Assembly: GCA_021835025.1 (NCBI GenBank)
Contig: JAKBQY010000043.1
Span: 1-58,041, forward strand
Length of the DNA stretch: 58,041 bases
DNA from: Thermoplasmata archaeon
GTDB taxonomy: Archaea > Thermoplasmatota > Thermoplasmata > Thermoplasmatales > Thermoplasmataceae
Direction of reading: 5' to 3'
This document shows positions 1-58,041 of the stretch, one piece after another. Positions within the stretch are counted from its first letter, which is position 1. Each line of letters starts with the position of its first letter. Both the position numbers and the translations under genes were made by a program. The notes under the pieces are model-generated. The model searched no databases. It had not been told where the DNA came from and worked only from the letters and a program-made list of their open reading frames with translations.

Positions 1-416
1 ATGCCGATCTTTGAAAGTTCCAAGTGCCCGTTCTGTAGTATCTCAAATCCTGATTGTGGATAGGTCAGTGATTTGTACTGTCCCTTTCCCTTCAGTCTTG
101 GGAATCCTGCTTTCTGTCTTTTTCCCTCCTTTTTTTCATTGTTCCTCCTGAAAAAGTTCTTATATGCACGGTTTACTCTCTGTGCAACATCCTGCAAAAC
201 TTGTGAATGAACCCCTTTATATTCTACAAAAGTGTTCTTCAGTTCAGGTATCTCATTCTGCTGGTAATTGTATGTAAGGGATCTTTTCTGTTCCCTGTAT
301 GCGTATCTCCTTTCAATAAGGAATGAGTTATACAACTGTCTGCAGAGTTCTATCTGGTTGTTGAGCTTTATTTCCTGTTCCGCAGACGGGTACAGCCTGA
401 ACTTATATGCCTTCAA
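1..416 (-). CDS. tnpB: TnpB (IS200/IS605 OrfB) N-terminal part, cut by window edge
   Basis: The reverse strand is open from a TTG at 414-416 to the window edge. It translates to a TnpB-type N-terminus: LKAYKFRLYPSAEQE, then LCRQLYNSFLIERR, a helical basic region, FRRNNEKKEGKRQKAGFPR and KGKGQYKSLTYPQSGFE. This order is characteristic of OrfB/TnpB, the RNA-guided nuclease of IS200/IS605 transposons. The TTG is chosen because an AGGAGG lies about 8 nt upstream (425-430) and the family begins at MLKAYKFRLYP. About 138 codons are visible; the RuvC-like catalytic half and zinc finger would lie outside the window, so intactness cannot be judged. No tnpA is visible next to it. Confidence 0.85.
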   Translation of the reverse strand, partial: MKAYKFRLYPSAEQEIKLNNQIELCRQLYNSFLIERRYAYREQKRSLTYNYQQNEIPELKNTFVEYKGVHSQVLQDVAQRVNRAYKNFFRRNNEKKEGKRQKAGFPRLKGKGQYKSLTYPQSGFEILQNGHLELSKIG

Positions 417-494
417 TTCTTTTGACCTCCTGCATAGAACATAATTGTAATATTTCCTCCTGCACTAAAAAGATTTCGCTTTCATAGATGGCGA

Positions 495-1092
495 TCATTG
501 AGGGGTTGGGATTTAAGTTATTTTTTCTTCCGGATACTGTGAAATCCTAAGTGGAGAAATGTTTGTAGTCTAGTGAAACTTACATCATACAACATTAATC
601 CTTTTTCTATCCTGAAAATTACAACGCCTGCGAGCAAAATTTCTCCTATTTTTCTAACCCTCAATGATCGACATAGGCTTTCATCCCCTCCCTTTCCAGT
701 AGATCAAAAATTTAGCCAGGCAACATTTCTCTGTGTGATAGAAACAAAAAGAGCGGAATTTTGTACATATTTGCAACAAACACAATCCTGTAATCAAAGG
801 ATATATTGAAATTCTTTACGAAGAGGTGAAGGATCGAAACCGGATACAAGATTACCAGGAAATTCTTTGCTAAAATCACATCAAAGAAGCCATGCATTAA
901 GTTCCTCTACTTTTATCTTGCAATCCTGCTTTACAATCTATGGGTTCTGATAAATATCATCACCAGCATTTGGGATAATATCTAATATGATGAAAACTTT
1001 AGTATCGGCATCGCTGGTAATATTAATCCATTTGTTGCAAGTTTAATTCCGTCATATAGCCTGTTTGAAGGTGATTTTTGATCTACTGTTTC
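495..1092 (+). pseudogene. Degenerate IS4-like DDE transposase remnant, copy 1
   Basis: No intact gene is present, but short transposase blocks remain in shifted frames: GILYIFATNT near 757-785 and then IETGYKITRKFFAKITSKK, followed by FLYFYLAILLYNLWVLINI near 836-985. The IE-GYK segment resembles the block carrying the third acidic residue of IS4-type DDE transposases. The same blocks recur at 20205-20632, and the left part recurs at 45190-45440, so this is a dispersed IS family. The similarity to copy 2 stops near 1092 (after CTACTGTTT), which marks the approximate right end. Only IS debris is seen between tnpB and the protease gene. Confidence 0.7.
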
Positions 1093-1144
1093 AGAAGGGG
1101 ATTTCTCGCTCAATTTTGTTAAAAGTATTTAACCTTAAATAAAT

Positions 1145-2257
1145 CTATGGTTTTATCGGTAATGGTGTGAATGTTAGCACAAACATTATTAAAGCAAATA
1201 TTCCTATTAGAATATCCCTTGTCCTTATTTTTTCGTAATCATTTAATGGGGGTGGGTGAACCAGACCCATGAATATTACAAATAATCCAAGAAATAGCCA
1301 GCCAAGATAATCATATGCTATTGTTAAATAAAATAAAATGCCAAGAAATCCATAGCTTAAAATGTATGCATTTTTCCCCAGTACTCCCCTTGCTATATGC
1401 CCTCCATCAAGCTGCCCTGATGGTATTAAATTCATTGCAGTTGCAAACATGCCAACCCAGACGGCGAAGACCATGGGAAAAATTGGTACATTTGTTGGTT
1501 CAATAATACTGAACATTCTATATATAATAGGATAATTCAATTCAAACGGTATGTAAGTTCCGACTGGCTTGAATATTGTTTCAAAGTATTGTGCCAAAAA
1601 TAACAATGGTATTGCAACCAAAAATCCTGCTATTGGACCCGCAGCGCCTATTTCTGCCATTACCTTTCTATTGGGTATTGGATCCCTTAAGGAAACAAAT
1701 GCACCGAATGTTCCTATCATATATGGCAAGGGGATAAAAAATGGCAGGGAAGCATTCACATGGTATTTCTTTGCAACAATATAGTGTGCGGTTTCATGAA
1801 CACCTAGAATAACCATAAGGGGTAATGAGAAGAATACAAAACCGTAAAATAATTTATACAATTCGGCATATACCCCTGGCCTCACAAAGCTGCTTGCATA
1901 TATTGAACCAACATAAATTGTTGACATTATTGTCAGTATGAGCATTATAAGGTTTACCATATTTGTTCTGTATTTTTCGTCAGGCCTGATTGATACTTCA
2001 AGATAATGCTCCACATCCTTGAATAAAAACGGTATGTAACCTTCCGGAACAAGTATTTTTCTCATCTCATCGAAATTTTCATCAATATTTGGGTTATCGC
2101 TATCAAAAAAAAGAAATTTTAAGCTCATCGGATTTACATTTACTTCATAATAGTTTAAATACTGCTTTACCGTATTGACGACATCATTCAAATTTTCATT
2201 TTCCACTTTAACTGAAGGAAACATAACCAACACCAATGAATTAAAATATATACCCAT
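1145..2257 (-). CDS. Site-2 protease-like membrane metalloprotease (peptidase M50)
   Basis: A 370-residue polytopic membrane protein. The zinc-binding HExxH motif is HETAH at residues 154-158 and the second metal ligand motif LDGGH is at 283-287 (Asp284), the two hallmarks of M50/S2P intramembrane proteases. A soluble N-terminal region of about 100 residues precedes the membrane domain, as in several archaeal S2P-like proteins. Multiple hydrophobic segments lie at roughly 100-120, 135-153, 205-225, 260-280 and 300-365. A TATA-like GTATATAATC just upstream on the minus strand fits a leaderless start at 2257. The family cleaves transmembrane substrates within the bilayer; the substrate here is unknown. 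It is convergent with nothing and divergent from nurA. Confidence 0.9.
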   Translation of the reverse strand: MGIYFNSLVLVMFPSVKVENENLNDVVNTVKQYLNYYEVNVNPMSLKFLFFDSDNPNIDENFDEMRKILVPEGYIPFLFKDVEHYLEVSIRPDEKYRTNMVNLIMLILTIMSTIYVGSIYASSFVRPGVYAELYKLFYGFVFFSLPLMVILGVHETAHYIVAKKYHVNASLPFFIPLPYMIGTFGAFVSLRDPIPNRKVMAEIGAAGPIAGFLVAIPLLFLAQYFETIFKPVGTYIPFELNYPIIYRMFSIIEPTNVPIFPMVFAVWVGMFATAMNLIPSGQLDGGHIARGVLGKNAYILSYGFLGILFYLTIAYDYLGWLFLGLFVIFMGLVHPPPLNDYEKIRTRDILIGIFALIMFVLTFTPLPIKP

Positions 2258-2376
2258 TGTTATATGAGATTATATACTTTTACCAAACTTAATAGATAGA
2301 TAATATAATACTGTTTTTAAATCTTTTTGATTTGCCCATCATGTTTCAGCTATTTTTAATTTCCATAGAAAGATTT

Positions 2377-2384
2377 ATTTTTAA
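2377..2384 (+). promoter_or_regulatory. TATA-like box of the nurA-herA-mre11-rad50 operon
   Basis: TTTTTAAA at 2377-2384 lies about 24 nt before the ATG at 2404, the spacing expected for an archaeal TATA box and a transcript starting at the initiation codon. This favours 2404 over the upstream in-frame ATG at 2332, which would add 24 residues containing the promoter itself. Confidence 0.55.
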
Positions 2385-2403
2385 ATCTATATTATCATTA
2401 AAA

Positions 2404-3447
2404 ATGGATACATTCTCGGATTTTATAGATTATCTGAATAAAAATCGTAACATAATAAGAAAGTCAATGAAAATGGATGAAAAGTCAGATATATATCTAC
2501 TGCTTAAAGATGCATTCAACCAGAATTTCCACGATTTTAAGCCGCATGACCCGGAAAATATAAATGTCGCTTCAACCGACAGTTCAGAATTTGTAAGAAT
2601 GCTTTATATTGGGAAAAATATTGTAATTATAAGGGCATATACCATATATAAAAATGAAATTTCCAAGCATTTTATTGCCGATATGGTTGCAGTGAATCCT
2701 GAAGAACTCATGAACTTCAAAATTCTCTTGATGGAATATGCGGAACATAAATCCATAATAAATCTTCTTGATAAATCCAGCCCCGAATATATTTTTGTTG
2801 ACGGCTCTTTAAATGGAAGACTTTCGCATAGCACGGAGGCTCTTAAAATAGAAAATTATCAGGGATTCATGGTAGAATATTTTAGAACCCTAAAGGAAAT
2901 GATTAAAAAGGCATACGATAAAAATGCCAAGCTCATATTTATAGCGAAAAGCAGCTATTCAGATAGCTTTAAAAACTATTTATTAAACTCAATCAGGCCT
3001 GAACTCTTAAATTCAGATCCGTTAAAAAATGAAATAAAAATATATGCAAATGATCATGCAATTATCAAGGCAATGGCTCATTCAAGAGGATATACAACAC
3101 CAGTTATGTATAAAAAAATACTTGGTGGCTTTGATGTAAATTATGTATCATTTGATGTTTTGCCGAAAGTTGAGGATTTGCCAATGATGGTCCATATTCT
3201 TGCAAAGGATTTCCAGAAGGAAGATTTGAATGAAGCCCCGTATAATATCGATGAAAATATCATAAATTTAATATTCTACGGGTATACAAGTTACAGGGTA
3301 TATAATCTTTGGCTTGTTGATGTTGACAAAAAGGTAAAATTCAGGAAAAATGAAATGGAAAATATTTATATGAGGGCTTTTGAAAAGGCAACAGGAATAA
3401 CGTTCTATGAAACAAGGGGTGAAAGACGTGTTAGGATCAGGGTATGA
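2404..3447 (+). CDS. nurA: NurA 5'-3' nuclease
   Basis: A 347-residue protein, first in an operon with herA, mre11 and rad50. NurA is the Mn-dependent nuclease that works with the HerA translocase to resect DNA ends for homologous recombination. The NurA signature FVDGSLNGR is seen at about residues 132-140, with Asp133 as the expected metal ligand, and further conserved acidic stretches occur toward the C-terminus (VSFDVLP; LWLVDVDKK). The start at 2404 is chosen over 2332 because a TATA-like box lies 24 nt upstream of it. The 3' end overlaps the start of herA, indicating translational coupling. Confidence 0.9.
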   Translation: MDTFSDFIDYLNKNRNIIRKSMKMDEKSDIYLLLKDAFNQNFHDFKPHDPENINVASTDSSEFVRMLYIGKNIVIIRAYTIYKNEISKHFIADMVAVNPEELMNFKILLMEYAEHKSIINLLDKSSPEYIFVDGSLNGRLSHSTEALKIENYQGFMVEYFRTLKEMIKKAYDKNAKLIFIAKSSYSDSFKNYLLNSIRPELLNSDPLKNEIKIYANDHAIIKAMAHSRGYTTPVMYKKILGGFDVNYVSFDVLPKVEDLPMMVHILAKDFQKEDLNEAPYNIDENIINLIFYGYTSYRVYNLWLVDVDKKVKFRKNEMENIYMRAFEKATGITFYETRGERRVRIRV

Positions 3448-4960
3448 AATAGGGTATATTATAGGAGAGAATTCATCGAATAAGTTTCAATTTGTAATAT
3501 CCGATGATACAGACTTAAAGAAATGGGAATATGTTTACTTAAAGGTAAACGATGCAACGATAGTCGGGAGAATTGAGGAGATAATATCAAAAAGTGATTT
3601 ACTGAACAACAATATGGATTATGAAAGCATAAAAAAATATACGGATAACAATATAAATGATTTTGTCAATATATGTTTATCAACGATACTTGGAAAATTT
3701 GATGGGCACAATTTAGTCCAATCAAGGGAAATAATAAAGCCAGGAATTTCAGTATTTAAAGCAGATGAAGAATTATTGAATAAAATATTTTCATACAATG
3801 AAGAGGAATCGTTGAATATAGGTTATCTGCCAGATAATAATGTGGGCGTTTCAATAAATATAAATGGGCTGAGGCGGCATCTTGCGATTCTTGCACAAAC
3901 AGGAGCTGGTAAAAGCCATACAGCATCTGTTATTATGGAAGAATTGTTGAAGAAAGGGGCTTCTATTATTGTTCTTGACCCGCATGCAGATTATGTTTTC
4001 ATGAAAAAGAAAACCGATGGCAAGATATATTCTAATAATGTTGGCGTATTCCGAACACCATTGAGCACAGGAAGATACACAAAGGACGATATAGGCATTA
4101 TCAATAATTTTACCATAAGGTTCCAGGATTTGGGCCCTGACGATATAAAGGGCATAATGGATATAAGGGAAAATTATACAAATTTAAATGCCATAGTTGA
4201 TGATATATACAAAAAAATGAAGGGCAAAAAGGATTTGAACGACTTTCTTGAAACTGCTGAAAAACTATCTGATGAAGAGTATAAAAAAATAAGGGGGAGA
4301 CTGTCATTTCTCAAAAAAATAAAGGATATTTTTGAGGATTACAGCACCGGAATAAAGGATTATTTATCCCCGGGAAAAATGTCTGTAATGGATTTATCGG
4401 GCATGGACCAATTCCTGGCAAATTATTTTTCCTTTAGAGTTATGAGTGAAATTTATGATTCAAAACTTTCAATGGAATTCAGGTATCCGGTATTTGTTTT
4501 TGTGGAAGAAGCGCATAATTTTGTCCCGCCAAAGAGAAATTCAGGGATAGCAGGAATGATAAAAAAAATAGCAGGGGAGGGAAGAAAATTCGGCATATTT
4601 CTTGTTGTAATTACACAAAGGCCGGGAAAAATAGATTCAGACGTTTTGAGCCAGTGCAATTCACAGATCATTTTAAGGGTAACAAATCCATCCGACCAGA
4701 ACGCCATTCTTGAAAGCAGTGAAAATATTACACAGTATCTCATGCAAGACCTTCCATCCCTAGATATAGGCGAAGCAATAATCGTGGGCGAAATCGTCAA
4801 AATGCCTGTTATAATCAAGATAAGGGACAGGGAAACAATGGCCGGCGGTTCCGATATTGACCTCATAGGATTATTGAAGGATGCCCGGGAGGAAGTGAGG
4901 AAAATGAATGACCCCGATGAGATAAAGAAAAAAAACAGAACACTTTTGGGTGATTTATAA
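3407..4960 (+). CDS. herA: HerA hexameric DNA translocase/ATPase
   Basis: A 517-residue HerA/FtsK-type ATPase. An N-terminal HAS-barrel-like region (about 1-140) precedes the P-loop AQTGAGKSH (about 163-171, Lys169), and the Walker B segment VFVFVEEAHNF lies near 362-372. A later ITQRPGKID segment matches the sensor region of the family. HerA forms a ring that pumps DNA and activates NurA alongside Mre11-Rad50. The ATG at 3407 overlaps nurA by 41 nt; GTG at 3419 or 3428 is an alternative start close to the conserved GYEIGYIIG. The stop overlaps the mre11 ATG by one base. Confidence 0.93.
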   Translation: MKQGVKDVLGSGYEIGYIIGENSSNKFQFVISDDTDLKKWEYVYLKVNDATIVGRIEEIISKSDLLNNNMDYESIKKYTDNNINDFVNICLSTILGKFDGHNLVQSREIIKPGISVFKADEELLNKIFSYNEEESLNIGYLPDNNVGVSININGLRRHLAILAQTGAGKSHTASVIMEELLKKGASIIVLDPHADYVFMKKKTDGKIYSNNVGVFRTPLSTGRYTKDDIGIINNFTIRFQDLGPDDIKGIMDIRENYTNLNAIVDDIYKKMKGKKDLNDFLETAEKLSDEEYKKIRGRLSFLKKIKDIFEDYSTGIKDYLSPGKMSVMDLSGMDQFLANYFSFRVMSEIYDSKLSMEFRYPVFVFVEEAHNFVPPKRNSGIAGMIKKIAGEGRKFGIFLVVITQRPGKIDSDVLSQCNSQIILRVTNPSDQNAILESSENITQYLMQDLPSLDIGEAIIVGEIVKMPVIIKIRDRETMAGGSDIDLIGLLKDAREEVRKMNDPDEIKKKNRTLLGDL

Positions 4961-6087
4961 TGGCAAGATTCCTGCACCTCTCTGATACCCATCTTGGTTA
5001 TAAGGAATACATGATGGATTTGAGGGAAAATGATTTTTATGAATCATTCAACGAGGCCATAGATATAGGTCTCGAAGAAAATGTGGATTTTTTCGTTCAT
5101 ACCGGGGACCTGTTTGATACATGGTCCCCATCCAACAGGGCTCTGAATGAATTCAAAAAGGCTGCATTGAAATTGTACAATAAAAATAAAACAATGTACC
5201 TAATAATGGGAGATCATGATCGACCTAAAAGAACCGATGAAATTGCATCAAGAATCTTCGATTTTCTTGGTGTAAAACTTCTGGGTGTTAATAACATTGA
5301 AAATATTGTTCTTAATTACAATAATGAGGATTTATTGATTTCTGGATTATCCAATATGAAAGGCCTGAGAAAGGATAATATCGCTGAAGAATACAAAAAG
5401 GGCGATATTGCCGCAAAAGGATATAAAAATTCAATTTTAATGTCGCATCAGGGTGTATACCCCTATTTAATAAAAGAAGCGTGCGAGGTTGATTCAAAGG
5501 ATTTGCCATTGAATTATAAATATCTGGCATTTGGCCATGTCCATGATTCATATCTTATAAATGATAGATATCCCGTTTTCACATATGCAGGATCAACCGA
5601 TATAAACAGTTCCAACGAGTTGAAGCATTTTACAAAAAATAAAAAATCGGTAAACCTGGTTGATATTGAAAATGGCAATGTCAACGCACAGCAGATTAAA
5701 CTCAAGTCAACAAGATACCAGGCTGAGATAAAATCCGATTACAATAATTATATAAGGGATATAGATGAAATAATTAATCAGAAGATGGACAATGAAAAGG
5801 AACCATTGCTGTTGATAACAATACATGGTGATGTTGACCGGGATGAGATAAGGAAAAAAATAAAGGAAATAAAAAATGCTTTGGTTAAGGGCCCAGTATT
5901 TGAAAACGAAATAAAAAGAATATCAGAAAAACCAAATCTCACAAAACTCATTGATTACTTTCAGGCTTATTTTAATGACAATGATCTTTCAGAACTAGCC
6001 AATAGCATTTATGAAACCATAAAAAATGAGGACGTGAACACATCATACAACCTTATAAAAAATCTGTTTGGTATGGTGGAAACATGA
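4960..6087 (+). CDS. mre11: Mre11 DNA double-strand break nuclease
   Basis: A 375-residue calcineurin-like phosphoesterase. The metal-binding motifs are visible in order: LSDTHLGY (about 8-15), HTGDLFDTW (about 46-54), MGDHDRP (about 86-92), SHQGVYPY and FGHVHDS. Mre11 is the Mn-dependent nuclease of the Mre11-Rad50 complex that opens broken DNA ends before HerA-NurA resection. Its C-terminal region after about residue 250 would form the Rad50-binding part. The ATG overlaps the herA stop by one base, and the TGA overlaps the rad50 ATG (ATGA), so the four genes are tightly coupled. Confidence 0.95.
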   Translation: MARFLHLSDTHLGYKEYMMDLRENDFYESFNEAIDIGLEENVDFFVHTGDLFDTWSPSNRALNEFKKAALKLYNKNKTMYLIMGDHDRPKRTDEIASRIFDFLGVKLLGVNNIENIVLNYNNEDLLISGLSNMKGLRKDNIAEEYKKGDIAAKGYKNSILMSHQGVYPYLIKEACEVDSKDLPLNYKYLAFGHVHDSYLINDRYPVFTYAGSTDINSSNELKHFTKNKKSVNLVDIENGNVNAQQIKLKSTRYQAEIKSDYNNYIRDIDEIINQKMDNEKEPLLLITIHGDVDRDEIRKKIKEIKNALVKGPVFENEIKRISEKPNLTKLIDYFQAYFNDNDLSELANSIYETIKNEDVNTSYNLIKNLFGMVET

Positions 6088-8756
6088 TTATTGAATCCCT
6101 TGAATTGACCAATTTTCTATCGCATGAAAAAACAAATATTGTTTTTGAAAATGGAATCAACATCATCACGGGGAAAAATGGGGCTGGTAAAACAAGCATA
6201 CTGGACGGAATAAAATTCGCATTGTTTGCGGAATCAAGAAATTCCGAGAAAAACAATGAACTCATTAAAAAGGGCAAAAATTTCTTTGATATATATTTAA
6301 AATTCAATGTGAATGGTGATGAATATGAAGTATACAGGCATTTTGGGATAAAATCTGCCAAAAATGCTGAAAGGCTAGCGTACATTAAAAGGAATTCAAT
6401 AATAATAGCCGAAACATATGAGGGTATAACACAGGAAATATCAAAAATTCTTGGCGTTTCCAGGGAAATATTTAAAAATTCGGTATTTGTTGAGCAGGGG
6501 CAGATGGATTCATTGATTTCAGGAACTCCAAAGGAAAGGAAACAGATATTCAGTGATATAATAGGGCTGACATCTCTTTCAAAAAATGCTGATAAACTGA
6601 GGGAAATTATAAACAGATTGAGGGCAGAATCCCTCCTACTGCAGCATTCAAAGGAAAGGGCGGAAGAGCTCAGTGATGATATAACAAAGTTGAAAGGTAA
6701 AAATGAGGAATTATTTAAAGAAAAAAATACGCTAGAAGAAGGGGACAGAAAGTATTCACTTGAGATAGGGGAACTTGAGGAAAATATAAAAATCAAAACA
6801 CAGTATGAAAATGCGATGAAAACGAGGGAGAATGAGATGCATAGATACGAGGACAACCTTAAATCCCTGAAAATATCCAGAGATGGAATACAAAAAGAAC
6901 TTTTATCATACTCTGGCGATAAAAAAATACTTGATGAACTTGAATCTGATATATATTATACAAACAGGGACAGAATCAATGAATATTTTAATATTAAAAA
7001 GGAAAAAAGATTTCTTGAAAAAAGTTTGGATGACCTAAATAAAAATATATCAAATTATGAAACAAACTTGAATAATATGAAAAATCTCGCTGAATACCAC
7101 GAAAAATATCTCAACACTAGAAATTTATATGAAAGAAGTTTAACGGAAATCAAAAAATACAACAATGCATACAATGAATACAATCAGGCCAGCATGAGGT
7201 TGAAGGCAATAAATGATATTCTTCTAAAAAAATCAGAAAACATTGAAAAATTTAAGAACCAGTATCCTGATATAAACAATTTAAGGGAGCAGAAAGAAAA
7301 TATACAGAAACGCATACAGGAGCTTAATTCAAGAAATTCCTTCATAAAGGCTGAGGTTGCACAATGCAATTCAAGGGTTAATGAATATCGTTCAAACATG
7401 GTTACACTGAATGGCAAAAATCAGTGCCCCCTTTGTGGAGAAACACTTACTCCGGAGCATTTAAAGGGTATCGAGGAGGAATACAATAATAAAATAGGGG
7501 AAAATATAGGCCAAATAGAGAAATTGAAAGGGGAAAAAACACAGAATGACGATTATATAAAAAAATACAATGGGGAATATGCATTGTTGAATTCTGATGC
7601 CATTGAACAATACATTATTGATTTAAGGGAAGTAAAAACCCTTGAATCGGAAAAAAAAGAAATCATTCAAAAATTGGACATTCTAAAAAATGACCATGAT
7701 AGATATCTCGATTTAAGCGATGAAAATGGGAAGCAGGAAAAAATTCTCAGGGAAACTGAACCATATGAATTAAGGTATACAAAATATTCAAATTTAGTTT
7801 CTGAAATGGACATAAATGGGATGAAAAAAAATCAGGGGAAGCTTGAAAATGATATAAAAAACAACGATGAAAAGCTGGTGGACATCGAGCAATCCATTGG
7901 AATGGTCCCAGATGAATCAAGATTCAACAGTGTTTATAAAATTTCCCAAAGAATCAATGAGCTCAAAAAGAAACAGGAAAGTGCAATAAGTTTAAGGGAA
8001 AAGCTTGCAAATATAGATGAACAGGCAGATAATTTAAATAGAAATATTGAGGGCTTGAAAAATGAAATTTCGTCTTATGAAAATGAACTTGCCAGATTTA
8101 ATGGGATAGACCAAAAATATGAAAAACTGAAAGCCGAGATGGAATACAATAAGCAGAACCTCATCAGAAAGGAGGTTGCAATAAACCAGAATAATGAAAC
8201 AATGAATGAATATGATGAAAAAATAAAAAACCTGAATAAGGATGTTGAAAACTACAATAAAATTGCCGATGCAATAAGGAAGCTGGATAAGGTCAGGGAA
8301 TCCTACGATGTCAATGGAATACAATCAATGATCAGAAAGGATGCATCAGTATCCATAACAAATACTGCAAGGAAATATTTGACATCGTTCAATCTAGATT
8401 TTGATGACATATCCATCGATGAAAATTTTAATATTAAGGTTACGCAGAATTCCATGGAGCAGTTCATAGAATCCCTGAGTGGTGGTGAAAAAACCGCCAT
8501 GGCAATAGCTTTAAGATTATCCGTTGCAAATTATGTGCTTGACAGGATAAGCACGGTAATCATGGATGAACCAACAAATTTCCTTGACGAGGACAGAAGA
8601 AACAATTTAAAGGATATAATTCAGTATTCCTTAAAGGGAGAAAATATAATACCACAGATGATAATGATAACGCACCACAGCGAATTGACATCGGTTGCAG
8701 ACATTTCATATGAGGTCATTAAAACAGGGGGAAGTTCAAGGGTTATTTCAATATAA
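6084..8756 (+). CDS. rad50: Rad50 SMC-like ATPase
   Basis: An 890-residue ABC-type ATPase with the full Rad50 layout: Walker A ITGKNGAGKTS (about 28-38), Q-loop FVEQGQMDSLI (about 135), long coiled coils, the zinc hook CPLCGE near residue 447 at the middle of the coiled coil, the ABC signature SLSGGEKTAMA near 797, and Walker B VIMDEPTNFLDE near 826. It bridges DNA ends together with Mre11. The ATGA overlap with mre11 and the length are normal for archaeal Rad50. Many in-frame AAA/GAA codons reflect the Lys/Glu-rich coiled coil. Confidence 0.96.
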   Translation: MIIESLELTNFLSHEKTNIVFENGINIITGKNGAGKTSILDGIKFALFAESRNSEKNNELIKKGKNFFDIYLKFNVNGDEYEVYRHFGIKSAKNAERLAYIKRNSIIIAETYEGITQEISKILGVSREIFKNSVFVEQGQMDSLISGTPKERKQIFSDIIGLTSLSKNADKLREIINRLRAESLLLQHSKERAEELSDDITKLKGKNEELFKEKNTLEEGDRKYSLEIGELEENIKIKTQYENAMKTRENEMHRYEDNLKSLKISRDGIQKELLSYSGDKKILDELESDIYYTNRDRINEYFNIKKEKRFLEKSLDDLNKNISNYETNLNNMKNLAEYHEKYLNTRNLYERSLTEIKKYNNAYNEYNQASMRLKAINDILLKKSENIEKFKNQYPDINNLREQKENIQKRIQELNSRNSFIKAEVAQCNSRVNEYRSNMVTLNGKNQCPLCGETLTPEHLKGIEEEYNNKIGENIGQIEKLKGEKTQNDDYIKKYNGEYALLNSDAIEQYIIDLREVKTLESEKKEIIQKLDILKNDHDRYLDLSDENGKQEKILRETEPYELRYTKYSNLVSEMDINGMKKNQGKLENDIKNNDEKLVDIEQSIGMVPDESRFNSVYKISQRINELKKKQESAISLREKLANIDEQADNLNRNIEGLKNEISSYENELARFNGIDQKYEKLKAEMEYNKQNLIRKEVAINQNNETMNEYDEKIKNLNKDVENYNKIADAIRKLDKVRESYDVNGIQSMIRKDASVSITNTARKYLTSFNLDFDDISIDENFNIKVTQNSMEQFIESLSGGEKTAMAIALRLSVANYVLDRISTVIMDEPTNFLDEDRRNNLKDIIQYSLKGENIIPQMIMITHHSELTSVADISYEVIKTGGSSRVISI

Positions 8757-8800
8757 TTATATTCATAAACATAAAATACGGATGTAACATTATTATTAAA

Positions 8801-9343
8801 ATGATGGATATTGATTATTCAGATAATGTCTATAAACCTGCGGAGGATACATATTTAATAATTGATAATGTTGTGCCGGAAGGCAATATCCTTGAAATAG
8901 GGGCGGGAACTGGCATAATATCAATTTTTTTCGCCCTTAAGGGATATAATGTAACTTCATCCGATATATCTGGAGATTCAATAGACCTCATAGAAAAAAA
9001 TGCGATGAAAAATCATGTGAACCTGGACATAATTAAATCAAATCTTTTTGAAAATATTCATGGTGTATATAACACAATTATCTTCAACCCCCCTTATTTG
9101 CCGGTTGAAAATGAAAGCCCCCAATGGTCAGGCGGAATGGATGGTTTTGAGACCACGGGAAAATTTCTTGATGATGCATATAAATACCTGGATAAGGATG
9201 GAAGTATATACATAATATTATCGGACTTAACAGATATAAACAAATTTATTGGAAAATATAAAATATACAGGTTCGAGAAGGTTAAATGTGAACATTTTGA
9301 TTTTGAATCCATTATTTTATACAGGCTTAAAGTGAGATTATGA
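8801..9343 (+). CDS. HemK2/Mtq2-type protein N5-glutamine methyltransferase
   Basis: A 180-residue class I SAM-dependent methyltransferase. The SAM motif ILEIGAGTGIIS occurs near residues 30-41 and the diagnostic NPPYLP motif near 97-102; NPPY binds the substrate amide. The short length and the N-terminus DYSDNVYKPAEDTYLI match the archaeal/eukaryotic HemK2 group, which methylates the GGQ glutamine of class 1 release factor (aRF1). Two ATG codons are adjacent (8801 and 8804). Its stop overlaps the following GTPase by ATGA, so translation termination and ribosome-linked functions are coupled here. Confidence 0.85.
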   Translation: MMDIDYSDNVYKPAEDTYLIIDNVVPEGNILEIGAGTGIISIFFALKGYNVTSSDISGDSIDLIEKNAMKNHVNLDIIKSNLFENIHGVYNTIIFNPPYLPVENESPQWSGGMDGFETTGKFLDDAYKYLDKDGSIYIILSDLTDINKFIGKYKIYRFEKVKCEHFDFESIILYRLKVRL

Positions 9344-10422
9344 CTATAGAAGAAAGGATAAGGGAAATTGAGGACGAAATAAAGAAAACACAGAAAAATA
9401 AAGCTACGGAGAAGCACATAGGCCTCTTAAAAGCCAGAATGTCAAAACTGGAACTTGAAGAGGAGTCGCATAAGAAATCTTCAGGTTACGGATTTTCAGT
9501 TTCCAAAAGTGGGGATGCCACCATAGCCCTGGTGGGTTATCCAAATGTTGGAAAAAGCTCACTTTTAAATGCTCTTACAAATAAAAAAAGCGTTGTTGGC
9601 AATTTTGCATTCACAACTCTTACCGTTATACCAGGCACACTTAATTACAACGGGGCACAGATTCAAATTCTTGACCTCCCTGGAATTATTGATAATGCAG
9701 CCATTGGTGCTGGAAGGGGAAGGGAAATAATAAGCACAGTTAGAAATGTGGACCTTATTGTTCTGGTTACGGATGTTGATGTCAAGGGGCTTAATAGAAT
9801 AATTTCTGAACTTTACAAATCTGGAATCGTTTTAAACAAAAAAAGGAAGGATATTTCATTCAAAAAATCAAACTATGGTGGATTGAGAATACATAAACCA
9901 AGAAAGGTTGACATAAATGTTAATGATATAAGGGACATAGCAAAGGAATTCAGGGTTGTAAATGGGGACATTTACATAAGGGAAAATGTGGACATGGATG
10001 ATTTAATTGATTTTTTTAAGGGAAATATAGTGTATATTAAATCTTTTTTAGTTGTCAACAAAATTGATATGCCACACGATGGAAAAAAATTGGGGGAAAA
10101 ATTATCGGAATTTGATAACTACCTGGAAGTATCAGCAACAACAGGTTATAATATTGAAAATATGAAGGAAATGGTATATAGATCCCTGGACCTTGTGAGA
10201 ATATATATGAGAAATAAGGCGGGCGATGTGGATTACGAACGCCCCCTAATTCTGAGCCTCGGCTCAACTGTGCGTGATGTTTGCAGAAAAATAAGCAGGG
10301 AGATGATACCATCATTCAGGTATGCAATCATAAGCGGGCCAAGCAGGAAAATTGAATTGCGTGTTGGCCTGGATTATAATGTAAATGACCAGGATGTTAT
10401 AACATTAATAAGTAAATATTGA
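9340..10422 (+). CDS. DRG-family GTP-binding protein with TGS domain
   Basis: A 360-residue Obg/DRG-type GTPase. An N-terminal helical region (EERIREIEDEIKKTQKNKA) leads to G1 GYPNVGKSSLLN (about 66-77), G2 with a conserved Thr (FTTLTVIPG), G3 DLPGII, G4 NKIDMP, and a C-terminal TGS domain that includes SLGSTVRDVCRKI. The archaeal/eukaryotic DRG family binds GTP and K+ and acts on ribosomes; the exact role in archaea is not established. Translationally coupled (ATGA) to the release-factor methyltransferase gene upstream. Confidence 0.92.
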   Translation: MTIEERIREIEDEIKKTQKNKATEKHIGLLKARMSKLELEEESHKKSSGYGFSVSKSGDATIALVGYPNVGKSSLLNALTNKKSVVGNFAFTTLTVIPGTLNYNGAQIQILDLPGIIDNAAIGAGRGREIISTVRNVDLIVLVTDVDVKGLNRIISELYKSGIVLNKKRKDISFKKSNYGGLRIHKPRKVDINVNDIRDIAKEFRVVNGDIYIRENVDMDDLIDFFKGNIVYIKSFLVVNKIDMPHDGKKLGEKLSEFDNYLEVSATTGYNIENMKEMVYRSLDLVRIYMRNKAGDVDYERPLILSLGSTVRDVCRKISREMIPSFRYAIISGPSRKIELRVGLDYNVNDQDVITLISKY

Positions 10423-10671
10423 AAATAAAAAATAAATTTATTAAATTTTAATAATTAAAAATAAAATAACATTATCCGTCTTTATATTTATAGATTCATT
10501 AATTATAAAGATTTATATATTTCAATTAATATAAACAATTTATAAAAACATACAAAAATTAAAAATTAACAACGTAATTGATTATAAAACATTCTAAAAA
10601 TTAAAACTACAAAAATTTTATATATAAATAATAACCATTAAATACTTTTTTATAATAAATTAGTGGTAATT

Positions 10672-12129
10672 ATGGCAATTTCGTATCCTGTTTGGGATTC
10701 CGCAATGTTTGCATATACAATTACAGCACATATAATGCTTGTTGCAATTACGCTGGCAATGGCCCTGTTGATAACAATATCTGAATATATAGCCTTAAAA
10801 CATAAAAATAGGTATTATGAAGCGCTTGCACATAAATTGAGTATCGCTCTCGTTATAAATTTTTCAGTTGGAACCGCCTCCGGAGTTTTCATGGCCGTTG
10901 AATTATTTTTGTTTTGGCCCGTGTTTATGAGAGTTGTTGGTGCTGTTGCAATGATGAGTTTCTTCGCAGAGGTTTTTGCGTTTTTGATTGAATCCATAAC
11001 ATTGATGGTCTATGTTTACTTCTGGAATAATTTTAAAAACCGCTGGAATCATTGGTTTGTAAGTTGGGGCGTTTTGATAGGAACAGGGGCATCAGCATGG
11101 CTGATAACAAATGTCAATGCATGGATGAACACACCCACCGGCTCCTTCAATATACCCTATTTTCTTAAAACCGGAAATATAATAGATGTGAACCCCTTGA
11201 AAGTATTTTATGAACCATCAACGGGATCACAGTTGTTCCATATGTTCATGGCAATGTATTTTGCTGGCGCAATGATACTCCTGGCATACTTTGCATATAA
11301 ATATTTAAAGTCAAATAATGAGGATGAAAAAATAATAGATAGGGCGGCAATGTCAATTTTGTCCGTTGTGGGAATAGTTGACATCATATTGATAGGCATA
11401 AGCGGATCAATAGAATTATCAACTTTATTGGCTCTGGAGCCATTGAAATATGCTTCGCTTGAAATGAACCTAACACCCGTTTCATATGGTGCGCCTGAAC
11501 ATATATTCGGTGTTCTGATAAATGGGAAAATGGCATATTACATTAATCTTCCACTGGCACAATCATTGCTGGCATATCCCCTGACTTTGGGGCATGGTTA
11601 CATACCCGGTTTATCATCATACCCCTCTTCTGTATGGGCGCCCTCCATAGTGCATGTTGCCCTTGATTTAATGGTTGGACTGGGTGTATTGATGGGTTTA
11701 TTCTGGTTAATATTCTTAATACTTAAGGCGCTTAAAAGGAATGTATACGATATGAAATGGATTTTATATTCATTTATGGCCCTTGGATTCATGGGAATGT
11801 TTACAATGGAAGACGGATGGTACACGGCCGAAGTTGGAAGGGTTCCATTTATCATATTATCTCCAACAGGGGGGCCATTAACTGTAGCAGGCAAAACATA
11901 TTACGGCGTAATGACAATAGCGCAGGCTGCTTCCTATTCTCCTGCGGTATGGTATATTGGGATCGTTGTAATATTATTCTATGCAATACTATTGCCGTTG
12001 ACCTTCTATTTCAATGCAAAGGTTCTCAAATTATCAAAAATTGAAGATGACCTCAGGGATGCGGAAAATGACCTTGGAATAACTGGGGGCAATGCCAACG
12101 CAACAGCAAAGAAAGCGGGGATGAGGTGA
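10672..12129 (+). CDS. cydA: Cytochrome bd quinol oxidase subunit I
   Basis: A polytopic membrane protein of about 485 residues resembling CydA, the haem-binding subunit of the bd-type quinol:O2 oxidoreductase. Visible hallmarks are the N-terminal ITAHIMLVAIT histidine, NFSVGTASGVFMAVE (the N-terminal QFGTNW-equivalent region), SQLFHMFMAMYF with a candidate haem b558 histidine, and DGWYTAEVGRVPF, matching the conserved GW-AE-GRQPW segment with a Val-Phe variation. The ATG at 10672 is used; an in-frame GTG at 10663 is possible. TATA-like sequence lies around 10638-10650. Subunit II starts 1 nt after the stop. Confidence 0.9.
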   Translation: MAISYPVWDSAMFAYTITAHIMLVAITLAMALLITISEYIALKHKNRYYEALAHKLSIALVINFSVGTASGVFMAVELFLFWPVFMRVVGAVAMMSFFAEVFAFLIESITLMVYVYFWNNFKNRWNHWFVSWGVLIGTGASAWLITNVNAWMNTPTGSFNIPYFLKTGNIIDVNPLKVFYEPSTGSQLFHMFMAMYFAGAMILLAYFAYKYLKSNNEDEKIIDRAAMSILSVVGIVDIILIGISGSIELSTLLALEPLKYASLEMNLTPVSYGAPEHIFGVLINGKMAYYINLPLAQSLLAYPLTLGHGYIPGLSSYPSSVWAPSIVHVALDLMVGLGVLMGLFWLIFLILKALKRNVYDMKWILYSFMALGFMGMFTMEDGWYTAEVGRVPFIILSPTGGPLTVAGKTYYGVMTIAQAASYSPAVWYIGIVVILFYAILLPLTFYFNAKVLKLSKIEDDLRDAENDLGITGGNANATAKKAGMR

Positions 12130-12130
12130 A

Positions 12131-13156
12131 ATGTCATTCTTTTTGGATGCAAATGGGGTATATATTAAAATAGTAATAGCTGCGATGATAGCCTTTCTCT
12201 GGTCTGAATTCATAGGAATATTTCCAATATATATGGACTATGAAAAAAATAAGGAAAATGTATTGAAGCATATTGTTCCAATATGGGAAATCACAGGAAC
12301 AATGATTGTTTTCTTTGTAGTTGAACTTGAATTGATATATTCAACTCTGGTGCCAATAGCATCATATCTTTTCATACCTATTGTGGGGATATTTGCCTTA
12401 TTGCTGATACTCAGGAATGTATTTATAATATACGCTGAATTCATATGGAAAAAGGTTGATAGCAAACCACTGTACATGTTTTATTCGGCTGCAACAGTAA
12501 TAATGGTTATTGGCTTTCTAACTGCAGTTGCAGCACTATTGACCGGCCTTGGGATACACCTAAATCTTACAACGCTATCAAAATCATATATTAACTATCT
12601 TCCATTACTTGGAACAGACGTATACTGGATATTCTTAATCGGTGCATTATTTATAGCCTTTGGAATGTCCCAAGTATTCTACAGGACAGTTAAAAACACA
12701 AGCTTCATGCCACTGATAACAATAGCAGTGGGTTTAATAATGGACGCATATGCCTACATGTCAATAGCATCCCTTGATAAGGCATCGGCAGGTGCATATA
12801 TAATCCTTCCATTTATACTAACACTGGCGATACCTTTATTATACATGTATAAACCAACAACCCATTTAGCTTCATACAAGCCATTCTGGTTTATAATGAT
12901 TACAATAGCAGTTTTTTCCCTTGAACTACCCGTAACAAAAATAGCAGGTGGAGCCTTTCCAATAAATGCATTTGCATCGGTAAATTCAATGCAGGCTGCA
13001 AATTTTTATTTAAGCATCATTGGTGGAATAATATATATCCTGTTAATGGTAATGTATGCATATGTATATAACAGTGGATGGCTGTCATTTAAACCCGAAG
13101 AAGGGCATAAAAAAGGAAACACAAGCAAGGAGGATGCAAAAATAACAAAAAATTAA
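12131..13156 (+). CDS. cydB: Cytochrome bd oxidase subunit II-like membrane protein
   Basis: A 341-residue protein with about eight or nine hydrophobic segments, directly downstream of cydA with almost no gap. Position, size and topology match subunit II, which stabilises the quinol oxidase. Sequence similarity to bacterial CydB is hard to see by eye, so the name rests mainly on context. The C-terminal tail (KPEEGHKKGNTSKEDAKITKN) is hydrophilic and probably cytoplasmic. The pair gives the cell a proton-motive, high-affinity oxidase without haem-copper chemistry. Confidence 0.78.
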   Translation: MSFFLDANGVYIKIVIAAMIAFLWSEFIGIFPIYMDYEKNKENVLKHIVPIWEITGTMIVFFVVELELIYSTLVPIASYLFIPIVGIFALLLILRNVFIIYAEFIWKKVDSKPLYMFYSAATVIMVIGFLTAVAALLTGLGIHLNLTTLSKSYINYLPLLGTDVYWIFLIGALFIAFGMSQVFYRTVKNTSFMPLITIAVGLIMDAYAYMSIASLDKASAGAYIILPFILTLAIPLLYMYKPTTHLASYKPFWFIMITIAVFSLELPVTKIAGGAFPINAFASVNSMQAANFYLSIIGGIIYILLMVMYAYVYNSGWLSFKPEEGHKKGNTSKEDAKITKN

Positions 13157-13229
13157 TTTTATATTTCAATACTTAATATATGTTTTAAAATATAGTTTTA
13201 TATATGTAATTATCTATAATAGAAATAGT

Positions 13230-13514
13230 ATGGATCAATTGAAGGAAATTATGTGCTGTGTGAATGTAAAATATTATGGCCTTGTCCAGGGCATAGGTTT
13301 CAGGGCACACATAAAAAGGAAGGCATTGGATTATGCACTGACCGGATGGGTGAAAAATTTGCCAGATGGCTCTGTGGAGGCCATTTTCTGTGGCGATGAA
13401 AGGAGCATTGGCATCGTTATAAATTATTCCCTGAAGATTCCCGGTTCAAGGATAGAAAGATATGAGAAAATCCCAATAACTGTGCGTGATTTTTATGGCT
13501 TTGTTATAAGATAG
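13230..13514 (+). CDS. acyP: Acylphosphatase
   Basis: A 94-residue protein with the acylphosphatase signature: YYGLVQGIGFRAHIKRKA contains the catalytic arginine (GIGFR), and TGWVKNLPDGSVEAIFCG contains the catalytic asparagine (VKN). The family hydrolyses acyl-phosphates such as carbamoyl-phosphate and 1,3-bisphosphoglycerate. The usual length is 90-100 residues. A TATA-like TTTATATA precedes the ATG at 13230 by about 30 nt; the ATG at 13251 (MCCVNVKYYG) is the alternative start. It is separate from the cyd pair. Confidence 0.92.
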   Translation: MDQLKEIMCCVNVKYYGLVQGIGFRAHIKRKALDYALTGWVKNLPDGSVEAIFCGDERSIGIVINYSLKIPGSRIERYEKIPITVRDFYGFVIR

Positions 13515-13544
13515 TTTTAAATAGATAAATTCATATTTGGTTCC

Positions 13545-13874
13545 ATGAAAAGCGGAAGAAAGAAGATTATAGCATCGGTTATTATAGTTATAATAGCTGC
13601 TCTATTAATTTACAGCTTGATTCCTCCGGTTGCCAATACTGCACCAGCAAATATGCATTCCGGGAAAACATATTATATTTATGGAAATGTTACCGGAACA
13701 GTATCAATTAATGGAAAATCGTTGATAAGCGTGGATGATGATGGTTCAAACATTGCTGTATCCTATAATGGAAGTACACCGGCCGTTGGCACCCATGTCC
13801 TTGTCCATGGGAAATATGTTGATGGGTTGTATATCCAGGCAAATTCAGTAACTCCATGGTACCTTGCATTATAG
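13545..13874 (+). CDS. Membrane-anchored CcmE-like OB-fold protein
   Basis: A 109-residue protein with a basic N-terminus and one hydrophobic segment (about 8-26), then a small beta-rich domain. The stretch IAVSYNGSTPAVGTHVLVHG, followed by an -A-SV strand, resembles the OB-fold of the cytochrome c haem chaperone CcmE (V-Y-G--P---G--V-V-G). The CcmE haem-binding histidine motif near the C-terminus is absent; the protein ends SVTPWYLAL. It may be a reduced CcmE relative or another exported OB-fold protein. Proximity to the bd oxidase is suggestive only. Confidence 0.55.
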   Translation: MKSGRKKIIASVIIVIIAALLIYSLIPPVANTAPANMHSGKTYYIYGNVTGTVSINGKSLISVDDDGSNIAVSYNGSTPAVGTHVLVHGKYVDGLYIQANSVTPWYLAL

Positions 13875-13877
13875 GCA

Positions 13878-15083
13878 TCAATCTATAATGTTGTACCTGT
13901 ATCCCAGCTTGTTTATGGAATCCAGCAAATCATTTATTCTATTTTTATCAACAATATTTATTGTAAATAATAAATTCTGATATCCAATCGGCGTATCCTT
14001 TTTAAGATTATCAACTTCAGCATGGTAAATATTTGCGCCAGCCCTTGCTATTGCATTCACAATTTTTACCATTATTCCCGGATGGTCAGGCAATTTAAAC
14101 TGTATTCTTATCAATTTATCCTCCCGTTCAAGTGATTTGTATATAATATTTGAAAGCAATAAAAAGTTGATATTGCCTCCCGACAACACAATTACTATCT
14201 TTTTCTTTTTAACATCCAATTTATTTTCCATCAATGCTGCCAAGCCTGTTGCAGCTGAAGGCTCAACAAGGACCTTTTCCCTTTCCAAAATCTTGAATAA
14301 TGCATACGCAATGTTTTCATCTGAAACTGTAACAATTTTATCGACATATTTTTTTACATATTTGAATGTTATATCCCCGGGATATTTTACTGCTATTCCA
14401 TCAGCTATTGTGTCATTGCTTGTGTAGGAAACTATCCTATTCTCCTGTATGGACAACTCCATTGAATTCGCTTTTTCAGACTCAACCCCTATTATTTCAA
14501 CATTTTTATTTATATTCTTTGCAGCAAAGGCAATGCCAGATATTAGGCCGCCTCCCCCAATGGGGGCAATGATAATGTCTGGATTAATGTCATCCATTAT
14601 TTCCTTGCCTATTGTTGATTGCCCTGCAATAACCATCTCATCATTATATGCTTCTATGAATGTTCTTTTCTCTTCTATTCCAAGTTTTATTGCATAATCA
14701 TGGGCCTCATCATAGCTATTCCCAAAAAGAACAACATGGCCGCCATAGTCCTCAACTGCATTTATCTTTGCAGGCGTTGTGGCTTCAGGCATCACAATTT
14801 TAGCATCAATATTGTAATATTGCCCTGCATAGGCTACTCCCTGTGCATGATTTCCAGCACTGGCTGTTATAACGCCATTCCTTTTTTCCTCATCCGTAAG
14901 GGATGCAAATTTAACAAACGCACCCCTTGTTTTAAAGGAGCCTGTTTTCTGGAATGTTTCCATTTTAAAATAAACATCCGCATTAAACATATCACTGAAT
15001 GTTTCAGAATGGAATATAGGCGTTCTATGCAATTTCCCTTTTATAGTATTCTCGGCCTCAAGCACATCATTAAATGACAACAT
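13878..15083 (-). CDS. ilvA: Threonine ammonia-lyase with C-terminal ACT domain
   Basis: A 401-residue PLP-dependent fold-type II enzyme. The PLP lysine lies in FQKTGSFKTRGAF (about residues 44-56), the substrate loop ASAGNHAQGVAY follows, and the phosphate-binding glycine loop is PIGGGGLISGIAF. A C-terminal ACT-like domain begins near residue 325 (RIQFKLPDHPGIMVKIVNAI), as in the short allosteric threonine dehydratases. It deaminates threonine (or serine) to the 2-oxo acid and ammonia, for isoleucine synthesis or threonine catabolism. It is transcribed alone, tail-to-tail with the CcmE-like gene. Confidence 0.93.
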   Translation of the reverse strand: MLSFNDVLEAENTIKGKLHRTPIFHSETFSDMFNADVYFKMETFQKTGSFKTRGAFVKFASLTDEEKRNGVITASAGNHAQGVAYAGQYYNIDAKIVMPEATTPAKINAVEDYGGHVVLFGNSYDEAHDYAIKLGIEEKRTFIEAYNDEMVIAGQSTIGKEIMDDINPDIIIAPIGGGGLISGIAFAAKNINKNVEIIGVESEKANSMELSIQENRIVSYTSNDTIADGIAVKYPGDITFKYVKKYVDKIVTVSDENIAYALFKILEREKVLVEPSAATGLAALMENKLDVKKKKIVIVLSGGNINFLLLSNIIYKSLEREDKLIRIQFKLPDHPGIMVKIVNAIARAGANIYHAEVDNLKKDTPIGYQNLLFTINIVDKNRINDLLDSINKLGYRYNIID

Positions 15084-15142
15084 AGAAATATTATTGCTTA
15101 CATAAATAAATATTCTTTTAATATGAAATACATCCCGCTAAA

Positions 15143-15161
15143 GTTGTGAGGACCCCACAAC
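15143..15161. repeat. Short near-perfect palindrome in intergenic region
   Basis: GTTGTGAGGACCCCACAAC has 6-nt perfect arms (GTTGTG/CACAAC) and a partly self-complementary centre. It lies between the divergent ilvA and acyl-CoA dehydrogenase genes in otherwise unremarkable sequence. It could be an operator, an IS200/IS605-type end hairpin or chance. Confidence 0.4.
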
Positions 15162-15314
15162 ATCAACAAAACTAAAATATGCAATACAACACTATAAACT
15201 TTCGAACCTATCCAGATCGCAAACCCAATGGCTTTTGCTCTTTAAATTATTTGTAAAAATTATTACCTATTGTAAGAATTTAAATATTTTCCTTGAATTA
15301 TACACTGTGATATT

Positions 15315-16454
15315 TTGATTGAAGAATACAATCTTTTAAGGGAAAGCGTGAGGCAGTTCTCGGAAAAAGAGATTTCTCCCCTTGCGAAAAAAATTGACCG
15401 TGAAAATTATTTTCCAGTTGATCTATTCAAAAAAATGGGGTCTCTTGGATATCTTGGCGTTACCATTCCGGTGGAATACGGAGGGTCCGGATCTGATTAT
15501 ATTTCCCAGGCAATAATAGAGGAAGAAATAAGCTATGAATCCGGGTCAATAGGATTGTCCTATGGTGCCCACAGCAACCTATGCCTTGATAATTTATACA
15601 GAAATGGGTCTGAATATATAAGGGAAAATTATGTCGCCCCCCTGGCAAAGGGAAAAAGCATAGGTTCCCTGGGCATGACTGAGCCATCATCCGGAAGTGA
15701 TGCATTATCAATGAAAACGTATGCTGACTTTACTGGTGGTAAATACATAATAAATGGCAACAAAACATTCATAACAAATGCTCCCTATGCCGATATATTT
15801 CTTGTATATGCAAAAACTGGAAAAGATATAACGCCATTCGTGGTTTTATCATCAGACGATGGCTTTTCCAGGGGAGTGGAATTCGATAAATTTGGCATGA
15901 GGGGATCACCAACCGGAGAAATATATTTTAGGAATGTTAAAGTAGATAAAAATCGCATGGTGGGCTCGCTCAACAATGGAAAAAATGTAATGTTTTCGGG
16001 TTTAAATATGGAAAGGTCAATACTTGCATTCAATTCAATAGGCATAGCTAGAAAGGCACTTGACCTTGCGGTTAATTATTCCATTGAAAGAAAGCAGTTC
16101 AACAGGCCCATACATGAATTTGAGCTGATACAAGAAAAACTTGCGTATATGTATACCAAATTCGAATCTTCAAGGGTATTTGCTTACGAGGCACTCAACC
16201 GTGTGAATAACAATAAGATGGATTCACTGGACGCTGCCTCATCAATTTTATATGCATCGGAATCATGTGAATATATAGCAAGGGAAGCCATGCAGATTTA
16301 TGGAGGCTATAGCTATATCAAGGACTTTGAAATAGAGAGGGTGTTCAGGGATTCATTGCTTTTAACAATAGGCGCAGGAACAAATGAAATAAGGAAAAAA
16401 ATTATTTCGGAAGCTTTAATAAGGAAATACAGGGAAAATGGTGGTAAACTTTGA
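15315..16454 (+). CDS. Acyl-CoA dehydrogenase, isovaleryl-CoA dehydrogenase-like active site
   Basis: A 379-residue FAD flavoprotein of the acyl-CoA dehydrogenase fold (MTEPSSGSDALSM, the FAD/substrate segment; RKQFNRPIHEFELIQEKLA; MQIYGGYSYIKDFEIER). The Glu of the usual EGT catalytic motif is absent (IGAGTNEIRKK). Instead Glu233 in LNMERSILAFNSIG sits where isovaleryl-CoA dehydrogenase carries its catalytic base. The preferred substrate may therefore be a branched acyl-CoA, by inference. The start is a TTG at 15315, the only in-frame start before the conserved N-terminus; a TATA-like TTTAAATATT lies upstream. The stop overlaps the thiolase gene start. Confidence 0.9.
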   Translation: MIEEYNLLRESVRQFSEKEISPLAKKIDRENYFPVDLFKKMGSLGYLGVTIPVEYGGSGSDYISQAIIEEEISYESGSIGLSYGAHSNLCLDNLYRNGSEYIRENYVAPLAKGKSIGSLGMTEPSSGSDALSMKTYADFTGGKYIINGNKTFITNAPYADIFLVYAKTGKDITPFVVLSSDDGFSRGVEFDKFGMRGSPTGEIYFRNVKVDKNRMVGSLNNGKNVMFSGLNMERSILAFNSIGIARKALDLAVNYSIERKQFNRPIHEFELIQEKLAYMYTKFESSRVFAYEALNRVNNNKMDSLDAASSILYASESCEYIAREAMQIYGGYSYIKDFEIERVFRDSLLLTIGAGTNEIRKKIISEALIRKYRENGGKL

Positions 16455-17695
16455 ATGACGTTTATATCGTTTCGGCTGGCCTGTCAAAATTCAAAAAATA
16501 CAATTATGATGAGGATTTCCGCCTGATGGTAAAAAGGGCCTTTGATTACGCCCTGAATGATACAGATATTACACATAAGGATATAGACGGTTCTGTATCC
16601 GCATATTTTTCAGACCATATACAGGGGCAATTAATAGCAGGTGCAATGACAAATGATTATATTGGGCTGGCAACAAAACCTTCAAAGAGAATAGAAGGAG
16701 GAGGGGCCACTGGAGGGCTGGCTTTTCAAACGGGTTATGAAGAAATAGCATCAGGAAATATGGAAACGTGTGCTGTTTATGGCTTCGAAAGCATGTCCCA
16801 TTTAAATACGTGGAAGGGCAACGATGTTATCGCCCTTGGAAGTGACTCAAACTTTGATTATCCCCTTGGGGGATTTTATACAGCATATTATGCCCTGATG
16901 GCAACTAGGCACATGCATGAATTTGGCACGACCCATGATCAAATGGCAATGGTTTCAGTAAAAAATCATGGAAACGCAATCCATAACCCATTCGCACAGA
17001 GTCCAATGAAAATTGCAGTTGATGACGTTCTAAATGCACCCATGGTGGCAACTCCCCTGACAATGCTGGATATAAGCCTGATGTCAGATGGTGCTGCGTG
17101 TGTTATTCTTGCTTCCGAGGAAAGGGCAAAAAGCCTGTGCAAAAACCCTGTTAAAATAAGGGCAATAGGCTCTTCGAGTGATACAATGAGGCTATCTGAT
17201 AGGCCATTTGGTAACGTTCCCTTATTGGCATGTGAATCGGAAGACGACTATAAAAATTTGAAATATCCTGGCGTACACTCATTCAGGGCGGGAAGATTGG
17301 CGGCAAAAATGGCATATGAAAGGGCAAATATAAAAGATCCATTAAAGGAGATAGACTTTGCAGAATTGTACGATTCCTATACATCGGCTGAAATACAGGC
17401 ATATGAGGACCTTGGATTTTGCAAATATGGTGAAGGTGGCAAATTCATAGAAAAAGGTTATTCGGAAATAAATAATAAACTGCCTGTTAATCCTGAAGGG
17501 GGTTTGCTGGCATCTGGCCATGCCATAGGGGCCACTGGAATAATGCAGGCCGTATATGCCTTCTGGCAGTTGCAGCATTCAATTGGAAAACATTTCAACA
17601 GCAACAGGCTGCAGGTTGAGGATGCAAAAAAGGGTGTGATACATAGCCACGCCGGTACCGGTGCATATGAAACGGTATCCATTCTTGAGAGATGA
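16451..17695 (+). CDS. Thiolase-fold protein lacking the acyl-accepting cysteine (Ltp2-like)
   Basis: A 414-residue SCP2-thiolase-like protein. The C-terminal histidine motif GGLLASGHAIGATGI and the terminal SHAGTGAYETVSI are present. At the position of the usual catalytic Cys (aCaSG) the sequence reads RIEGGGATGGLAFQ (about 80-93), with glycine instead. Cys-less relatives that partner DUF35 proteins, such as steroid side-chain Ltp2, act as retro-aldolases rather than thiolases. The next gene is a DUF35 protein, which fits that pattern. TTG start at 16451 overlaps the upstream stop. The alternative is a degenerate thiolase or a structural partner. Confidence 0.85.
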   Translation: MNDVYIVSAGLSKFKKYNYDEDFRLMVKRAFDYALNDTDITHKDIDGSVSAYFSDHIQGQLIAGAMTNDYIGLATKPSKRIEGGGATGGLAFQTGYEEIASGNMETCAVYGFESMSHLNTWKGNDVIALGSDSNFDYPLGGFYTAYYALMATRHMHEFGTTHDQMAMVSVKNHGNAIHNPFAQSPMKIAVDDVLNAPMVATPLTMLDISLMSDGAACVILASEERAKSLCKNPVKIRAIGSSSDTMRLSDRPFGNVPLLACESEDDYKNLKYPGVHSFRAGRLAAKMAYERANIKDPLKEIDFAELYDSYTSAEIQAYEDLGFCKYGEGGKFIEKGYSEINNKLPVNPEGGLLASGHAIGATGIMQAVYAFWQLQHSIGKHFNSNRLQVEDAKKGVIHSHAGTGAYETVSILER

Positions 17696-17700
17696 TTTAA

Positions 17701-18165
17701 ATGAAAAATGATGTGAAAGGAACAGAAATATATAAAACCGACCCACTGGTAAAAAGATGGGATTATTCTCTATCATACATACACAGCTATGCACAAGATT
17801 CAGAATTTTTTAAATCACTTGGAAAAAATATACTCTTGGGTTCATATTGCAAAAAGTGCAATTACAAATATGGAACATACAGAAAATATTGCATGTACTG
17901 TGGCGGTGAAACCCAGGATATAGAATTGCCATTAAATGGCAAAATACACACATTCACAACATGCTATTACAGTGGTGAATCATTCATGAATGACATTCCA
18001 TATACCCTGATACTTGTAGAATTTAAGGGCATAGATTCACTATTCATGTCAAGGCTGATAAACAAGGAAAATATAAAAATAAGTATAGGAATGAAGGTTA
18101 AGGCAAAATTTAAAAGACTTCAGAAATTTGATGTGAATGATGTTTACTTTATTCCGGAGTTATAA
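17701..18165 (+). CDS. DUF35 OB-fold protein with rubredoxin-like zinc ribbon
   Basis: A 154-residue protein with a four-cysteine zinc ribbon (YCKKCNYKYGTYRKYCMYCG, about 59-78) followed by an OB-fold (GKIHTFTTCYY; YTLILVEFKG; IGMKVKAKFKRL). This is the standard DUF35 arrangement. DUF35 proteins form complexes with thiolases, HMG-CoA synthase or Ltp-type aldolases and hold or channel CoA intermediates. It follows the thiolase-fold gene by 5 nt, so the two almost certainly make one complex. Confidence 0.88.
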   Translation: MKNDVKGTEIYKTDPLVKRWDYSLSYIHSYAQDSEFFKSLGKNILLGSYCKKCNYKYGTYRKYCMYCGGETQDIELPLNGKIHTFTTCYYSGESFMNDIPYTLILVEFKGIDSLFMSRLINKENIKISIGMKVKAKFKRLQKFDVNDVYFIPEL

Positions 18166-18333
18166 AAAAATCGTCATTTTTATTAAACAATGAAATTGAA
18201 ATATATCCAAAAATTTATTTATAATTTCATTCCATAAAAATTGCACCGTTTATATACCATTTAAAAATATCCCATCATTATAAGCCGCAAAAGGATAATT
18301 ATAGATTAAAGGGCCGCATATTTTGTATAATTG

Positions 18334-18498
18334 ATGCATTATAAAACCTCGAGAGTACAGAAAAAGCTCAATAAAAAAATAAGGATAAGGGACCTGGTTA
18401 TCCAATTATCAAGGGTATGCTTAACGGATAGGGGAATCGTAACGGTAATTAGAGAAATCCTAAAGAAGTCAGGGCCTGATGAAATCACGGGATTGTAA
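18334..18498 (+). CDS. Small basic ORF of 54 codons, unrecognised
   Basis: The 378-nt gap 18166-18543 contains an ORF from ATG 18334: MHYKTSRVQKKLNKKIRIRD, continuing LVIQLSRVCLTDRGIVTVIR and ending GPDEITGL. It is basic and predicted helical, and its GC content is higher than that of the flanking spacer. No family is recognised; it could be a small protein or a fragment of a larger, perhaps mobile, gene. The rest of the gap is AT-rich with no other feature seen. Confidence 0.35.
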   Translation: MHYKTSRVQKKLNKKIRIRDLVIQLSRVCLTDRGIVTVIREILKKSGPDEITGL

Positions 18499-18543
18499 TC
18501 ATATCTATTCCCCGATGTATCTTACAGGATAAGGTTATAAATA

Positions 18544-20166
18544 TTAATTTAAACCCACAATATTTCCACTTGAATCTATATCCACATTTTCTGCTGCAGG
18601 TTTTTTCGGCAATCCAGGCATTGTCATTATATTGCCAAGTATCGGTATTATAAATTGTGAGCCTGAGTTCACATTAATCTTATTTATGTGGACATCAAAA
18701 TTTTCAGGGTTATTTAATTTCGAAGGATCATCTGAAATTGAACCCTGTGTTTTTGCCATGCATACATAAAATTTTGAAAAGCCATGTTTTTTTATTTTTA
18801 CAAGGTCTTTTTTGGCATCATTTGAAAAAATTACATTTGCGGCACCATAGATTTTTTTTGCAATATCAGTTATCTTTTTTTCAGGGTCACTATCTATGTC
18901 ATAAGTGTATTTTATTTTTTTATTTCCATTTTTATCAATGTTTTCAATGACCTTCCTTGCAAGTTCAATGCCGCCTTCACTACCACCGGAGTAAACATCC
19001 GATAATGCATAATCGATATTATTCCCCTCAAGCAGTTCTGATATCAGCCTTATTTCGCTATCTGTATCATTTTTATGTTTATTTATGGTAACCACAGGTA
19101 TTATGCCAAAGCCCCTTACTATATTAACATGTCTTAGCAGATTTTTAAATCCTTCCCTGATCGAATCAATATTTTCATGATCAATATCTATCGATCCTCC
19201 GTGATATTTCAACCCCCTCAACGTTGCGACAATAACAACAGAGTCCGGCAAAATATTTGAAATTCTGGTGAATATATTCATGAATTTTTCGAAGCCAAGA
19301 TCGGAGCCAAAACCTGCTTCCGTAACTAGATAATCAAACAATTGCAATCCCAGAATATCTCCTAGAATACTTGAGGTTCCGTGCGCAATATTTCCAAAGG
19401 GCCCTGTGTGTATAATTGCAGGTGTGCCTTCCACTGACTGGACCATATTTGGTTTCAAAGCATCCACCAGAAGCGCCGACATTGCGCCCTGTGCATTTAT
19501 ATCCCTTGCAAATACAGGTTTTCCATGATATGTATAGCCAACAAGTATATTTCCCAGCCTTTCCTTCAAATCTTCATAATTTCGGGATAATGCCATAATT
19601 GCCATTATTTCGGATGCTGCCGTAATCACAAATGAATCCATCATCATGGTACCGTTGTTTTTGTTTCCATTTCCAACAATAATTGATCTCAAGGATCGGT
19701 CATCCATATCTATGGCTCTTGGAAAAACCACATTTTTTGGGTCTATATTTAAATCATTTCCATGGCTTATATGGTTATTTACCATTGCAGACAGCAAATT
19801 ATGGGCAGCTGATATGGCAGGAAAATCCCCAGTGAATATTAAATTTATTTTATCCGATGGCTCAACAGTGGATTTGCCTCCACCAGTAGCACCACCTTTT
19901 ACACCAAAAACAGGCCCCAGTGACGGCTCCCTAATTGCAATACCCGAGTTTAAATTCAGTCGTCTAAAGGCCTGGGCAAGCCCTATTGCTGTTGTTGTCT
20001 TCCCCTCCCCTGCGGGAGTTGGGGTTATTGCCGTCATTAAAATTAATTTTCCATTTTTTCTCTTTGATGGAGTGATTTCATTTAAATCTATCTTTGCCAT
20101 ATACTTTCCAAATGTTTCATAATCAGAAATACCTGTGTCCTTCATGATATTAGCTATATTTTTCAT
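18544..20166 (-). CDS. fhs: Formate-tetrahydrofolate ligase
   Basis: A 540-residue enzyme. The P-loop-like ATP site TPTPAGEGKTTTAIGLAQAF, AIREPSLGPVFGVKGGATGG, and RAIDMDDRSLR are the classic FTHFS signatures. It makes 10-formyl-THF from formate, THF and ATP, or runs backwards to recover ATP. Downstream on the same strand of formiminotransferase and cyclodeaminase, it would complete the conversion of the formimino group of histidine to formate with ATP gain, or feed purine synthesis. An IS remnant now separates it from those genes. Length is normal for the family. Confidence 0.96.
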   Translation of the reverse strand: MKNIANIMKDTGISDYETFGKYMAKIDLNEITPSKRKNGKLILMTAITPTPAGEGKTTTAIGLAQAFRRLNLNSGIAIREPSLGPVFGVKGGATGGGKSTVEPSDKINLIFTGDFPAISAAHNLLSAMVNNHISHGNDLNIDPKNVVFPRAIDMDDRSLRSIIVGNGNKNNGTMMMDSFVITAASEIMAIMALSRNYEDLKERLGNILVGYTYHGKPVFARDINAQGAMSALLVDALKPNMVQSVEGTPAIIHTGPFGNIAHGTSSILGDILGLQLFDYLVTEAGFGSDLGFEKFMNIFTRISNILPDSVVIVATLRGLKYHGGSIDIDHENIDSIREGFKNLLRHVNIVRGFGIIPVVTINKHKNDTDSEIRLISELLEGNNIDYALSDVYSGGSEGGIELARKVIENIDKNGNKKIKYTYDIDSDPEKKITDIAKKIYGAANVIFSNDAKKDLVKIKKHGFSKFYVCMAKTQGSISDDPSKLNNPENFDVHINKINVNSGSQFIIPILGNIMTMPGLPKKPAAENVDIDSSGNIVGLN

Positions 20167-20204
20167 GATCTATATAATGTTAAAAATTATAATAAGTTTT
20201 TTAA

Positions 20205-20632
20205 TACTTTGAGCCGGAAATCCCACCCTATTTCAGCAGATCAAAAATTTAGCCAGGCAACATTCTCCTTGTATTAGAGTATGGTAGAAATAAAAAAGGC
20301 AGAATCCTGTACGTATTTGCAACAAACATGAAACTGCAAACGAAGGATATACTGGGGATGTACAAAAATAAAGGGGATCGAAAAAGGATACAAGATGATC
20401 AGGAAGTTACTTGCTAAAACCACATCAAAGAGGTTAAACATCAGGATCCTCTACGTTTATCTTGCAACCATTATTTACAATCTTTGGGTTCTCATGAATA
20501 TTGCCAACAGGATTAGGCAATATCCAACGTGATAAAAGCTTTAGTACCGGCACCACTCATAATAGTGAGGCCATTCGCTACAATTCTAGTGCCTTCAAAA
20601 ACCGACCGGAGGGTGATCTTGATCTACTGTTT
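20205..20632 (+). pseudogene. Degenerate IS4-like DDE transposase remnant, copy 2
   Basis: Blocks GRILYVFATNMKLQTKDILG and, after a frameshift, IEKGYKMIRKLLAKTTSKR then ILYVYLATIIYNLWVLMNIA and IRQYPT are readable on the plus strand at about 20300-20531. They match copy 1 (495-1092) at both nucleotide and protein level. The two copies share sequence through CTACTGTTT (20623-20631) and then diverge, giving an approximate right boundary. The remnant lies between fhs and the cyclodeaminase gene. Confidence 0.75.
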
Positions 20633-20670
20633 AGTTGTGGGAGGATTCTACTATAACAAAATACCACAAT

Positions 20671-21273
20671 CTATCTTAATACATTTTTTTCATAATTTTT
20701 TGCCTTGTCCATTATGTCCTCTGAAATTTCATTGAATAACTTGAGTTTAACTCTCTCGGAAAAACTGTAGGCTTCTCCATGATAAAATTTTAGATTTATT
20801 CCAATATTGCTCAAGGATGTGTGAACCCCAGAATATCCCATATAAACCGATGATATATTGTCAGTTATTAAATTTTTATTTCCTTTACCCATCAGGTACA
20901 GTGCATTTTCCATACCCCGGAGCGATGCAATCGCTATTTTCCATGAGGTAATTATGCTTTTTTTTATTGCATTGTTTATTTCTTGATTCCTGTTTGTGCT
21001 GGATTTATCAATATGGAATGCGTCCATTATATCCAAAAAATTTTTTTCATCTTCATCCATGAGAATTTTCAATTCATCTATGTCCTTTTCACTGTTTTTT
21101 ATTATACTGTTATACCTTTCATGATTCTGTGATAAGTTTTTTCTTGGCAATGAAAGCAATGAAGCCATGGAATTAAGCGATGCAGAAAACATCGATGCCA
21201 GGGCAGATGCTGAACCCCCACCAGGAGCCGGCGATGAACTTTTCAATAAATTGATATATTGTTCTATTTCCAT
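20671..21273 (-). CDS. Formiminotetrahydrofolate cyclodeaminase
   Basis: A 200-residue all-helical protein of the FTCD C-terminal/Fch family. Recognition rests on the N-terminal motif LKSSSPAPGGGSASALASMF (about 9-28), which binds folate, and on RNQEINNAIKKSI-type helices. It converts 5-formimino-THF to 5,10-methenyl-THF and ammonia. The start overlaps the end of the formiminotransferase gene by 10 nt, so the two activities, fused in mammals, are here separate but translationally coupled. Confidence 0.93.
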   Translation of the reverse strand: MEIEQYINLLKSSSPAPGGGSASALASMFSASLNSMASLLSLPRKNLSQNHERYNSIIKNSEKDIDELKILMDEDEKNFLDIMDAFHIDKSSTNRNQEINNAIKKSIITSWKIAIASLRGMENALYLMGKGNKNLITDNISSVYMGYSGVHTSLSNIGINLKFYHGEAYSFSERVKLKLFNEISEDIMDKAKNYEKNVLR

Positions 21274-22160
21274 AATGATCTTAATATATTATATTCTAAA
21301 ATATTTTTGCTGCCAATTTTTGCTTTTAAATAATGCCCAAGTGAATTTGCAACAGCATCTTCAGGCAAAAGCCCAATGATTTCTGATCCAGATATATTAA
21401 ACCCATAATTATTTGATTCCTCTTTTATAAATTCATATACATCATATAATGGTGCATTATTGTAATCATTTATATTCATTGAAATTTGCACATATTTTCC
21501 GGATTTTACATGAAATGTCAATGCCTTGGTATTCTTTATGTATTTGCCCGATCTTATTTTTTTCGTAATTTCATTGACCTTTGAAACATCCTCAGTATCT
21601 ATATTGACATTATATGCTATCAAGGTATTGCGTGCACCCAGTATTAGGGCTCCCCATTTATTCATCTCTTGCGGGCCAAAATCAGGCCTGTATTTTTCCT
21701 CATTTATGTGCTTTTTCAATTCCTCATACTGAAAATGCATGTTTCTTATCCACGATATCCTTTTTCTTTCTTCACTATCAGTGGAATTAGCATACAAATA
21801 TACTGGAATGTTTAAGTTATCACCTATCATCTTCCCTAGAGTTTTTGATATATCAATCGCCTCTTTCATAGTTGCTTCCATCATTGGAACTATAGGCAAA
21901 ACATCAACAGCCCCAATTCTAGGATGAAGCCCCCGGTGCTTATCCATGTCTATTAATTCACACGCTTTTTTTGTCATATTAAACAGTATATTAACTATAT
22001 TGTTGCAATCTGATACCATGGTGACAACGCTTCTATTGTGATCCCGGTCAATATTAACATCAAGTATTTTTGCACCGTATTCTTCCATTGTTGAGATGAT
22101 TAGTTCCATGGTATTCTCATCGGAAGTACTGAAATTGGGAACGGATTCAAAAATTTTCAT
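21264..22160 (-). CDS. ftcd: Glutamate formiminotransferase
   Basis: A 298-residue protein matching the FTCD N-terminal domains: FESVPNFSTSDENTMELI at the start, DRDHNRSVVTMV, HRGLHPRIGAVDVLPIVPM, and VNIDTEDVSKVNEI. It transfers the formimino group of formimino-glutamate (from histidine breakdown) to THF. It is the first gene of the run formiminotransferase, cyclodeaminase, (IS remnant), fhs. No other histidine-degradation gene is in the window. Confidence 0.94.
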   Translation of the reverse strand: MKIFESVPNFSTSDENTMELIISTMEEYGAKILDVNIDRDHNRSVVTMVSDCNNIVNILFNMTKKACELIDMDKHRGLHPRIGAVDVLPIVPMMEATMKEAIDISKTLGKMIGDNLNIPVYLYANSTDSEERKRISWIRNMHFQYEELKKHINEEKYRPDFGPQEMNKWGALILGARNTLIAYNVNIDTEDVSKVNEITKKIRSGKYIKNTKALTFHVKSGKYVQISMNINDYNNAPLYDVYEFIKEESNNYGFNISGSEIIGLLPEDAVANSLGHYLKAKIGSKNILEYNILRSLWK

Positions 22161-22344
22161 AATATGTTATTATTAATGCATATAAAAAGTAATTTTAATA
22201 AATATATATAGATATAATGAATATACATATATTTATTTATTATCTATTTAGATAAACTATACGCTAAATAAATTAGTAATGTAGGGGGTTCAAAAATTTT
22301 TATATAAAGTTACGTATTGTCATTTATACTCAATTGTGATAAAT

Positions 22345-25300
22345 ATGATAACAACTATAAAAAATGTTATAAAAAGGGACGGTACCAGAGTTTCGTTCGA
22401 TAAGGGCAAGATTGCAATGGCAATTTACAAGGCCATGCTTTCCGTGAAAATGGGTTCAATGGAGGAAGCAAACAAATTTGCGGATATTGTAACGGAAGAA
22501 ATACAGAAAGGAGGACATGAGCCAAGTGTTGAAGCCATTCAGGATGCCGTAGAAAACATATTAATGTCACATAAAATTGGCGGAAAGTCATATATACCTG
22601 TTGCAAAAGCTTACATACTGTATAGGGAAAAAAGAAAGACGATCAGAGAGGAAAAGGAGCTCCTCGGTGTTAAGGACGATCTTAAATTAAATGTAAATGC
22701 GATAAAGGTACTGGAGGCCAGATATTTATTTAAGGATTCTGAGGGTAAAATAATTGAAACGCCAAAACAGATGTTTCATAGGGTGGCAGTCCATCTGGGC
22801 ATAATACAAGGTTTGTATGATTATATTGATTTCCAGAAAAATGGAAACGTGCACAATGAAGGTTCTGTATATTCTGGTCTATCAAAAACACAGATCGATG
22901 AATTGAAAAGGGCATTCAGTGAGCTTAAAAAGGAAAAACAGGTTACCGGGGACTTTGAAGAATTCATGGATTTTATTCAAACAAAAAAAACCAGGATAGA
23001 TTATTATATAGGCAAATTCGAGAATGCCATGATAAATCTGGAATTCATTCCAAATTCTCCAACTTTAATGAATGCAGGCGGTCCACTTGGGCAGTTAAGT
23101 GCATGTTTCGTTCTACAGGTAGATGACAGCATCGACTCAATATTTGATACCCTAAAATATACAGCTGAAATACACAAATCAGGAGGAGGTACAGGATTCT
23201 CATTCACACGATTGAGGGCCAGCGATGACATAGTGGCATCCACAAAGGGTGTTGCTTCAGGCCCTGTATCATTTATGAGGATATTTGATGTTACAACAGA
23301 TGTGATCAAGCAGGGTGGAAAGAGAAGAGGAGCCAATATGGGAATCTTGAATTACAATCATCCAAATATAATGGATTTCATTCTTAGCAAGGATTCCGAA
23401 AACAAAGTTTTGAGCAATTTCAATATATCTGTTGGCGTTGACGATGAGTTCTTTGAAAAGCTTGATAACGATGATTATATCGAATTGGTAAATCCAAGAG
23501 ACAATAAAATAATGGGAAAAATAAGGGCAAAAACATTATGGGATTCAATCATAAACCAGGCATGGAAAACCGGAGACCCGGGAATGATATTCCTCGATGA
23601 AATCAATAGAAAGAATCCGGTGAAGAACATAGGATATATAGAATCTACAAATCCGTGTATAACCGGTGATACAAGAATATACACATCCGAGGGAATAAAA
23701 ACAGCTAAACAGTTATATGATGAAGGAAATCCATTAAATATAAAAATAGACGGTAGATTTGGAGGGGAATTTAAAAAATCATCAAATGTTATATATACTG
23801 GATTTAAAGATGTATATAAAATAACAACAAAGGAAGGCTTTGAAATAAAAGTTACCGGTGACCATAAAATATATAGTGAAGAGAGAGGTTGGGTAGAAGC
23901 ATTAAAACTGAGAAATGAAGAAAAAATAAGGATATTAAATGAAGGAGGCTCCTTTGGATCTTATGGCAGCTTTAAGGAGGGCAGGGTTCTGGGTTGGCTT
24001 GTTGGCGATGGCCATATAAACAATGGAAATAATAATGACCGTGCAGTATTATCTTTCTATGCACAGGATCGTGTAATAGCAAAAGATTTTGAAAACTATA
24101 TAAACGATATAATCAGACCATCCACAAATAACAGGGATTATCATGTTGGTATGGTAAATATTGAAAGCAGAAATTGCACGACAATTGCATCGGAAAGATT
24201 AAAGGAATTTGCTTTAGAATATGGATTAATAGAAGAAAAGTTGAAAGTTCCCGATAAGGTATTTGAAGGCAACATGGAAATGCAAAAAGGATTCATTCAG
24301 GCATTATTTGAGGCGGACGGCACAGTATTGTTCTCAAAAAAGTCCAGGTACTCGGTAAGACTTGGTTCAATAAGTTTAAATTTACTAAAACAGGTTCAGA
24401 TGCTATTATTGAATTTCGGTATATATAGCAGAATATATAAATATCGTAAAAAAGCTGGTTTAAGAATGCTTCCAGATGCAGATAGAAATAAGAAACTATA
24501 TGAAACACAGGATTTCCATGAACTTGCTATATCTGGAATAAACTTGATAAATTATACAAATTCTATAGGTTTTATATCTGAAAGAAAAAATACAAAGCTA
24601 AACGAAGTTGTAAATAGCTACAAAAGAAGTCCTTTATCTGCTTTATGGGAAGCAAGGATAGATAAAATAGAATATATCGGCAAGGATGATGTATACGATC
24701 TTGTAGAACCATCTACTCATTCATTTGTAGCTAGCGGAATTGTGGTACACAATTGTGGCGAACAACCGTTATTGCCTTACGAATCATGCAATCTTGGTTC
24801 AATAAATCTTTCAAAATTTGTTGAAAATGGTAAATTCAATTACGATAGGTACAGGGATATTATTCGCACAGCAACGGATTTCCTTGAAAATGTAGTGGAC
24901 GCCAATAAATTTCCTGTTGAAAAAATCAAAAACATGACACGAACAACCAGAAAAATTGGCCTTGGATTGATGGGCTTTGCAGACATGCTTATAAAGCTGG
25001 GAATACCATACAACAGCAATGAAGCCCTGGAGATGGGAGAGCATATCATGAAGTTCCTTAATGATGAGTCCCATAGTGAATCAGAGAGGCTTGCAGAAGA
25101 AAGGGGGGTTTTTCCGGGATGGTACGGATCTGATTATGAAAAAGCCGGAATAAAAATGAGAAATTCAACCACAACAACAATAGCACCAACGGGAACAATA
25201 TCAATAATAGCAGGATGTTCATCCTCAATAGAGCCGTTATTCGCAATAGCATTTGTTAGGCACGTTCTTAATGGCCAGGAACTCCTTGAGGTAAACCCAC

Positions 25301-25767
25301 TATTCGAGGAAGCCCTGAGAAACAGCGGATTGTATTCCACTGATATAATGGAAAGAGTTGCCCATACAGGAAATTTGAAGGACACCGCACTTCCTGAGGA
25401 CATTAAAAAGGTATTTATCACAGCGCAAGAAATAAAACCTGAATGGCATGTAATGATGCAGGCAACATTCCAGAGATACTGCGATTCCGGTGTATCAAAG
25501 ACAATAAATATGCCCTTTGATGCAACACCAGATGACATTGCAAGGGCATACAGGCTTGCCAAGGACGTTCATTGCAAGGGCATAACAGTATACAGGGACA
25601 AAAGCAAATCACAGCAGGTTTTATATGCTGGGGACGGCAACAACGATGAGAAAAAAAAAAGCGATGAGGAAAAAAAAATTGACATATTATTGAAGATGCC
25701 AGATAAATTCTTAAAACTTGAGTCAACATTTGATCCAGCCTGCCCTACTGGAAAATGTGACCTTTAA
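22345..25767 (+). CDS. nrdJ: Adenosylcobalamin-dependent (class II) ribonucleotide reductase with intein
   Basis: An intein-containing class II RNR; about 774 residues without the intein. An N-terminal ATP-cone (IKRDGTRVSFDKGKIAMAIY) is followed by NSPTLMNAGGPLGQLSACFV (first active-site Cys), the thiyl-radical segment NPCGEQPLLPYESCN, and a C-terminal redox pair CPTGKC. It reduces ribonucleotides using B12 as the radical source. ATG 22345 is chosen because GTGAT, a core SD sequence, lies 4 nt upstream; that GTG (22336) is the alternative start. A TATA-like TTTATATAAAG lies near 22298. No class I partner gene is adjacent. Confidence 0.95.
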   Translation: MITTIKNVIKRDGTRVSFDKGKIAMAIYKAMLSVKMGSMEEANKFADIVTEEIQKGGHEPSVEAIQDAVENILMSHKIGGKSYIPVAKAYILYREKRKTIREEKELLGVKDDLKLNVNAIKVLEARYLFKDSEGKIIETPKQMFHRVAVHLGIIQGLYDYIDFQKNGNVHNEGSVYSGLSKTQIDELKRAFSELKKEKQVTGDFEEFMDFIQTKKTRIDYYIGKFENAMINLEFIPNSPTLMNAGGPLGQLSACFVLQVDDSIDSIFDTLKYTAEIHKSGGGTGFSFTRLRASDDIVASTKGVASGPVSFMRIFDVTTDVIKQGGKRRGANMGILNYNHPNIMDFILSKDSENKVLSNFNISVGVDDEFFEKLDNDDYIELVNPRDNKIMGKIRAKTLWDSIINQAWKTGDPGMIFLDEINRKNPVKNIGYIESTNPCITGDTRIYTSEGIKTAKQLYDEGNPLNIKIDGRFGGEFKKSSNVIYTGFKDVYKITTKEGFEIKVTGDHKIYSEERGWVEALKLRNEEKIRILNEGGSFGSYGSFKEGRVLGWLVGDGHINNGNNNDRAVLSFYAQDRVIAKDFENYINDIIRPSTNNRDYHVGMVNIESRNCTTIASERLKEFALEYGLIEEKLKVPDKVFEGNMEMQKGFIQALFEADGTVLFSKKSRYSVRLGSISLNLLKQVQMLLLNFGIYSRIYKYRKKAGLRMLPDADRNKKLYETQDFHELAISGINLINYTNSIGFISERKNTKLNEVVNSYKRSPLSALWEARIDKIEYIGKDDVYDLVEPSTHSFVASGIVVHNCGEQPLLPYESCNLGSINLSKFVENGKFNYDRYRDIIRTATDFLENVVDANKFPVEKIKNMTRTTRKIGLGLMGFADMLIKLGIPYNSNEALEMGEHIMKFLNDESHSESERLAEERGVFPGWYGSDYEKAGIKMRNSTTTTIAPTGTISIIAGCSSSIEPLFAIAFVRHVLNGQELLEVNPLFEEALRNSGLYSTDIMERVAHTGNLKDTALPEDIKKVFITAQEIKPEWHVMMQATFQRYCDSGVSKTINMPFDATPDDIARAYRLAKDVHCKGITVYRDKSKSQQVLYAGDGNNDEKKKSDEEKKIDILLKMPDKFLKLESTFDPACPTGKCDL
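23656..24753 (+). mobile_element. Intein with LAGLIDADG homing endonuclease in nrdJ
   Basis: The in-frame insert of 366 codons starts at Cys1 (CITGDTRIYTSEGIKTAKQL) and ends with the splicing motif SGIVVHN before the +1 Cys of CGEQPL. N-terminal block A, block B (VTGDHKIYSEERGWVEA) and the terminal His-Asn are all present, so protein splicing should be functional. Two dodecapeptide motifs, LGWLVGDGH (about intein residue 110) and IQALFEADGT (about 215), indicate a homing endonuclease. The insertion is at the codon for the thiyl-radical cysteine, a known RNR intein site. Confidence 0.95.
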
Positions 25768-25780
25768 AATTTTTTTTATT

Positions 25781-26899
25781 TTACCATTGGGTACTTTCAA
25801 AATCATTTATGATATTCATGAAATACAAAAATGCATTATATGGGGATTTATACGGGTTGAAGTATTCATGCACTTCCTGGTCGCTCTGGTCTCCTGTAGA
25901 CATGTAATATAAATGGTCAGATGCCTGGAGATATCTCCACAATTTTTTATTTTTATTATCCTTCATGGACCTGATCTTACCGAAAGCCTCTCTCTGCATT
26001 GGATTTCCAAGCCATGGTGACAAATCCCTGTTAGTATCAGCCCACGATATAGGATCTTTTACGCTTATTTTGCCATGCCCTTCGAAGTTATTCGCTTCAT
26101 TCACATTCAAGAAATTTATATTATTTTTTGAAAATTCCACCGGCAAATATTTCAAAAACTCAAATATCCCTGTTTCTTTTGATTGATGCTCGCCAAATGT
26201 TTCATAATCCATAAAAATATTAATGAAATCACCGGGTGTTTGTTTAATCCAATTCGCATATTTGTCTGCTGCCAGTGGGAATTCATTCCATGATTGGTTT
26301 GAAAACCGGAATGAAATATCATCGCTGAGACGGTAATTTCTTAGAAGCAAATTAATTCCAGATTCCGCCTTGTAAAGAAAATTAGGTGATTTCCCCAGTT
26401 TATCTGTGCCCTCAGCAAGTATTGTGCCGTATCCAAGGGAAGATACAATGTCCCCAATGTAATTGCTGTAAATCAATTCAGTATTTCTAAAATTTTTGGG
26501 AACAATGCCGAACGTTCTTTTTACCATATTTTTATGCTCATTTATCTGGTTTATGAATTCATCCTTGTCCAGCAAAAAAGCAAGAGAATGATAATATGTT
26601 TCATCAAGGATCTCTCCAAGCCCGCTTTTAAAATACTCCCTGAATACATCTATTACCTCAGGACAGTACTCATTTGCCTGTTCAATCATTGTCCCTGAAA
26701 AGGAAAAAGTTGCCTTTATTTCATTCTCGAGCAATATTTTTGTCGCAGGAATATATGAATTTTCAGAGATTCTTTTAAATATTTCCATATTTTTTGAATC
26801 CCAGAAATAATCATGTTCATTTCCAATTTCTGGCATTCTATATGGCCTCAATCTTCTCGGCTGATGGACCTCAAAATAAAATATAGCATTATCCGACAA
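25781..26899 (-). CDS. Glycoside hydrolase family 57 (alpha-amylase type)
   Basis: A 372-residue GH57 enzyme. The five family motifs are recognisable: FYFEVHQPRRL (HQP), GEILDE, FRNTELIY with the nucleophile Glu, and IFMDYETFGEHQ with the acid/base Asp. GH57 enzymes hydrolyse or transfer alpha-glucans. It is last of a three-gene operon and overlaps the glycosyltransferase gene by 11 nt. The absence of a signal peptide points to intracellular glycogen. Convergent with nrdJ, only 13 nt apart. Confidence 0.92.
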   Translation of the reverse strand: MSDNAIFYFEVHQPRRLRPYRMPEIGNEHDYFWDSKNMEIFKRISENSYIPATKILLENEIKATFSFSGTMIEQANEYCPEVIDVFREYFKSGLGEILDETYYHSLAFLLDKDEFINQINEHKNMVKRTFGIVPKNFRNTELIYSNYIGDIVSSLGYGTILAEGTDKLGKSPNFLYKAESGINLLLRNYRLSDDISFRFSNQSWNEFPLAADKYANWIKQTPGDFINIFMDYETFGEHQSKETGIFEFLKYLPVEFSKNNINFLNVNEANNFEGHGKISVKDPISWADTNRDLSPWLGNPMQREAFGKIRSMKDNKNKKLWRYLQASDHLYYMSTGDQSDQEVHEYFNPYKSPYNAFLYFMNIINDFESTQW

Positions 26900-28040
26900 T
26901 TGAATTATACACCTCCATTGTTTTTATTGCGGACTTATCCCAGGTGAATCCCTTTGCCTCTATCTGGCCATTTATTCCCATTGTTTCCCTCAGTCCCCTG
27001 TATTTCAGGATTCCTATAATATATTCAGAAATATAGTCTGTATCCCAGAAATCACATTTGAACACATTTCTCAATGACTCACCCACACCGGTAGTATTGC
27101 TTATTATTGCTGGAGTCCCAGTGCTCATTGCTTCTATTACGGACATCCCAAATGGTTCGGATACTGCAGGAAGAACAAATATATCAGAATTTCTATAATA
27201 ATAAAGCTTCTCCTGCAGATGAACAAATCCTGTAAATACCACATTTTTTACAATTCCAAAATTTTCTGCATCCTTTTTCATCTGGTTTATTAAATCGCCG
27301 GTGCCTACAATGATAAATTTTATGCCAGGCATCTTTGAAATGGTCTTTTTGGCAGCCTCAAGGAAGAAATACGGCCCTTTCTGGGTTGTTACCCTCCCAA
27401 AATAAAGCACAGATTTTTGCAAACCGTAATCCTTTGGTTCCATGCCAATAAAATTTGGGTCAAGCCCATTGTATATAACCTCTATTTTTTTATCCGCAAT
27501 GCCATAATTATTTACTATTATTTTTTTCGTGTAATCGGAAACAGCTATAATTTTATCTGCAATTTCCATTCCTTCTCTTTCAATATCCATTATGTGTTTC
27601 TGTGGAAAGAAATTTCCGGACCTGTCAATTTCAGTACTGTGGACTGTTGCAACCATTGGTATCCCATATTTTTTCTTCAATTTTATGCCTGCACGGAATG
27701 TTATCCAGTCATGGCAGTGTATTGCATCAACTTCAGGATCAACTGCCTTTATTACATTTTTATTGTAGATCCTAATTTTATCCTCGAATTTTAAATTTCC
27801 ATTATAATATGATTCCATTTTTTTATTGTGCCCATCTGTGTGTTCATGATTCTTTGCCATATAATTCAACCCGACCTTATGGACTTTAAACGGGTATTTT
27901 TCATTGAGCCCGGGAACATCGGGGACGTAAAGTGTTATACTTGCCATTCTATTTAATATGCTGAATATATTTATTGTATGAATTCCCAAACCTCCTGAAA
28001 AGGCAGGCGGAAGTTCCCAGCCGATAACGCCTATTTTCAT
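26889..28040 (-). CDS. GT4/GT5-type glycosyltransferase, glycogen synthase-like
   Basis: A 383-residue GT-B glycosyltransferase. The N-terminal LPPAFSGGLGIHT glycine loop is typical of starch/glycogen synthases, and the C-terminal nucleotide-sugar site reads LPAVSEPFGMSVIEAMSTGT, giving the E-x7-E motif. Intermediate segments include AIHCHDWITFRAGIK and VLYFGRVTTQKGPYFFLEAA. Located between GH57 and the debranching enzyme, it most likely elongates glycogen from a nucleotide-glucose. Its stop overlaps the GH57 start and its start abuts the debranching enzyme stop. Confidence 0.9.
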   Translation of the reverse strand: MKIGVIGWELPPAFSGGLGIHTINIFSILNRMASITLYVPDVPGLNEKYPFKVHKVGLNYMAKNHEHTDGHNKKMESYYNGNLKFEDKIRIYNKNVIKAVDPEVDAIHCHDWITFRAGIKLKKKYGIPMVATVHSTEIDRSGNFFPQKHIMDIEREGMEIADKIIAVSDYTKKIIVNNYGIADKKIEVIYNGLDPNFIGMEPKDYGLQKSVLYFGRVTTQKGPYFFLEAAKKTISKMPGIKFIIVGTGDLINQMKKDAENFGIVKNVVFTGFVHLQEKLYYYRNSDIFVLPAVSEPFGMSVIEAMSTGTPAIISNTTGVGESLRNVFKCDFWDTDYISEYIIGILKYRGLRETMGINGQIEAKGFTWDKSAIKTMEVYNSIVG

Positions 28041-29830
28041 TATTCCCCACCAATATCCTCAAAATAAGACCTTATAATTTCACCATAGCTCCATGCCTGA
28101 AGTATGCATCCACTTGGCTCTCCATTTTCCTGGAATAATTCTGGTATTTTATCCATTTTATAGACCTTATCAAAATATTTCTTGAGTTTTGATTTATCAT
28201 TTCCGGACTTAACCGATGCCGATATATATGGCCCTATAAGCCACGGCCATATGGCACCATTGTGATACGCCTTATCCCTGTGAAATCTATCACCCTCATA
28301 AACAGGTATATAATTTTCGTCCTTTTTTGACAATGACCTTAAACCGTAAGGTGTTAACAAAAGTTCATCTACAGTTTTTTTATACCTGTTGAAATTCTTC
28401 ATAATATTGAATGGCAGCGAAAAGGACAACAGAAAATTTGGCCTTAAGGAGTAATCATCCGGCAAAACATCATATATTTTATCACCCCTAAAAAATTCCG
28501 ATTCGAAATTTTTCTCAAGTCCTTTAATTATTTCCTTATATATTCCCTGAATACCCATGTCCAATTTTTCTGAAAAGAATTCATATGTTTTCAGTGCATT
28601 GTACCATAATGCATTGATTTCAATCGGTTTTCCCGTTCTCGGGGTGAAAATAATATCATTGTATTTTGCATCCATCCATGTTAACTGCCCCTTTTTTGTT
28701 ATAACCATATAATTATCAAGCCCATAATATTCATTTCCATTTATATATGCATCAAGTATTTTTTTTATATCTGGCATCATATAATCCACTGTATCTATAT
28801 CGCCGGAATATTCATAGTATTTGTAAACTGCATATATGAACCACAGTGAAACATCAGCGGAATCATAATCAAGGTTCATTGTTTTTGGAACTATACCATT
28901 TCTTATATTTTTCATGTAATTCAGTAAAATGTTTTTTGCAAAATCAAATTTTTTTGGAATTAATGCAAGTCCCGGCATGGAAATAAATGTATCCCTTCCC
29001 CACGCACCAAACCAGTAATATCCAGCAATAAAATTATCATCCGTAAAAAATACAGTTGAATCCTTTTCCATTTTTTTAATGTATTTATTATTCGATACAG
29101 GTTTTATCATGGAGGCTTTATATTTTTTCAATAAAGAATCAAACGTTTCCGAATTTTTAAAACCATTTTCCGAATGTATAACAATTTCTATGGATTTTTC
29201 TGGCTTTATATCAAAATGCCCTGGAAGATATAAATCTTCAACATAATTTGATCCCCTTTTCATGTCCACAGGATATTGAAAATTGTAATACCACAGATCA
29301 TCCTTTATAAAATTCCCATTTTCTGATATATATAGGTCCTGATTGTTTGCAGAGAATTTGTAGAATTCATTCATTTTAAAATAATCAAAGTGGACATAAC
29401 CCTTTCTTGTAATGTCATTATAATTTCTGAAGCTTAAAAGTGGGTAGAGTTTTATTGAATCGGGAATATAATTGAAATCGTATTTTATAATTAATAAATC
29501 CCTGTTTGGATCAAGAACTATCCGTTTTATAAGTTGAAAGCCATTGTATTGGTACGTAAACTCTGGTGCGGGATTGTTTTTATAATTTATTAAATAATTC
29601 CTTCCTTCCGGATATATTGTTCCTGGATAATAATTAGAATCAAGGTTTATTTTATTTCCATTTATTTCAATTTCCTCAAAAAACTTTGATAATAAAACCA
29701 TTCTATCATAGCTATTAGATACATTCTTTACAAATATGCCATGATATGTTCTCAAATTTGCAAAGGATATGGATGAAGAGGAATATGTTGCATTTCTGTT
29801 GGAAATAATCCATTCGGCATCAAAATTCAT
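28040..29830 (-). CDS. Glycogen debranching enzyme (amylo-alpha-1,6-glucosidase, GH133)
   Basis: A 597-residue protein when started at 29830: MNFDAEWIISNRNATYSSSS, then ISFANLRTYHGIFVKN, which is the expected family N-terminus. The reading frame is open to 30160, but that extension would run through the promoter and start of the divergent dipeptidase gene. The catalytic (alpha/alpha)6 domain shows FGAWGRDTFISMPGLAL and a later HNGAIWPWLIGPY. It removes alpha-1,6 branches from glycogen. First gene of the operon with GT4 and GH57; TATA-like AATTATATAAT lies about 25 nt upstream. Confidence 0.92.
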   Translation of the reverse strand: MNFDAEWIISNRNATYSSSSISFANLRTYHGIFVKNVSNSYDRMVLLSKFFEEIEINGNKINLDSNYYPGTIYPEGRNYLINYKNNPAPEFTYQYNGFQLIKRIVLDPNRDLLIIKYDFNYIPDSIKLYPLLSFRNYNDITRKGYVHFDYFKMNEFYKFSANNQDLYISENGNFIKDDLWYYNFQYPVDMKRGSNYVEDLYLPGHFDIKPEKSIEIVIHSENGFKNSETFDSLLKKYKASMIKPVSNNKYIKKMEKDSTVFFTDDNFIAGYYWFGAWGRDTFISMPGLALIPKKFDFAKNILLNYMKNIRNGIVPKTMNLDYDSADVSLWFIYAVYKYYEYSGDIDTVDYMMPDIKKILDAYINGNEYYGLDNYMVITKKGQLTWMDAKYNDIIFTPRTGKPIEINALWYNALKTYEFFSEKLDMGIQGIYKEIIKGLEKNFESEFFRGDKIYDVLPDDYSLRPNFLLSFSLPFNIMKNFNRYKKTVDELLLTPYGLRSLSKKDENYIPVYEGDRFHRDKAYHNGAIWPWLIGPYISASVKSGNDKSKLKKYFDKVYKMDKIPELFQENGEPSGCILQAWSYGEIIRSYFEDIGGE

Positions 29831-29921
29831 TACTATATAAATATTAACGATTATATAATTATTTCCTGTTATGTCGGTATTTTCCGTAAAACTTTTAATA
29901 ACTATTATACCTTTATAATAT

Positions 29922-30845
29922 ATGGAATTTGTAGATATGCATGAGGATATTGCATTTAGTTCAATGAGGGAGGACATTATAGATAAATCAGGCCAATCAA
30001 GCATCAATAAATTATTAACGTTTGATAGAGCGACAGTATTTTCTGTTATTTTCCCACATATAGTTTCATTGAATGAAAAACCCTCCATTTTAAGTGAAAA
30101 ATATGGATTCAAGCAAGAAGCAACATATCCAAAATTCGGCATAATGATGGACCAGTTCAAATTCTACCATTTTCTGGAAAGAAATTACAATGTAAGGATA
30201 ATCAAGAATTTCGATGATATAAAAAGTGGCTTGAATTTTTTGATATCCATGGAGGGCACGGACGTTCTGGATCAGCCAGATGACCTGTACATATTGAAAG
30301 ACCTTGGCCTGAGGGCTCTTGGATTGACATGGAATTATGATACAAAATTTGCAGCATCATGCATGTCAAAAAAGGATTATGGCTTAACAGGTTTCGGTGA
30401 AGAATTAATCGATATAGCAGATAAAAACCATATAATTATAGATACCGCCCACGCCAGCAAAAAAACCATAATTGAAGCATGCAGTGTTTCAAAAAATCCC
30501 ATAATAAATTCACATTCAAACGTTTCAAAATTGAAGAACCACATAAGGAATCTGGACGATGAGGAAATAAAGTCAATAGTTGATACCGATGGAATTATCG
30601 GCATAACCGCAATAACAACAACACTTGAAAAACAGGATATATCAGCAATAATAGACAATATTAACTATCTTGGGGATAACTATGGATGGAGGCATGTGGG
30701 AATCGGAACAGATTTTCTTGGAATAAACTCTGTGCCACAGGGTTTTGAAAACATTGAAAAACTTGAATATTTAAAAGGCAATCTCGGCCATTATGAGGAT
30801 GTATTTTATAAAAATGCCTATAGAATCATGAAAAAAGTTCTATAA
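29922..30845 (+). CDS. Membrane dipeptidase (peptidase M19)
   Basis: A 307-residue TIM-barrel metallopeptidase of the renal dipeptidase family. Zinc-binding segments are FVDMHEDIAF (about 3-12), ISMEGTDVLD (bridging Glu), IIDTAHAS and PIINSHSNVS, and the active-site Asp region is HVGIGTDFLG. M19 enzymes cleave dipeptides, including D-residue ones. Divergent from the glycogen operon with 91 nt between the starts; TTTTAATAAC about 28 nt upstream is a candidate promoter. Confidence 0.93.
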   Translation: MEFVDMHEDIAFSSMREDIIDKSGQSSINKLLTFDRATVFSVIFPHIVSLNEKPSILSEKYGFKQEATYPKFGIMMDQFKFYHFLERNYNVRIIKNFDDIKSGLNFLISMEGTDVLDQPDDLYILKDLGLRALGLTWNYDTKFAASCMSKKDYGLTGFGEELIDIADKNHIIIDTAHASKKTIIEACSVSKNPIINSHSNVSKLKNHIRNLDDEEIKSIVDTDGIIGITAITTTLEKQDISAIIDNINYLGDNYGWRHVGIGTDFLGINSVPQGFENIEKLEYLKGNLGHYEDVFYKNAYRIMKKVL

Positions 30846-30915
30846 AAATTATTTCATATTTTTTATTGTATTATGCCTGTTCATTTCGAATTTTTGTAAT
30901 TTATATATGGCTTAT

Positions 30916-31290
30916 CTATTTTTGGCTATTGTCTGGAGAGTTTATTTTAATTATTTTTCCCTTGACCTTATTCACATCATATCTTTTATTCAATTCATCC
31001 ATTTTATTTTTATATGCTTCTTCCAGGTCAAAATTCATCTGATCCGCTATTGCCAGGCATGAAAACAATATATCGGAAACTTCATTCTTTATTTTATCTT
31101 CGATTTTCCTGTTTCCATGATTGGTGATTTCCTCCTCAAATTTTTTGTCCTTCCAGAGGAATATTTCCATCAATTCAGCCGATTCCACAGATGCATTCAT
31201 CGACAGATCCTTTAGTGTTTGAAATTTTCTCCAATCACGGTCATCTATGAACTTTTTGGCAATTTTCTGCAAATCCTTTAAATCCGACAT
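30916..31290 (-). CDS. MazG-like nucleotide pyrophosphohydrolase
   Basis: A 124-residue all-alpha NTP pyrophosphatase of the MazG/RS21-C6 type. The metal-binding EExxE-like helix is visible in VESAELMEIFLWKDKKFEEE (about 36-55), with the second motif EVSDILFSCLAIAD (about 86-99). Single-domain members clean up non-canonical (d)NTPs such as dCTP analogues. It is a monocistronic gene between the dipeptidase and merA. Confidence 0.85.
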   Translation of the reverse strand: MSDLKDLQKIAKKFIDDRDWRKFQTLKDLSMNASVESAELMEIFLWKDKKFEEEITNHGNRKIEDKIKNEVSDILFSCLAIADQMNFDLEEAYKNKMDELNKRYDVNKVKGKIIKINSPDNSQK

Positions 31291-31348
31291 ATTTACAAAT
31301 ATAGTAAAGGGTAAAAAGTATTTTTATATACATAATTTAGAATAAAAA

Positions 31349-32764
31349 TTATTCCATGCAACAACTCATTTTGGATACATTCCTGTAAAATGACTGTGCT
31401 GTTAGTTTTATGCCCTCGGCAACTGTTGGAAATATGTGTGTGCTATTTATAATATCTAAGTAAGTTAAATTGTTCTTTATTGCATTCACACCCTCAATTA
31501 TGAATTCAGCTGCATAGGGAGATAGAACATGCACTCCAACTATTTTTTCAGTTTTTTCATCTATAACAATCTTGAACATGCCGCAATTTTCCCTTAATAA
31601 TCTGGCTTTTGGCACAAAATTCAATGGTATTGTCCTGCTCATTGACTTTCCAAATTTTTCATTGTATTCCTTTTCTGTGTATCCAACAGAGGCAAGTTGG
31701 GGTTCTGTGAAAATTGATATGGGTATTTCTTGCAAGTTTATTTTTTTTGATCCGTTTTCATATAAATTTGATGCTATTGTTGCTCCTTCCCTTGCCGCCA
31801 AAGTTTCAAGTTTATATTTCCTATGGACAACATCGCCCGCCGCATAAATCAATGGATTAGATGTTTGTAATTTATCATTCACTGTTATTCCCTCTTCAGA
31901 ATATTTTATACCTGCCTTTTCAAGTCCCAAATTATCAATATTTGGCGTTCTTCCTGAAGTCATTAAAATTTCATCCACTTCTATTTTTTCTGTTTCATTG
32001 CCATGCAATGTTTCTATGATTTTTTTATTTCCTTTTTTATATACTTTTTTCACTTTCCTTTTTAGCAAAAATTGTATACCCTCTTCGCCAAGTGCTTTTA
32101 TAAGTTCATTTCCAAGTTCATTTTCAATTCCCTTAACTATAGTTTCATGCTCTTTTATAATGGCGACGTGGCTCCCAAGCCTCTGAAATGCCTGGCCCAA
32201 TTCAAGGCCGGCAAATCCACCACCGATAATACCAAGGCTTTCAGGCATATAATTCAATGACCATACAGTATCACTGGTTAAATATCCTGTTTCCCTCAAG
32301 CCATTTATATCGGGAATTTTGGTTTTTGAACCCGTTGCTATTATAAAGTTATAACCGCTCATTTCCTCACCGGAATCAATTTTCACCGTATCATTTGAAA
32401 TAAATGAGGATTTTCCATCAAATACCTCTATATTTTCATAAGATTTTAATACATTTATATATTTATTTTCCCTTTCATTGTTCACTACTTCCCTTAATGA
32501 GTTCATTAGCTTTTTAAAATCTATTGAAGGCTCTATAGATTTTATTCCAGGATATTTTGGATACCTTTGATTCTGTGCAACTTTAGCTGCTTCTATCAAA
32601 TATTTTGAAGGGACGCATCCGACATTGACACAAGTGCCTCCAAGATATCCATAGCCTATCATTGCTATCTTTGCCTGATGCATGGTTATTTCACTTGCCT
32701 TTATTGCCGCCGAAAATGCCGCCGATCCCCTTCCAATAATAACAAGGTCAAAATTTTTAACCAT
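31349..32764 (-). CDS. merA: Mercuric reductase
   Basis: A 471-residue FAD/NAD(P) disulfide oxidoreductase. The redox pair is Cys45/Cys50 in GGTCVNVGCVPSKYL, and the protein ends MSCCME: the vicinal C-terminal cysteines (468-469) that deliver Hg(II) to the active site and separate MerA from dihydrolipoamide dehydrogenase. A GGFAGLELGQAF NAD site and the dimer interface THIFPTVAEG are present. It reduces Hg(II) to volatile Hg(0) in the cytoplasm. No N-terminal HMA domain is fused; a separate HMA protein is encoded 10 nt upstream. Confidence 0.93.
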   Translation of the reverse strand: MVKNFDLVIIGRGSAAFSAAIKASEITMHQAKIAMIGYGYLGGTCVNVGCVPSKYLIEAAKVAQNQRYPKYPGIKSIEPSIDFKKLMNSLREVVNNERENKYINVLKSYENIEVFDGKSSFISNDTVKIDSGEEMSGYNFIIATGSKTKIPDINGLRETGYLTSDTVWSLNYMPESLGIIGGGFAGLELGQAFQRLGSHVAIIKEHETIVKGIENELGNELIKALGEEGIQFLLKRKVKKVYKKGNKKIIETLHGNETEKIEVDEILMTSGRTPNIDNLGLEKAGIKYSEEGITVNDKLQTSNPLIYAAGDVVHRKYKLETLAAREGATIASNLYENGSKKINLQEIPISIFTEPQLASVGYTEKEYNEKFGKSMSRTIPLNFVPKARLLRENCGMFKIVIDEKTEKIVGVHVLSPYAAEFIIEGVNAIKNNLTYLDIINSTHIFPTVAEGIKLTAQSFYRNVSKMSCCME

Positions 32765-32774
32765 TTTAATTGCC

Positions 32775-33020
32775 TTATTCCACCTTTCTTATCTGTGCCT
32801 TATAGCGTGATTTTTCTCCAAATACCGGTATTTTTGCAATATCCTCTGGAGATATTTTTACATCGTCTATTTTTAATATTGCCATACCATCATCCAACGA
32901 TAATGACACCTCTTCTCCCCCGGCATTTTTCAATCCCTCACTGACTGTTTTTACGCAATCATTGCATGTCATTCCAAAAATTCTTAAAGTTACCTTTTTT
33001 TCCATAACAGATGATTTCAT
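32775..33020 (-). CDS. Heavy-metal-associated (HMA) domain protein, MerP/CopZ-like
   Basis: An 81-residue protein consisting of one HMA domain with the metal-binding motif GMTCNDCVK (Cys19/Cys22). It lacks a signal peptide, so it should act in the cytoplasm, presumably passing Hg(II) to MerA, the next gene in the operon. An alternative start is Met6. A similar stand-alone HMA gene beside merA is known in other archaea and replaces the NmerA domain. Confidence 0.88.
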   Translation of the reverse strand: MKSSVMEKKVTLRIFGMTCNDCVKTVSEGLKNAGGEEVSLSLDDGMAILKIDDVKISPEDIAKIPVFGEKSRYKAQIRKVE

Positions 33021-33114
33021 GAAGTTATATAAATTAAAAAGTAAAAAAATTTTTACCTTATGAATAAAAATGTTTATAAAATATATAAAAATATAATTAA
33101 CAATGGTGATTTTT

Positions 33115-33471
33115 ATGGTTTATAGAGAGGAAACAAGGATAAAAAATAAAAATGAAATATGCATGGTAAAATTCAATGATGAAATTATATGTGTTGATCC
33201 AGCAATACCGTTAATGGCTATTCTGGGTAAAAAATATTCTATGTTGATTTTATCAGTACTTGAGCAAAATAATATAAAAAGGAATTTTAATGAAATTTTA
33301 AAGCATATACCCTATTCAAGCACAACAATAATATCCAAAAGATTGAAGGATCTTGAATATTTAAATTTAATAAAAAAAATTAATTCTACTGATGGAATTT
33401 ATTATAATTTAACGGATTATGGAAGTAAAATTATAAAATCCCTATATGGTTTTTTTAAGGCAGTTGAATAA
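33115..33471 (+). CDS. HxlR-type winged-helix regulator divergent from mer operon
   Basis: A 118-residue winged-helix protein: PLMAILGKKYSMLILSVL, FNEILKHIPYSSTTIISKRL, then DLEYLNLIKK, the HxlR pattern of helix, recognition helix and wing. Two cysteines near the N-terminus (NEICMVKF and EIICVDPA) could sense thiophilic metal. Divergent from the merP-like/merA operon, it is the likely mercury-responsive regulator, by context. ATG 33115 has GGTGAT 4 nt upstream; ATG 33103, in frame, is the alternative and would suit a leaderless transcript. Confidence 0.82.
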   Translation: MVYREETRIKNKNEICMVKFNDEIICVDPAIPLMAILGKKYSMLILSVLEQNNIKRNFNEILKHIPYSSTTIISKRLKDLEYLNLIKKINSTDGIYYNLTDYGSKIIKSLYGFFKAVE

Positions 33472-33684
33472 ATTTACCATTAAAGGTTCTCTTTCAAATC
33501 TAAATTGCATCTTTATGGATATTATATCGGTACCGATAATATTAATTTTTTATTTTCTCCATGGTGATGCAGGATATGAAATAAATAAATTATTGTTTAA
33601 ATTATGCCTATAATTTTATAATAACTTAAAAAATATTGTGTAGTAAATAAAAAAAGTCTTTTTAATGAAGACTTTATACATATT

Positions 33685-34059
33685 ATGATAAAAATGGTAA
33701 ATATTGTGAAAATTGCAAAAATGGATGATGAAAAAAGAAAGAAAGAAATGACTGGTATTTTAATGGATTTATTAAAAGAAAAGTCAGAAAAAACTCAGAA
33801 AGAACTTGAAAAATTAATCACAGAAATGAAGAACGTAACGGATGATGAATATTTGAACCTCTGTTTAACAAATATGCTAATTGCAAATACACTGGACGAC
33901 GAAAATGTAAAAAATTTCCTTGCATTAAGATTAAAAGCAAACTCAGAAATGCCCGATAATATAAAAAGCAGGGACATGAAGATGATAGAATCTGCAATGG
34001 CCAAATCTCCTGAAAATGTAAGGGCAAGGTTATCATCACTTATGCCAAAGAATCAATAA
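33685..34059 (+). CDS. Conserved-looking soluble helical protein, unknown function
   Basis: A 124-residue, charged, predicted all-helical protein. No known family is recognised. The N-terminal half (KRKKEMTGILMDLLKEKSEK) is strongly amphipathic, the middle DDEYLNLCLTNMLIANTLDD has the only cysteine, and the C-terminus reads NVRARLSSLMPKNQ. A TATA-like CTTTATAC at 33672-33679 precedes it. ATG 33685 and ATG 33694 are both possible starts. No operon partner: the downstream side is IS debris. Codon use is like that of neighbouring core genes, so it is probably a real lineage-specific gene. Confidence 0.65.
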   Translation: MIKMVNIVKIAKMDDEKRKKEMTGILMDLLKEKSEKTQKELEKLITEMKNVTDDEYLNLCLTNMLIANTLDDENVKNFLALRLKANSEMPDNIKSRDMKMIESAMAKSPENVRARLSSLMPKNQ

Positions 34060-34075
34060 AAAAATACTTCTGATT

Positions 34076-34482
34076 TTTTCTATTAGCCCCGAAATATAAC
34101 CATCCCACTAACTATTTCTTGAGTTGAATGGAATTTCTTTGTTTTATTCAAAAAAAATGTCCAGTTTTGCTATACTTTTATTTTTATTTTCCGTTTTTCT
34201 TTTTTATTAAAATTTACTGGAGCTTACGTTATCCTTACATGTTTTTTTAATGAAATTAATGTGCTAAGATTGTATGCAAGGCACATGAAGGTTGCCTTTA
34301 CCCTATTCTTCTTTATTACTGAATATGGCCTTCCACCTTTCTCGGTATTCATTATCATATAAATTGTTAAATAAAGGCCTGAAAGATTCCCAGTCTATTA
34401 AATTTCCCATTTCATAGAGTTTATAACCAAACCTTGGCAACTGGTTATATCTCTCACGGATACCGTAGTTTACTAAATCCAT
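34076..34482 (-). pseudogene. IS5-like transposase remnant with internal deletion
   Basis: The minus strand from ATG 34482 reads MDLVNYGIRERYNQLPRFGY, then KLYEMGNLIDWESFRPLFNN, a typical N-terminus of IS5-type transposases. After a deletion and frameshift, the C-terminal block MCLAYNLSTLISLKKHVRIT ends at the stop near 34224. An IS end with TTTTTCTATTAGCCCC lies near 34076. The same end and C-terminal block recur at 38463-38670. The remaining gap up to 34726 is AT-rich and holds only the promoter of the next gene. Confidence 0.75.
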
Positions 34483-34726
34483 ATATATCTATAGAACAAT
34501 TGTTTATAAATATTTTTATTGCAAAACCAGTATTTCAAGTACCCTTCAATAGAATCATAATCAAAATTTAGTAAAAATTTTAAAAATTGGAAATTAGGAG
34601 AAGGTTCATAGAAATATTCAATTGAGTTGCATAATCAAATATCAATAATAAAAGTATTGAAGTTTTTATAATTACAGAATATATTCTATAAAAATATTTT
34701 TATTTAAATAGGCATATTACTTTAAT

Positions 34727-36739
34727 GTGAAGCATTTTAATAGAAAACTACAAAAATTAATTTCAATATTTGTAATTTTATTGATGATTTTATTATTTTT
34801 CAATATAAGAACAAATGGCAATTATCCCCATAACAATATAGCTAATAATAAAATGGTTCCAAATGATTCTTATTTTAACTTAAATAATTCAAATGTTTAC
34901 ATAAAATATTATGTATTTTCTATTAAAAACAATACACTCCATGAACAGAACCTAAAATTATTTAATATATATAAAAATAAAGATGGAATAAACAAAATAT
35001 ATGGAAATAACAACATCACAATAGATGAAAAATATATAATAAAAAACAATTCAATAAATTCAATTGCATATTTAACAGGAAATATAAATATGCATTACAT
35101 TGTTTATTTTACTGCAATTACATTCAACCATAATAAAGGAAGATATAATTCTTATGAAGAATTGAATAATAGCATTGTTGACTTCGGAAAATTAAGTGTT
35201 ATCTCAAACAATAAGAATTCATTTTTAATATCAAATAATAAATCCAAGGAGGTTATAATACCATACAATGTATATTTATCAAAGCATAGTATTTACAAAA
35301 TTGATCCTTTAATAAAACCAATGAGGATTCCAATAAACTTTGATGATACATGGTCAGTATCTGGATATACAAAAGCACCCGGAAATGCTTTATATAAAAA
35401 AAATACAAATCTATGTGCATATGTAACATCATTCAGCGAATCTCCATCGAATATTGGGGGATCAAGTGCATGTTTTATTGTAAGCAATAAAACCAGATCA
35501 GAGAATATACATTCATTCACAATAGATGGAACGGGCAAATTCTCATACACATGGAATGATAATTTAAAGGGTAAATTAACATTCAAAGTTAAATACTTAT
35601 CACAGGCAACAAGTGCACCTTCAAGCTCATATTCGTATTTTGGAAATTCAAAAATAGATTCTGGAAAATATTTATCTTATATGGGATATGATGGCAACAA
35701 TGTAATATATTTATCAAATATACCAATATCAACAAACGCTTATTATGGCTCGATAAATCTTGGCCATTCAAATGCAAGTGTTAATAAGTGTGGCAATGCC
35801 CTGAATTTCCAGAAGGATAGCTCATTAATAGATGTGAGTTACTGTGAAGGTAAAATTACAAATCAACCAGCTATATGTATACACCTTGTATCAATGGGTG
35901 CATCTAATTATGTTGAGTTATCATCTCCAGATGGTGGATGTCAATTTTATACGGCTGATTACCAACATACTGGTCTAACATTGAATGGTGCACCTTCGAA
36001 AGCAAGCACACAGATACAAACAGTGGATAATGGTGGTATAAACGTAACTGGCCCAAATTATAAAGGTACAACTAAAGAATCTGCTATGATAAGCTTAGGA
36101 ATAAACCTTCTTTCATTATTACCATATGCTGGATATGTTGCATCTTCTTATTCTACATATTGCAATTTATATGATACAACAGGTGTAAACCAGAATGCTA
36201 TATCAAACCACGGTGCTGGAACAGTGTACCAGAATTTTGAAGTAGATGGAGGTAGTATGAGTATGGATAGTGGAGGAAAAAATGTTTTTGGTAATATAGA
36301 GAATATAACAATAAAAATACCACCAAATGAATTAAATCAGGGATTTACAATAAATGCTTTTTCAACTAATTATTATGAATGCGGAGGTATAACTGCAGTT
36401 GTTAAAAGTGCAAACGCAAGTAAAACAATAAATGCAGTTCCAGCTTCTGCATTATATGGAAGTGTGGGAACATCTTATTCCACCGCTGACAGAAATACGA
36501 GTTTGGATTCAACTCTGTATATCAAGGATCTAAATAATGGTACAATATATAAAACCCCTATAGTTAAAGGCCAATATTTATTCTTTGCAAAACCAAATAC
36601 CAATTATGAATTAATGTATTTAAAAAACAATCAGTTAATACCATTTGAATCAAAAAATAGTTCTGGCCCTTATAATTTAACAAATATAGAATCTCCCAAT
36701 GCAGGTAACAGTTCACATATAGATATGTTCTATCGATGA
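34727..36739 (+). CDS. Large secreted surface protein with C-terminal Ig-like module
   Basis: A 670-residue protein with an N-terminal hydrophobic export segment (about 9-28), a long Asn/Ser/Thr-rich extracellular region with many N-x-S/T sites, scattered cysteines, and a hydrophobic stretch (MISLGINLLSLLPYAGYVAS) near residue 457. The last 97 residues, from SALYGSVGTSYS to the end, are identical to the C-terminus of the next protein; GTIYKTPIVKGQYLFFAKP resembles a carboxypeptidase-regulatory/Ig-like beta domain. The start is GTG 34727, with TATA-like TTATTTAAATA about 24 nt upstream (leaderless). No enzyme family recognised; role presumably at the cell envelope. Confidence 0.8.
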   Translation: MKHFNRKLQKLISIFVILLMILLFFNIRTNGNYPHNNIANNKMVPNDSYFNLNNSNVYIKYYVFSIKNNTLHEQNLKLFNIYKNKDGINKIYGNNNITIDEKYIIKNNSINSIAYLTGNINMHYIVYFTAITFNHNKGRYNSYEELNNSIVDFGKLSVISNNKNSFLISNNKSKEVIIPYNVYLSKHSIYKIDPLIKPMRIPINFDDTWSVSGYTKAPGNALYKKNTNLCAYVTSFSESPSNIGGSSACFIVSNKTRSENIHSFTIDGTGKFSYTWNDNLKGKLTFKVKYLSQATSAPSSSYSYFGNSKIDSGKYLSYMGYDGNNVIYLSNIPISTNAYYGSINLGHSNASVNKCGNALNFQKDSSLIDVSYCEGKITNQPAICIHLVSMGASNYVELSSPDGGCQFYTADYQHTGLTLNGAPSKASTQIQTVDNGGINVTGPNYKGTTKESAMISLGINLLSLLPYAGYVASSYSTYCNLYDTTGVNQNAISNHGAGTVYQNFEVDGGSMSMDSGGKNVFGNIENITIKIPPNELNQGFTINAFSTNYYECGGITAVVKSANASKTINAVPASALYGSVGTSYSTADRNTSLDSTLYIKDLNNGTIYKTPIVKGQYLFFAKPNTNYELMYLKNNQLIPFESKNSSGPYNLTNIESPNAGNSSHIDMFYR

Positions 36740-36745
36740 TTTATT

Positions 36746-37525
36746 ATGAAATTAAATATTAAAAACCACAGGATAATAATTTCGATTATTGTAATCATAA
36801 TAGCAGTAATTATAATATCTTCATCCCTATATTTATATCAAAACAAAACAGAAAGATATAATGATGTCCACAGTTATACAATGAAATATTCACATAATTT
36901 AAATGTGCCTGAAAATAATATATCCATAAGTTCATATTCAACACATGGAAATAAGATAAATTATCTGAATACAACAATGGATAATATAACAATATGTGCA
37001 TGTCCAGGATTAACAATAGGATTTACGTTAAATATAAAGGAGAATTATAACAAAAATGTAAAAATATATTACAGTTCAAAATATTATAATATTCCTTTTA
37101 AATGTAATGAATATAAATATAATTTTATCAAAGAACCAATTATGAAGAATAATAAGGGATATTACAATTTCACACTTAAGGTATCGTCAGGAAACCTGTA
37201 TAATGTATTCAAAATAGATACGTATGATTCTTCTGCATTATATGGAAGTGTGGGAACATCTTATTCCACCGCTGACAGAAATACGAGTTTGGATTCAACT
37301 CTGTATATCAAGGATCTAAATAATGGTACAATATATAAAACCCCTATAGTTAAAGGCCAATATTTATTCTTTGCAAAACCAAATACCAATTATGAATTAA
37401 TGTATTTAAAAAACAATCAGTTAATACCATTTGAATCAAAAAATAGTTCTGGCCCTTATAATTTAACAAATATAGAATCTCCCAATGCAGGTAACAGTTC
37501 ACATATAGATATGTTCTATCGATGA
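36746..37525 (+). CDS. Tandem surface protein, paralogue 1
   Basis: A 259-residue protein with an N-terminal membrane anchor or signal (about 8-30, IIISIIVIIIAVIIISSSLY), an extracellular domain with a CAC motif (ITICACPGLTIGF, about 86-98) and a C-terminal Ig-like module of about 97 residues identical to that of the preceding 670-residue protein. The ATG follows GATGATTTATT, a weak SD overlapping the upstream stop; the gap is 6 nt, so it is co-transcribed with the upstream gene. Function unknown. The perfect sequence identity suggests recent duplication or gene conversion. Confidence 0.78.
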   Translation: MKLNIKNHRIIISIIVIIIAVIIISSSLYLYQNKTERYNDVHSYTMKYSHNLNVPENNISISSYSTHGNKINYLNTTMDNITICACPGLTIGFTLNIKENYNKNVKIYYSSKYYNIPFKCNEYKYNFIKEPIMKNNKGYYNFTLKVSSGNLYNVFKIDTYDSSALYGSVGTSYSTADRNTSLDSTLYIKDLNNGTIYKTPIVKGQYLFFAKPNTNYELMYLKNNQLIPFESKNSSGPYNLTNIESPNAGNSSHIDMFYR

Positions 37526-37531
37526 TTTATT

Positions 37532-38308
37532 ATGAAATTAAATATTAAAAACCACAGGATAATAATTTCGATTATTGTAATCATAATAGCAGTAATTATA
37601 ATATCTTCATCCCTATATTTATATCAAAACAAAACAGAAAGATATAATGATGTCCACAGTTATACATTAAACTATTCAAATGTATCACATATTCCAGAAA
37701 ATAATATATCCATAAGTTCATATTCAACACATGGAAATAAGATAAATTATCTGAATACAACAATGGATAATATAACAATATGTGCATGTCCAGGATTAAC
37801 AATAGCATTTACATTAAATATAAAGGAGAATTATGATAAAAATGTAAAAATATATTACAGCTCAAAATATTATAATATTCCAGGTAAATGCAATGAATAT
37901 AAATATTGTTTTGAAGAACCAATTATGAAGAATAATAAGGGATATTACAATTTCACACTTAAGGTATCGTCAGGAAACCTGTACAATGTATTCAAAATAG
38001 ATACGTATGATTCTTCTGCATTATATGGAGATGTAGGAATGTCTCCCATCGATACGAATATAAATACAAGTTTGAATTCAACAATATATATAAAAGATCT
38101 TAATAACGGTACAATATATAAAACCCCTATAGTTAAAGGCCAATATTTATTCTTTGCAAAACCAAATACCAATTATGAATTGATGTATTTAAAAAACAAT
38201 CAGTTAATACCGTTTGAATCATCAAATAGTTCTGGTCCTTATAATTTAACAAATATAGAATCTCCAAATGCAGGTAACAGTTTAGATATGAATATATTCT
38301 ATCGATGA
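37532..38308 (+). CDS. Tandem surface protein, paralogue 2
   Basis: A 258-residue paralogue of the preceding gene, with the same 45-residue N-terminus and export anchor, the ITICACPGLTIAF motif, and a diverged version of the C-terminal module (DVGMSPIDTNINTSLNST in place of SVGTSYSTADRNTSLDST). Its C-terminus reads SLDMNIFYR instead of SSHIDMFYR. The same 6-nt spacing to the neighbouring copies is kept. Function unknown; probably membrane-anchored outside the cell. Confidence 0.78.
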   Translation: MKLNIKNHRIIISIIVIIIAVIIISSSLYLYQNKTERYNDVHSYTLNYSNVSHIPENNISISSYSTHGNKINYLNTTMDNITICACPGLTIAFTLNIKENYDKNVKIYYSSKYYNIPGKCNEYKYCFEEPIMKNNKGYYNFTLKVSSGNLYNVFKIDTYDSSALYGDVGMSPIDTNINTSLNSTIYIKDLNNGTIYKTPIVKGQYLFFAKPNTNYELMYLKNNQLIPFESSNSSGPYNLTNIESPNAGNSLDMNIFYR

Positions 38309-38314
38309 TTTATT

Positions 38315-38518
38315 ATGAAATTAAATATTAAAAACCATAGGATAATAATTTCGATTATTGTAATCATAATAGCAGTTATTATAATATCCTCATCCCTATA
38401 TTTATATCAAAACAAAACAGAAAGATATAATGATGTCCACAGTTATACATTAAACTATTCAAGGGTTTTTCTATTATCCCCCAAATATAAATGTTCCAAT
38501 AACCTTTTTATGAGATGA
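38315..38518 (+). pseudogene. Truncated third surface-protein paralogue
   Basis: The first 49 codons, through the export anchor to SYTLNYS, match paralogues 1 and 2. At 38463 the sequence switches to an IS5-like terminal sequence (GGGTTTTTCTATTATCCCCC), and the frame continues to a chance stop at 38518. The extracellular domain and C-terminal module are lost. This is a clear IS-associated gene disruption. Confidence 0.88.
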
Positions 38519-38670
38519 ATGAAATTTCTTTGTTTTATTTAGCAAGATGTCCAATTTTGATATAATATTATTCTCTTTTTTATCAAAATTTACGGGAGCT
38601 TACGCTATCCTTACATGTTTTTTTAATGAAAATACTGTGCTAAGATTGTATGCAAGACATATCAATGTCA
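38463..38670 (-). mobile_element. IS5-like 3'-end remnant
   Basis: Shares its end (TTTTTCTATTATCCCCC, near TTTCTTTGTTTTATT) and the transposase C-terminal block (LAYNLSTVFSLKKHVRIA, minus strand, stop at 38600-38602) with the remnant at 34076-34482. The N-terminal part of the transposase is missing. The rest of the gap to 38865 contains a block (38715-38790) that recurs at 41345-41410, another IS edge, and AT-rich spacer. Confidence 0.7.
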
Positions 38671-38865
38671 TGGAGTTAGCGAATTCTACAAAATTATTAA
38701 AAGCTATACAAACATAATAAGGACATTTTCTATTAACCTAAAAAAGATGATTTTTTTCATTCAGAATAAACAATTGTGATGTTTTAGAAAAGGTTTTTCT
38801 ATATAAAATTTACAATTTTATGCTTTAGAAACTATAAAATAATCGATTATGATTGTTATGTAACC

Positions 38866-39399
38866 ATGAACATTTCAAAAAATCAGATATTATTTATTAA
38901 AAAATTGATGGAAAATTCGGATAAAAGATTAGAAGAGTTTAATAAATTTTTGAAAAAGAGTCGAAAATCAGACATATCCGAACTTGATAGGAATGAAGCC
39001 TCGGAATTAATAGATTTATTGAAAAAAATAAAGGTTGACAACAACGCATATTCAGAAAAAACAATTACCAGCAAGCAGCTAAAATTTATTCAAAACCTTA
39101 ACAATTCCGAAATAAGAATAGCTGAAACAAATAATTTTTTAAAAAGCCATGGCAATAAACTAATTGAAATGCTAACAATGTCTGAATCATCTGAATTAAT
39201 AGATCTTTTAAGGAATATCTCTGATCCATTAAATATTCATTCAAATATTTCAACAAAACAATTGAAATTCATTGAAAAATTAGAGGAAAATGAAGATAAA
39301 ATAAAAATTGTAGATAATTATTTAAAAAAATTAAATAAAAAGGATATAATGGAACTCACAAGCAAAGAAGCCAGTATATTGATAGACCGCATTAAATGA
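38866..39399 (+). CDS. Triple-repeat helical protein
   Basis: A 177-residue protein made of three tandem modules of about 58 residues. Each starts with a (K/T)xQ(L/I)xFIxxL helix, has a loop with a second helix (NKFLKK / NNFLKS / DNYLKK) and ends in L-xxEAS-LID-(L/I). The single module resembles the short C-terminal tail found on many DNA-binding and phage recombination proteins (ITxKQxxxIxxL ... EASxLIxxL), but nothing else is attached here. Function unknown; a protein- or nucleic-acid-binding role is a guess. It follows IS debris and has no operon partner. Confidence 0.75.
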   Translation: MNISKNQILFIKKLMENSDKRLEEFNKFLKKSRKSDISELDRNEASELIDLLKKIKVDNNAYSEKTITSKQLKFIQNLNNSEIRIAETNNFLKSHGNKLIEMLTMSESSELIDLLRNISDPLNIHSNISTKQLKFIEKLEENEDKIKIVDNYLKKLNKKDIMELTSKEASILIDRIK

Positions 39400-39674
39400 T
39401 TAATTAAATATTTTAGAATTATATATATTAGAATAATAATGCAATAAATCCCCTTAATATTTGATTTTCGCAAATAAAAATATAAAATTATTTTCTAAAA
39501 GGCTTTGATAATTATCCATAAAAAAGTTTTAACATGTGCATGTTTTTTCTTTGCCATAAGCAACTTTTATTATGCCATGAGATAACCTTCATTTTTATTA
39601 TGAATAAAATTTTATTCAACGTTTTATTTACAAAAATGATTTAAATATAAATATAATAGTTATGTAGTGATAGT

Positions 39675-40220
39675 ATGATAGAAAAATGTGTACTTGCAGG
39701 CGGCTGTTTCTGGTGCATGGAAGCAGTATTCCAAGATATCAATGGAATAATAAAGGTTGAGCCTGGATATTCTGGTGGAACGGTAGAAAATCCAACATAT
39801 GAGGAAGTGTGTACAAATAAAACCGGTCATGCAGAATCAGTTAGAATAACATATGATAATAGCGTAATTTTATACAATGACATTCTTAAACTATTCTTTG
39901 CAATGCACGATCCAACACAATTGAACCATCAGGGAAATGATATGGGAACGCAGTATAGATCTGCAATATTTTATTTGAATGATGACCAGAAAGAAAAGAC
40001 AAACTCATACATTAAAAAGCTGGAGGAAAATCATGAATTCAATAACCCTATAGTAACCGCGGTGAAGGAATTTACAAACTTTTATCCCGCTGAGGATTAT
40101 CATAAAAATTATTATAAAAATAATCCGCAGAATTCATATTGCCGGTATATAATCTCTCCAAAAGTTAAAAAGCTTAAAAAATATTATTCCCCAATATTAA
40201 AAATAAATAAAAGCTTATAA
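39675..40220 (+). CDS. msrA: Peptide methionine sulfoxide reductase MsrA
   Basis: A 181-residue MsrA. The catalytic motif GGCFWCMEAVF has the nucleophile Cys11 (Cys14 is the second Cys of the motif). Conserved EPGYSGGTVENPTYEEVC and GNDMGTQYRSAIF segments are present, as is a candidate resolving Cys in NSYCRYIISPK near the C-terminus. It repairs oxidised methionine (S-epimer). The ATG is preceded by GTGATAGT, a core SD. The 275-nt upstream gap shows nothing beyond AT-rich promoter-like sequence. Confidence 0.95.
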   Translation: MIEKCVLAGGCFWCMEAVFQDINGIIKVEPGYSGGTVENPTYEEVCTNKTGHAESVRITYDNSVILYNDILKLFFAMHDPTQLNHQGNDMGTQYRSAIFYLNDDQKEKTNSYIKKLEENHEFNNPIVTAVKEFTNFYPAEDYHKNYYKNNPQNSYCRYIISPKVKKLKKYYSPILKINKSL

Positions 40221-40330
40221 TTTTATGTAGATTATAACCTTTTAAAAATTGAATATATTTTGGTTTTGAAATAAAAAAATAAAATTATAATTATGATAAA
40301 ATATTTATTTTATGAAATACTATTAAATAT

Positions 40331-40969
40331 ATGGAAATTAAAAAGATTGAATATTTTAATATTGATTCAGGATCGGACCAATTTCAAAAGGCGTATGATA
40401 TTTACAATAATTCATTTCCAAAGTATGAAAAAAGATCAAGCATAGATTTAAAATTGAATCTTATAAAGGACGGTGAAAAATTAACCGGAGGAAAAATAGA
40501 TAATAAAATCGTAATGATGAGTCTTGTATGGCCAGTGCCAGATTATGAATTTTTATTTCTTGATTCTATTGCTGTTGATGAAAATTACCGCAACAACGGT
40601 ATAGGCACCGATTTTATGAAAAGAATATTTTCTTTATTTGGAGATAATTATACTAAAATAATATTCGAAACAAAACCCATCAGTGATGATTCCGATTCCA
40701 GTGTAAATAAAAAAATTAATTTCTTTACAAAATTGGGAGCTAAAAAATTAACAGGATTCAAGTATTATGTGCCATCAAAAATACTCGGCAAACCACCAGA
40801 GGAAATGACCCTTATGGTTATATCAAAAGATAATGATAAAACGCTTGACGGCCATTTAATCGGTGAGGTTTTGAACAAAATTTACCATCATATTTATCAT
40901 CAAAACTATGAAAGCAGCACATTATCAGGAATAATAAATGAAATACCAAAGGAAATAAAACTTGAATAA
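40331..40969 (+). CDS. GNAT-family N-acetyltransferase
   Basis: A 212-residue protein with the GNAT core: FLFLDSIAVDENYRNNGIGT contains the acetyl-CoA-binding Q/RxxGxG/A-type loop (YRNNGIGTDFM, about 93-103), followed by the helix and beta-5 (KIIFETKP) and an FFTKLGAKKLTGFKYYVP C-terminal segment. The substrate is unknown. TATA-like ATTTTATG about 25 nt upstream fits a leaderless start. It is the last intact gene before IS debris. Confidence 0.82.
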   Translation: MEIKKIEYFNIDSGSDQFQKAYDIYNNSFPKYEKRSSIDLKLNLIKDGEKLTGGKIDNKIVMMSLVWPVPDYEFLFLDSIAVDENYRNNGIGTDFMKRIFSLFGDNYTKIIFETKPISDDSDSSVNKKINFFTKLGAKKLTGFKYYVPSKILGKPPEEMTLMVISKDNDKTLDGHLIGEVLNKIYHHIYHQNYESSTLSGIINEIPKEIKLE

Positions 40970-41479
40970 CCTTTATTAGAATATTTATTTGCCATAATAA
41001 AGAAATTAGAATATGCAGAGTAACCCACTTTTGAAACGTCCTGAAGAAAACCATATATGTTTTGGCATTCATAAAAATCATCCTTTAATCCGAGGAATCC
41101 ATTCTTCCAGGAATAATACGCGACCTTACATCTATTTGAAATTTTTTAACACAAGCACCAGCATTTTACAATATTTGCAGAATTATAAAATGAGGTTTAT
41201 TACAGTATTAATGTCTGGCACAGTCCGGAATACAATAAATGGAAAGAAACATCTTGTCATGATGTGGAAGAAACGCATTGATGAAAAATTAAAAATGATT
41301 AAGGAAATTTATATCGGAAATATGGAGAACCTTGCCAATATACTTGACATTTTCTATCAACCTAAAAGATGATTTTTTATTCAAAATAAACAATTTTGAA
41401 ACGCATATTTTAACGGATTTTGTATATACATGCCATTAAAATTAGATAAATTTGTGGGATTTTTAGAAAAAGTCCTCAG
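40970..41479. other. IS debris between acetyltransferase and IstB remnant
   Basis: No confident intact gene. An ORF at 41013-41372 ends FYQPKR, and its last ~60 nt plus flank match 38715-38790, which marks a shared IS edge; it may be a transposase C-terminal fragment but is not recognised. At 41433-41465 the sequence GGGATTTTTAGAAAAAGTCC looks like an inverted copy of the IS5-like end at 38463. The region appears to be nested, decayed insertions. Confidence 0.5.
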
Positions 41480-41834
41480 CAATTAAGCATGTGCAATCCA
41501 TGAAGAGGGATTACAACCTTTTCAAAACTTCAGTACAGGCTTGCAACATACAATAGGTTTCAATTGATGATAGTGGATGAAATGGGCTACCTTACATTGT
41601 CAATGGAGGAATCCAGCCTCTTCTCCCTATTTGTGCCATACAGGTATGAGAAGAAATCAACAATATACACATCAAACAAGGGATTCTCAGAATGGGAAAG
41701 GAGGTTAATGGCGATACGATTATGGCATCTGCTGGGCAGGATAGGATGATACCCACTATAAACACAAGGAGAGTTCTTACAGATTAAAAGGCAGAAATAA
41801 AATCGGTATTATCAAACCAAAGAGGGTGAGTTAA
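41480..41834 (+). pseudogene. IstB-like (IS21 helper ATPase) remnant
   Basis: Recognisable IstB C-terminal half with frameshifts: FQLMIVDEMGYLTLSMEESS (Walker B, about 41557-41616), RYEKKSTIYTSNKGFSEW, then in another frame GDTIMASA, then a third frame HYKHKESSYRLKGRNKIGII ending at 41834. IstB assists the IS21 transposase IstA. The N-terminal Walker A half is missing or scrambled and no istA is present. Confidence 0.85.
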
Positions 41835-41988
41835 AAATGGGCAATCAAAATAATGGGGTTCAATATTTAATTATAGAAAATAATCAATTTTAGTTTGCCG
41901 CTTACAATAATTTTTATTTTGGTATATGTGTACGATACAAATTCGCCTTGACTTCTTTAGGATTTCTGCAATAAAACACGGCCAATAT

Positions 41989-42777
41989 TTAAATATTTTT
42001 TTTATCTTGCTTTGAATTTAATATTTCTTCAGCAACCATTTTTATTCCTTCTTTTAAAGGCAAAGGATTTTTAATTACTGTATTGTAAGCTATTAACGAC
42101 TCCGTTTCATCAACTATATAATTTCTATATTCATTATTTATTTTTTTGCCTGTAATATTTTCTATTGTTTTTAATAAGTCATTAACCGATGTTCCAATAC
42201 CCGATCCAACATCATATTCACCTGGCGTTATTTCATTATTTATAAGTTTGTATATCAAATTAACAACATCTCCAACATATAAATAATCTCTTACATGTGA
42301 CCCATCACCATATATTGTGGCTTTTTCATTTAATAATGCCGCTTTAGTAAATAAATATAAAGCCCCTTTACCTGACTTTTCTCCATATATATTGTAAAAT
42401 TTTAGTATATAACTCTTTAAGTTATACAAGTTATTATAAAGATGAATCCATTCAACTGAATTTTTCTTTGCTAATGAATATGGATTTGTAGGATTTTTAA
42501 TCGAACCTGAAGAAGGGAATATAAACTTTGAATTATTTTTTCTTGCAATTTCAAGAAACTTCATTGTTAAATTCAAACCATCATCATAATATTCATAGGG
42601 GTATTCTGTTGATAACCTTATCAGTCCTCTTGCGGCCATATGTATGATATAATCATATTTTATATCCATTAATTTATCATTTAAATCATAACCGTAAACT
42701 TCGTAATCCTTTGATTTTAAATAATCATATATGCGACTTCCAATAAAGCCCTTATATCCAGTAATTAATATTTTCAT
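41989..42777 (-). CDS. NAD-dependent sugar epimerase/dehydratase (extended SDR)
   Basis: A 262-residue extended short-chain dehydrogenase. It has the N-terminal TGYKGFIGSRIYDYL (GxxGxxG), the catalytic Tyr-Lys pair in NPYSLAKKNS, an upstream Ser (FPSSGSIK), and a GDGSHVRDYLYVGDVVNLI segment typical of UDP-glucose 4-epimerase/GDP-mannose dehydratase relatives. Somewhat shorter than the usual 300-320 residues. It acts on nucleotide sugars, product unknown. First member of a glycan island with two glycosyltransferases; TATA-like AAATTTATAC lies upstream on the minus strand. Confidence 0.88.
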   Translation of the reverse strand: MKILITGYKGFIGSRIYDYLKSKDYEVYGYDLNDKLMDIKYDYIIHMAARGLIRLSTEYPYEYYDDGLNLTMKFLEIARKNNSKFIFPSSGSIKNPTNPYSLAKKNSVEWIHLYNNLYNLKSYILKFYNIYGEKSGKGALYLFTKAALLNEKATIYGDGSHVRDYLYVGDVVNLIYKLINNEITPGEYDVGSGIGTSVNDLLKTIENITGKKINNEYRNYIVDETESLIAYNTVIKNPLPLKEGIKMVAEEILNSKQDKKNI

Positions 42778-42888
42778 AGTTTGTTATTGTAAAACCGTAT
42801 AAATTTTTATCCATATGTAGTTATTAACTCAATCTCTTTTAATTTATGATTAAAAAAATTTATATAGAAATTTTAAATCAATAATTTA

Positions 42889-43797
42889 ATGGTTTTTATA
42901 TCTGTTATTATCACGGCCTATAAGAGAAAAGAATTTATAATGGATGCAATAAAATCTGTTTTAAATCAAACATTACCAAGGAAATATTATGAAATAATTG
43001 TGGTAAAAAATTTCATTGATAGTGATATTGATAAATATATAAATGATAATAATATTAAAAATATATTTTCTAATGATATTTCTTTATCTGGCAAATCAGT
43101 TGAGGCAATTAAATCATCACATGGAGAAATTATATCATTTTTAGATGATGATGATATGTTTTATAATAATAAATTAGAATATATTTATGATTTATTTAAA
43201 AATAATATCAATCTAGTTTATTATCATAACAATATGCAATTTATGGATGAAAATGAATCTCCAATTAAAAATCAATATAATGCACCGGATTTTAATACAT
43301 CCTCAATAACAATCGAAAAGAATATAATAAACATTGATAATTTAAAAAAAATAGATATTATAGTTGATACCTTTTTTTATTGTTCTGCCTTAGATTCAAA
43401 CAAAAAAATAATTGATAATAAAAAAATATTAACTAAATATCGATTTCATAATTCTTCATCAAATGTATTAGATAGTAATTTTGATATGTTTCTAAAGAAT
43501 AAAATAAACGTAACTGAGAGGTTTATAGATCATTATAAATCATTATTACCCTTATTTAAGAGAAAAAAAACAATAAATAACATTAAATCGTTAATTTTTA
43601 TTAAAGAAACTTACCTTTATTCCATTAATAAAAACTATAAGCCTAATAATTTTTTATTTAAATTTTTATTTTATAGTGGGCATAAATTATCTACTATCCT
43701 TGAATTTATTTCCATAACTATTTTTGGCAATTTTGCTAGAAGGATTTTGAATTCTTATAGGATGAAAATAGTGTTTAAAAATTCGATCTATTCATAA
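42889..43797 (+). CDS. Family 2 (GT-A) glycosyltransferase
   Basis: A 302-residue GT2 enzyme. The N-terminus is FISVIITAYKRKEFIMDAIK, with the nucleotide-binding fold; the metal-binding acidic cluster is ISFLDDDDMFYNN (about 84-96). The C-terminal part is Asn/Lys-rich without clear membrane segments apart from a weakly hydrophobic stretch near the end. GC content looks lower than in core genes, suggesting lateral origin. Divergent from the epimerase gene. Confidence 0.85.
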   Translation: MVFISVIITAYKRKEFIMDAIKSVLNQTLPRKYYEIIVVKNFIDSDIDKYINDNNIKNIFSNDISLSGKSVEAIKSSHGEIISFLDDDDMFYNNKLEYIYDLFKNNINLVYYHNNMQFMDENESPIKNQYNAPDFNTSSITIEKNIINIDNLKKIDIIVDTFFYCSALDSNKKIIDNKKILTKYRFHNSSSNVLDSNFDMFLKNKINVTERFIDHYKSLLPLFKRKKTINNIKSLIFIKETYLYSINKNYKPNNFLFKFLFYSGHKLSTILEFISITIFGNFARRILNSYRMKIVFKNSIYS

Positions 43798-43959
43798 TGA
43801 TCTAAAGTTTTGTGTTAATTATATTCATATTGTATTATATATCCCATATTTACCGAAAAGATTTTTTACTGACCTATATGGATTCATTATTGAATACTGA
43901 AGAATATCTATTATTGATAAAGTTTATAACTGTATGTTAAATATAAAAATGATGTTTTA

Positions 43960-45126
43960 ATGAAAATTGTAATTGTAACAGACGCGATATTTGGCAATAA
44001 AAATTTTGGAGGTCATGAAACTCGTATTATGGAATTATTTAGTAAATTAGCAGAATACAATGATGTGCATTTGGTTCAAATTTCACCCTCAACAAACGTT
44101 TGGAAATTAGATAATAAAATCACGGTTCACGATTTAAGCCCATTATTCGGGAGGCTTGGAAAATTATTGTATTCTAAACAGTTATTTTTATCCAGATATT
44201 TTTTTTATTTAAAGTTAAATAAATTTGTAAATAAATTAAACCCGGATATTGTTGATTTTAATTGTTGGGCGTACCCTATTTTTAAAAAAAAATATTTATT
44301 AATTGCCTCGAGTAGCATAATGTCAGATAATCCAAATGCAAGTTCTTTTATATCTAGGCTTGTCAAGTTATTCGATTTTTTCTTATTGAAATATAAAATA
44401 AAAAAATCGGACTATGTAATATTTTTTTCAAAGCAGAACGAAGAAAAATACTCTCCAATAGCCAATAAATATTCAAAAAAATATGTATATATACCTAATG
44501 GCATTGATGCTAATGTATTTTTTCCTAAGAATAAGGAAACTATGAGAAAAAAACATAATTTGCCTCTAGATAAGAAAATCATCATGTATTCATCGAGATT
44601 AGTTTATTATAAAAGACCTTATGATTATTTAGCAGCATTAAAATTATTACCAAATGAATATTATGGTATTATTGCGGGAGATGGGGAAATAGCAAATGAC
44701 ATTAAACAATGGATAATAAAAAATAAAATGGAAGATAAAGTTATTATGGTAGGAAAACTTGATAAATATGAATTAGCCGAAATGTATTCAGCCAGTGATA
44801 TGACGATTTATCCAACAGAATTTGAAGTGCAACCATTAGTCCCACAAGAAGCCATGGCCTGTGGTAGTATACCAATAGTTTCTAACACATTAGGAAATAA
44901 TGAAATAGTTTTAGATAAAGAAAATGGATTATTATTCGAATTAGGAAATATAAATGATTTAGTGGAGAAAATACAACTTATTTCAAATAATAATGAAATG
45001 CAAGAATATTTAATCAAAGGAGGTTTAGAATACATGAAGAATAGAACGTGGATAAATACAGCAAAAAAAACAGAAGAGATATATAAGAAAGTATTGATGG
45101 ATAAACAAAATAAAAATACAGTTTAA
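43960..45126 (+). CDS. Family 4 (GT-B) glycosyltransferase
   Basis: A 388-residue GT4 enzyme with an N-terminal acceptor domain (FGNKNFGGHETRIMELFSKL) and C-terminal donor domain: MYSSRLVYYKRPYDYLAALK, then YPTEFEVQPLVPQEAMACGS, which holds the donor-binding glutamates. Probably builds a surface polysaccharide or N-glycan with the neighbouring GT2 and epimerase. TATA-like GTTAAATATAAA about 24 nt upstream fits a leaderless ATG. Confidence 0.9.
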   Translation: MKIVIVTDAIFGNKNFGGHETRIMELFSKLAEYNDVHLVQISPSTNVWKLDNKITVHDLSPLFGRLGKLLYSKQLFLSRYFFYLKLNKFVNKLNPDIVDFNCWAYPIFKKKYLLIASSSIMSDNPNASSFISRLVKLFDFFLLKYKIKKSDYVIFFSKQNEEKYSPIANKYSKKYVYIPNGIDANVFFPKNKETMRKKHNLPLDKKIIMYSSRLVYYKRPYDYLAALKLLPNEYYGIIAGDGEIANDIKQWIIKNKMEDKVIMVGKLDKYELAEMYSASDMTIYPTEFEVQPLVPQEAMACGSIPIVSNTLGNNEIVLDKENGLLFELGNINDLVEKIQLISNNNEMQEYLIKGGLEYMKNRTWINTAKKTEEIYKKVLMDKQNKNTV

Positions 45127-45189
45127 ATGAAATAATAACTTAGATATTTAACACCGCGAGCAGAAAATTCCACACCATTTATGGGTGGG

Positions 45190-45440
45190 ATGAAAGCTTT
45201 GCTGGGCATTCAGTGTTAGGAATTTTTTCTCTTCCGGTTACCATGAGACCTATGCAGTGAAATGTTTGTGGTTAGTAGTAACTGGGTAATACAACATTAA
45301 TCTTTTTTCCACACGGGAATTTACAATATCTGCAAGCAAAGTTTCTGCTACTTTTCTAGCCTTTGATATTCACCATAGGATGAAAACGAACCTTTTTATA
45401 TCACAGGAGAACATGATTCCTGCCTTCTAGTAGACATAAT
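45190..45440 (+). mobile_element. IS4-like remnant, copy 3 (left part)
   Basis: Shares the left-end region with copy 1: TTTTTTCTCTTCCGG, then GAAATGTTTGTGGTTAGTAG, ACAACATTAATC, and TGCAAGCAAAGTTTCTGCTA. The transposase right half is missing. An 18/20 match in inverted orientation links GCTGGGCATTCAGTGTTAGG (45201-45220) with 48356-48375. The remaining gap to the tRNA holds no other feature. Confidence 0.65.
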
Positions 45441-45561
45441 TAAAAAAGGGTGGATCACACATAGCTCCATGTATGACTGTGCCGTAAAGTCGAATGGCTG
45501 AGCATGGAGTTATCAAAAATATCTATCTTTTATTTGTAGGGGATATGAATAAATGACTATA

Positions 45562-45636
45562 TGCTCCGACCGGGATTTGAACCCGAGTCATCGGCTCGAA
45601 AGGCCGGAATGCTTGGCCGTGCTACACCATCGGAGC
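45562..45636 (-). tRNA. tRNA-Glu (UUC)
   Basis: On the minus strand the 75-nt sequence begins GCTCCGATGGTGTAGCACGG and ends CGGGTTCAAATCCCGGTCGG plus AGCA. The 7-bp acceptor stem GCTCCGA/TCGGAGC, the T-arm GGGTTCAAATCCC and an anticodon loop CTTTCGA (anticodon TTC) are all visible. The anticodon stem has one C-A mismatch at its outer pair. No intron seen. Confidence 0.95.
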
Positions 45637-45691
45637 TTATAATTTGATCTTAAAATAAAACCAAATTTTTGTATTCCCAAATCACATTATG

Positions 45692-46969
45692 TTAATTAAA
45701 TATTTCTTTTGTGATAGTCATTTTTCTGTCTTCTCCAAGGGAAATGATCTCTATATTTTTCCCAAGTTCATCCTCTATTAATTTTAGGTAATTCTTCATG
45801 TTTTTTGGCAAAGCACAGTATCCCTGTTTTATTATTTCCTCTTCATCCATATCTCCCCATCCTGGAATCTCCTTATATTCAACCTCTATTTTTTCAAAAT
45901 CTTTTAATTTTTTTGGGAAATAATCAATTTCATTACCATCTATTAAATATTTAACACCAACTTTTATTTTATCCATTTTTCCAAGAACGTCAACCTTGGT
46001 AATAGCAAGAGAATCGACATCGTTCAGCATGGATGTATACTTCAATAATGGGATATCTAGCCACCCAACCCTTCTTGGTCTTCCTGTTGTGGTCCCATAT
46101 TCATTTCCGTATTTTCTTAATGAATCGTCATTTGTTATTTCTGTTGGAAATGGCCCCGATCCGACCTTTGATTGATAGGCCTTGAAAACACCTATGACTT
46201 TATCAACCTTCCTGAATGAAAATCCTGATCCTGATGAAAGAGCACCTGCTATTGTATTTGATGATGTAACAAATGGATAAATACCAAAATCGATGTCAAG
46301 CATGCCCCCCTGTGCCCCTTCGAAGAGTATGTTTTTTCCCATTTTATAGTCAGCATTTACAAGGATCTCTGTGTAATCTACATATTCCTTTATTTTTTCA
46401 CCCATAGAATACAGGTCTTTTACCATGTTTTCCCTTTCGTTCTCTTCTTTGTATATTGAGTCCTTTAAAAGTTCCATCTTCATTTTATATATTGTTCCTA
46501 TTTTCTGCCTTAAAATTTCTATATCCGAAAGGTCTATCACCCTTATTCCCGTTCTTGCGTATTTATCCTCATACGTGGGGCCAATACCCATTGACGTCGT
46601 TCCTATGTTTAGATTTGACCTTATGCTCTCTTCCTGCTTATCAAGAAACTTGTGCATTTTTGAAACTATATGTGCATTTGCACTTATTTTTATATTTATA
46701 TCCTTATTTGCCTCCTTTAACATATCTATTTCCGTTAATAATTCTTCAAGATCAAGAACCATTCCATTTCCAAGAATAACTGTTTTTGACTGCAGTGCAC
46801 CTGAAGGAATGAGATGGAATTTATATTTTTTATCATTGATAACAACAGTATGGCCTGCGTTGCCGCCACCATTGAATCGAACAACATCATCATAGATTTT
46901 GCTGATATAATCCGTTATCTTGCCTTTACCTTCATCACCAAACTGCATTCCCAATATAACTGAAATCAT
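45692..46969 (-). CDS. purA: Adenylosuccinate synthetase
   Basis: A 425-residue PurA. The P-loop-like N-terminus ILGMQFGDEGKGKITDYIS, RFNGGGNAGHTVV, and GIGPTYEDKYARTGIRV are diagnostic; TTTGRPRRVGWLDIPLL contains the GTP/IMP-site arginines. It joins IMP and aspartate using GTP, in AMP synthesis. Length is normal. It is monocistronic on the minus strand, with tRNA-Glu downstream on the same strand. Confidence 0.97.
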   Translation of the reverse strand: MISVILGMQFGDEGKGKITDYISKIYDDVVRFNGGGNAGHTVVINDKKYKFHLIPSGALQSKTVILGNGMVLDLEELLTEIDMLKEANKDINIKISANAHIVSKMHKFLDKQEESIRSNLNIGTTSMGIGPTYEDKYARTGIRVIDLSDIEILRQKIGTIYKMKMELLKDSIYKEENERENMVKDLYSMGEKIKEYVDYTEILVNADYKMGKNILFEGAQGGMLDIDFGIYPFVTSSNTIAGALSSGSGFSFRKVDKVIGVFKAYQSKVGSGPFPTEITNDDSLRKYGNEYGTTTGRPRRVGWLDIPLLKYTSMLNDVDSLAITKVDVLGKMDKIKVGVKYLIDGNEIDYFPKKLKDFEKIEVEYKEIPGWGDMDEEEIIKQGYCALPKNMKNYLKLIEDELGKNIEIISLGEDRKMTITKEIFN

Positions 46970-47294
46970 TCAAACCTATGAGATATTTTGATAAATATTA
47001 TAAATTTATTTATTGAAATTATCAAAGAATTAAATTTCTAAACTTATTGCCCTACTAAAATTATTTATCAGTTTCGAAGTTAAATTGTACGAATCTGCCT
47101 CATTTCCAAAAATGAAAACAAAATACTAAAAATTATTGGAATACTGGAATTTCCGCTCATTTATTTCTTTATTTAAGTTTCAAGATAACCAATTCACCTA
47201 CAATAGGAACAGATAATATTTCCCAGTATTTTGATGACATTATCACATCTAAAAAAATTGGAATTTTTTTTTAAAAGATATAATTTTCCATTGT
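46970..47294. other. Gap of 325 nt with no feature seen
   Basis: AT-rich sequence between the purA start and the psmA stop, both on the minus strand. No convincing ORF, repeat or IS similarity was found; a purA promoter should lie at its left edge. Confidence 0.5.
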
Positions 47295-47999
47295 TTAATT
47301 AAGATATTTTGTAACTTCATCAGTTGTCAATATATGGAATTTCTCACCAATTTTTATTGATGCAATTTCTGGTTCCTTAACTGAACTTTCATCAGTAACT
47401 GCAGCCTTTAAAGCGGCTATTCCCATTTTTATTGTTTCATCCATGGTCATATCATCCTTATATGTTTTTTCAATATAATCTGTTGCAGCATCCTTGCCCG
47501 CTCCAATGGCAACGGATTTATATTCATTTATTGTCCCAGCAGGGTCACAGTCAAAGAGTCTAGGACCTATTGTATCTGTTCCCGCAAATATTATTGAGAC
47601 ACCATAGGGTCTTACACCCCCAAATTGTGTATACTGCTGCATCTGGTCTGCCACTTTCTTTACAAGGTTTTCTATGTTTGTCAATGAACCGTATGTAACC
47701 TTTTCCTGCTGTGCGCCAATTCTTGCAAAGTCTATTAAAACTCTTGCATCAGCAACAAGACCGGATGTAACTGTTGCTACATAATCATCAATTAACTGGA
47801 TTTTTTCCAATGAATTTTTTTCCACAAGTTTGCTTCTTACCTTTTTCTCTGATAAAAGTATTACACCATCCTTGAACTTAATGCCCAGTGCTGTGGAACC
47901 TTTTTTAACTGCTTCTCTTGCATACTCAACCTGAAATAATCTCCCATCGGGAGAAAATACCGTAATTGCCCTATCATAAGCCATTTGACCTTGCTGCAT
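47295..47999 (-). CDS. psmA: 20S proteasome alpha subunit
   Basis: A 234-residue PsmA. The N-terminus [20 protein letters not shown] and [19 protein letters not shown] is the alpha-subunit signature and is close to the Thermoplasma protein as remembered. [11 protein letters not shown] and [20 protein letters not shown] follow. Alpha rings gate the 20S core and bind ATPase partners through the N-terminal tail. The ATG is preceded by GAGGTGAATAA, a strong SD. No beta-subunit gene is in the window. Confidence 0.97.
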
Positions 48000-48119
48000 T
48001 TATTCACCTCTTCCTTAATTATATTATACAATTATAAGTTTTTCTAATAGATAAATGTAAATTTCATTATAAAAGTTTCTTTACAAATGAGATATAAAAA
48101 ATTATTAATACCATAGACA

Positions 48120-48375
48120 ATGAAATCATACATACTTGCACTTCGGATAAGGACTTATATTGAATTTGGTTTTAGGGATTCAAGGAAGATCTATGGTGGG
48201 CACTCTCTGTTGAAAATTCTGGATAATTTCTATTCTGGATATCGTGAAATTATGAGTGATGAATCATTTGCTATGCATATGTTAATTATCGGATACAATA
48301 ACTATGGCCTATCCATATGGGATTTCACAATATCAGTGAAAAAATAACCCAAATTCCCAACACTGAATGTCCAGC
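48120..48375 (+). pseudogene. Transposase-like C-terminal fragment with IS end
   Basis: The ORF 48120-48347 (75 codons) contains IRTYIEFGFRDSRKIYGG, which resembles the RxxIExxFRDSK block around the last catalytic Glu of some DDE transposases, and MHMLIIGYNNYGLSIWDF. The sequence after its stop, CCCAACACTGAATGTCCAGC (48356-48375), matches 18 of 20 bases of 45201-45220 inverted, as expected for an IS terminus. Probably a decayed IS fragment rather than a functional gene. Confidence 0.5.
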
Positions 48376-48475
48376 ATATAGGAAGACCATGCATTAAATA
48401 ATTTAATTCTTATAACGAATTCAAGGAATATTCGAACTGGTTTATACTTTAAAGATAGGTTGATTAAAAAATGTT

Positions 48476-48562
48476 ATGAACATATATAATTTCTCTGTTC
48501 TAAATGAAAATGGCAAGGCAATTATAGAAACCCTCTGTGGTGGAGGTTATTGGAAAAATTAA
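48476..48562 (+). CDS. 28-codon peptide ORF ending in a Cys-Gly-Gly-Gly-Tyr-Trp tail
   Basis: ATG 48476 opens MNIYNFSVLNENGKAIIETL, followed by CGGGYWKN and a TAA. A TATA-like TTTATACTTTAAAG lies about 30 nt upstream. The Cys/Gly/Trp tail recalls the C-termini of the four array proteins just downstream (SCFGGW, QCNW). It may be a small peptide gene or the residue of a deleted array member. The rest of the 349-nt gap shows no other feature. Confidence 0.35.
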   Translation: MNIYNFSVLNENGKAIIETLCGGGYWKN

Positions 48563-48696
48563 CTTTTACACTCATATAAAATTATAAATTATTAAAAATT
48601 TCAATGTTTCAGGAGATATTTATAAAAATGATTTAAAGAATGTTAATGAAAGGCCTGCAACAAATAATTATGTAAAAAATAGGAAATATTACATTC

Positions 48697-49479
48697 ATGC
48701 ATAATTTTATTATAAAAAATAATGGAGAAATATTATCCGGCAATATAAACAGGTCAATTGTAAACAATATCAATAATAATTACAATAAGGATATAAACAC
48801 ATCAAGTAATAATAATTTAACACCAATATCATATAATTATAAAAAGACAAATAATACAAATTACTTAATCCAGAGATATAATAAAACATCTCAAAACAAT
48901 ATAACATATACAATAGCATTCACAGATAATTTCACTAAATATAGAGTGGAAATAGGAGATATAATAATAAATAAGGATAATAAGAATATATCAGAGATCT
49001 ATGCAAATATAATACCAAAGAATTCATCAAAGATATTATATGGAAATGAATTCACAATAAACCATATATCATCATACAATAATCAAATGAAAACTTTAAT
49101 AAATTCCCTGTATTTATTATCAATGTATTATATGAATTCAAACAATATTACAATGCATAAATTCGGTATAGAGAATAATTACATCTCAATGGCAATGAAT
49201 ACAATGTTAGGTAAAACAAATAATACAGTAAAATCTATGAATGTAAGTGAAACAAATGCTGTAATTGTTGATTTAAGTTATTGGTATATTATAAGTATTA
49301 TAGGCGTGGTGATTAGTATAGTTGGAATAATAGCTGCCGTAGCACTTTTAAATACTAATCCTGTTGGATGGGTTTTGGACGTTGAAATATTAGGTATTGC
49401 AGCAGCAATTACATCTATAATAGCATTTGTTGGGATGTCGCATTCCTGCTGGAATATAAATCAAAATCCATGGTGGTAA
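48697..49479 (+). CDS. Array protein 1: full-length toxin/bacteriocin-like precursor
   Basis: A 260-residue protein. Residues 1-115 are Asn-rich with many N-x-S/T sites and no Sec signal. Residues about 117-190 are the block repeated in three later ORFs (INSLYLLSMYYMNSNNITMH ... VSETNA). Residues 191-260 form a unique hydrophobic domain of two probable membrane-spanning helices ending SHSCWNINQNPWW. The terminal TGGTGG-TAA codons also supply the SD of the next gene, 2 nt downstream. No known family recognised. The role as toxin/bacteriocin is inferred from the array layout. Unlike the other three, it lacks the Cys near the start of the hydrophobic domain. Confidence 0.7.
   Translation: MHNFIIKNNGEILSGNINRSIVNNINNNYNKDINTSSNNNLTPISYNYKKTNNTNYLIQRYNKTSQNNITYTIAFTDNFTKYRVEIGDIIINKDNKNISEIYANIIPKNSSKILYGNEFTINHISSYNNQMKTLINSLYLLSMYYMNSNNITMHKFGIENNYISMAMNTMLGKTNNTVKSMNVSETNAVIVDLSYWYIISIIGVVISIVGIIAAVALLNTNPVGWVLDVEILGIAAAITSIIAFVGMSHSCWNINQNPWW
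49044..49259 (+). repeat. Array homology block, copy 1
   Basis: A 216-bp coding block also found at 49689-49904, about 50387-50556 and 51000-51183. It runs from AAATGAATTCACA to GTGAAACAAATGC. Copies 1 and 2 are nearly identical; copies 3 and 4 are slightly diverged and shorter at the left edge. All sequences diverge abruptly after the VSETNA codons. Confidence 0.92.
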
Positions 49480-49481
49480 GA

Positions 49482-49682
49482 ATGGAAAATAGAAAAATGC
49501 CGCATTTTCGGTTGTTTCTTTTCTTAATTATTGATACTTATGCAGGGTTTATTATAACAATAATAGAATGTATACATTTGTATAATTATCTTTATCCGTT
49601 CTCTTTAATTGTTATCTTAATACTTGTCATATTATTTATACTTTTTACATTTTCTGTAATTAAGTATTTTCTTACTAAATAG
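49482..49682 (+). CDS. Array partner 1: small two-helix membrane protein (putative immunity)
   Basis: A 66-residue protein MENRKMPHFRLFLFLIIDTY... with two hydrophobic helices (about 9-30 and 40-62) and a basic tail. ATG 49482 has GGTGGTAA 3-9 nt upstream, located on the stop codon of array protein 1; ATG 49470 is in frame but overlaps it. Size, topology and pairing resemble bacteriocin immunity proteins. It shows no visible similarity to the other three partners. Confidence 0.65.
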   Translation: MENRKMPHFRLFLFLIIDTYAGFIITIIECIHLYNYLYPFSLIVILILVILFILFTFSVIKYFLTK

Positions 49683-49688
49683 ACCTTT

Positions 49689-49904
49689 AAATGAATTCAC
49701 AACAAACCATACATCATCATACAATAATCAAATGAAAACTTTAATAAATTCCCTGTATTTATTATCAATGTATTATATGAATTCAAACAATATTACAATG
49801 CATAAATTCGGTATAGAGAATAATTACATCTCAATGGCAATGAATACAATGTTAGGTAAAACAAATAATACAGTAAAATCTATGAATGTAAGTGAAACAA
49901 ATGC
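49689..49904 (+). repeat. Array homology block, copy 2
   Basis: Offset by 645 bp from copy 1 and nearly identical to it, starting a few bases after the stop of partner 1. It lacks the 5' part of the first gene; the in-frame ATG at 49732 is the first Met of the block. Confidence 0.92.
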
Positions 49905-50109
49905 AATGGTAATTGATAATACTTTTTATTGTATTCTTACCATACTGGCTTTTGCAGGTTTTATTGCTGCACAATTTATTCCGGGGGTAGATGTTGCAGT
50001 TGATGCTACCGTGGCGGCTGTCTATGCAGGTTATTTTCTTACATCTTTTCTTGGTGGGCTCGCTGTAATAGGAGTTACTCATTCCTGCTTTAATACAAAT
50101 TGGGATTAG
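49732..50109 (+). CDS. Array protein 2: N-terminally short toxin-like cassette
   Basis: A 125-residue protein: the shared leader-like block (MKTLINSLYLLSMYYM ... NVSETNA, about 1-58) and then a unique hydrophobic domain (AMVIDNTFYCILTILAFAGF ... GGLAVIGVTHSCFNTNWD). A Cys at the start and one at the end of the hydrophobic hairpin could form a disulfide. TATA-like CCTTTAAATG near 49684 may drive it, but the SD is weak. The unique domain shares only the pattern I-D-(x)n-C-I-L and terminal SC...W with its neighbours. Confidence 0.65.
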   Translation: MKTLINSLYLLSMYYMNSNNITMHKFGIENNYISMAMNTMLGKTNNTVKSMNVSETNAMVIDNTFYCILTILAFAGFIAAQFIPGVDVAVDATVAAVYAGYFLTSFLGGLAVIGVTHSCFNTNWD

Positions 50110-50117
50110 GTGTTATT

Positions 50118-50363
50118 ATGAAATACAATAAAAAAAATAATGTATCAGTGCAATTAAAAGGATTAAAAATTGCAATAGCAATATTAGCTATTCCACTAAT
50201 TATTATAACCATATTCGCATTGTTAAATTTAAAAAGTATATATGAAAATAGAAGTGATTTTTTTTATTTCTGTTTGGCCGATTTACCCTCATTATTATTT
50301 TATATATATTTATATATGCGAGCAAGAAAGAAACTTAATCATATAAAAAATATTTTTGAATAA
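50118..50363 (+). CDS. Array partner 2: small two-helix membrane protein (putative immunity)
   Basis: An 81-residue protein MKYNKKNNVSVQLKGLKIAI... with hydrophobic helices at about 16-37 and 50-65, and a basic C-terminus (RARKKLNHIKNIFE). ATG 50118 is preceded by AGGTGTTATT, whose AGG overlaps the upstream stop; ATG 50100 is the in-frame alternative. Same size class and topology as partner 1 but a different sequence. Confidence 0.65.
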   Translation: MKYNKKNNVSVQLKGLKIAIAILAIPLIIITIFALLNLKSIYENRSDFFYFCLADLPSLLFYIYLYMRARKKLNHIKNIFE

Positions 50364-50386
50364 TAAATTCATATGCTAATATAAAG

Positions 50387-50556
50387 AAAACTTTAATAAA
50401 TTTTCTTTATTTATTATCAATGTATTATATGAATTCAAACAATATTACAATGCATAAATTCGGTATAGAGAATAATTACATCTCAATGGCAATGAATACA
50501 ATGTTAGGTAAAACAAATAATACTATAAAATCTATGAATGTAAGTGAAACAAACGC
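50387..50556 (+). repeat. Array homology block, copy 3 (start codon lost)
   Basis: Matches copies 1 and 2 from AAAACTTTAATAAATT to GTGAAACAAACGC. The Met codon of copies 1, 2 and 4 (CAAATGAAAA) reads ATAAAGAAAA here, so the homologous start is gone. Confidence 0.9.
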
Positions 50557-50731
50557 AATAGTATTGGACTACACATTTAATTGTATTCTTAGCATAATAA
50601 CAATCATTCTAATATTTTTGGGTATTAGTTTAATGATTGCTGCATTTAGTATTGCAACGGCAGGTATAGGGGATGCCATTGTAATATGTACGAGTATTGC
50701 CGCTGGAAACAGTTGTTTTGGTGGGTGGTAG
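50420..50731 (+). CDS. Array protein 3: toxin-like cassette without homologous start
   Basis: Open from the internal ATG 50420, 103 residues: the shared block from MYYMNSNNITMHKF, then the unique domain (AIVLDYTFNCILSIITIILI ... AAGNSCFGGW). It has the Cys near the start of the hydrophobic domain and one in the tail. Because the usual start codon is mutated, this may be a silent cassette. A 10-bp perfect duplication (GTGGGTGGTA twice, 50721-50740) covers its Trp-stop and the SD of the next gene. Confidence 0.6.
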   Translation: MYYMNSNNITMHKFGIENNYISMAMNTMLGKTNNTIKSMNVSETNAIVLDYTFNCILSIITIILIFLGISLMIAAFSIATAGIGDAIVICTSIAAGNSCFGGW

Positions 50732-50952
50732 TGGGTGGTAATTTGAAAAATAAATATGACTATTTAATTTTATCATTATTAGCATACGCTTTATTCTTTA
50801 CAGCAATTTTAACACTCATTATCACTAATTATTCTATATTAAAAAATAATATATTGTTTATTTCCATTGGAATATCTATTGAAATAAGTATAATAATTTT
50901 AGTTTTAATTACAATTTGGGCGTATAAAACAAATAGAATATTTAAAAAGTAG
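50731..50952 (+). CDS. Array partner 3: small two-helix membrane protein (putative immunity)
   Basis: GTG 50731 overlaps the upstream TAG by one base; TTG 50743 with GGTGGTAA in front is the other likely start. From there MKNKYDYLILSLLAYALFFT and about 69 residues in all, with two hydrophobic helices and a basic end (YKTNRIFKK). Topology matches partners 1 and 2, sequence does not. Confidence 0.62.
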   Translation: MGGNLKNKYDYLILSLLAYALFFTAILTLIITNYSILKNNILFISIGISIEISIIILVLITIWAYKTNRIFKK

Positions 50953-50999
50953 TACTTATTATTCTGTGTTTAAATATACACAAGATTAGGGACACTATG

Positions 51000-51183
51000 A
51001 CAATAATCAAATGAAAAATTTAATAAATTCCCTGTATTTATTATCAATGTATTATATGAATTCAAACAATATTACAATGCATAAATTCGGTATAGAGAAT
51101 AATTACATATCAATGGCAATGAATGCAATGTTGGGTAAAACAAATAATACTATAAAATCTATGAATATAAGTGAAACAAATGC
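51000..51183 (+). repeat. Array homology block, copy 4
   Basis: Runs from CAATAATCAAATGAAAA to GTGAAACAAATGC, with a handful of substitutions relative to copy 1 (for example VSETNA to ISETNA, NTMLG to NAMLG). A TATA-like GTTTAAATATAC lies about 30 nt upstream. Confidence 0.9.
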
Positions 51184-51355
51184 AGTGGTTATAGATGCTA
51201 ACAATGACTGTATTATTGGTCTAGTTATACTTGCAGCGACTGTTATAGGCCTATTTGCAGCGATTGTATCTGGAATAGGTACATTCTGGTTCTTATGGGG
51301 TGTAAGTATAATTTATGCATCTGAAGTAATGTTACTAACTCAGTGTAATTGGTGA
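51011..51355 (+). CDS. Array protein 4: toxin-like cassette
   Basis: A 114-residue protein with the shared block (MKNLINSLYLLSMYYM ... NISETNA) and then a unique hydrophobic domain (AVVIDANNDCIIGLVILAAT ... SEVMLLTQCNW). Cys residues sit at the start of the first hydrophobic helix and three residues from the end. The stop TGA is part of GGTGAT, the SD of the next gene 5 nt downstream. Confidence 0.65.
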   Translation: MKNLINSLYLLSMYYMNSNNITMHKFGIENNYISMAMNAMLGKTNNTIKSMNISETNAVVIDANNDCIIGLVILAATVIGLFAAIVSGIGTFWFLWGVSIIYASEVMLLTQCNW

Positions 51356-51360
51356 TTACA

Positions 51361-51777
51361 ATGAATACGAATATAATAGAAAAGAAGAGGAAAGGCCTGA
51401 TTTTCTCATTTATTTTATTTTTGATAGCATCAGTAGGAGATATAATTGTATATAATAATATTTATAGCAGGATATTTTTTTCTTTGATGTTAATTTTATT
51501 AATTATATTATTCATATATTATTTAAATAAATTTAATTATGAAATTTCACACAAAGCAGTTAATATTATAAATTATAATAAATTCGAACGTTTATATTTT
51601 TTAATATTCGTACCTTATTTTTTAATTTTAAATATTATAGATATGTTTATATTAATGTTAACACGAAACTTATTCTTATCAACAATATTATTTATTGCAA
51701 TTGAAACGTCCTCATTCTATATTTATAAGAAACTGAAAAATTCAAACAAATACAATTCAATGACACACGGGCAGTAA
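51361..51777 (+). CDS. Array partner 4: four-helix membrane protein (putative immunity)
   Basis: A 138-residue protein MNTNIIEKKRKGLIFSFILF... with about four hydrophobic helices (about 12-30, 36-55, 78-98, 102-120) and basic ends. It looks like a doubled version of the two-helix partners. ATG 51361 has GGTGAT 5 nt upstream, overlapping the stop of array protein 4. Last gene of the array. Confidence 0.68.
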   Translation: MNTNIIEKKRKGLIFSFILFLIASVGDIIVYNNIYSRIFFSLMLILLIILFIYYLNKFNYEISHKAVNIINYNKFERLYFLIFVPYFLILNIIDMFILMLTRNLFLSTILFIAIETSSFYIYKKLKNSNKYNSMTHGQ

Positions 51778-51835
51778 AAAACTTTGCTATACCCTATAAC
51801 CATTATTAACACCCGTTTTATTATATTTTTTAATC

Positions 51836-52071
51836 AGACTCTAAGCATGTCTTAACATATTTTAAAAAATGGATTGGCATTTTCAATAATTTTGCAATAG
51901 AGTCCTTCTAAAAACCTATATTTTTGAAGGGTTCTAATTTAGAAGGTTTCCATAAACTCAGTTAATTATGTCTTGTTAAGGAACAGATAAATATATGAGG
52001 GCACATCCATTTTCAGGTTATTAGAAATCCTCAATAGATTATCAAAATTATTATAATTCCCATAATAATTT
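51836..52071. repeat. Dispersed repeat shared with the CRISPR flank, interrupted by a MITE
   Basis: 51836-51899 (CAGACTCTAAGCATGTCTTA ... AATAATTTTGCAATA) and 52037-52071 (TATCAAAATTATTATAATTC...) together match the uninterrupted stretch 57893-57995 beside the CRISPR array. The intervening 132 bp are absent there, so this copy carries an insertion. If the flank at 57893 is the CRISPR leader, this is a leader copy without an array. Confidence 0.75.
51900..52031. mobile_element. MITE of 132 bp with inverted ends and CAATA target duplication
   Basis: The left end has TTCTAAAAACCT (starting 6 nt in) and the right end, read inverted, has TTCTAATAACCT (5 nt in): 11 of 12 identical. CAATA occurs immediately before (51895-51899) and after (52032-52036) the insert, while the empty site at 57893-57995 has one CAATA. 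It has no coding capacity. An internal hairpin CCTTCTAAA/TTTAGAAGG spans 51904-51946. The ends resemble the IS5-like ends at 38463 and 41450. Confidence 0.78.
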
Positions 52072-52115
52072 AAAGCTATATGAAAAATTATATTTTATTT
52101 TAATATACATCTATA

Positions 52116-52934
52116 ATGCTATATAAATCAATATTTGATAATTTTATGCATATAAGGCCAGAAGGCTATTTTCTTGAGGCCATAGATGCATTTAAGAAAT
52201 ACGGAGGAACATCAATAAATCTTGTGAATTTCCCTGAGGGTAATATTGGAAATAATTATTATGAATATGTCTATGGCAAAACAATAAAAACGGCAGAAAA
52301 AATAAAAGAAAAAGGAATAGGCGTAATAATAACGATAGGACCCTATCCACTTGATTATTTTTCATTCATGAACAACAATCCCATTGAAAAGTTAAAGTCC
52401 GGTATTGACCTTGCCGTGAAATATATAGTTGAAGGCAAGGCTGATGTGCTTGGGGAGATAGGATACCCACATTTTGATATCTCCCCTGAAATTTATGAAA
52501 GCTCAGAAAAAATACTGATATATGCAATGGAATCATGCAAAGATTATGATATACCATTGATCCTTCATACTGAGGATCTGAATAGGGAAAAATATGAACA
52601 CATTGAGGATATGGCATATAGACATTACAATAAGGAAAGAATATTAAAGCATCATGCAAATTATGTTGATTTTAATTTCAATAATACAATTTTAAAGTCA
52701 TTAATAGCCTCAAGGCCTAATGTAAAATATTCAATAGAATCAAATCAGAACTTTTTGCTTGAAACAGATTATACAGACCAGAAAGAAAAACCGGGAAAGG
52801 TTATGCCACCCTATTCTGTGCCCAAAAGAGCTGAAATGATAATGAATCAATATGATGATTATGATAGAATTTTAAATAAAATTTTCATTGAAACACCATA
52901 TAAATTCTATAAAAAAGATTTTTTTCTTGTTTAG
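52116..52934 (+). CDS. COG1099-type TIM-barrel metal-dependent hydrolase (TatD-related)
   Basis: A 272-residue protein matching the archaeal TatD-like group: IFDNFMHIRPEGYFLEAI at the N-terminus, DVLGEIGYPHFDIS, PLILHTEDLN and a KHHANYVDF segment with candidate metal ligands. The N-terminal DxHxH-type motif reads DNFMH, so its first histidine appears replaced by Phe. Substrate unknown. TATA-like sequence precedes ATG 52116 (ATTTTATTTTAATATAC). Confidence 0.72.
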   Translation: MLYKSIFDNFMHIRPEGYFLEAIDAFKKYGGTSINLVNFPEGNIGNNYYEYVYGKTIKTAEKIKEKGIGVIITIGPYPLDYFSFMNNNPIEKLKSGIDLAVKYIVEGKADVLGEIGYPHFDISPEIYESSEKILIYAMESCKDYDIPLILHTEDLNREKYEHIEDMAYRHYNKERILKHHANYVDFNFNNTILKSLIASRPNVKYSIESNQNFLLETDYTDQKEKPGKVMPPYSVPKRAEMIMNQYDDYDRILNKIFIETPYKFYKKDFFLV

Positions 52935-53035
52935 TATATTATATAATTTATATATAAAATACAATATTCAACTCTATCCTGCTTTTTATAAAATTAATGA
53001 ATATTTTAATAACCAGAAACAATATCTTATTTATC

Positions 53036-53728
53036 ATGTTGGACTTAAACAAATACGACAAAACCCTCGAAGACTTAAAATCACATCTTTTTTCTGAAAG
53101 AAAACTCAGAAAACTGGATAAACTAGAGCCCAATTTTTATAAAAACATCCACTCATTATTAATTGAACTTGATGTTGAAAAAAATGACATGCTTTTAAAG
53201 GCTGAAATAAAGAAGTACATGGATATAACGCATTTAATAGATGAAATAAGAAAAAATTTCAAGGCATTTTTCCAGATAAGATTTGAAAAAATAGCAAGGT
53301 ATTCCGTATACGATATGAGGGATAGTATACTTGAGAACATGACCCCTGAGGAAAAAAACATTATAAAGGAGTTATCATCAAAAATTGATGCTTATTATTC
53401 TGATTTCTCAGGAGTAAGGCAGCCTGAGGAAAAAACTGAAGAGGAAACTGAAATTATGGATGAATTGCAAACATCCACTGCAGGCCAGGAAATAGAGGTT
53501 AAAAATAAGGAACCACAAAGTTCAAAAAATGTGATATACAAGCTTGTAAGAATAATTCAAGACCTCCCGCCAATAGCACAGCCAGAAAAGGATTATTACC
53601 TCCATAAAAACGATGTGCTTTATCTCCCGGAGGATTTTTCAGAAATACTGCACAGGAGAGGATCTCTTGTTTTTATAAAAAATAAGGACAATGATAAAGA
53701 TTTTAAGCAGAATATGAATAAAGAATAA
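53036..53728 (+). CDS. Archaeal GINS subunit (Gins51/Gins15 type)
   Basis: A 230-residue protein: the N-terminal helical A-domain (LFSERKLRKLDKLEPNFYKN ...), an acidic linker (EEKTEEETEIMDEL), and the small C-terminal beta B-domain (IIQDLPPIAQPEKDYYLHKN, then DVLYLPEDFSEILHRRGSLV). This AB order is that of Sld5/Psf1-like archaeal Gins51. GINS bridges MCM and GAN/primase in the replisome; Thermoplasmatales often use only this subunit. ATG 53036 is preferred over 52997 because the conserved region and a TTTAATA box about 30 nt upstream fit it. Confidence 0.85.
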   Translation: MLDLNKYDKTLEDLKSHLFSERKLRKLDKLEPNFYKNIHSLLIELDVEKNDMLLKAEIKKYMDITHLIDEIRKNFKAFFQIRFEKIARYSVYDMRDSILENMTPEEKNIIKELSSKIDAYYSDFSGVRQPEEKTEEETEIMDELQTSTAGQEIEVKNKEPQSSKNVIYKLVRIIQDLPPIAQPEKDYYLHKNDVLYLPEDFSEILHRRGSLVFIKNKDNDKDFKQNMNKE

Positions 53729-53913
53729 TGGATAAAATTTGTGATGTCACTGGTTGTAATGAAAAAAGTTTTCAGACTGTGCCGGCTGACCTAGCTAAAA
53801 AGGTTTTTTCATTGAAGGATGATAAAACAAAGGTACATCTCTGCAAGACACATTACAAGGAATACAAGAAAAATACTAAAAAGGAAAGGGAAACACAAAG
53901 GTTGGACTGGTAA
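53728..53913 (+). CDS. Small zinc-binding protein coupled to GINS
   Basis: A 61-residue basic protein with a CDVTGC motif at the N-terminus and LCKTHYKEYKK in the C-terminal half, giving one C-x4-C and a C-x2-H pair: a plausible single zinc site. The ATG overlaps the GINS stop by one base, so the two are co-translated. Its family is not recognised; a role with the replication machinery is inference from coupling. Confidence 0.75.
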   Translation: MDKICDVTGCNEKSFQTVPADLAKKVFSLKDDKTKVHLCKTHYKEYKKNTKKERETQRLDW

Positions 53914-53921
53914 AATCAATT

Positions 53922-54683
53922 ATGAATGGAATATCTATAGTTGTAACAACATATAATGAGGGGCAAAATATCAGGGATTTGCTTGCTTCACTCATTATAC
54001 AGGAACAGCCTATTGAAATAATAGTGGTTGATTCTGAAAGTGCAGACAGTACGCCGCATATACTTGAAGAGTATTCAAAAAAATACAATTATGTCAAATA
54101 TATAAATAAAAAATGCACGCGTGGGGAAGGAAGAAATATAGGGGTAAAGAATTCAAAATATGATTGTGTTGCATTTATAGATGGGGATTCAATTGCCAGT
54201 GATTCATGGATTAAGAATATAAAAAATAATGAAAATTATGATATTATAGCAGGAAAAATTATAAGCGTTGGAAATAAAAAATATGAAACTGAAAGAATGG
54301 AATTATTTTACAAAAACTTTGACGTTACAAGTCCATCATCAAATTTGATTTATTCAAAAAGCCTATTTCTCGACCTGGGTGGTTTTGATGAAAATTTCAT
54401 AACCGCTGAGGATATAGATATGAATATCCGGGCTATGGATAAAAATCCAAAATTTATATACTGTGAAGATTGCATAGTGTACAATAAAACAAGGAATAAT
54501 ATGGCATCATTTATAAAGCAGGCTTTCTGGAATGGTTACGGAAGAAAACAATTGAAAAATAAACATGGCAAAATAAAGCAAATACATAAAAACCAATTTA
54601 AGTTGATGCTTAGAGCGAGATATTTGATAAGGAATTTCTTTGGCTCTCTTGGATTTTTATATTGCACATTAAAAAGAAAGTAA
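53922..54683 (+). CDS. Family 2 glycosyltransferase
   Basis: A 253-residue GT2 enzyme with the full catalytic core: ISIVVTTYNEGQNIRDLLAS, the DSESADST loop, ARGEGRNIGVKNS-type segment (CTRGEGRNIGVK), the metal-binding AFIDGDSIA (about 83-91) and LGGFDENFITAEDIDMNIR with the catalytic acid. The C-terminal tail is basic, possibly membrane-associated. Follows the zinc protein by 8 nt. Acceptor unknown. Confidence 0.9.
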   Translation: MNGISIVVTTYNEGQNIRDLLASLIIQEQPIEIIVVDSESADSTPHILEEYSKKYNYVKYINKKCTRGEGRNIGVKNSKYDCVAFIDGDSIASDSWIKNIKNNENYDIIAGKIISVGNKKYETERMELFYKNFDVTSPSSNLIYSKSLFLDLGGFDENFITAEDIDMNIRAMDKNPKFIYCEDCIVYNKTRNNMASFIKQAFWNGYGRKQLKNKHGKIKQIHKNQFKLMLRARYLIRNFFGSLGFLYCTLKRK

Positions 54684-54686
54684 AAA

Positions 54687-55301
54687 TTATTTAAAAACAG
54701 GCTTTAACCCAACAAGAATATACTTAAAAAAGAAATTTTTATCCTCATTTAAGGATATTGCAAATTCAGGTTCAAATATGCCATTCAGTTTATTCATATC
54801 ACTTTTTAACGGATCCACAAAAAAGTTTTTTCTTATGAACCCATCCCCGTTCATGAAGTATGAGTTTTCCTTCATAACAAGCCTGATATTTTTATAAACT
54901 TTAAATCTTGAATTTCCCATGTTGTGTAGAACAAGATTTGAAACAACAAGTTCAAATTTTTCATTCAAATCTAGTTTTTCTGTAAGATCACCCTCTATTA
55001 CATTGACCCTACTAGAAATATTTAGAATTTCTAAATTTTTTTTGAGTTTTTCCATCGATATATCCCGTATTTCATTCCCTGAAAACTTATCCAATGCAAA
55101 TATTTTTGCATTTTTGAAATATGATGACGCTAGATAAGTTAAGAAGCCAAGCCCACAGCCAGCATCCAGTATGCTGATCCCAGAATCTTTATCAATATTG
55201 GTTTTTTTAAAAGCTTCATTGAAAAGTATTTTTGCTTTACCCCTCATTTTTTCTGATTGTGCTTTGTCCGAATGGTGATATATGCCAAAATCAGGATCCA
55301 T
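54687..55301 (-). CDS. Class I SAM-dependent methyltransferase
   Basis: A 204-residue Rossmann-fold methyltransferase. SAM-binding motif I is GISILDAGCGLGFLTYLAS (about 43-61), an acidic residue ends the second strand (FALDKFSG), and EGDL and LVVSNLVLHNMGN follow. The C-terminal part (ILVGLKPVFK) resembles small-molecule methyltransferases. Substrate unknown. Its stop is 3 nt from the convergent glycosyltransferase stop. Confidence 0.85.
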   Translation of the reverse strand: MDPDFGIYHHSDKAQSEKMRGKAKILFNEAFKKTNIDKDSGISILDAGCGLGFLTYLASSYFKNAKIFALDKFSGNEIRDISMEKLKKNLEILNISSRVNVIEGDLTEKLDLNEKFELVVSNLVLHNMGNSRFKVYKNIRLVMKENSYFMNGDGFIRKNFFVDPLKSDMNKLNGIFEPEFAISLNEDKNFFFKYILVGLKPVFK

Positions 55302-55336
55302 AAAAATATAATATTTTGGAGGTTAATTAACCTTTT

Positions 55337-56020
55337 TCAATCACTATGCGCCAATATACTGGCATTTTTTACCAATTTTATAATTTTATTATATTCACCC
55401 AAGTTATCTATTACAAGATCCGCATCCGATAAATCTTCAGGATTAAATATGCCCGAGGCAACACCTATTGTATATGCTTCCACCTCCTTGCCTGCATTTA
55501 TGTCCTTTGGCGTATCTCCTATGACAAATGTATTTTCAGGTTCTGAGTTTAATCTTTTCATTGCCACTCTTACCAGTTTGGATCTTTTTTCTCCATCACT
55601 GCCAAAGCCACCCGTATTAAAATAATGGGCTATTCCTGCTCTTTTGGCCCTTTCAAACGCTATCGATTCAATATTTCCTGTTATGAAGCCCATTTTTATT
55701 TTATTTTCTTTTATTACACTCAACGCTTCATGTACATGCGGTAGAAGCCTGCAATCATTTTTGTTCAAATGTTTTAATGTATAACTTTCAACGGCATTAA
55801 GGAGTTTTAAAATATTCTTGTTTATTGTTATATTGTCGATTTTTTTGCTACTGAGCAATTCCCTTATGATTTCTGGGTTTGTTTTCCCGCTTGTCTGGAA
55901 ATTATCCATATCAACATCAACATGCATTACTTTTTTGCATGCATAAACAAAGCCCTCATTATATGTGTTTGGTTCCTGCATCAATGTTCCATCTATATCA
56001 AATAATATTACATTGCCCAT
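55337..56020 (-). CDS. HAD-superfamily phosphatase (phosphoglycolate phosphatase-like)
   Basis: A 227-residue HAD hydrolase when started at 56020: MGNVILFDIDGTLMQEP has the nucleophile Asp8 and Asp10. Motif II is MGFITGNIES and motif IV is FVIGDTPKDINAG. The helical cap (about 16-90) fits the C1-type cap of PGP/beta-phosphoglucomutase relatives. The frame is open to 56080, but 56020 is preferred because a TATTTAAC-like box (inverted) lies about 25 nt upstream and the extension is not family-like. Confidence 0.88.
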   Translation of the reverse strand: MGNVILFDIDGTLMQEPNTYNEGFVYACKKVMHVDVDMDNFQTSGKTNPEIIRELLSSKKIDNITINKNILKLLNAVESYTLKHLNKNDCRLLPHVHEALSVIKENKIKMGFITGNIESIAFERAKRAGIAHYFNTGGFGSDGEKRSKLVRVAMKRLNSEPENTFVIGDTPKDINAGKEVEAYTIGVASGIFNPEDLSDADLVIDNLGEYNKIIKLVKNASILAHSD

Positions 56021-56433
56021 AATTAGGAATATTGACCCATTATATTTAACATTTGTTATAAATTTTGATGAATAATTCAAAATATTTATATAAAGTAAAA
56101 TATTCTTTCAATTTTTTCAATTTTTATAACGTTTGTCTCTTTTAATAATTGATATAATCCAATTTGTTTGCAAATCTTAAAGGAAATAAAATAAATATAT
56201 GCATGCAAACAAAAAATCTTATAGAGTATGAGGCAAAATATTAAATCCATTTTTATTTTACTATTTAAAATAAAATTGTATATATAACGCAACTTTAGAG
56301 GATTTGCAGGATTATGAAATCAGGTGCCATAGTTTATTGCCTAATTGGATCTTTGTAATTAAAACATTTGTAATAGAAAATTTATTATTATATGACTAAA
56401 TATTTGAATTAATACATAAATGGGGATGAGTCA
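56021..56433. other. Gap of 413 nt, no gene seen
   Basis: AT-rich divergent intergenic region between the HAD phosphatase and the pRiA4b-like gene. It contains a 7-bp inverted repeat (GTTTGCA ... TGCAAAC, about 56166-56210) of uncertain meaning, and promoter-like stretches at both edges. No ORF with a recognisable product was found. Confidence 0.5.
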
Positions 56434-56982
56434 ATGGAGGGAAAAACAAAGGCATTTCTTTTCAAGGTGGCAAGAAGAGGTGACAGAAGCGTTTGGAGGA
56501 GAATAGAGATTAAGGGCAACCAGACATTAGCAGATTTTGATAATATCATAAGGTTAGAATTCAATCTTGATAACTTCGACCATCTGAGTGAATTCTATTC
56601 TGGAAAAAATTGGGCTCATTCAGGATATGGGATTATAACACCCGATGGAACGGGAGAAGGAGCAGATATACAAATTTCATCATTGATACTATATAATGGG
56701 GCTATTAACTACGTTTATGATTTTGGGACGGAAACGCATTTATATGCAAAGCTCGAAAAGATTTCAGATGTTGAACCGAATGTTTATTACCCTCGCACAG
56801 TATCCCAAAATGAACCGCATTATAAATTCTGTGAAGAGTGCATGGCAAGGGGAAAGAAAACTGTAGCAGAATATGAATGCTACACATGCAGCGAGGAAAG
56901 CGAAAAACCTGTATATATATGTGGTGAGTGCTCAGAATCAGAAAAACATGAAGACCATTACGTTGAGGAAATATTGTATTGA
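56434..56982 (+). CDS. Plasmid pRiA4b ORF-3-like protein with C-terminal zinc fingers
   Basis: A 182-residue protein. The N-terminal domain has FKVARRGDRSVWRRIEIKGN and a later DHLSEFYSGKNW, matching the pRiA4b_ORF3 family (VWRRI, HLxxF). A Cys-rich tail (FCEECMARG; YECYTCSEE; YICGECSES) has three CxxC motifs and nearby His, indicating zinc binding. GGGATGAGTCA supplies an SD before the ATG. The family is often on mobile elements; its function is unknown. Confidence 0.82.
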   Translation: MEGKTKAFLFKVARRGDRSVWRRIEIKGNQTLADFDNIIRLEFNLDNFDHLSEFYSGKNWAHSGYGIITPDGTGEGADIQISSLILYNGAINYVYDFGTETHLYAKLEKISDVEPNVYYPRTVSQNEPHYKFCEECMARGKKTVAEYECYTCSEESEKPVYICGECSESEKHEDHYVEEILY

Positions 56983-57131
56983 AAAAAAATAAAAATATTA
57001 TATGAACTTTCAATAAAACATCCCCGGCCTGTATATTTCCATAATCATGGTGAATACCTGGAAATTCAGGAGGGCTTGCATTTTTAAAATGGGGATTTGG
57101 AAATTTGGGTGTAGCGTAAAATAACCAGGGA

Positions 57132-57392
57132 ATGAGGAATTATATTTTTATCCCATACATGCAGGAATGCAAAATTGAAGATGCAGAAAAACTTATAGAT
57201 GCATATGCTGATGAGGAAAGCACAACATGGAATTATGATAGATCTCTCATGTTATATACCTGTTCAGGCATAACCATGAAGTTCAAAAAGGCTATAAGGC
57301 AGGCATTTGATAGCAATAAATATATTCCGGCAATGCCGATTGCGAGAAAAACATTACGAGGGGATAGTGGTTTTTTCTCCAGGGCAACCTAA
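57132..57392 (+). CDS. Unrecognised 86-codon ORF upstream of tRNA-Ala
   Basis: MRNYIFIPYMQECKIEDAEK ... reads as a plausible soluble alpha/beta protein up to about IPAMPIARKTLRGD; the C-terminal residues SGFFSRAT look out of character and may follow a frameshift. No family recognised and no strong SD or TATA box seen. Could be a gene fragment. Confidence 0.35.
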   Translation: MRNYIFIPYMQECKIEDAEKLIDAYADEESTTWNYDRSLMLYTCSGITMKFKKAIRQAFDSNKYIPAMPIARKTLRGDSGFFSRAT

Positions 57393-57469
57393 TGAAGCGA
57401 ACTCATACGTAAAGGAGTGTTCAAAAAATACAATAAGATTTATACACAATATAATAATATACCATGAAG

Positions 57470-57541
57470 GGGCCGATAGATCAGCGGTAGATCGCTTCCT
57501 TGGCATGGAAGAGGGCAGGGGTTCAAATCCCCTTCGGTCCA
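57470..57541 (+). tRNA. tRNA-Ala (GGC)
   Basis: A 72-nt cloverleaf begins GGGCCGATAGATCAGCGGTA and ends with T-arm GGGGTTCAAATCCCC and TTCGGTCCA. Acceptor pairs GGGCCGA/TCGGTCC (one G-T), anticodon stem CTTCC/GGAAG and loop TTGGCAT give anticodon GGC. No intron. Confidence 0.95.
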
Positions 57542-57689
57542 TCGGATATGATACAGGGTTTACTGGATTTGTACTCTGATAACTTTTTATAGAATTTTGG
57601 CTTTTTATCATAAATCCTTTGAATTGCCACCTGATCTGCATCATAATAACGAACTTTGAAGGTCTCCTCGGTTCCTTTAAATAAATAAT

Positions 57690-57852
57690 CTTTAAATCCT
57701 ATTAAGGTTCTATTTTATCGAAAATGGGAAAACAAAAAGTAATGCAATATATAACTTTCAATCCTATTAAGGTTCTATTTTATCAATTCTTCCTATCCTT
57801 TGCATGAAGTTTTTTATATCCACTTTCAATCCTATTAAGGTTCTATTTTATC
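57690..57852 (-). CRISPR. Three-repeat CRISPR array, probably transcribed leftward
   Basis: 30-bp repeats at 57690-57719, 57755-57784 and 57823-57852 begin CTTTCAATCCTATTAAGG on the plus strand; spacers are 35 bp (57720-57754) and 38 bp (57785-57822). The first repeat has one change (CTTTAAATCC). On the minus strand each repeat ends ATTGAAAG, the typical 5' handle of type I/III crRNAs, so transcription is leftward and the mutated repeat is leader-distal. No cas gene is in the window. Confidence 0.93.
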
Positions 57853-58041
57853 CCGAATAGATATTAAGTTATATAATAAAAATTTTACTATTCAGACTCT
57901 CCGCATGTCTTAAAATATTTTAAAAGATGGATTAATATTTTCAATAATTTTACAATAAATTGCCAAAATTATTATAATTTCTGTAATAATTTGTTATTAT
58001 TTAGTATTATAAACTACATATAAATGGGTATTTTCAATAGG
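57853..58041. promoter_or_regulatory. Probable CRISPR leader-side flank
   Basis: By repeat orientation, the leader should lie to the right of 57852. The sequence is AT-rich, and 57893-57995 is a long match (interrupted there by a MITE) to 51836-52071. No ORF is present. It could alternatively be an unrelated dispersed element abutting the array. Confidence 0.5.

Follow-up and report, generated by a model that had tools for sequence, protein, structure and literature searches.

What reaction might a thiolase-fold protein perform once its nucleophilic cysteine has been lost? The question is raised by an operon of an acidophilic archaeon in the window (the whole analysed stretch of 58,041 nucleotides), in which three close-packed genes on the + strand (15315-18165) encode an acyl-CoA dehydrogenase, a thiolase-fold protein, and a DUF35 protein (Table 1). 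The first two reading frames overlap by 4 bases, and 5 bases separate the second from the third. An initial annotation had proposed an archaeal aldol or retro-aldol step on a branched CoA thioester, which, judging from sequence, appears to be the best-supported idea, although "archaeal" is too narrow, since the cysteine loss extends to bacteria.

Table 1. Positions in the window of the operon, its putative promoter, and the motifs discussed.
Feature	Position	Strand	Basis or remark
TATA-like box TTTAAATA (putative)	15279..15286	+	About 26 bases 5' of the likely near-leaderless transcript start; read from the sequence
Isovaleryl-CoA-dehydrogenase-like acyl-CoA dehydrogenase, 379 aa, TTG start	15315..16454	+	Pfam ACAD domains; PDB matches
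GLSYGAHSNLC substrate-pocket motif, identical to human IVD	15552..15584	+	Alignment with 1ivh
Glu233 codon, catalytic base	16011..16013	+	Aligned with human IVD Glu254 (1ivh)
Nucleophile-less thiolase-fold protein, PRK06365, 414 aa, TTG start	16451..17695	+	NCBIfam NF004982; AlphaFold model
EGGGATGG, aa 82-89, Gly85 instead of nucleophilic Cys	16694..16717	+	Alignment with PDB thiolases and 90 homologues
YDSY, aa 307-310	17369..17380	+	Tyr307 aligned with Ltp2 Tyr294 and Sal Tyr302
His357 (GHAIG)	17519..17521	+	Invariant in 90/90 homologues; position of Ltp2 Tyr344 and Sal Gln352
HSHAGTG, aa 398-404	17642..17662	+	Near-invariant in the family; takes the place of the classical-thiolase CxG motif
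DUF35 zinc-ribbon/OB-fold partner, 154 aa	17701..18165	+	Pfam OB_ChsH2_C; PDB matches of model
Zinc ligands C50-x2-C53-x10-C64-x2-C67	17848..17901	+	Sequence and alignment

The thiolase-fold protein contains Thiolase_N and Thiolase_C_1 domains (Pfam), is a member of PRK06365 (NF004982; 713.7 bits against a curated cut-off of 695), and has 6et9 as the first-ranked PDB match of its AlphaFold model. Gly85 aligns with the nucleophilic Cys of 6esq, 7yvy, 7pxp, and 6hsj, in agreement with the initial annotation that EGGGATGG replaces the thiolase cysteine motif, and 89 of the 90 homologues share this Gly; the remaining one, at locus L171, is an ordinary Cys-bearing paralogue. The description "Cys-less" holds for the catalytic residue but not for the whole protein, which retains five other cysteines (107, 217, 230, 261, and 324). 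The Cys pair of classical and SCP2-type thiolases is absent, with Gly85 for the nucleophile, Ser309 in the HDCF motif, and HSHAGTG for CxG. The C-terminal His motif is retained, as first reported: His357, like Glu305, Asp308, and Glu314, is found in all 90 homologues, and His398 in 89. Together with the family-wide change from Cys to Gly, the conservation of these residues points to a conserved, probably non-thiolytic active site.

Members of PRK06365 with GGGATGG and HD[AS][YF] occur not only in archaea but also in at least eight phyla of bacteria, identity between archaeal and bacterial proteins is 61%–66%, and, as judged by alignment, the cysteine loss is family-wide rather than local to the window. 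The NCBIfam model ("thiolase domain-containing protein") assigns no function and is silent on the missing cysteine, and we found no literature report of a function for the family. Among His-type Thermoplasmatales, neither the conserved neighbours of the thiolase-DUF35 pair (a Thy1-like protein, a thermosome, and succinyl-CoA-ligase-type subunits) nor the flanks of the unlinked isovaleryl-CoA dehydrogenase (IVD) gene provided a pathway clue.

The strongest clue at this locus, not remarked on in the initial annotation, is Tyr307. Tyrosines at this position were established by mutagenesis as the catalytic bases of Ltp2 (Tyr294) and Sal (Tyr302) (PMC12329534). Most members of PRK06365 have His here, including close relatives that also carry an IVD, so tyrosine is not required for the function of the family overall. 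The tree indicates that His gave way to Tyr on two occasions, once in the Ferroplasma/Acidiplasma lineage and once in a single Firmicutes genome, and a dehydrogenase gene lies directly upstream at seven of nine Tyr loci versus two of 61 His loci. The Ferroplasma/Acidiplasma lineage has gained a tyrosine at the steroid-aldolase base position, perhaps by convergence.

The likeness to known aldolases is nonetheless partial. Like the window protein, Ltp2 of the Ltp2-ChsH2(DUF35) complex from Thermomonospora curvata (6ok1, whose sequence was the Ltp2 reference for our conclusions) combines a thiolase fold lacking the Cys, with Gly in its place (GGGAA, compared with GGGATGG here), a YDxF/Y tyrosine, a C4 zinc-ribbon DUF35 partner, and an upstream acyl-CoA dehydrogenase step. 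However, Ltp2 acts on a steroid, its His296 is Ser309 here, and the window protein carries no attached MaoC hydratase domain and groups with archaeal thiolases. Of the Ltp2 tyrosines that the initial annotation had proposed to look for, the base is present, whereas the proton donor Tyr344 is replaced by His357. The bile acid aldolase Sal-Shy(DUF35) from Comamonas testosteroni (9myr) also has Gly at the Cys position (GGASS), a YDxY tyrosine, and a DUF35 partner, but its zinc site is Cys3His1, it belongs to a separate clade, and its essential Cys304, whose Cys304Ser variant is inactive (PMC12329534), corresponds to Ser309, leaving the second catalytic residue of both aldolases unmatched. A putative thiolase from Sphaerobacter thermophilus (4u4e) has the same residue triad (no nucleophilic Cys, YDSF, and His at 357), although it is uncharacterised, distant in sequence, and nearer Ltp2. 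In a quick tree with long branches, a branch with SH-aLRT 99 splits the window family from Ltp2, Sal, and 4u4e. By sequence, the window protein is neither an Ltp2 nor a Sal and is nearer archaeal acetoacetyl-CoA thiolases. The thiolase of the archaeal thiolase/DUF35/HMG-CoA synthase complex (6esq, 6et9), likewise DUF35-paired, is its nearest PDB relative in both sequence and fold, yet has the nucleophilic Cys and HDCF rather than Gly and YDSY, and the window gene adjoins no HMG-CoA synthase gene. Benzoylsuccinyl-CoA thiolase BbsAB (7pxp) shares the fold, a DUF35 partner, and the HDAF of His-type relatives, but BbsB retains the nucleophilic Cys.

The zinc-ribbon DUF35 protein described as following the thiolase gene scored above the cut-off for OB_ChsH2_C (PF01796), has a C4 zinc ribbon and an OB fold, and shows the ligand pattern quoted for ChsH2-type DUF35 proteins (PMC12329534). 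Its model matched ChsH2(DUF35) of 6ok1 first and the DUF35 protein of 6esq next. The thiolase and DUF35 gene pair is conserved, and the two products are predicted to form a complex. An apparent fusion at locus L056 was discarded as proof of this, as a one-base insertion (frameshift) joins the frames.

Three Acyl-CoA_dh domains (Pfam) make up the dehydrogenase, whose best PDB matches are the IVDs 4o5m, 4kto, and 1ivh. In the alignment with 1ivh, Leu81 and Ala85 correspond, within the identical GLSYGAHSNLC, to Leu95 and Ala99 of human IVD, which we take from structural work on that enzyme to be pocket residues. Glu233 occupies the IVD base position and the EGT motif reads GAGT, with Ala for the usual Glu, as the initial annotation had it. 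The enzyme is IVD-like by every residue checked, and activity on isovaleryl-CoA is predicted. An IVD-like copy occurs in every genome searched from Thermoplasmatales f1 and f3, two copies being partial. The dehydrogenases adjoining bacterial family members are EGT-type rather than IVD-like, and these members often adjoin an isobutyryl-CoA-mutase-type enzyme, so the substrate need not derive from leucine.

The carboxyltransferase PF01039 was found in none of 25 f1 genomes and in none from f3 or f4, compared with 12 of 14 control genomes, indicating that methylcrotonyl-CoA carboxylase is absent. HMGL-like matches, which bear on the presence of HMG-CoA lyase, include proteins of 2-isopropylmalate- or homocitrate-synthase-like length. 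Two ordinary Cys thiolases are encoded in the window genome, so thiolysis is already covered.

We tentatively propose, at somewhat less than even confidence, that the thiolase-DUF35 complex cleaves a beta-hydroxyacyl-CoA by a non-covalent (retro-)aldol reaction, the most likely substrate being 3-hydroxyisovaleryl-CoA and the products acetone and acetyl-CoA. The operon dehydrogenase would convert isovaleryl-CoA to 3-methylcrotonyl-CoA, and a hydratase encoded elsewhere would yield 3-hydroxyisovaleryl-CoA; there is no hydratase gene within the operon, enoyl-CoA hydratases are present, and the genome's only MaoC is part of an itaconate-type cluster. Because the hydroxyl of 3-hydroxyisovaleryl-CoA is tertiary, it is impossible to oxidize it to a 3-ketoacyl-CoA. 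Cleavage by the complex, without thiolysis, would stand in for the leucine-degradation branch that depends on the biotin enzyme methylcrotonyl-CoA carboxylase. In the Ferroplasma/Acidiplasma lineage, Tyr307 would take the proton from the beta-hydroxyl, the oxygen of which may be held by the Gly83-85 loop, and His357, perhaps with His398 or His400, would protonate the acetyl-CoA enolate. A search of the literature for a retro-aldol route from leucine to acetone found none, and no acetone-using enzyme was identified; salvage of acetone by a 2-hydroxyisobutyryl-CoA mutase was rejected, as the mutase of the window genome and the bacterial ones have Phe/Ala/Gln rather than the Ile/Asp of HCM.

The complex might instead be a (retro-)aldolase for another branched-chain beta-hydroxyacyl-CoA, for example cleaving 2-methyl-3-hydroxybutyryl-CoA to propionyl-CoA and acetaldehyde, 3-hydroxyisobutyryl-CoA to propionyl-CoA and formaldehyde, or longer 3-methyl-branched acyl-CoAs. 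This alternative, which we consider unlikely, draws on the EGT-type dehydrogenases and mutase-type enzymes beside bacterial members, on the 2-oxoacid dehydrogenase E1 gene that follows one family member, and on Ltp2, which releases propionyl-CoA in the steroid pathway. However, the adjoining dehydrogenase in Tyr307 archaea is IVD-like in pocket and base residues, and unbranched or 2-methyl 3-hydroxyacyl-CoAs are open to oxidation and thiolysis by ordinary enzymes that are present. To a similar degree, we doubt another non-covalent CoA reaction in the thiolase fold, for example the loss of CO2 from a malonyl- or beta-keto-type thioester or a condensation running in the direction of synthesis. 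Nucleophile loss is compatible with decarboxylation, a Cys-variant SLP of T. brucei slowly decarboxylates malonyl-CoA (PMC12329534), and the neighbouring mutase and dehydrogenase genes could likewise supply a synthetic route, with FabH and FabD genes downstream at locus L166; yet these genomes have no carboxyltransferase to produce malonyl-type thioesters, no decarboxylation of malonyl-CoA was observed with Sal (PMC12329534), and a tyrosine where Ltp2 and Sal have their base is a specific point of likeness to retro-aldolases.

That the protein is a catalytically dead scaffold for DUF35 and partner enzymes has a precedent in the same genome, where an HMG-CoA-synthase-linked thiolase homologue lacks both Cys and His, but the His position of that homologue drifts (Asn, Asp, Tyr, and Phe) while His357 is invariant here, and the identity kept between archaea and bacteria also makes this very improbable. 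Even less credible is an ordinary thiolase drawing its catalytic Cys from elsewhere in the sequence, despite the five remaining cysteines and a Cys355 beside His357 in 49 of 90 members of the wider family. The initial annotation had regarded a functional cysteine elsewhere in the active site as incompatible with its proposal; by alignment, none of the cysteines of the window protein is at a catalytic position, and where relatives have Cys209 and Cys355 it has Ser.

If cleavage of 3-hydroxyisovaleryl-CoA is the true reaction, it would constitute a carboxylase-free leucine branch making acetone, help to explain leucine use by peptide-scavenging Thermoplasmatales lacking methylcrotonyl-CoA carboxylase, and imply that the conversion of thiolases into aldolases also happened separately from that of the steroid enzymes. 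The proposal further offers a testable function for PRK06365, a large, highly conserved, and unnamed family. Relatives within the order carry an isobutyryl-CoA-mutase-type B12 enzyme, and some bacterial operons unite the same parts; methylmalonyl-CoA mutase in thiolase-bearing families was ruled out by the same Phe/Ala/Gln residues. More speculatively, acidophilic archaea and many uncultured bacteria might share a biotin-free module for branched-chain acyl-CoAs, in which the B12 enzyme bypasses valine carboxylation and, for leucine, the thiolase lacking its nucleophile works with DUF35 to split 3-hydroxyisovaleryl-CoA, and perhaps further 3-methyl-branched hydroxyacyl-CoAs, into acetyl-CoA and a ketone, the Ferroplasma/Acidiplasma active site having converged on the steroid-aldolase tyrosine. 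A Cys-less paralogue (loci L064-L067) adjoins genes for a MaoC hydratase, DUF35, and acyl-CoA ligases, an arrangement like that of the hydratase-aldolase steroid systems, which favours the proposed cleavage.

The window comes from a thermoplasmatalean archaeon of the genus group shared with Acidiplasma aeolicum, and carries an acyl-CoA dehydrogenase, a Cys-lacking thiolase-fold protein of the PRK06365 family (here THL) and a DUF35 protein in overlapping or almost abutting genes, an arrangement that the initial annotation had read correctly. On its 5' side the cluster has a TATA-like box and, in divergent orientation, the gene of a PLP enzyme; on its 3' side, genes encoding formate-tetrahydrofolate ligase and formiminotransferase-type proteins lie in convergent orientation. 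Elsewhere in the window (22336-25767), a ribonucleotide-reductase-like ORF of 1143 aa contains an intein-like insert (CITGDTRIYTSEG ... VVHNCGEQ).

Coordinates of the thiolase-fold gene clusters (L, locus; G000:C48, contig of the window's own genome)
Feature	Location	Strand	Remark
Acyl-CoA dehydrogenase gene	window 15315-16454	+	ORF reading of window
Thiolase-fold protein (THL) gene	window 16451-17695	+	ORF reading of window
DUF35 protein gene	window 17701-18165	+	ORF reading of window
Thiolase homologue beside HMG-CoA synthase	G000:C48 (L206:3194-4369)	-	
HMG-CoA synthase gene	G000:C48 (L206:4353-5414)		
DUF35-like gene, 133 aa	G000:C48 (L206:2782-3183)		
Acyl-CoA ligase, MaoC hydratase, Cys-less THL paralogue, DUF35, acyl-CoA ligase operon	L066:4366-9597	-	also L064, L065, L067

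Alignment with solved thiolases places Gly85 of THL, within the EGGGATGG noted earlier in place of the Cys motif, at the nucleophilic Cys position, Tyr307-Asp-Ser-Tyr at that of HDCF, and HSHAGTG at the site of the C-terminal Cys motif; the GH motif is retained through His357, as had been claimed. Of 90 homologues, 89 have Gly at position 85, the exception being a Cys-bearing paralogue; all 90 have His at position 357 and 89 have it at position 398. At position 307, 79 carry His and 11 carry Tyr. No Cys of the window THL falls at any catalytic position, which argues against a functional Cys elsewhere. Tandem PRK06365 paralogues, Cys-bearing (HDCF) and Cys-less, occur in a Dehalococcoidia bin (L171:4111-5502 and 6001-7251).

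The proposed likeness to CoA-thioester retro-aldolases was half right. In the steroid side-chain aldolase Ltp2 the base is Tyr294 of YDHF and the acid Tyr344, and the bile acid aldolase Sal, with Gly at the thiolase nucleophile position, uses Tyr302 and Cys304 of YDCY (PMC12329534). Tyr307 of THL aligns with the base Tyr of both, but both known second residues are missing, His357 standing at Ltp2 Tyr344 and Ser309 at Sal Cys304. The same Tyr, Ser, His combination is found in an uncharacterised thiolase-like protein of Sphaerobacter thermophilus (PDB 4u4e), whose solved structure, which has no nucleophilic Cys, reads YDSF and carries His at the acid site, is a ready template for testing this triad. 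In a tree built without column 307, the PRK06365 family separates from Ltp2, Sal and 4u4e, falling closer to archaeal acetoacetyl-CoA thiolases (deep joins are unsure, given the quick method and long reference branches), and Tyr was gained twice at 307, in one archaeal clade (10 rows) and in L172, a Firmicutes UBA3576 locus. A fold search with THL returned the archaeal acetoacetyl-CoA thiolase complex 6et9 first, with 6ok1 (Ltp2) and 9myr (Sal) lower in the list; based on tree placement and this ranking, the resemblance to steroid aldolases is likely convergent.

An apparently dead thiolase, which may be a scaffold in a mevalonate-pathway complex, is encoded beside HMG-CoA synthase in f1, one of the genome groups (f1-f5) within Thermoplasmatales. 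Its nucleophilic Cys is replaced by Thr or Ser and its catalytic His by Asp, Asn, Tyr or Phe in 9 of 9 f1 genomes checked (relatives L210-L216 and L221), drift at the His position being expected of a dead scaffold; the HMG-CoA-synthase-linked thiolases of f2, f3 and f5 retain both residues. The fully kept His of PRK06365 suggests instead that this family likely performs a conserved reaction. The best reading, which we consider reasonably probable whichever beta-hydroxyacyl-CoA the substrate may be, is that THL would act as a non-thiolytic, DUF35-assisted CoA-thioester retro-aldolase, with a putative partner contact and a putative role for His357. A second Cys-less PRK06365 member (TTGGATGG, HDAF) in four f1 genomes directly follows a MaoC hydratase gene and precedes DUF35, flanked by acyl-CoA ligases, a hydratase-aldolase-DUF35 grouping as in steroid systems.

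The top solved relatives of the window dehydrogenase are isovaleryl-CoA dehydrogenases (IVD). It has GLSYGAHSNLC in common with human IVD, and its Leu81/Ala85 align with Leu95/Ala99, which we take from the human IVD structure literature to be specificity residues. The base was rightly assigned to the IVD position, as Glu233 aligns with IVD Glu254 and the usual EGT reads GAGT. IVD-like copies were found in the f1 and f3 genomes searched, directly 5' of THL only in the window's lineage. PF01039, required by any methylcrotonyl-, propionyl- or acetyl-CoA carboxylase, is absent from 25 of 25 f1 genomes, and also from f3 and f4, so that 3-methylcrotonyl-CoA formed by IVD would be stranded. We tentatively propose, as a possibility slightly short of an even chance, a leucine route bypassing biotin carboxylase, in which this product would be hydrated to 3-hydroxyisovaleryl-CoA, a tertiary beta-hydroxy thioester of the chemical type shared with the Ltp2 substrate, and THL-DUF35 would cut it by retro-aldol cleavage to acetone and acetyl-CoA. 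Hydratases and ordinary Cys thiolases are present, and these organisms have been described as scavengers of proteinaceous compounds (PMC5155288). Contig C34 of the window's genome (L205:4087-6806, reverse strand) carries a MaoC hydratase (RipB-like), a RipC-like C-C lyase and a CoA-transferase, all below curated cut-offs, a set suggestive of an archaeal itaconate-degradation cluster.

Among loci with at least 1200 bases upstream, a dehydrogenase gene ending at most 200 bases before THL was found at 7 of 9 Tyr loci versus 2 of 61 His loci, a contrast inflated by kinship, with only two independent Tyr gains; another kind of dehydrogenase precedes a His-type THL in three f4 genomes. DUF35 immediately follows THL in 54 of 70 loci, several misses being contig ends or losses from crude gene calling. 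The 80 best matches in the genome-contig scan include, at 61-66% identity, Chloroflexota, Bacillota, Acidobacteriota, Nitrospirota/Nitrospinia, Planctomycetota, Thermodesulfobacteriota, Omnitrophota, candidate division B38, Aminicenantes and Undinarchaeota; these records are mostly metagenome bins, in which single placements may represent contamination, and the sequence class recurs in many.

Of 21 bacterial THL loci, 11 had a dehydrogenase gene nearby and 10 the large subunit of a B12 mutase (14/24 and 10/24 in a wider count). These mutases have Phe, Ala and Gln at discriminating positions, presumably the isobutyryl-CoA mutase pattern, Tyr + Arg being taken to denote methylmalonyl-CoA mutase and Ile + Asp 2-hydroxyisobutyryl-CoA mutase. 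The same pattern is present in the window's own genome, f1, f3 and f4; in f2 and f5, where THL is missing, the mutase shows the methylmalonyl pattern and a carboxyltransferase is present, and mutase residue type tracks carboxyltransferase presence across Thermoplasmatales. In Cuniculiplasma divulgatum, an isobutyryl-CoA mutase subunit has been annotated and detected in the proteome (PMC7285479). Contig C37 of the window's genome, which has no biotin carboxyltransferase, encodes large and small subunits of an isobutyryl-CoA-mutase-type B12 mutase together with a MeaB-like GTPase (L200:3292-6317, reverse strand).
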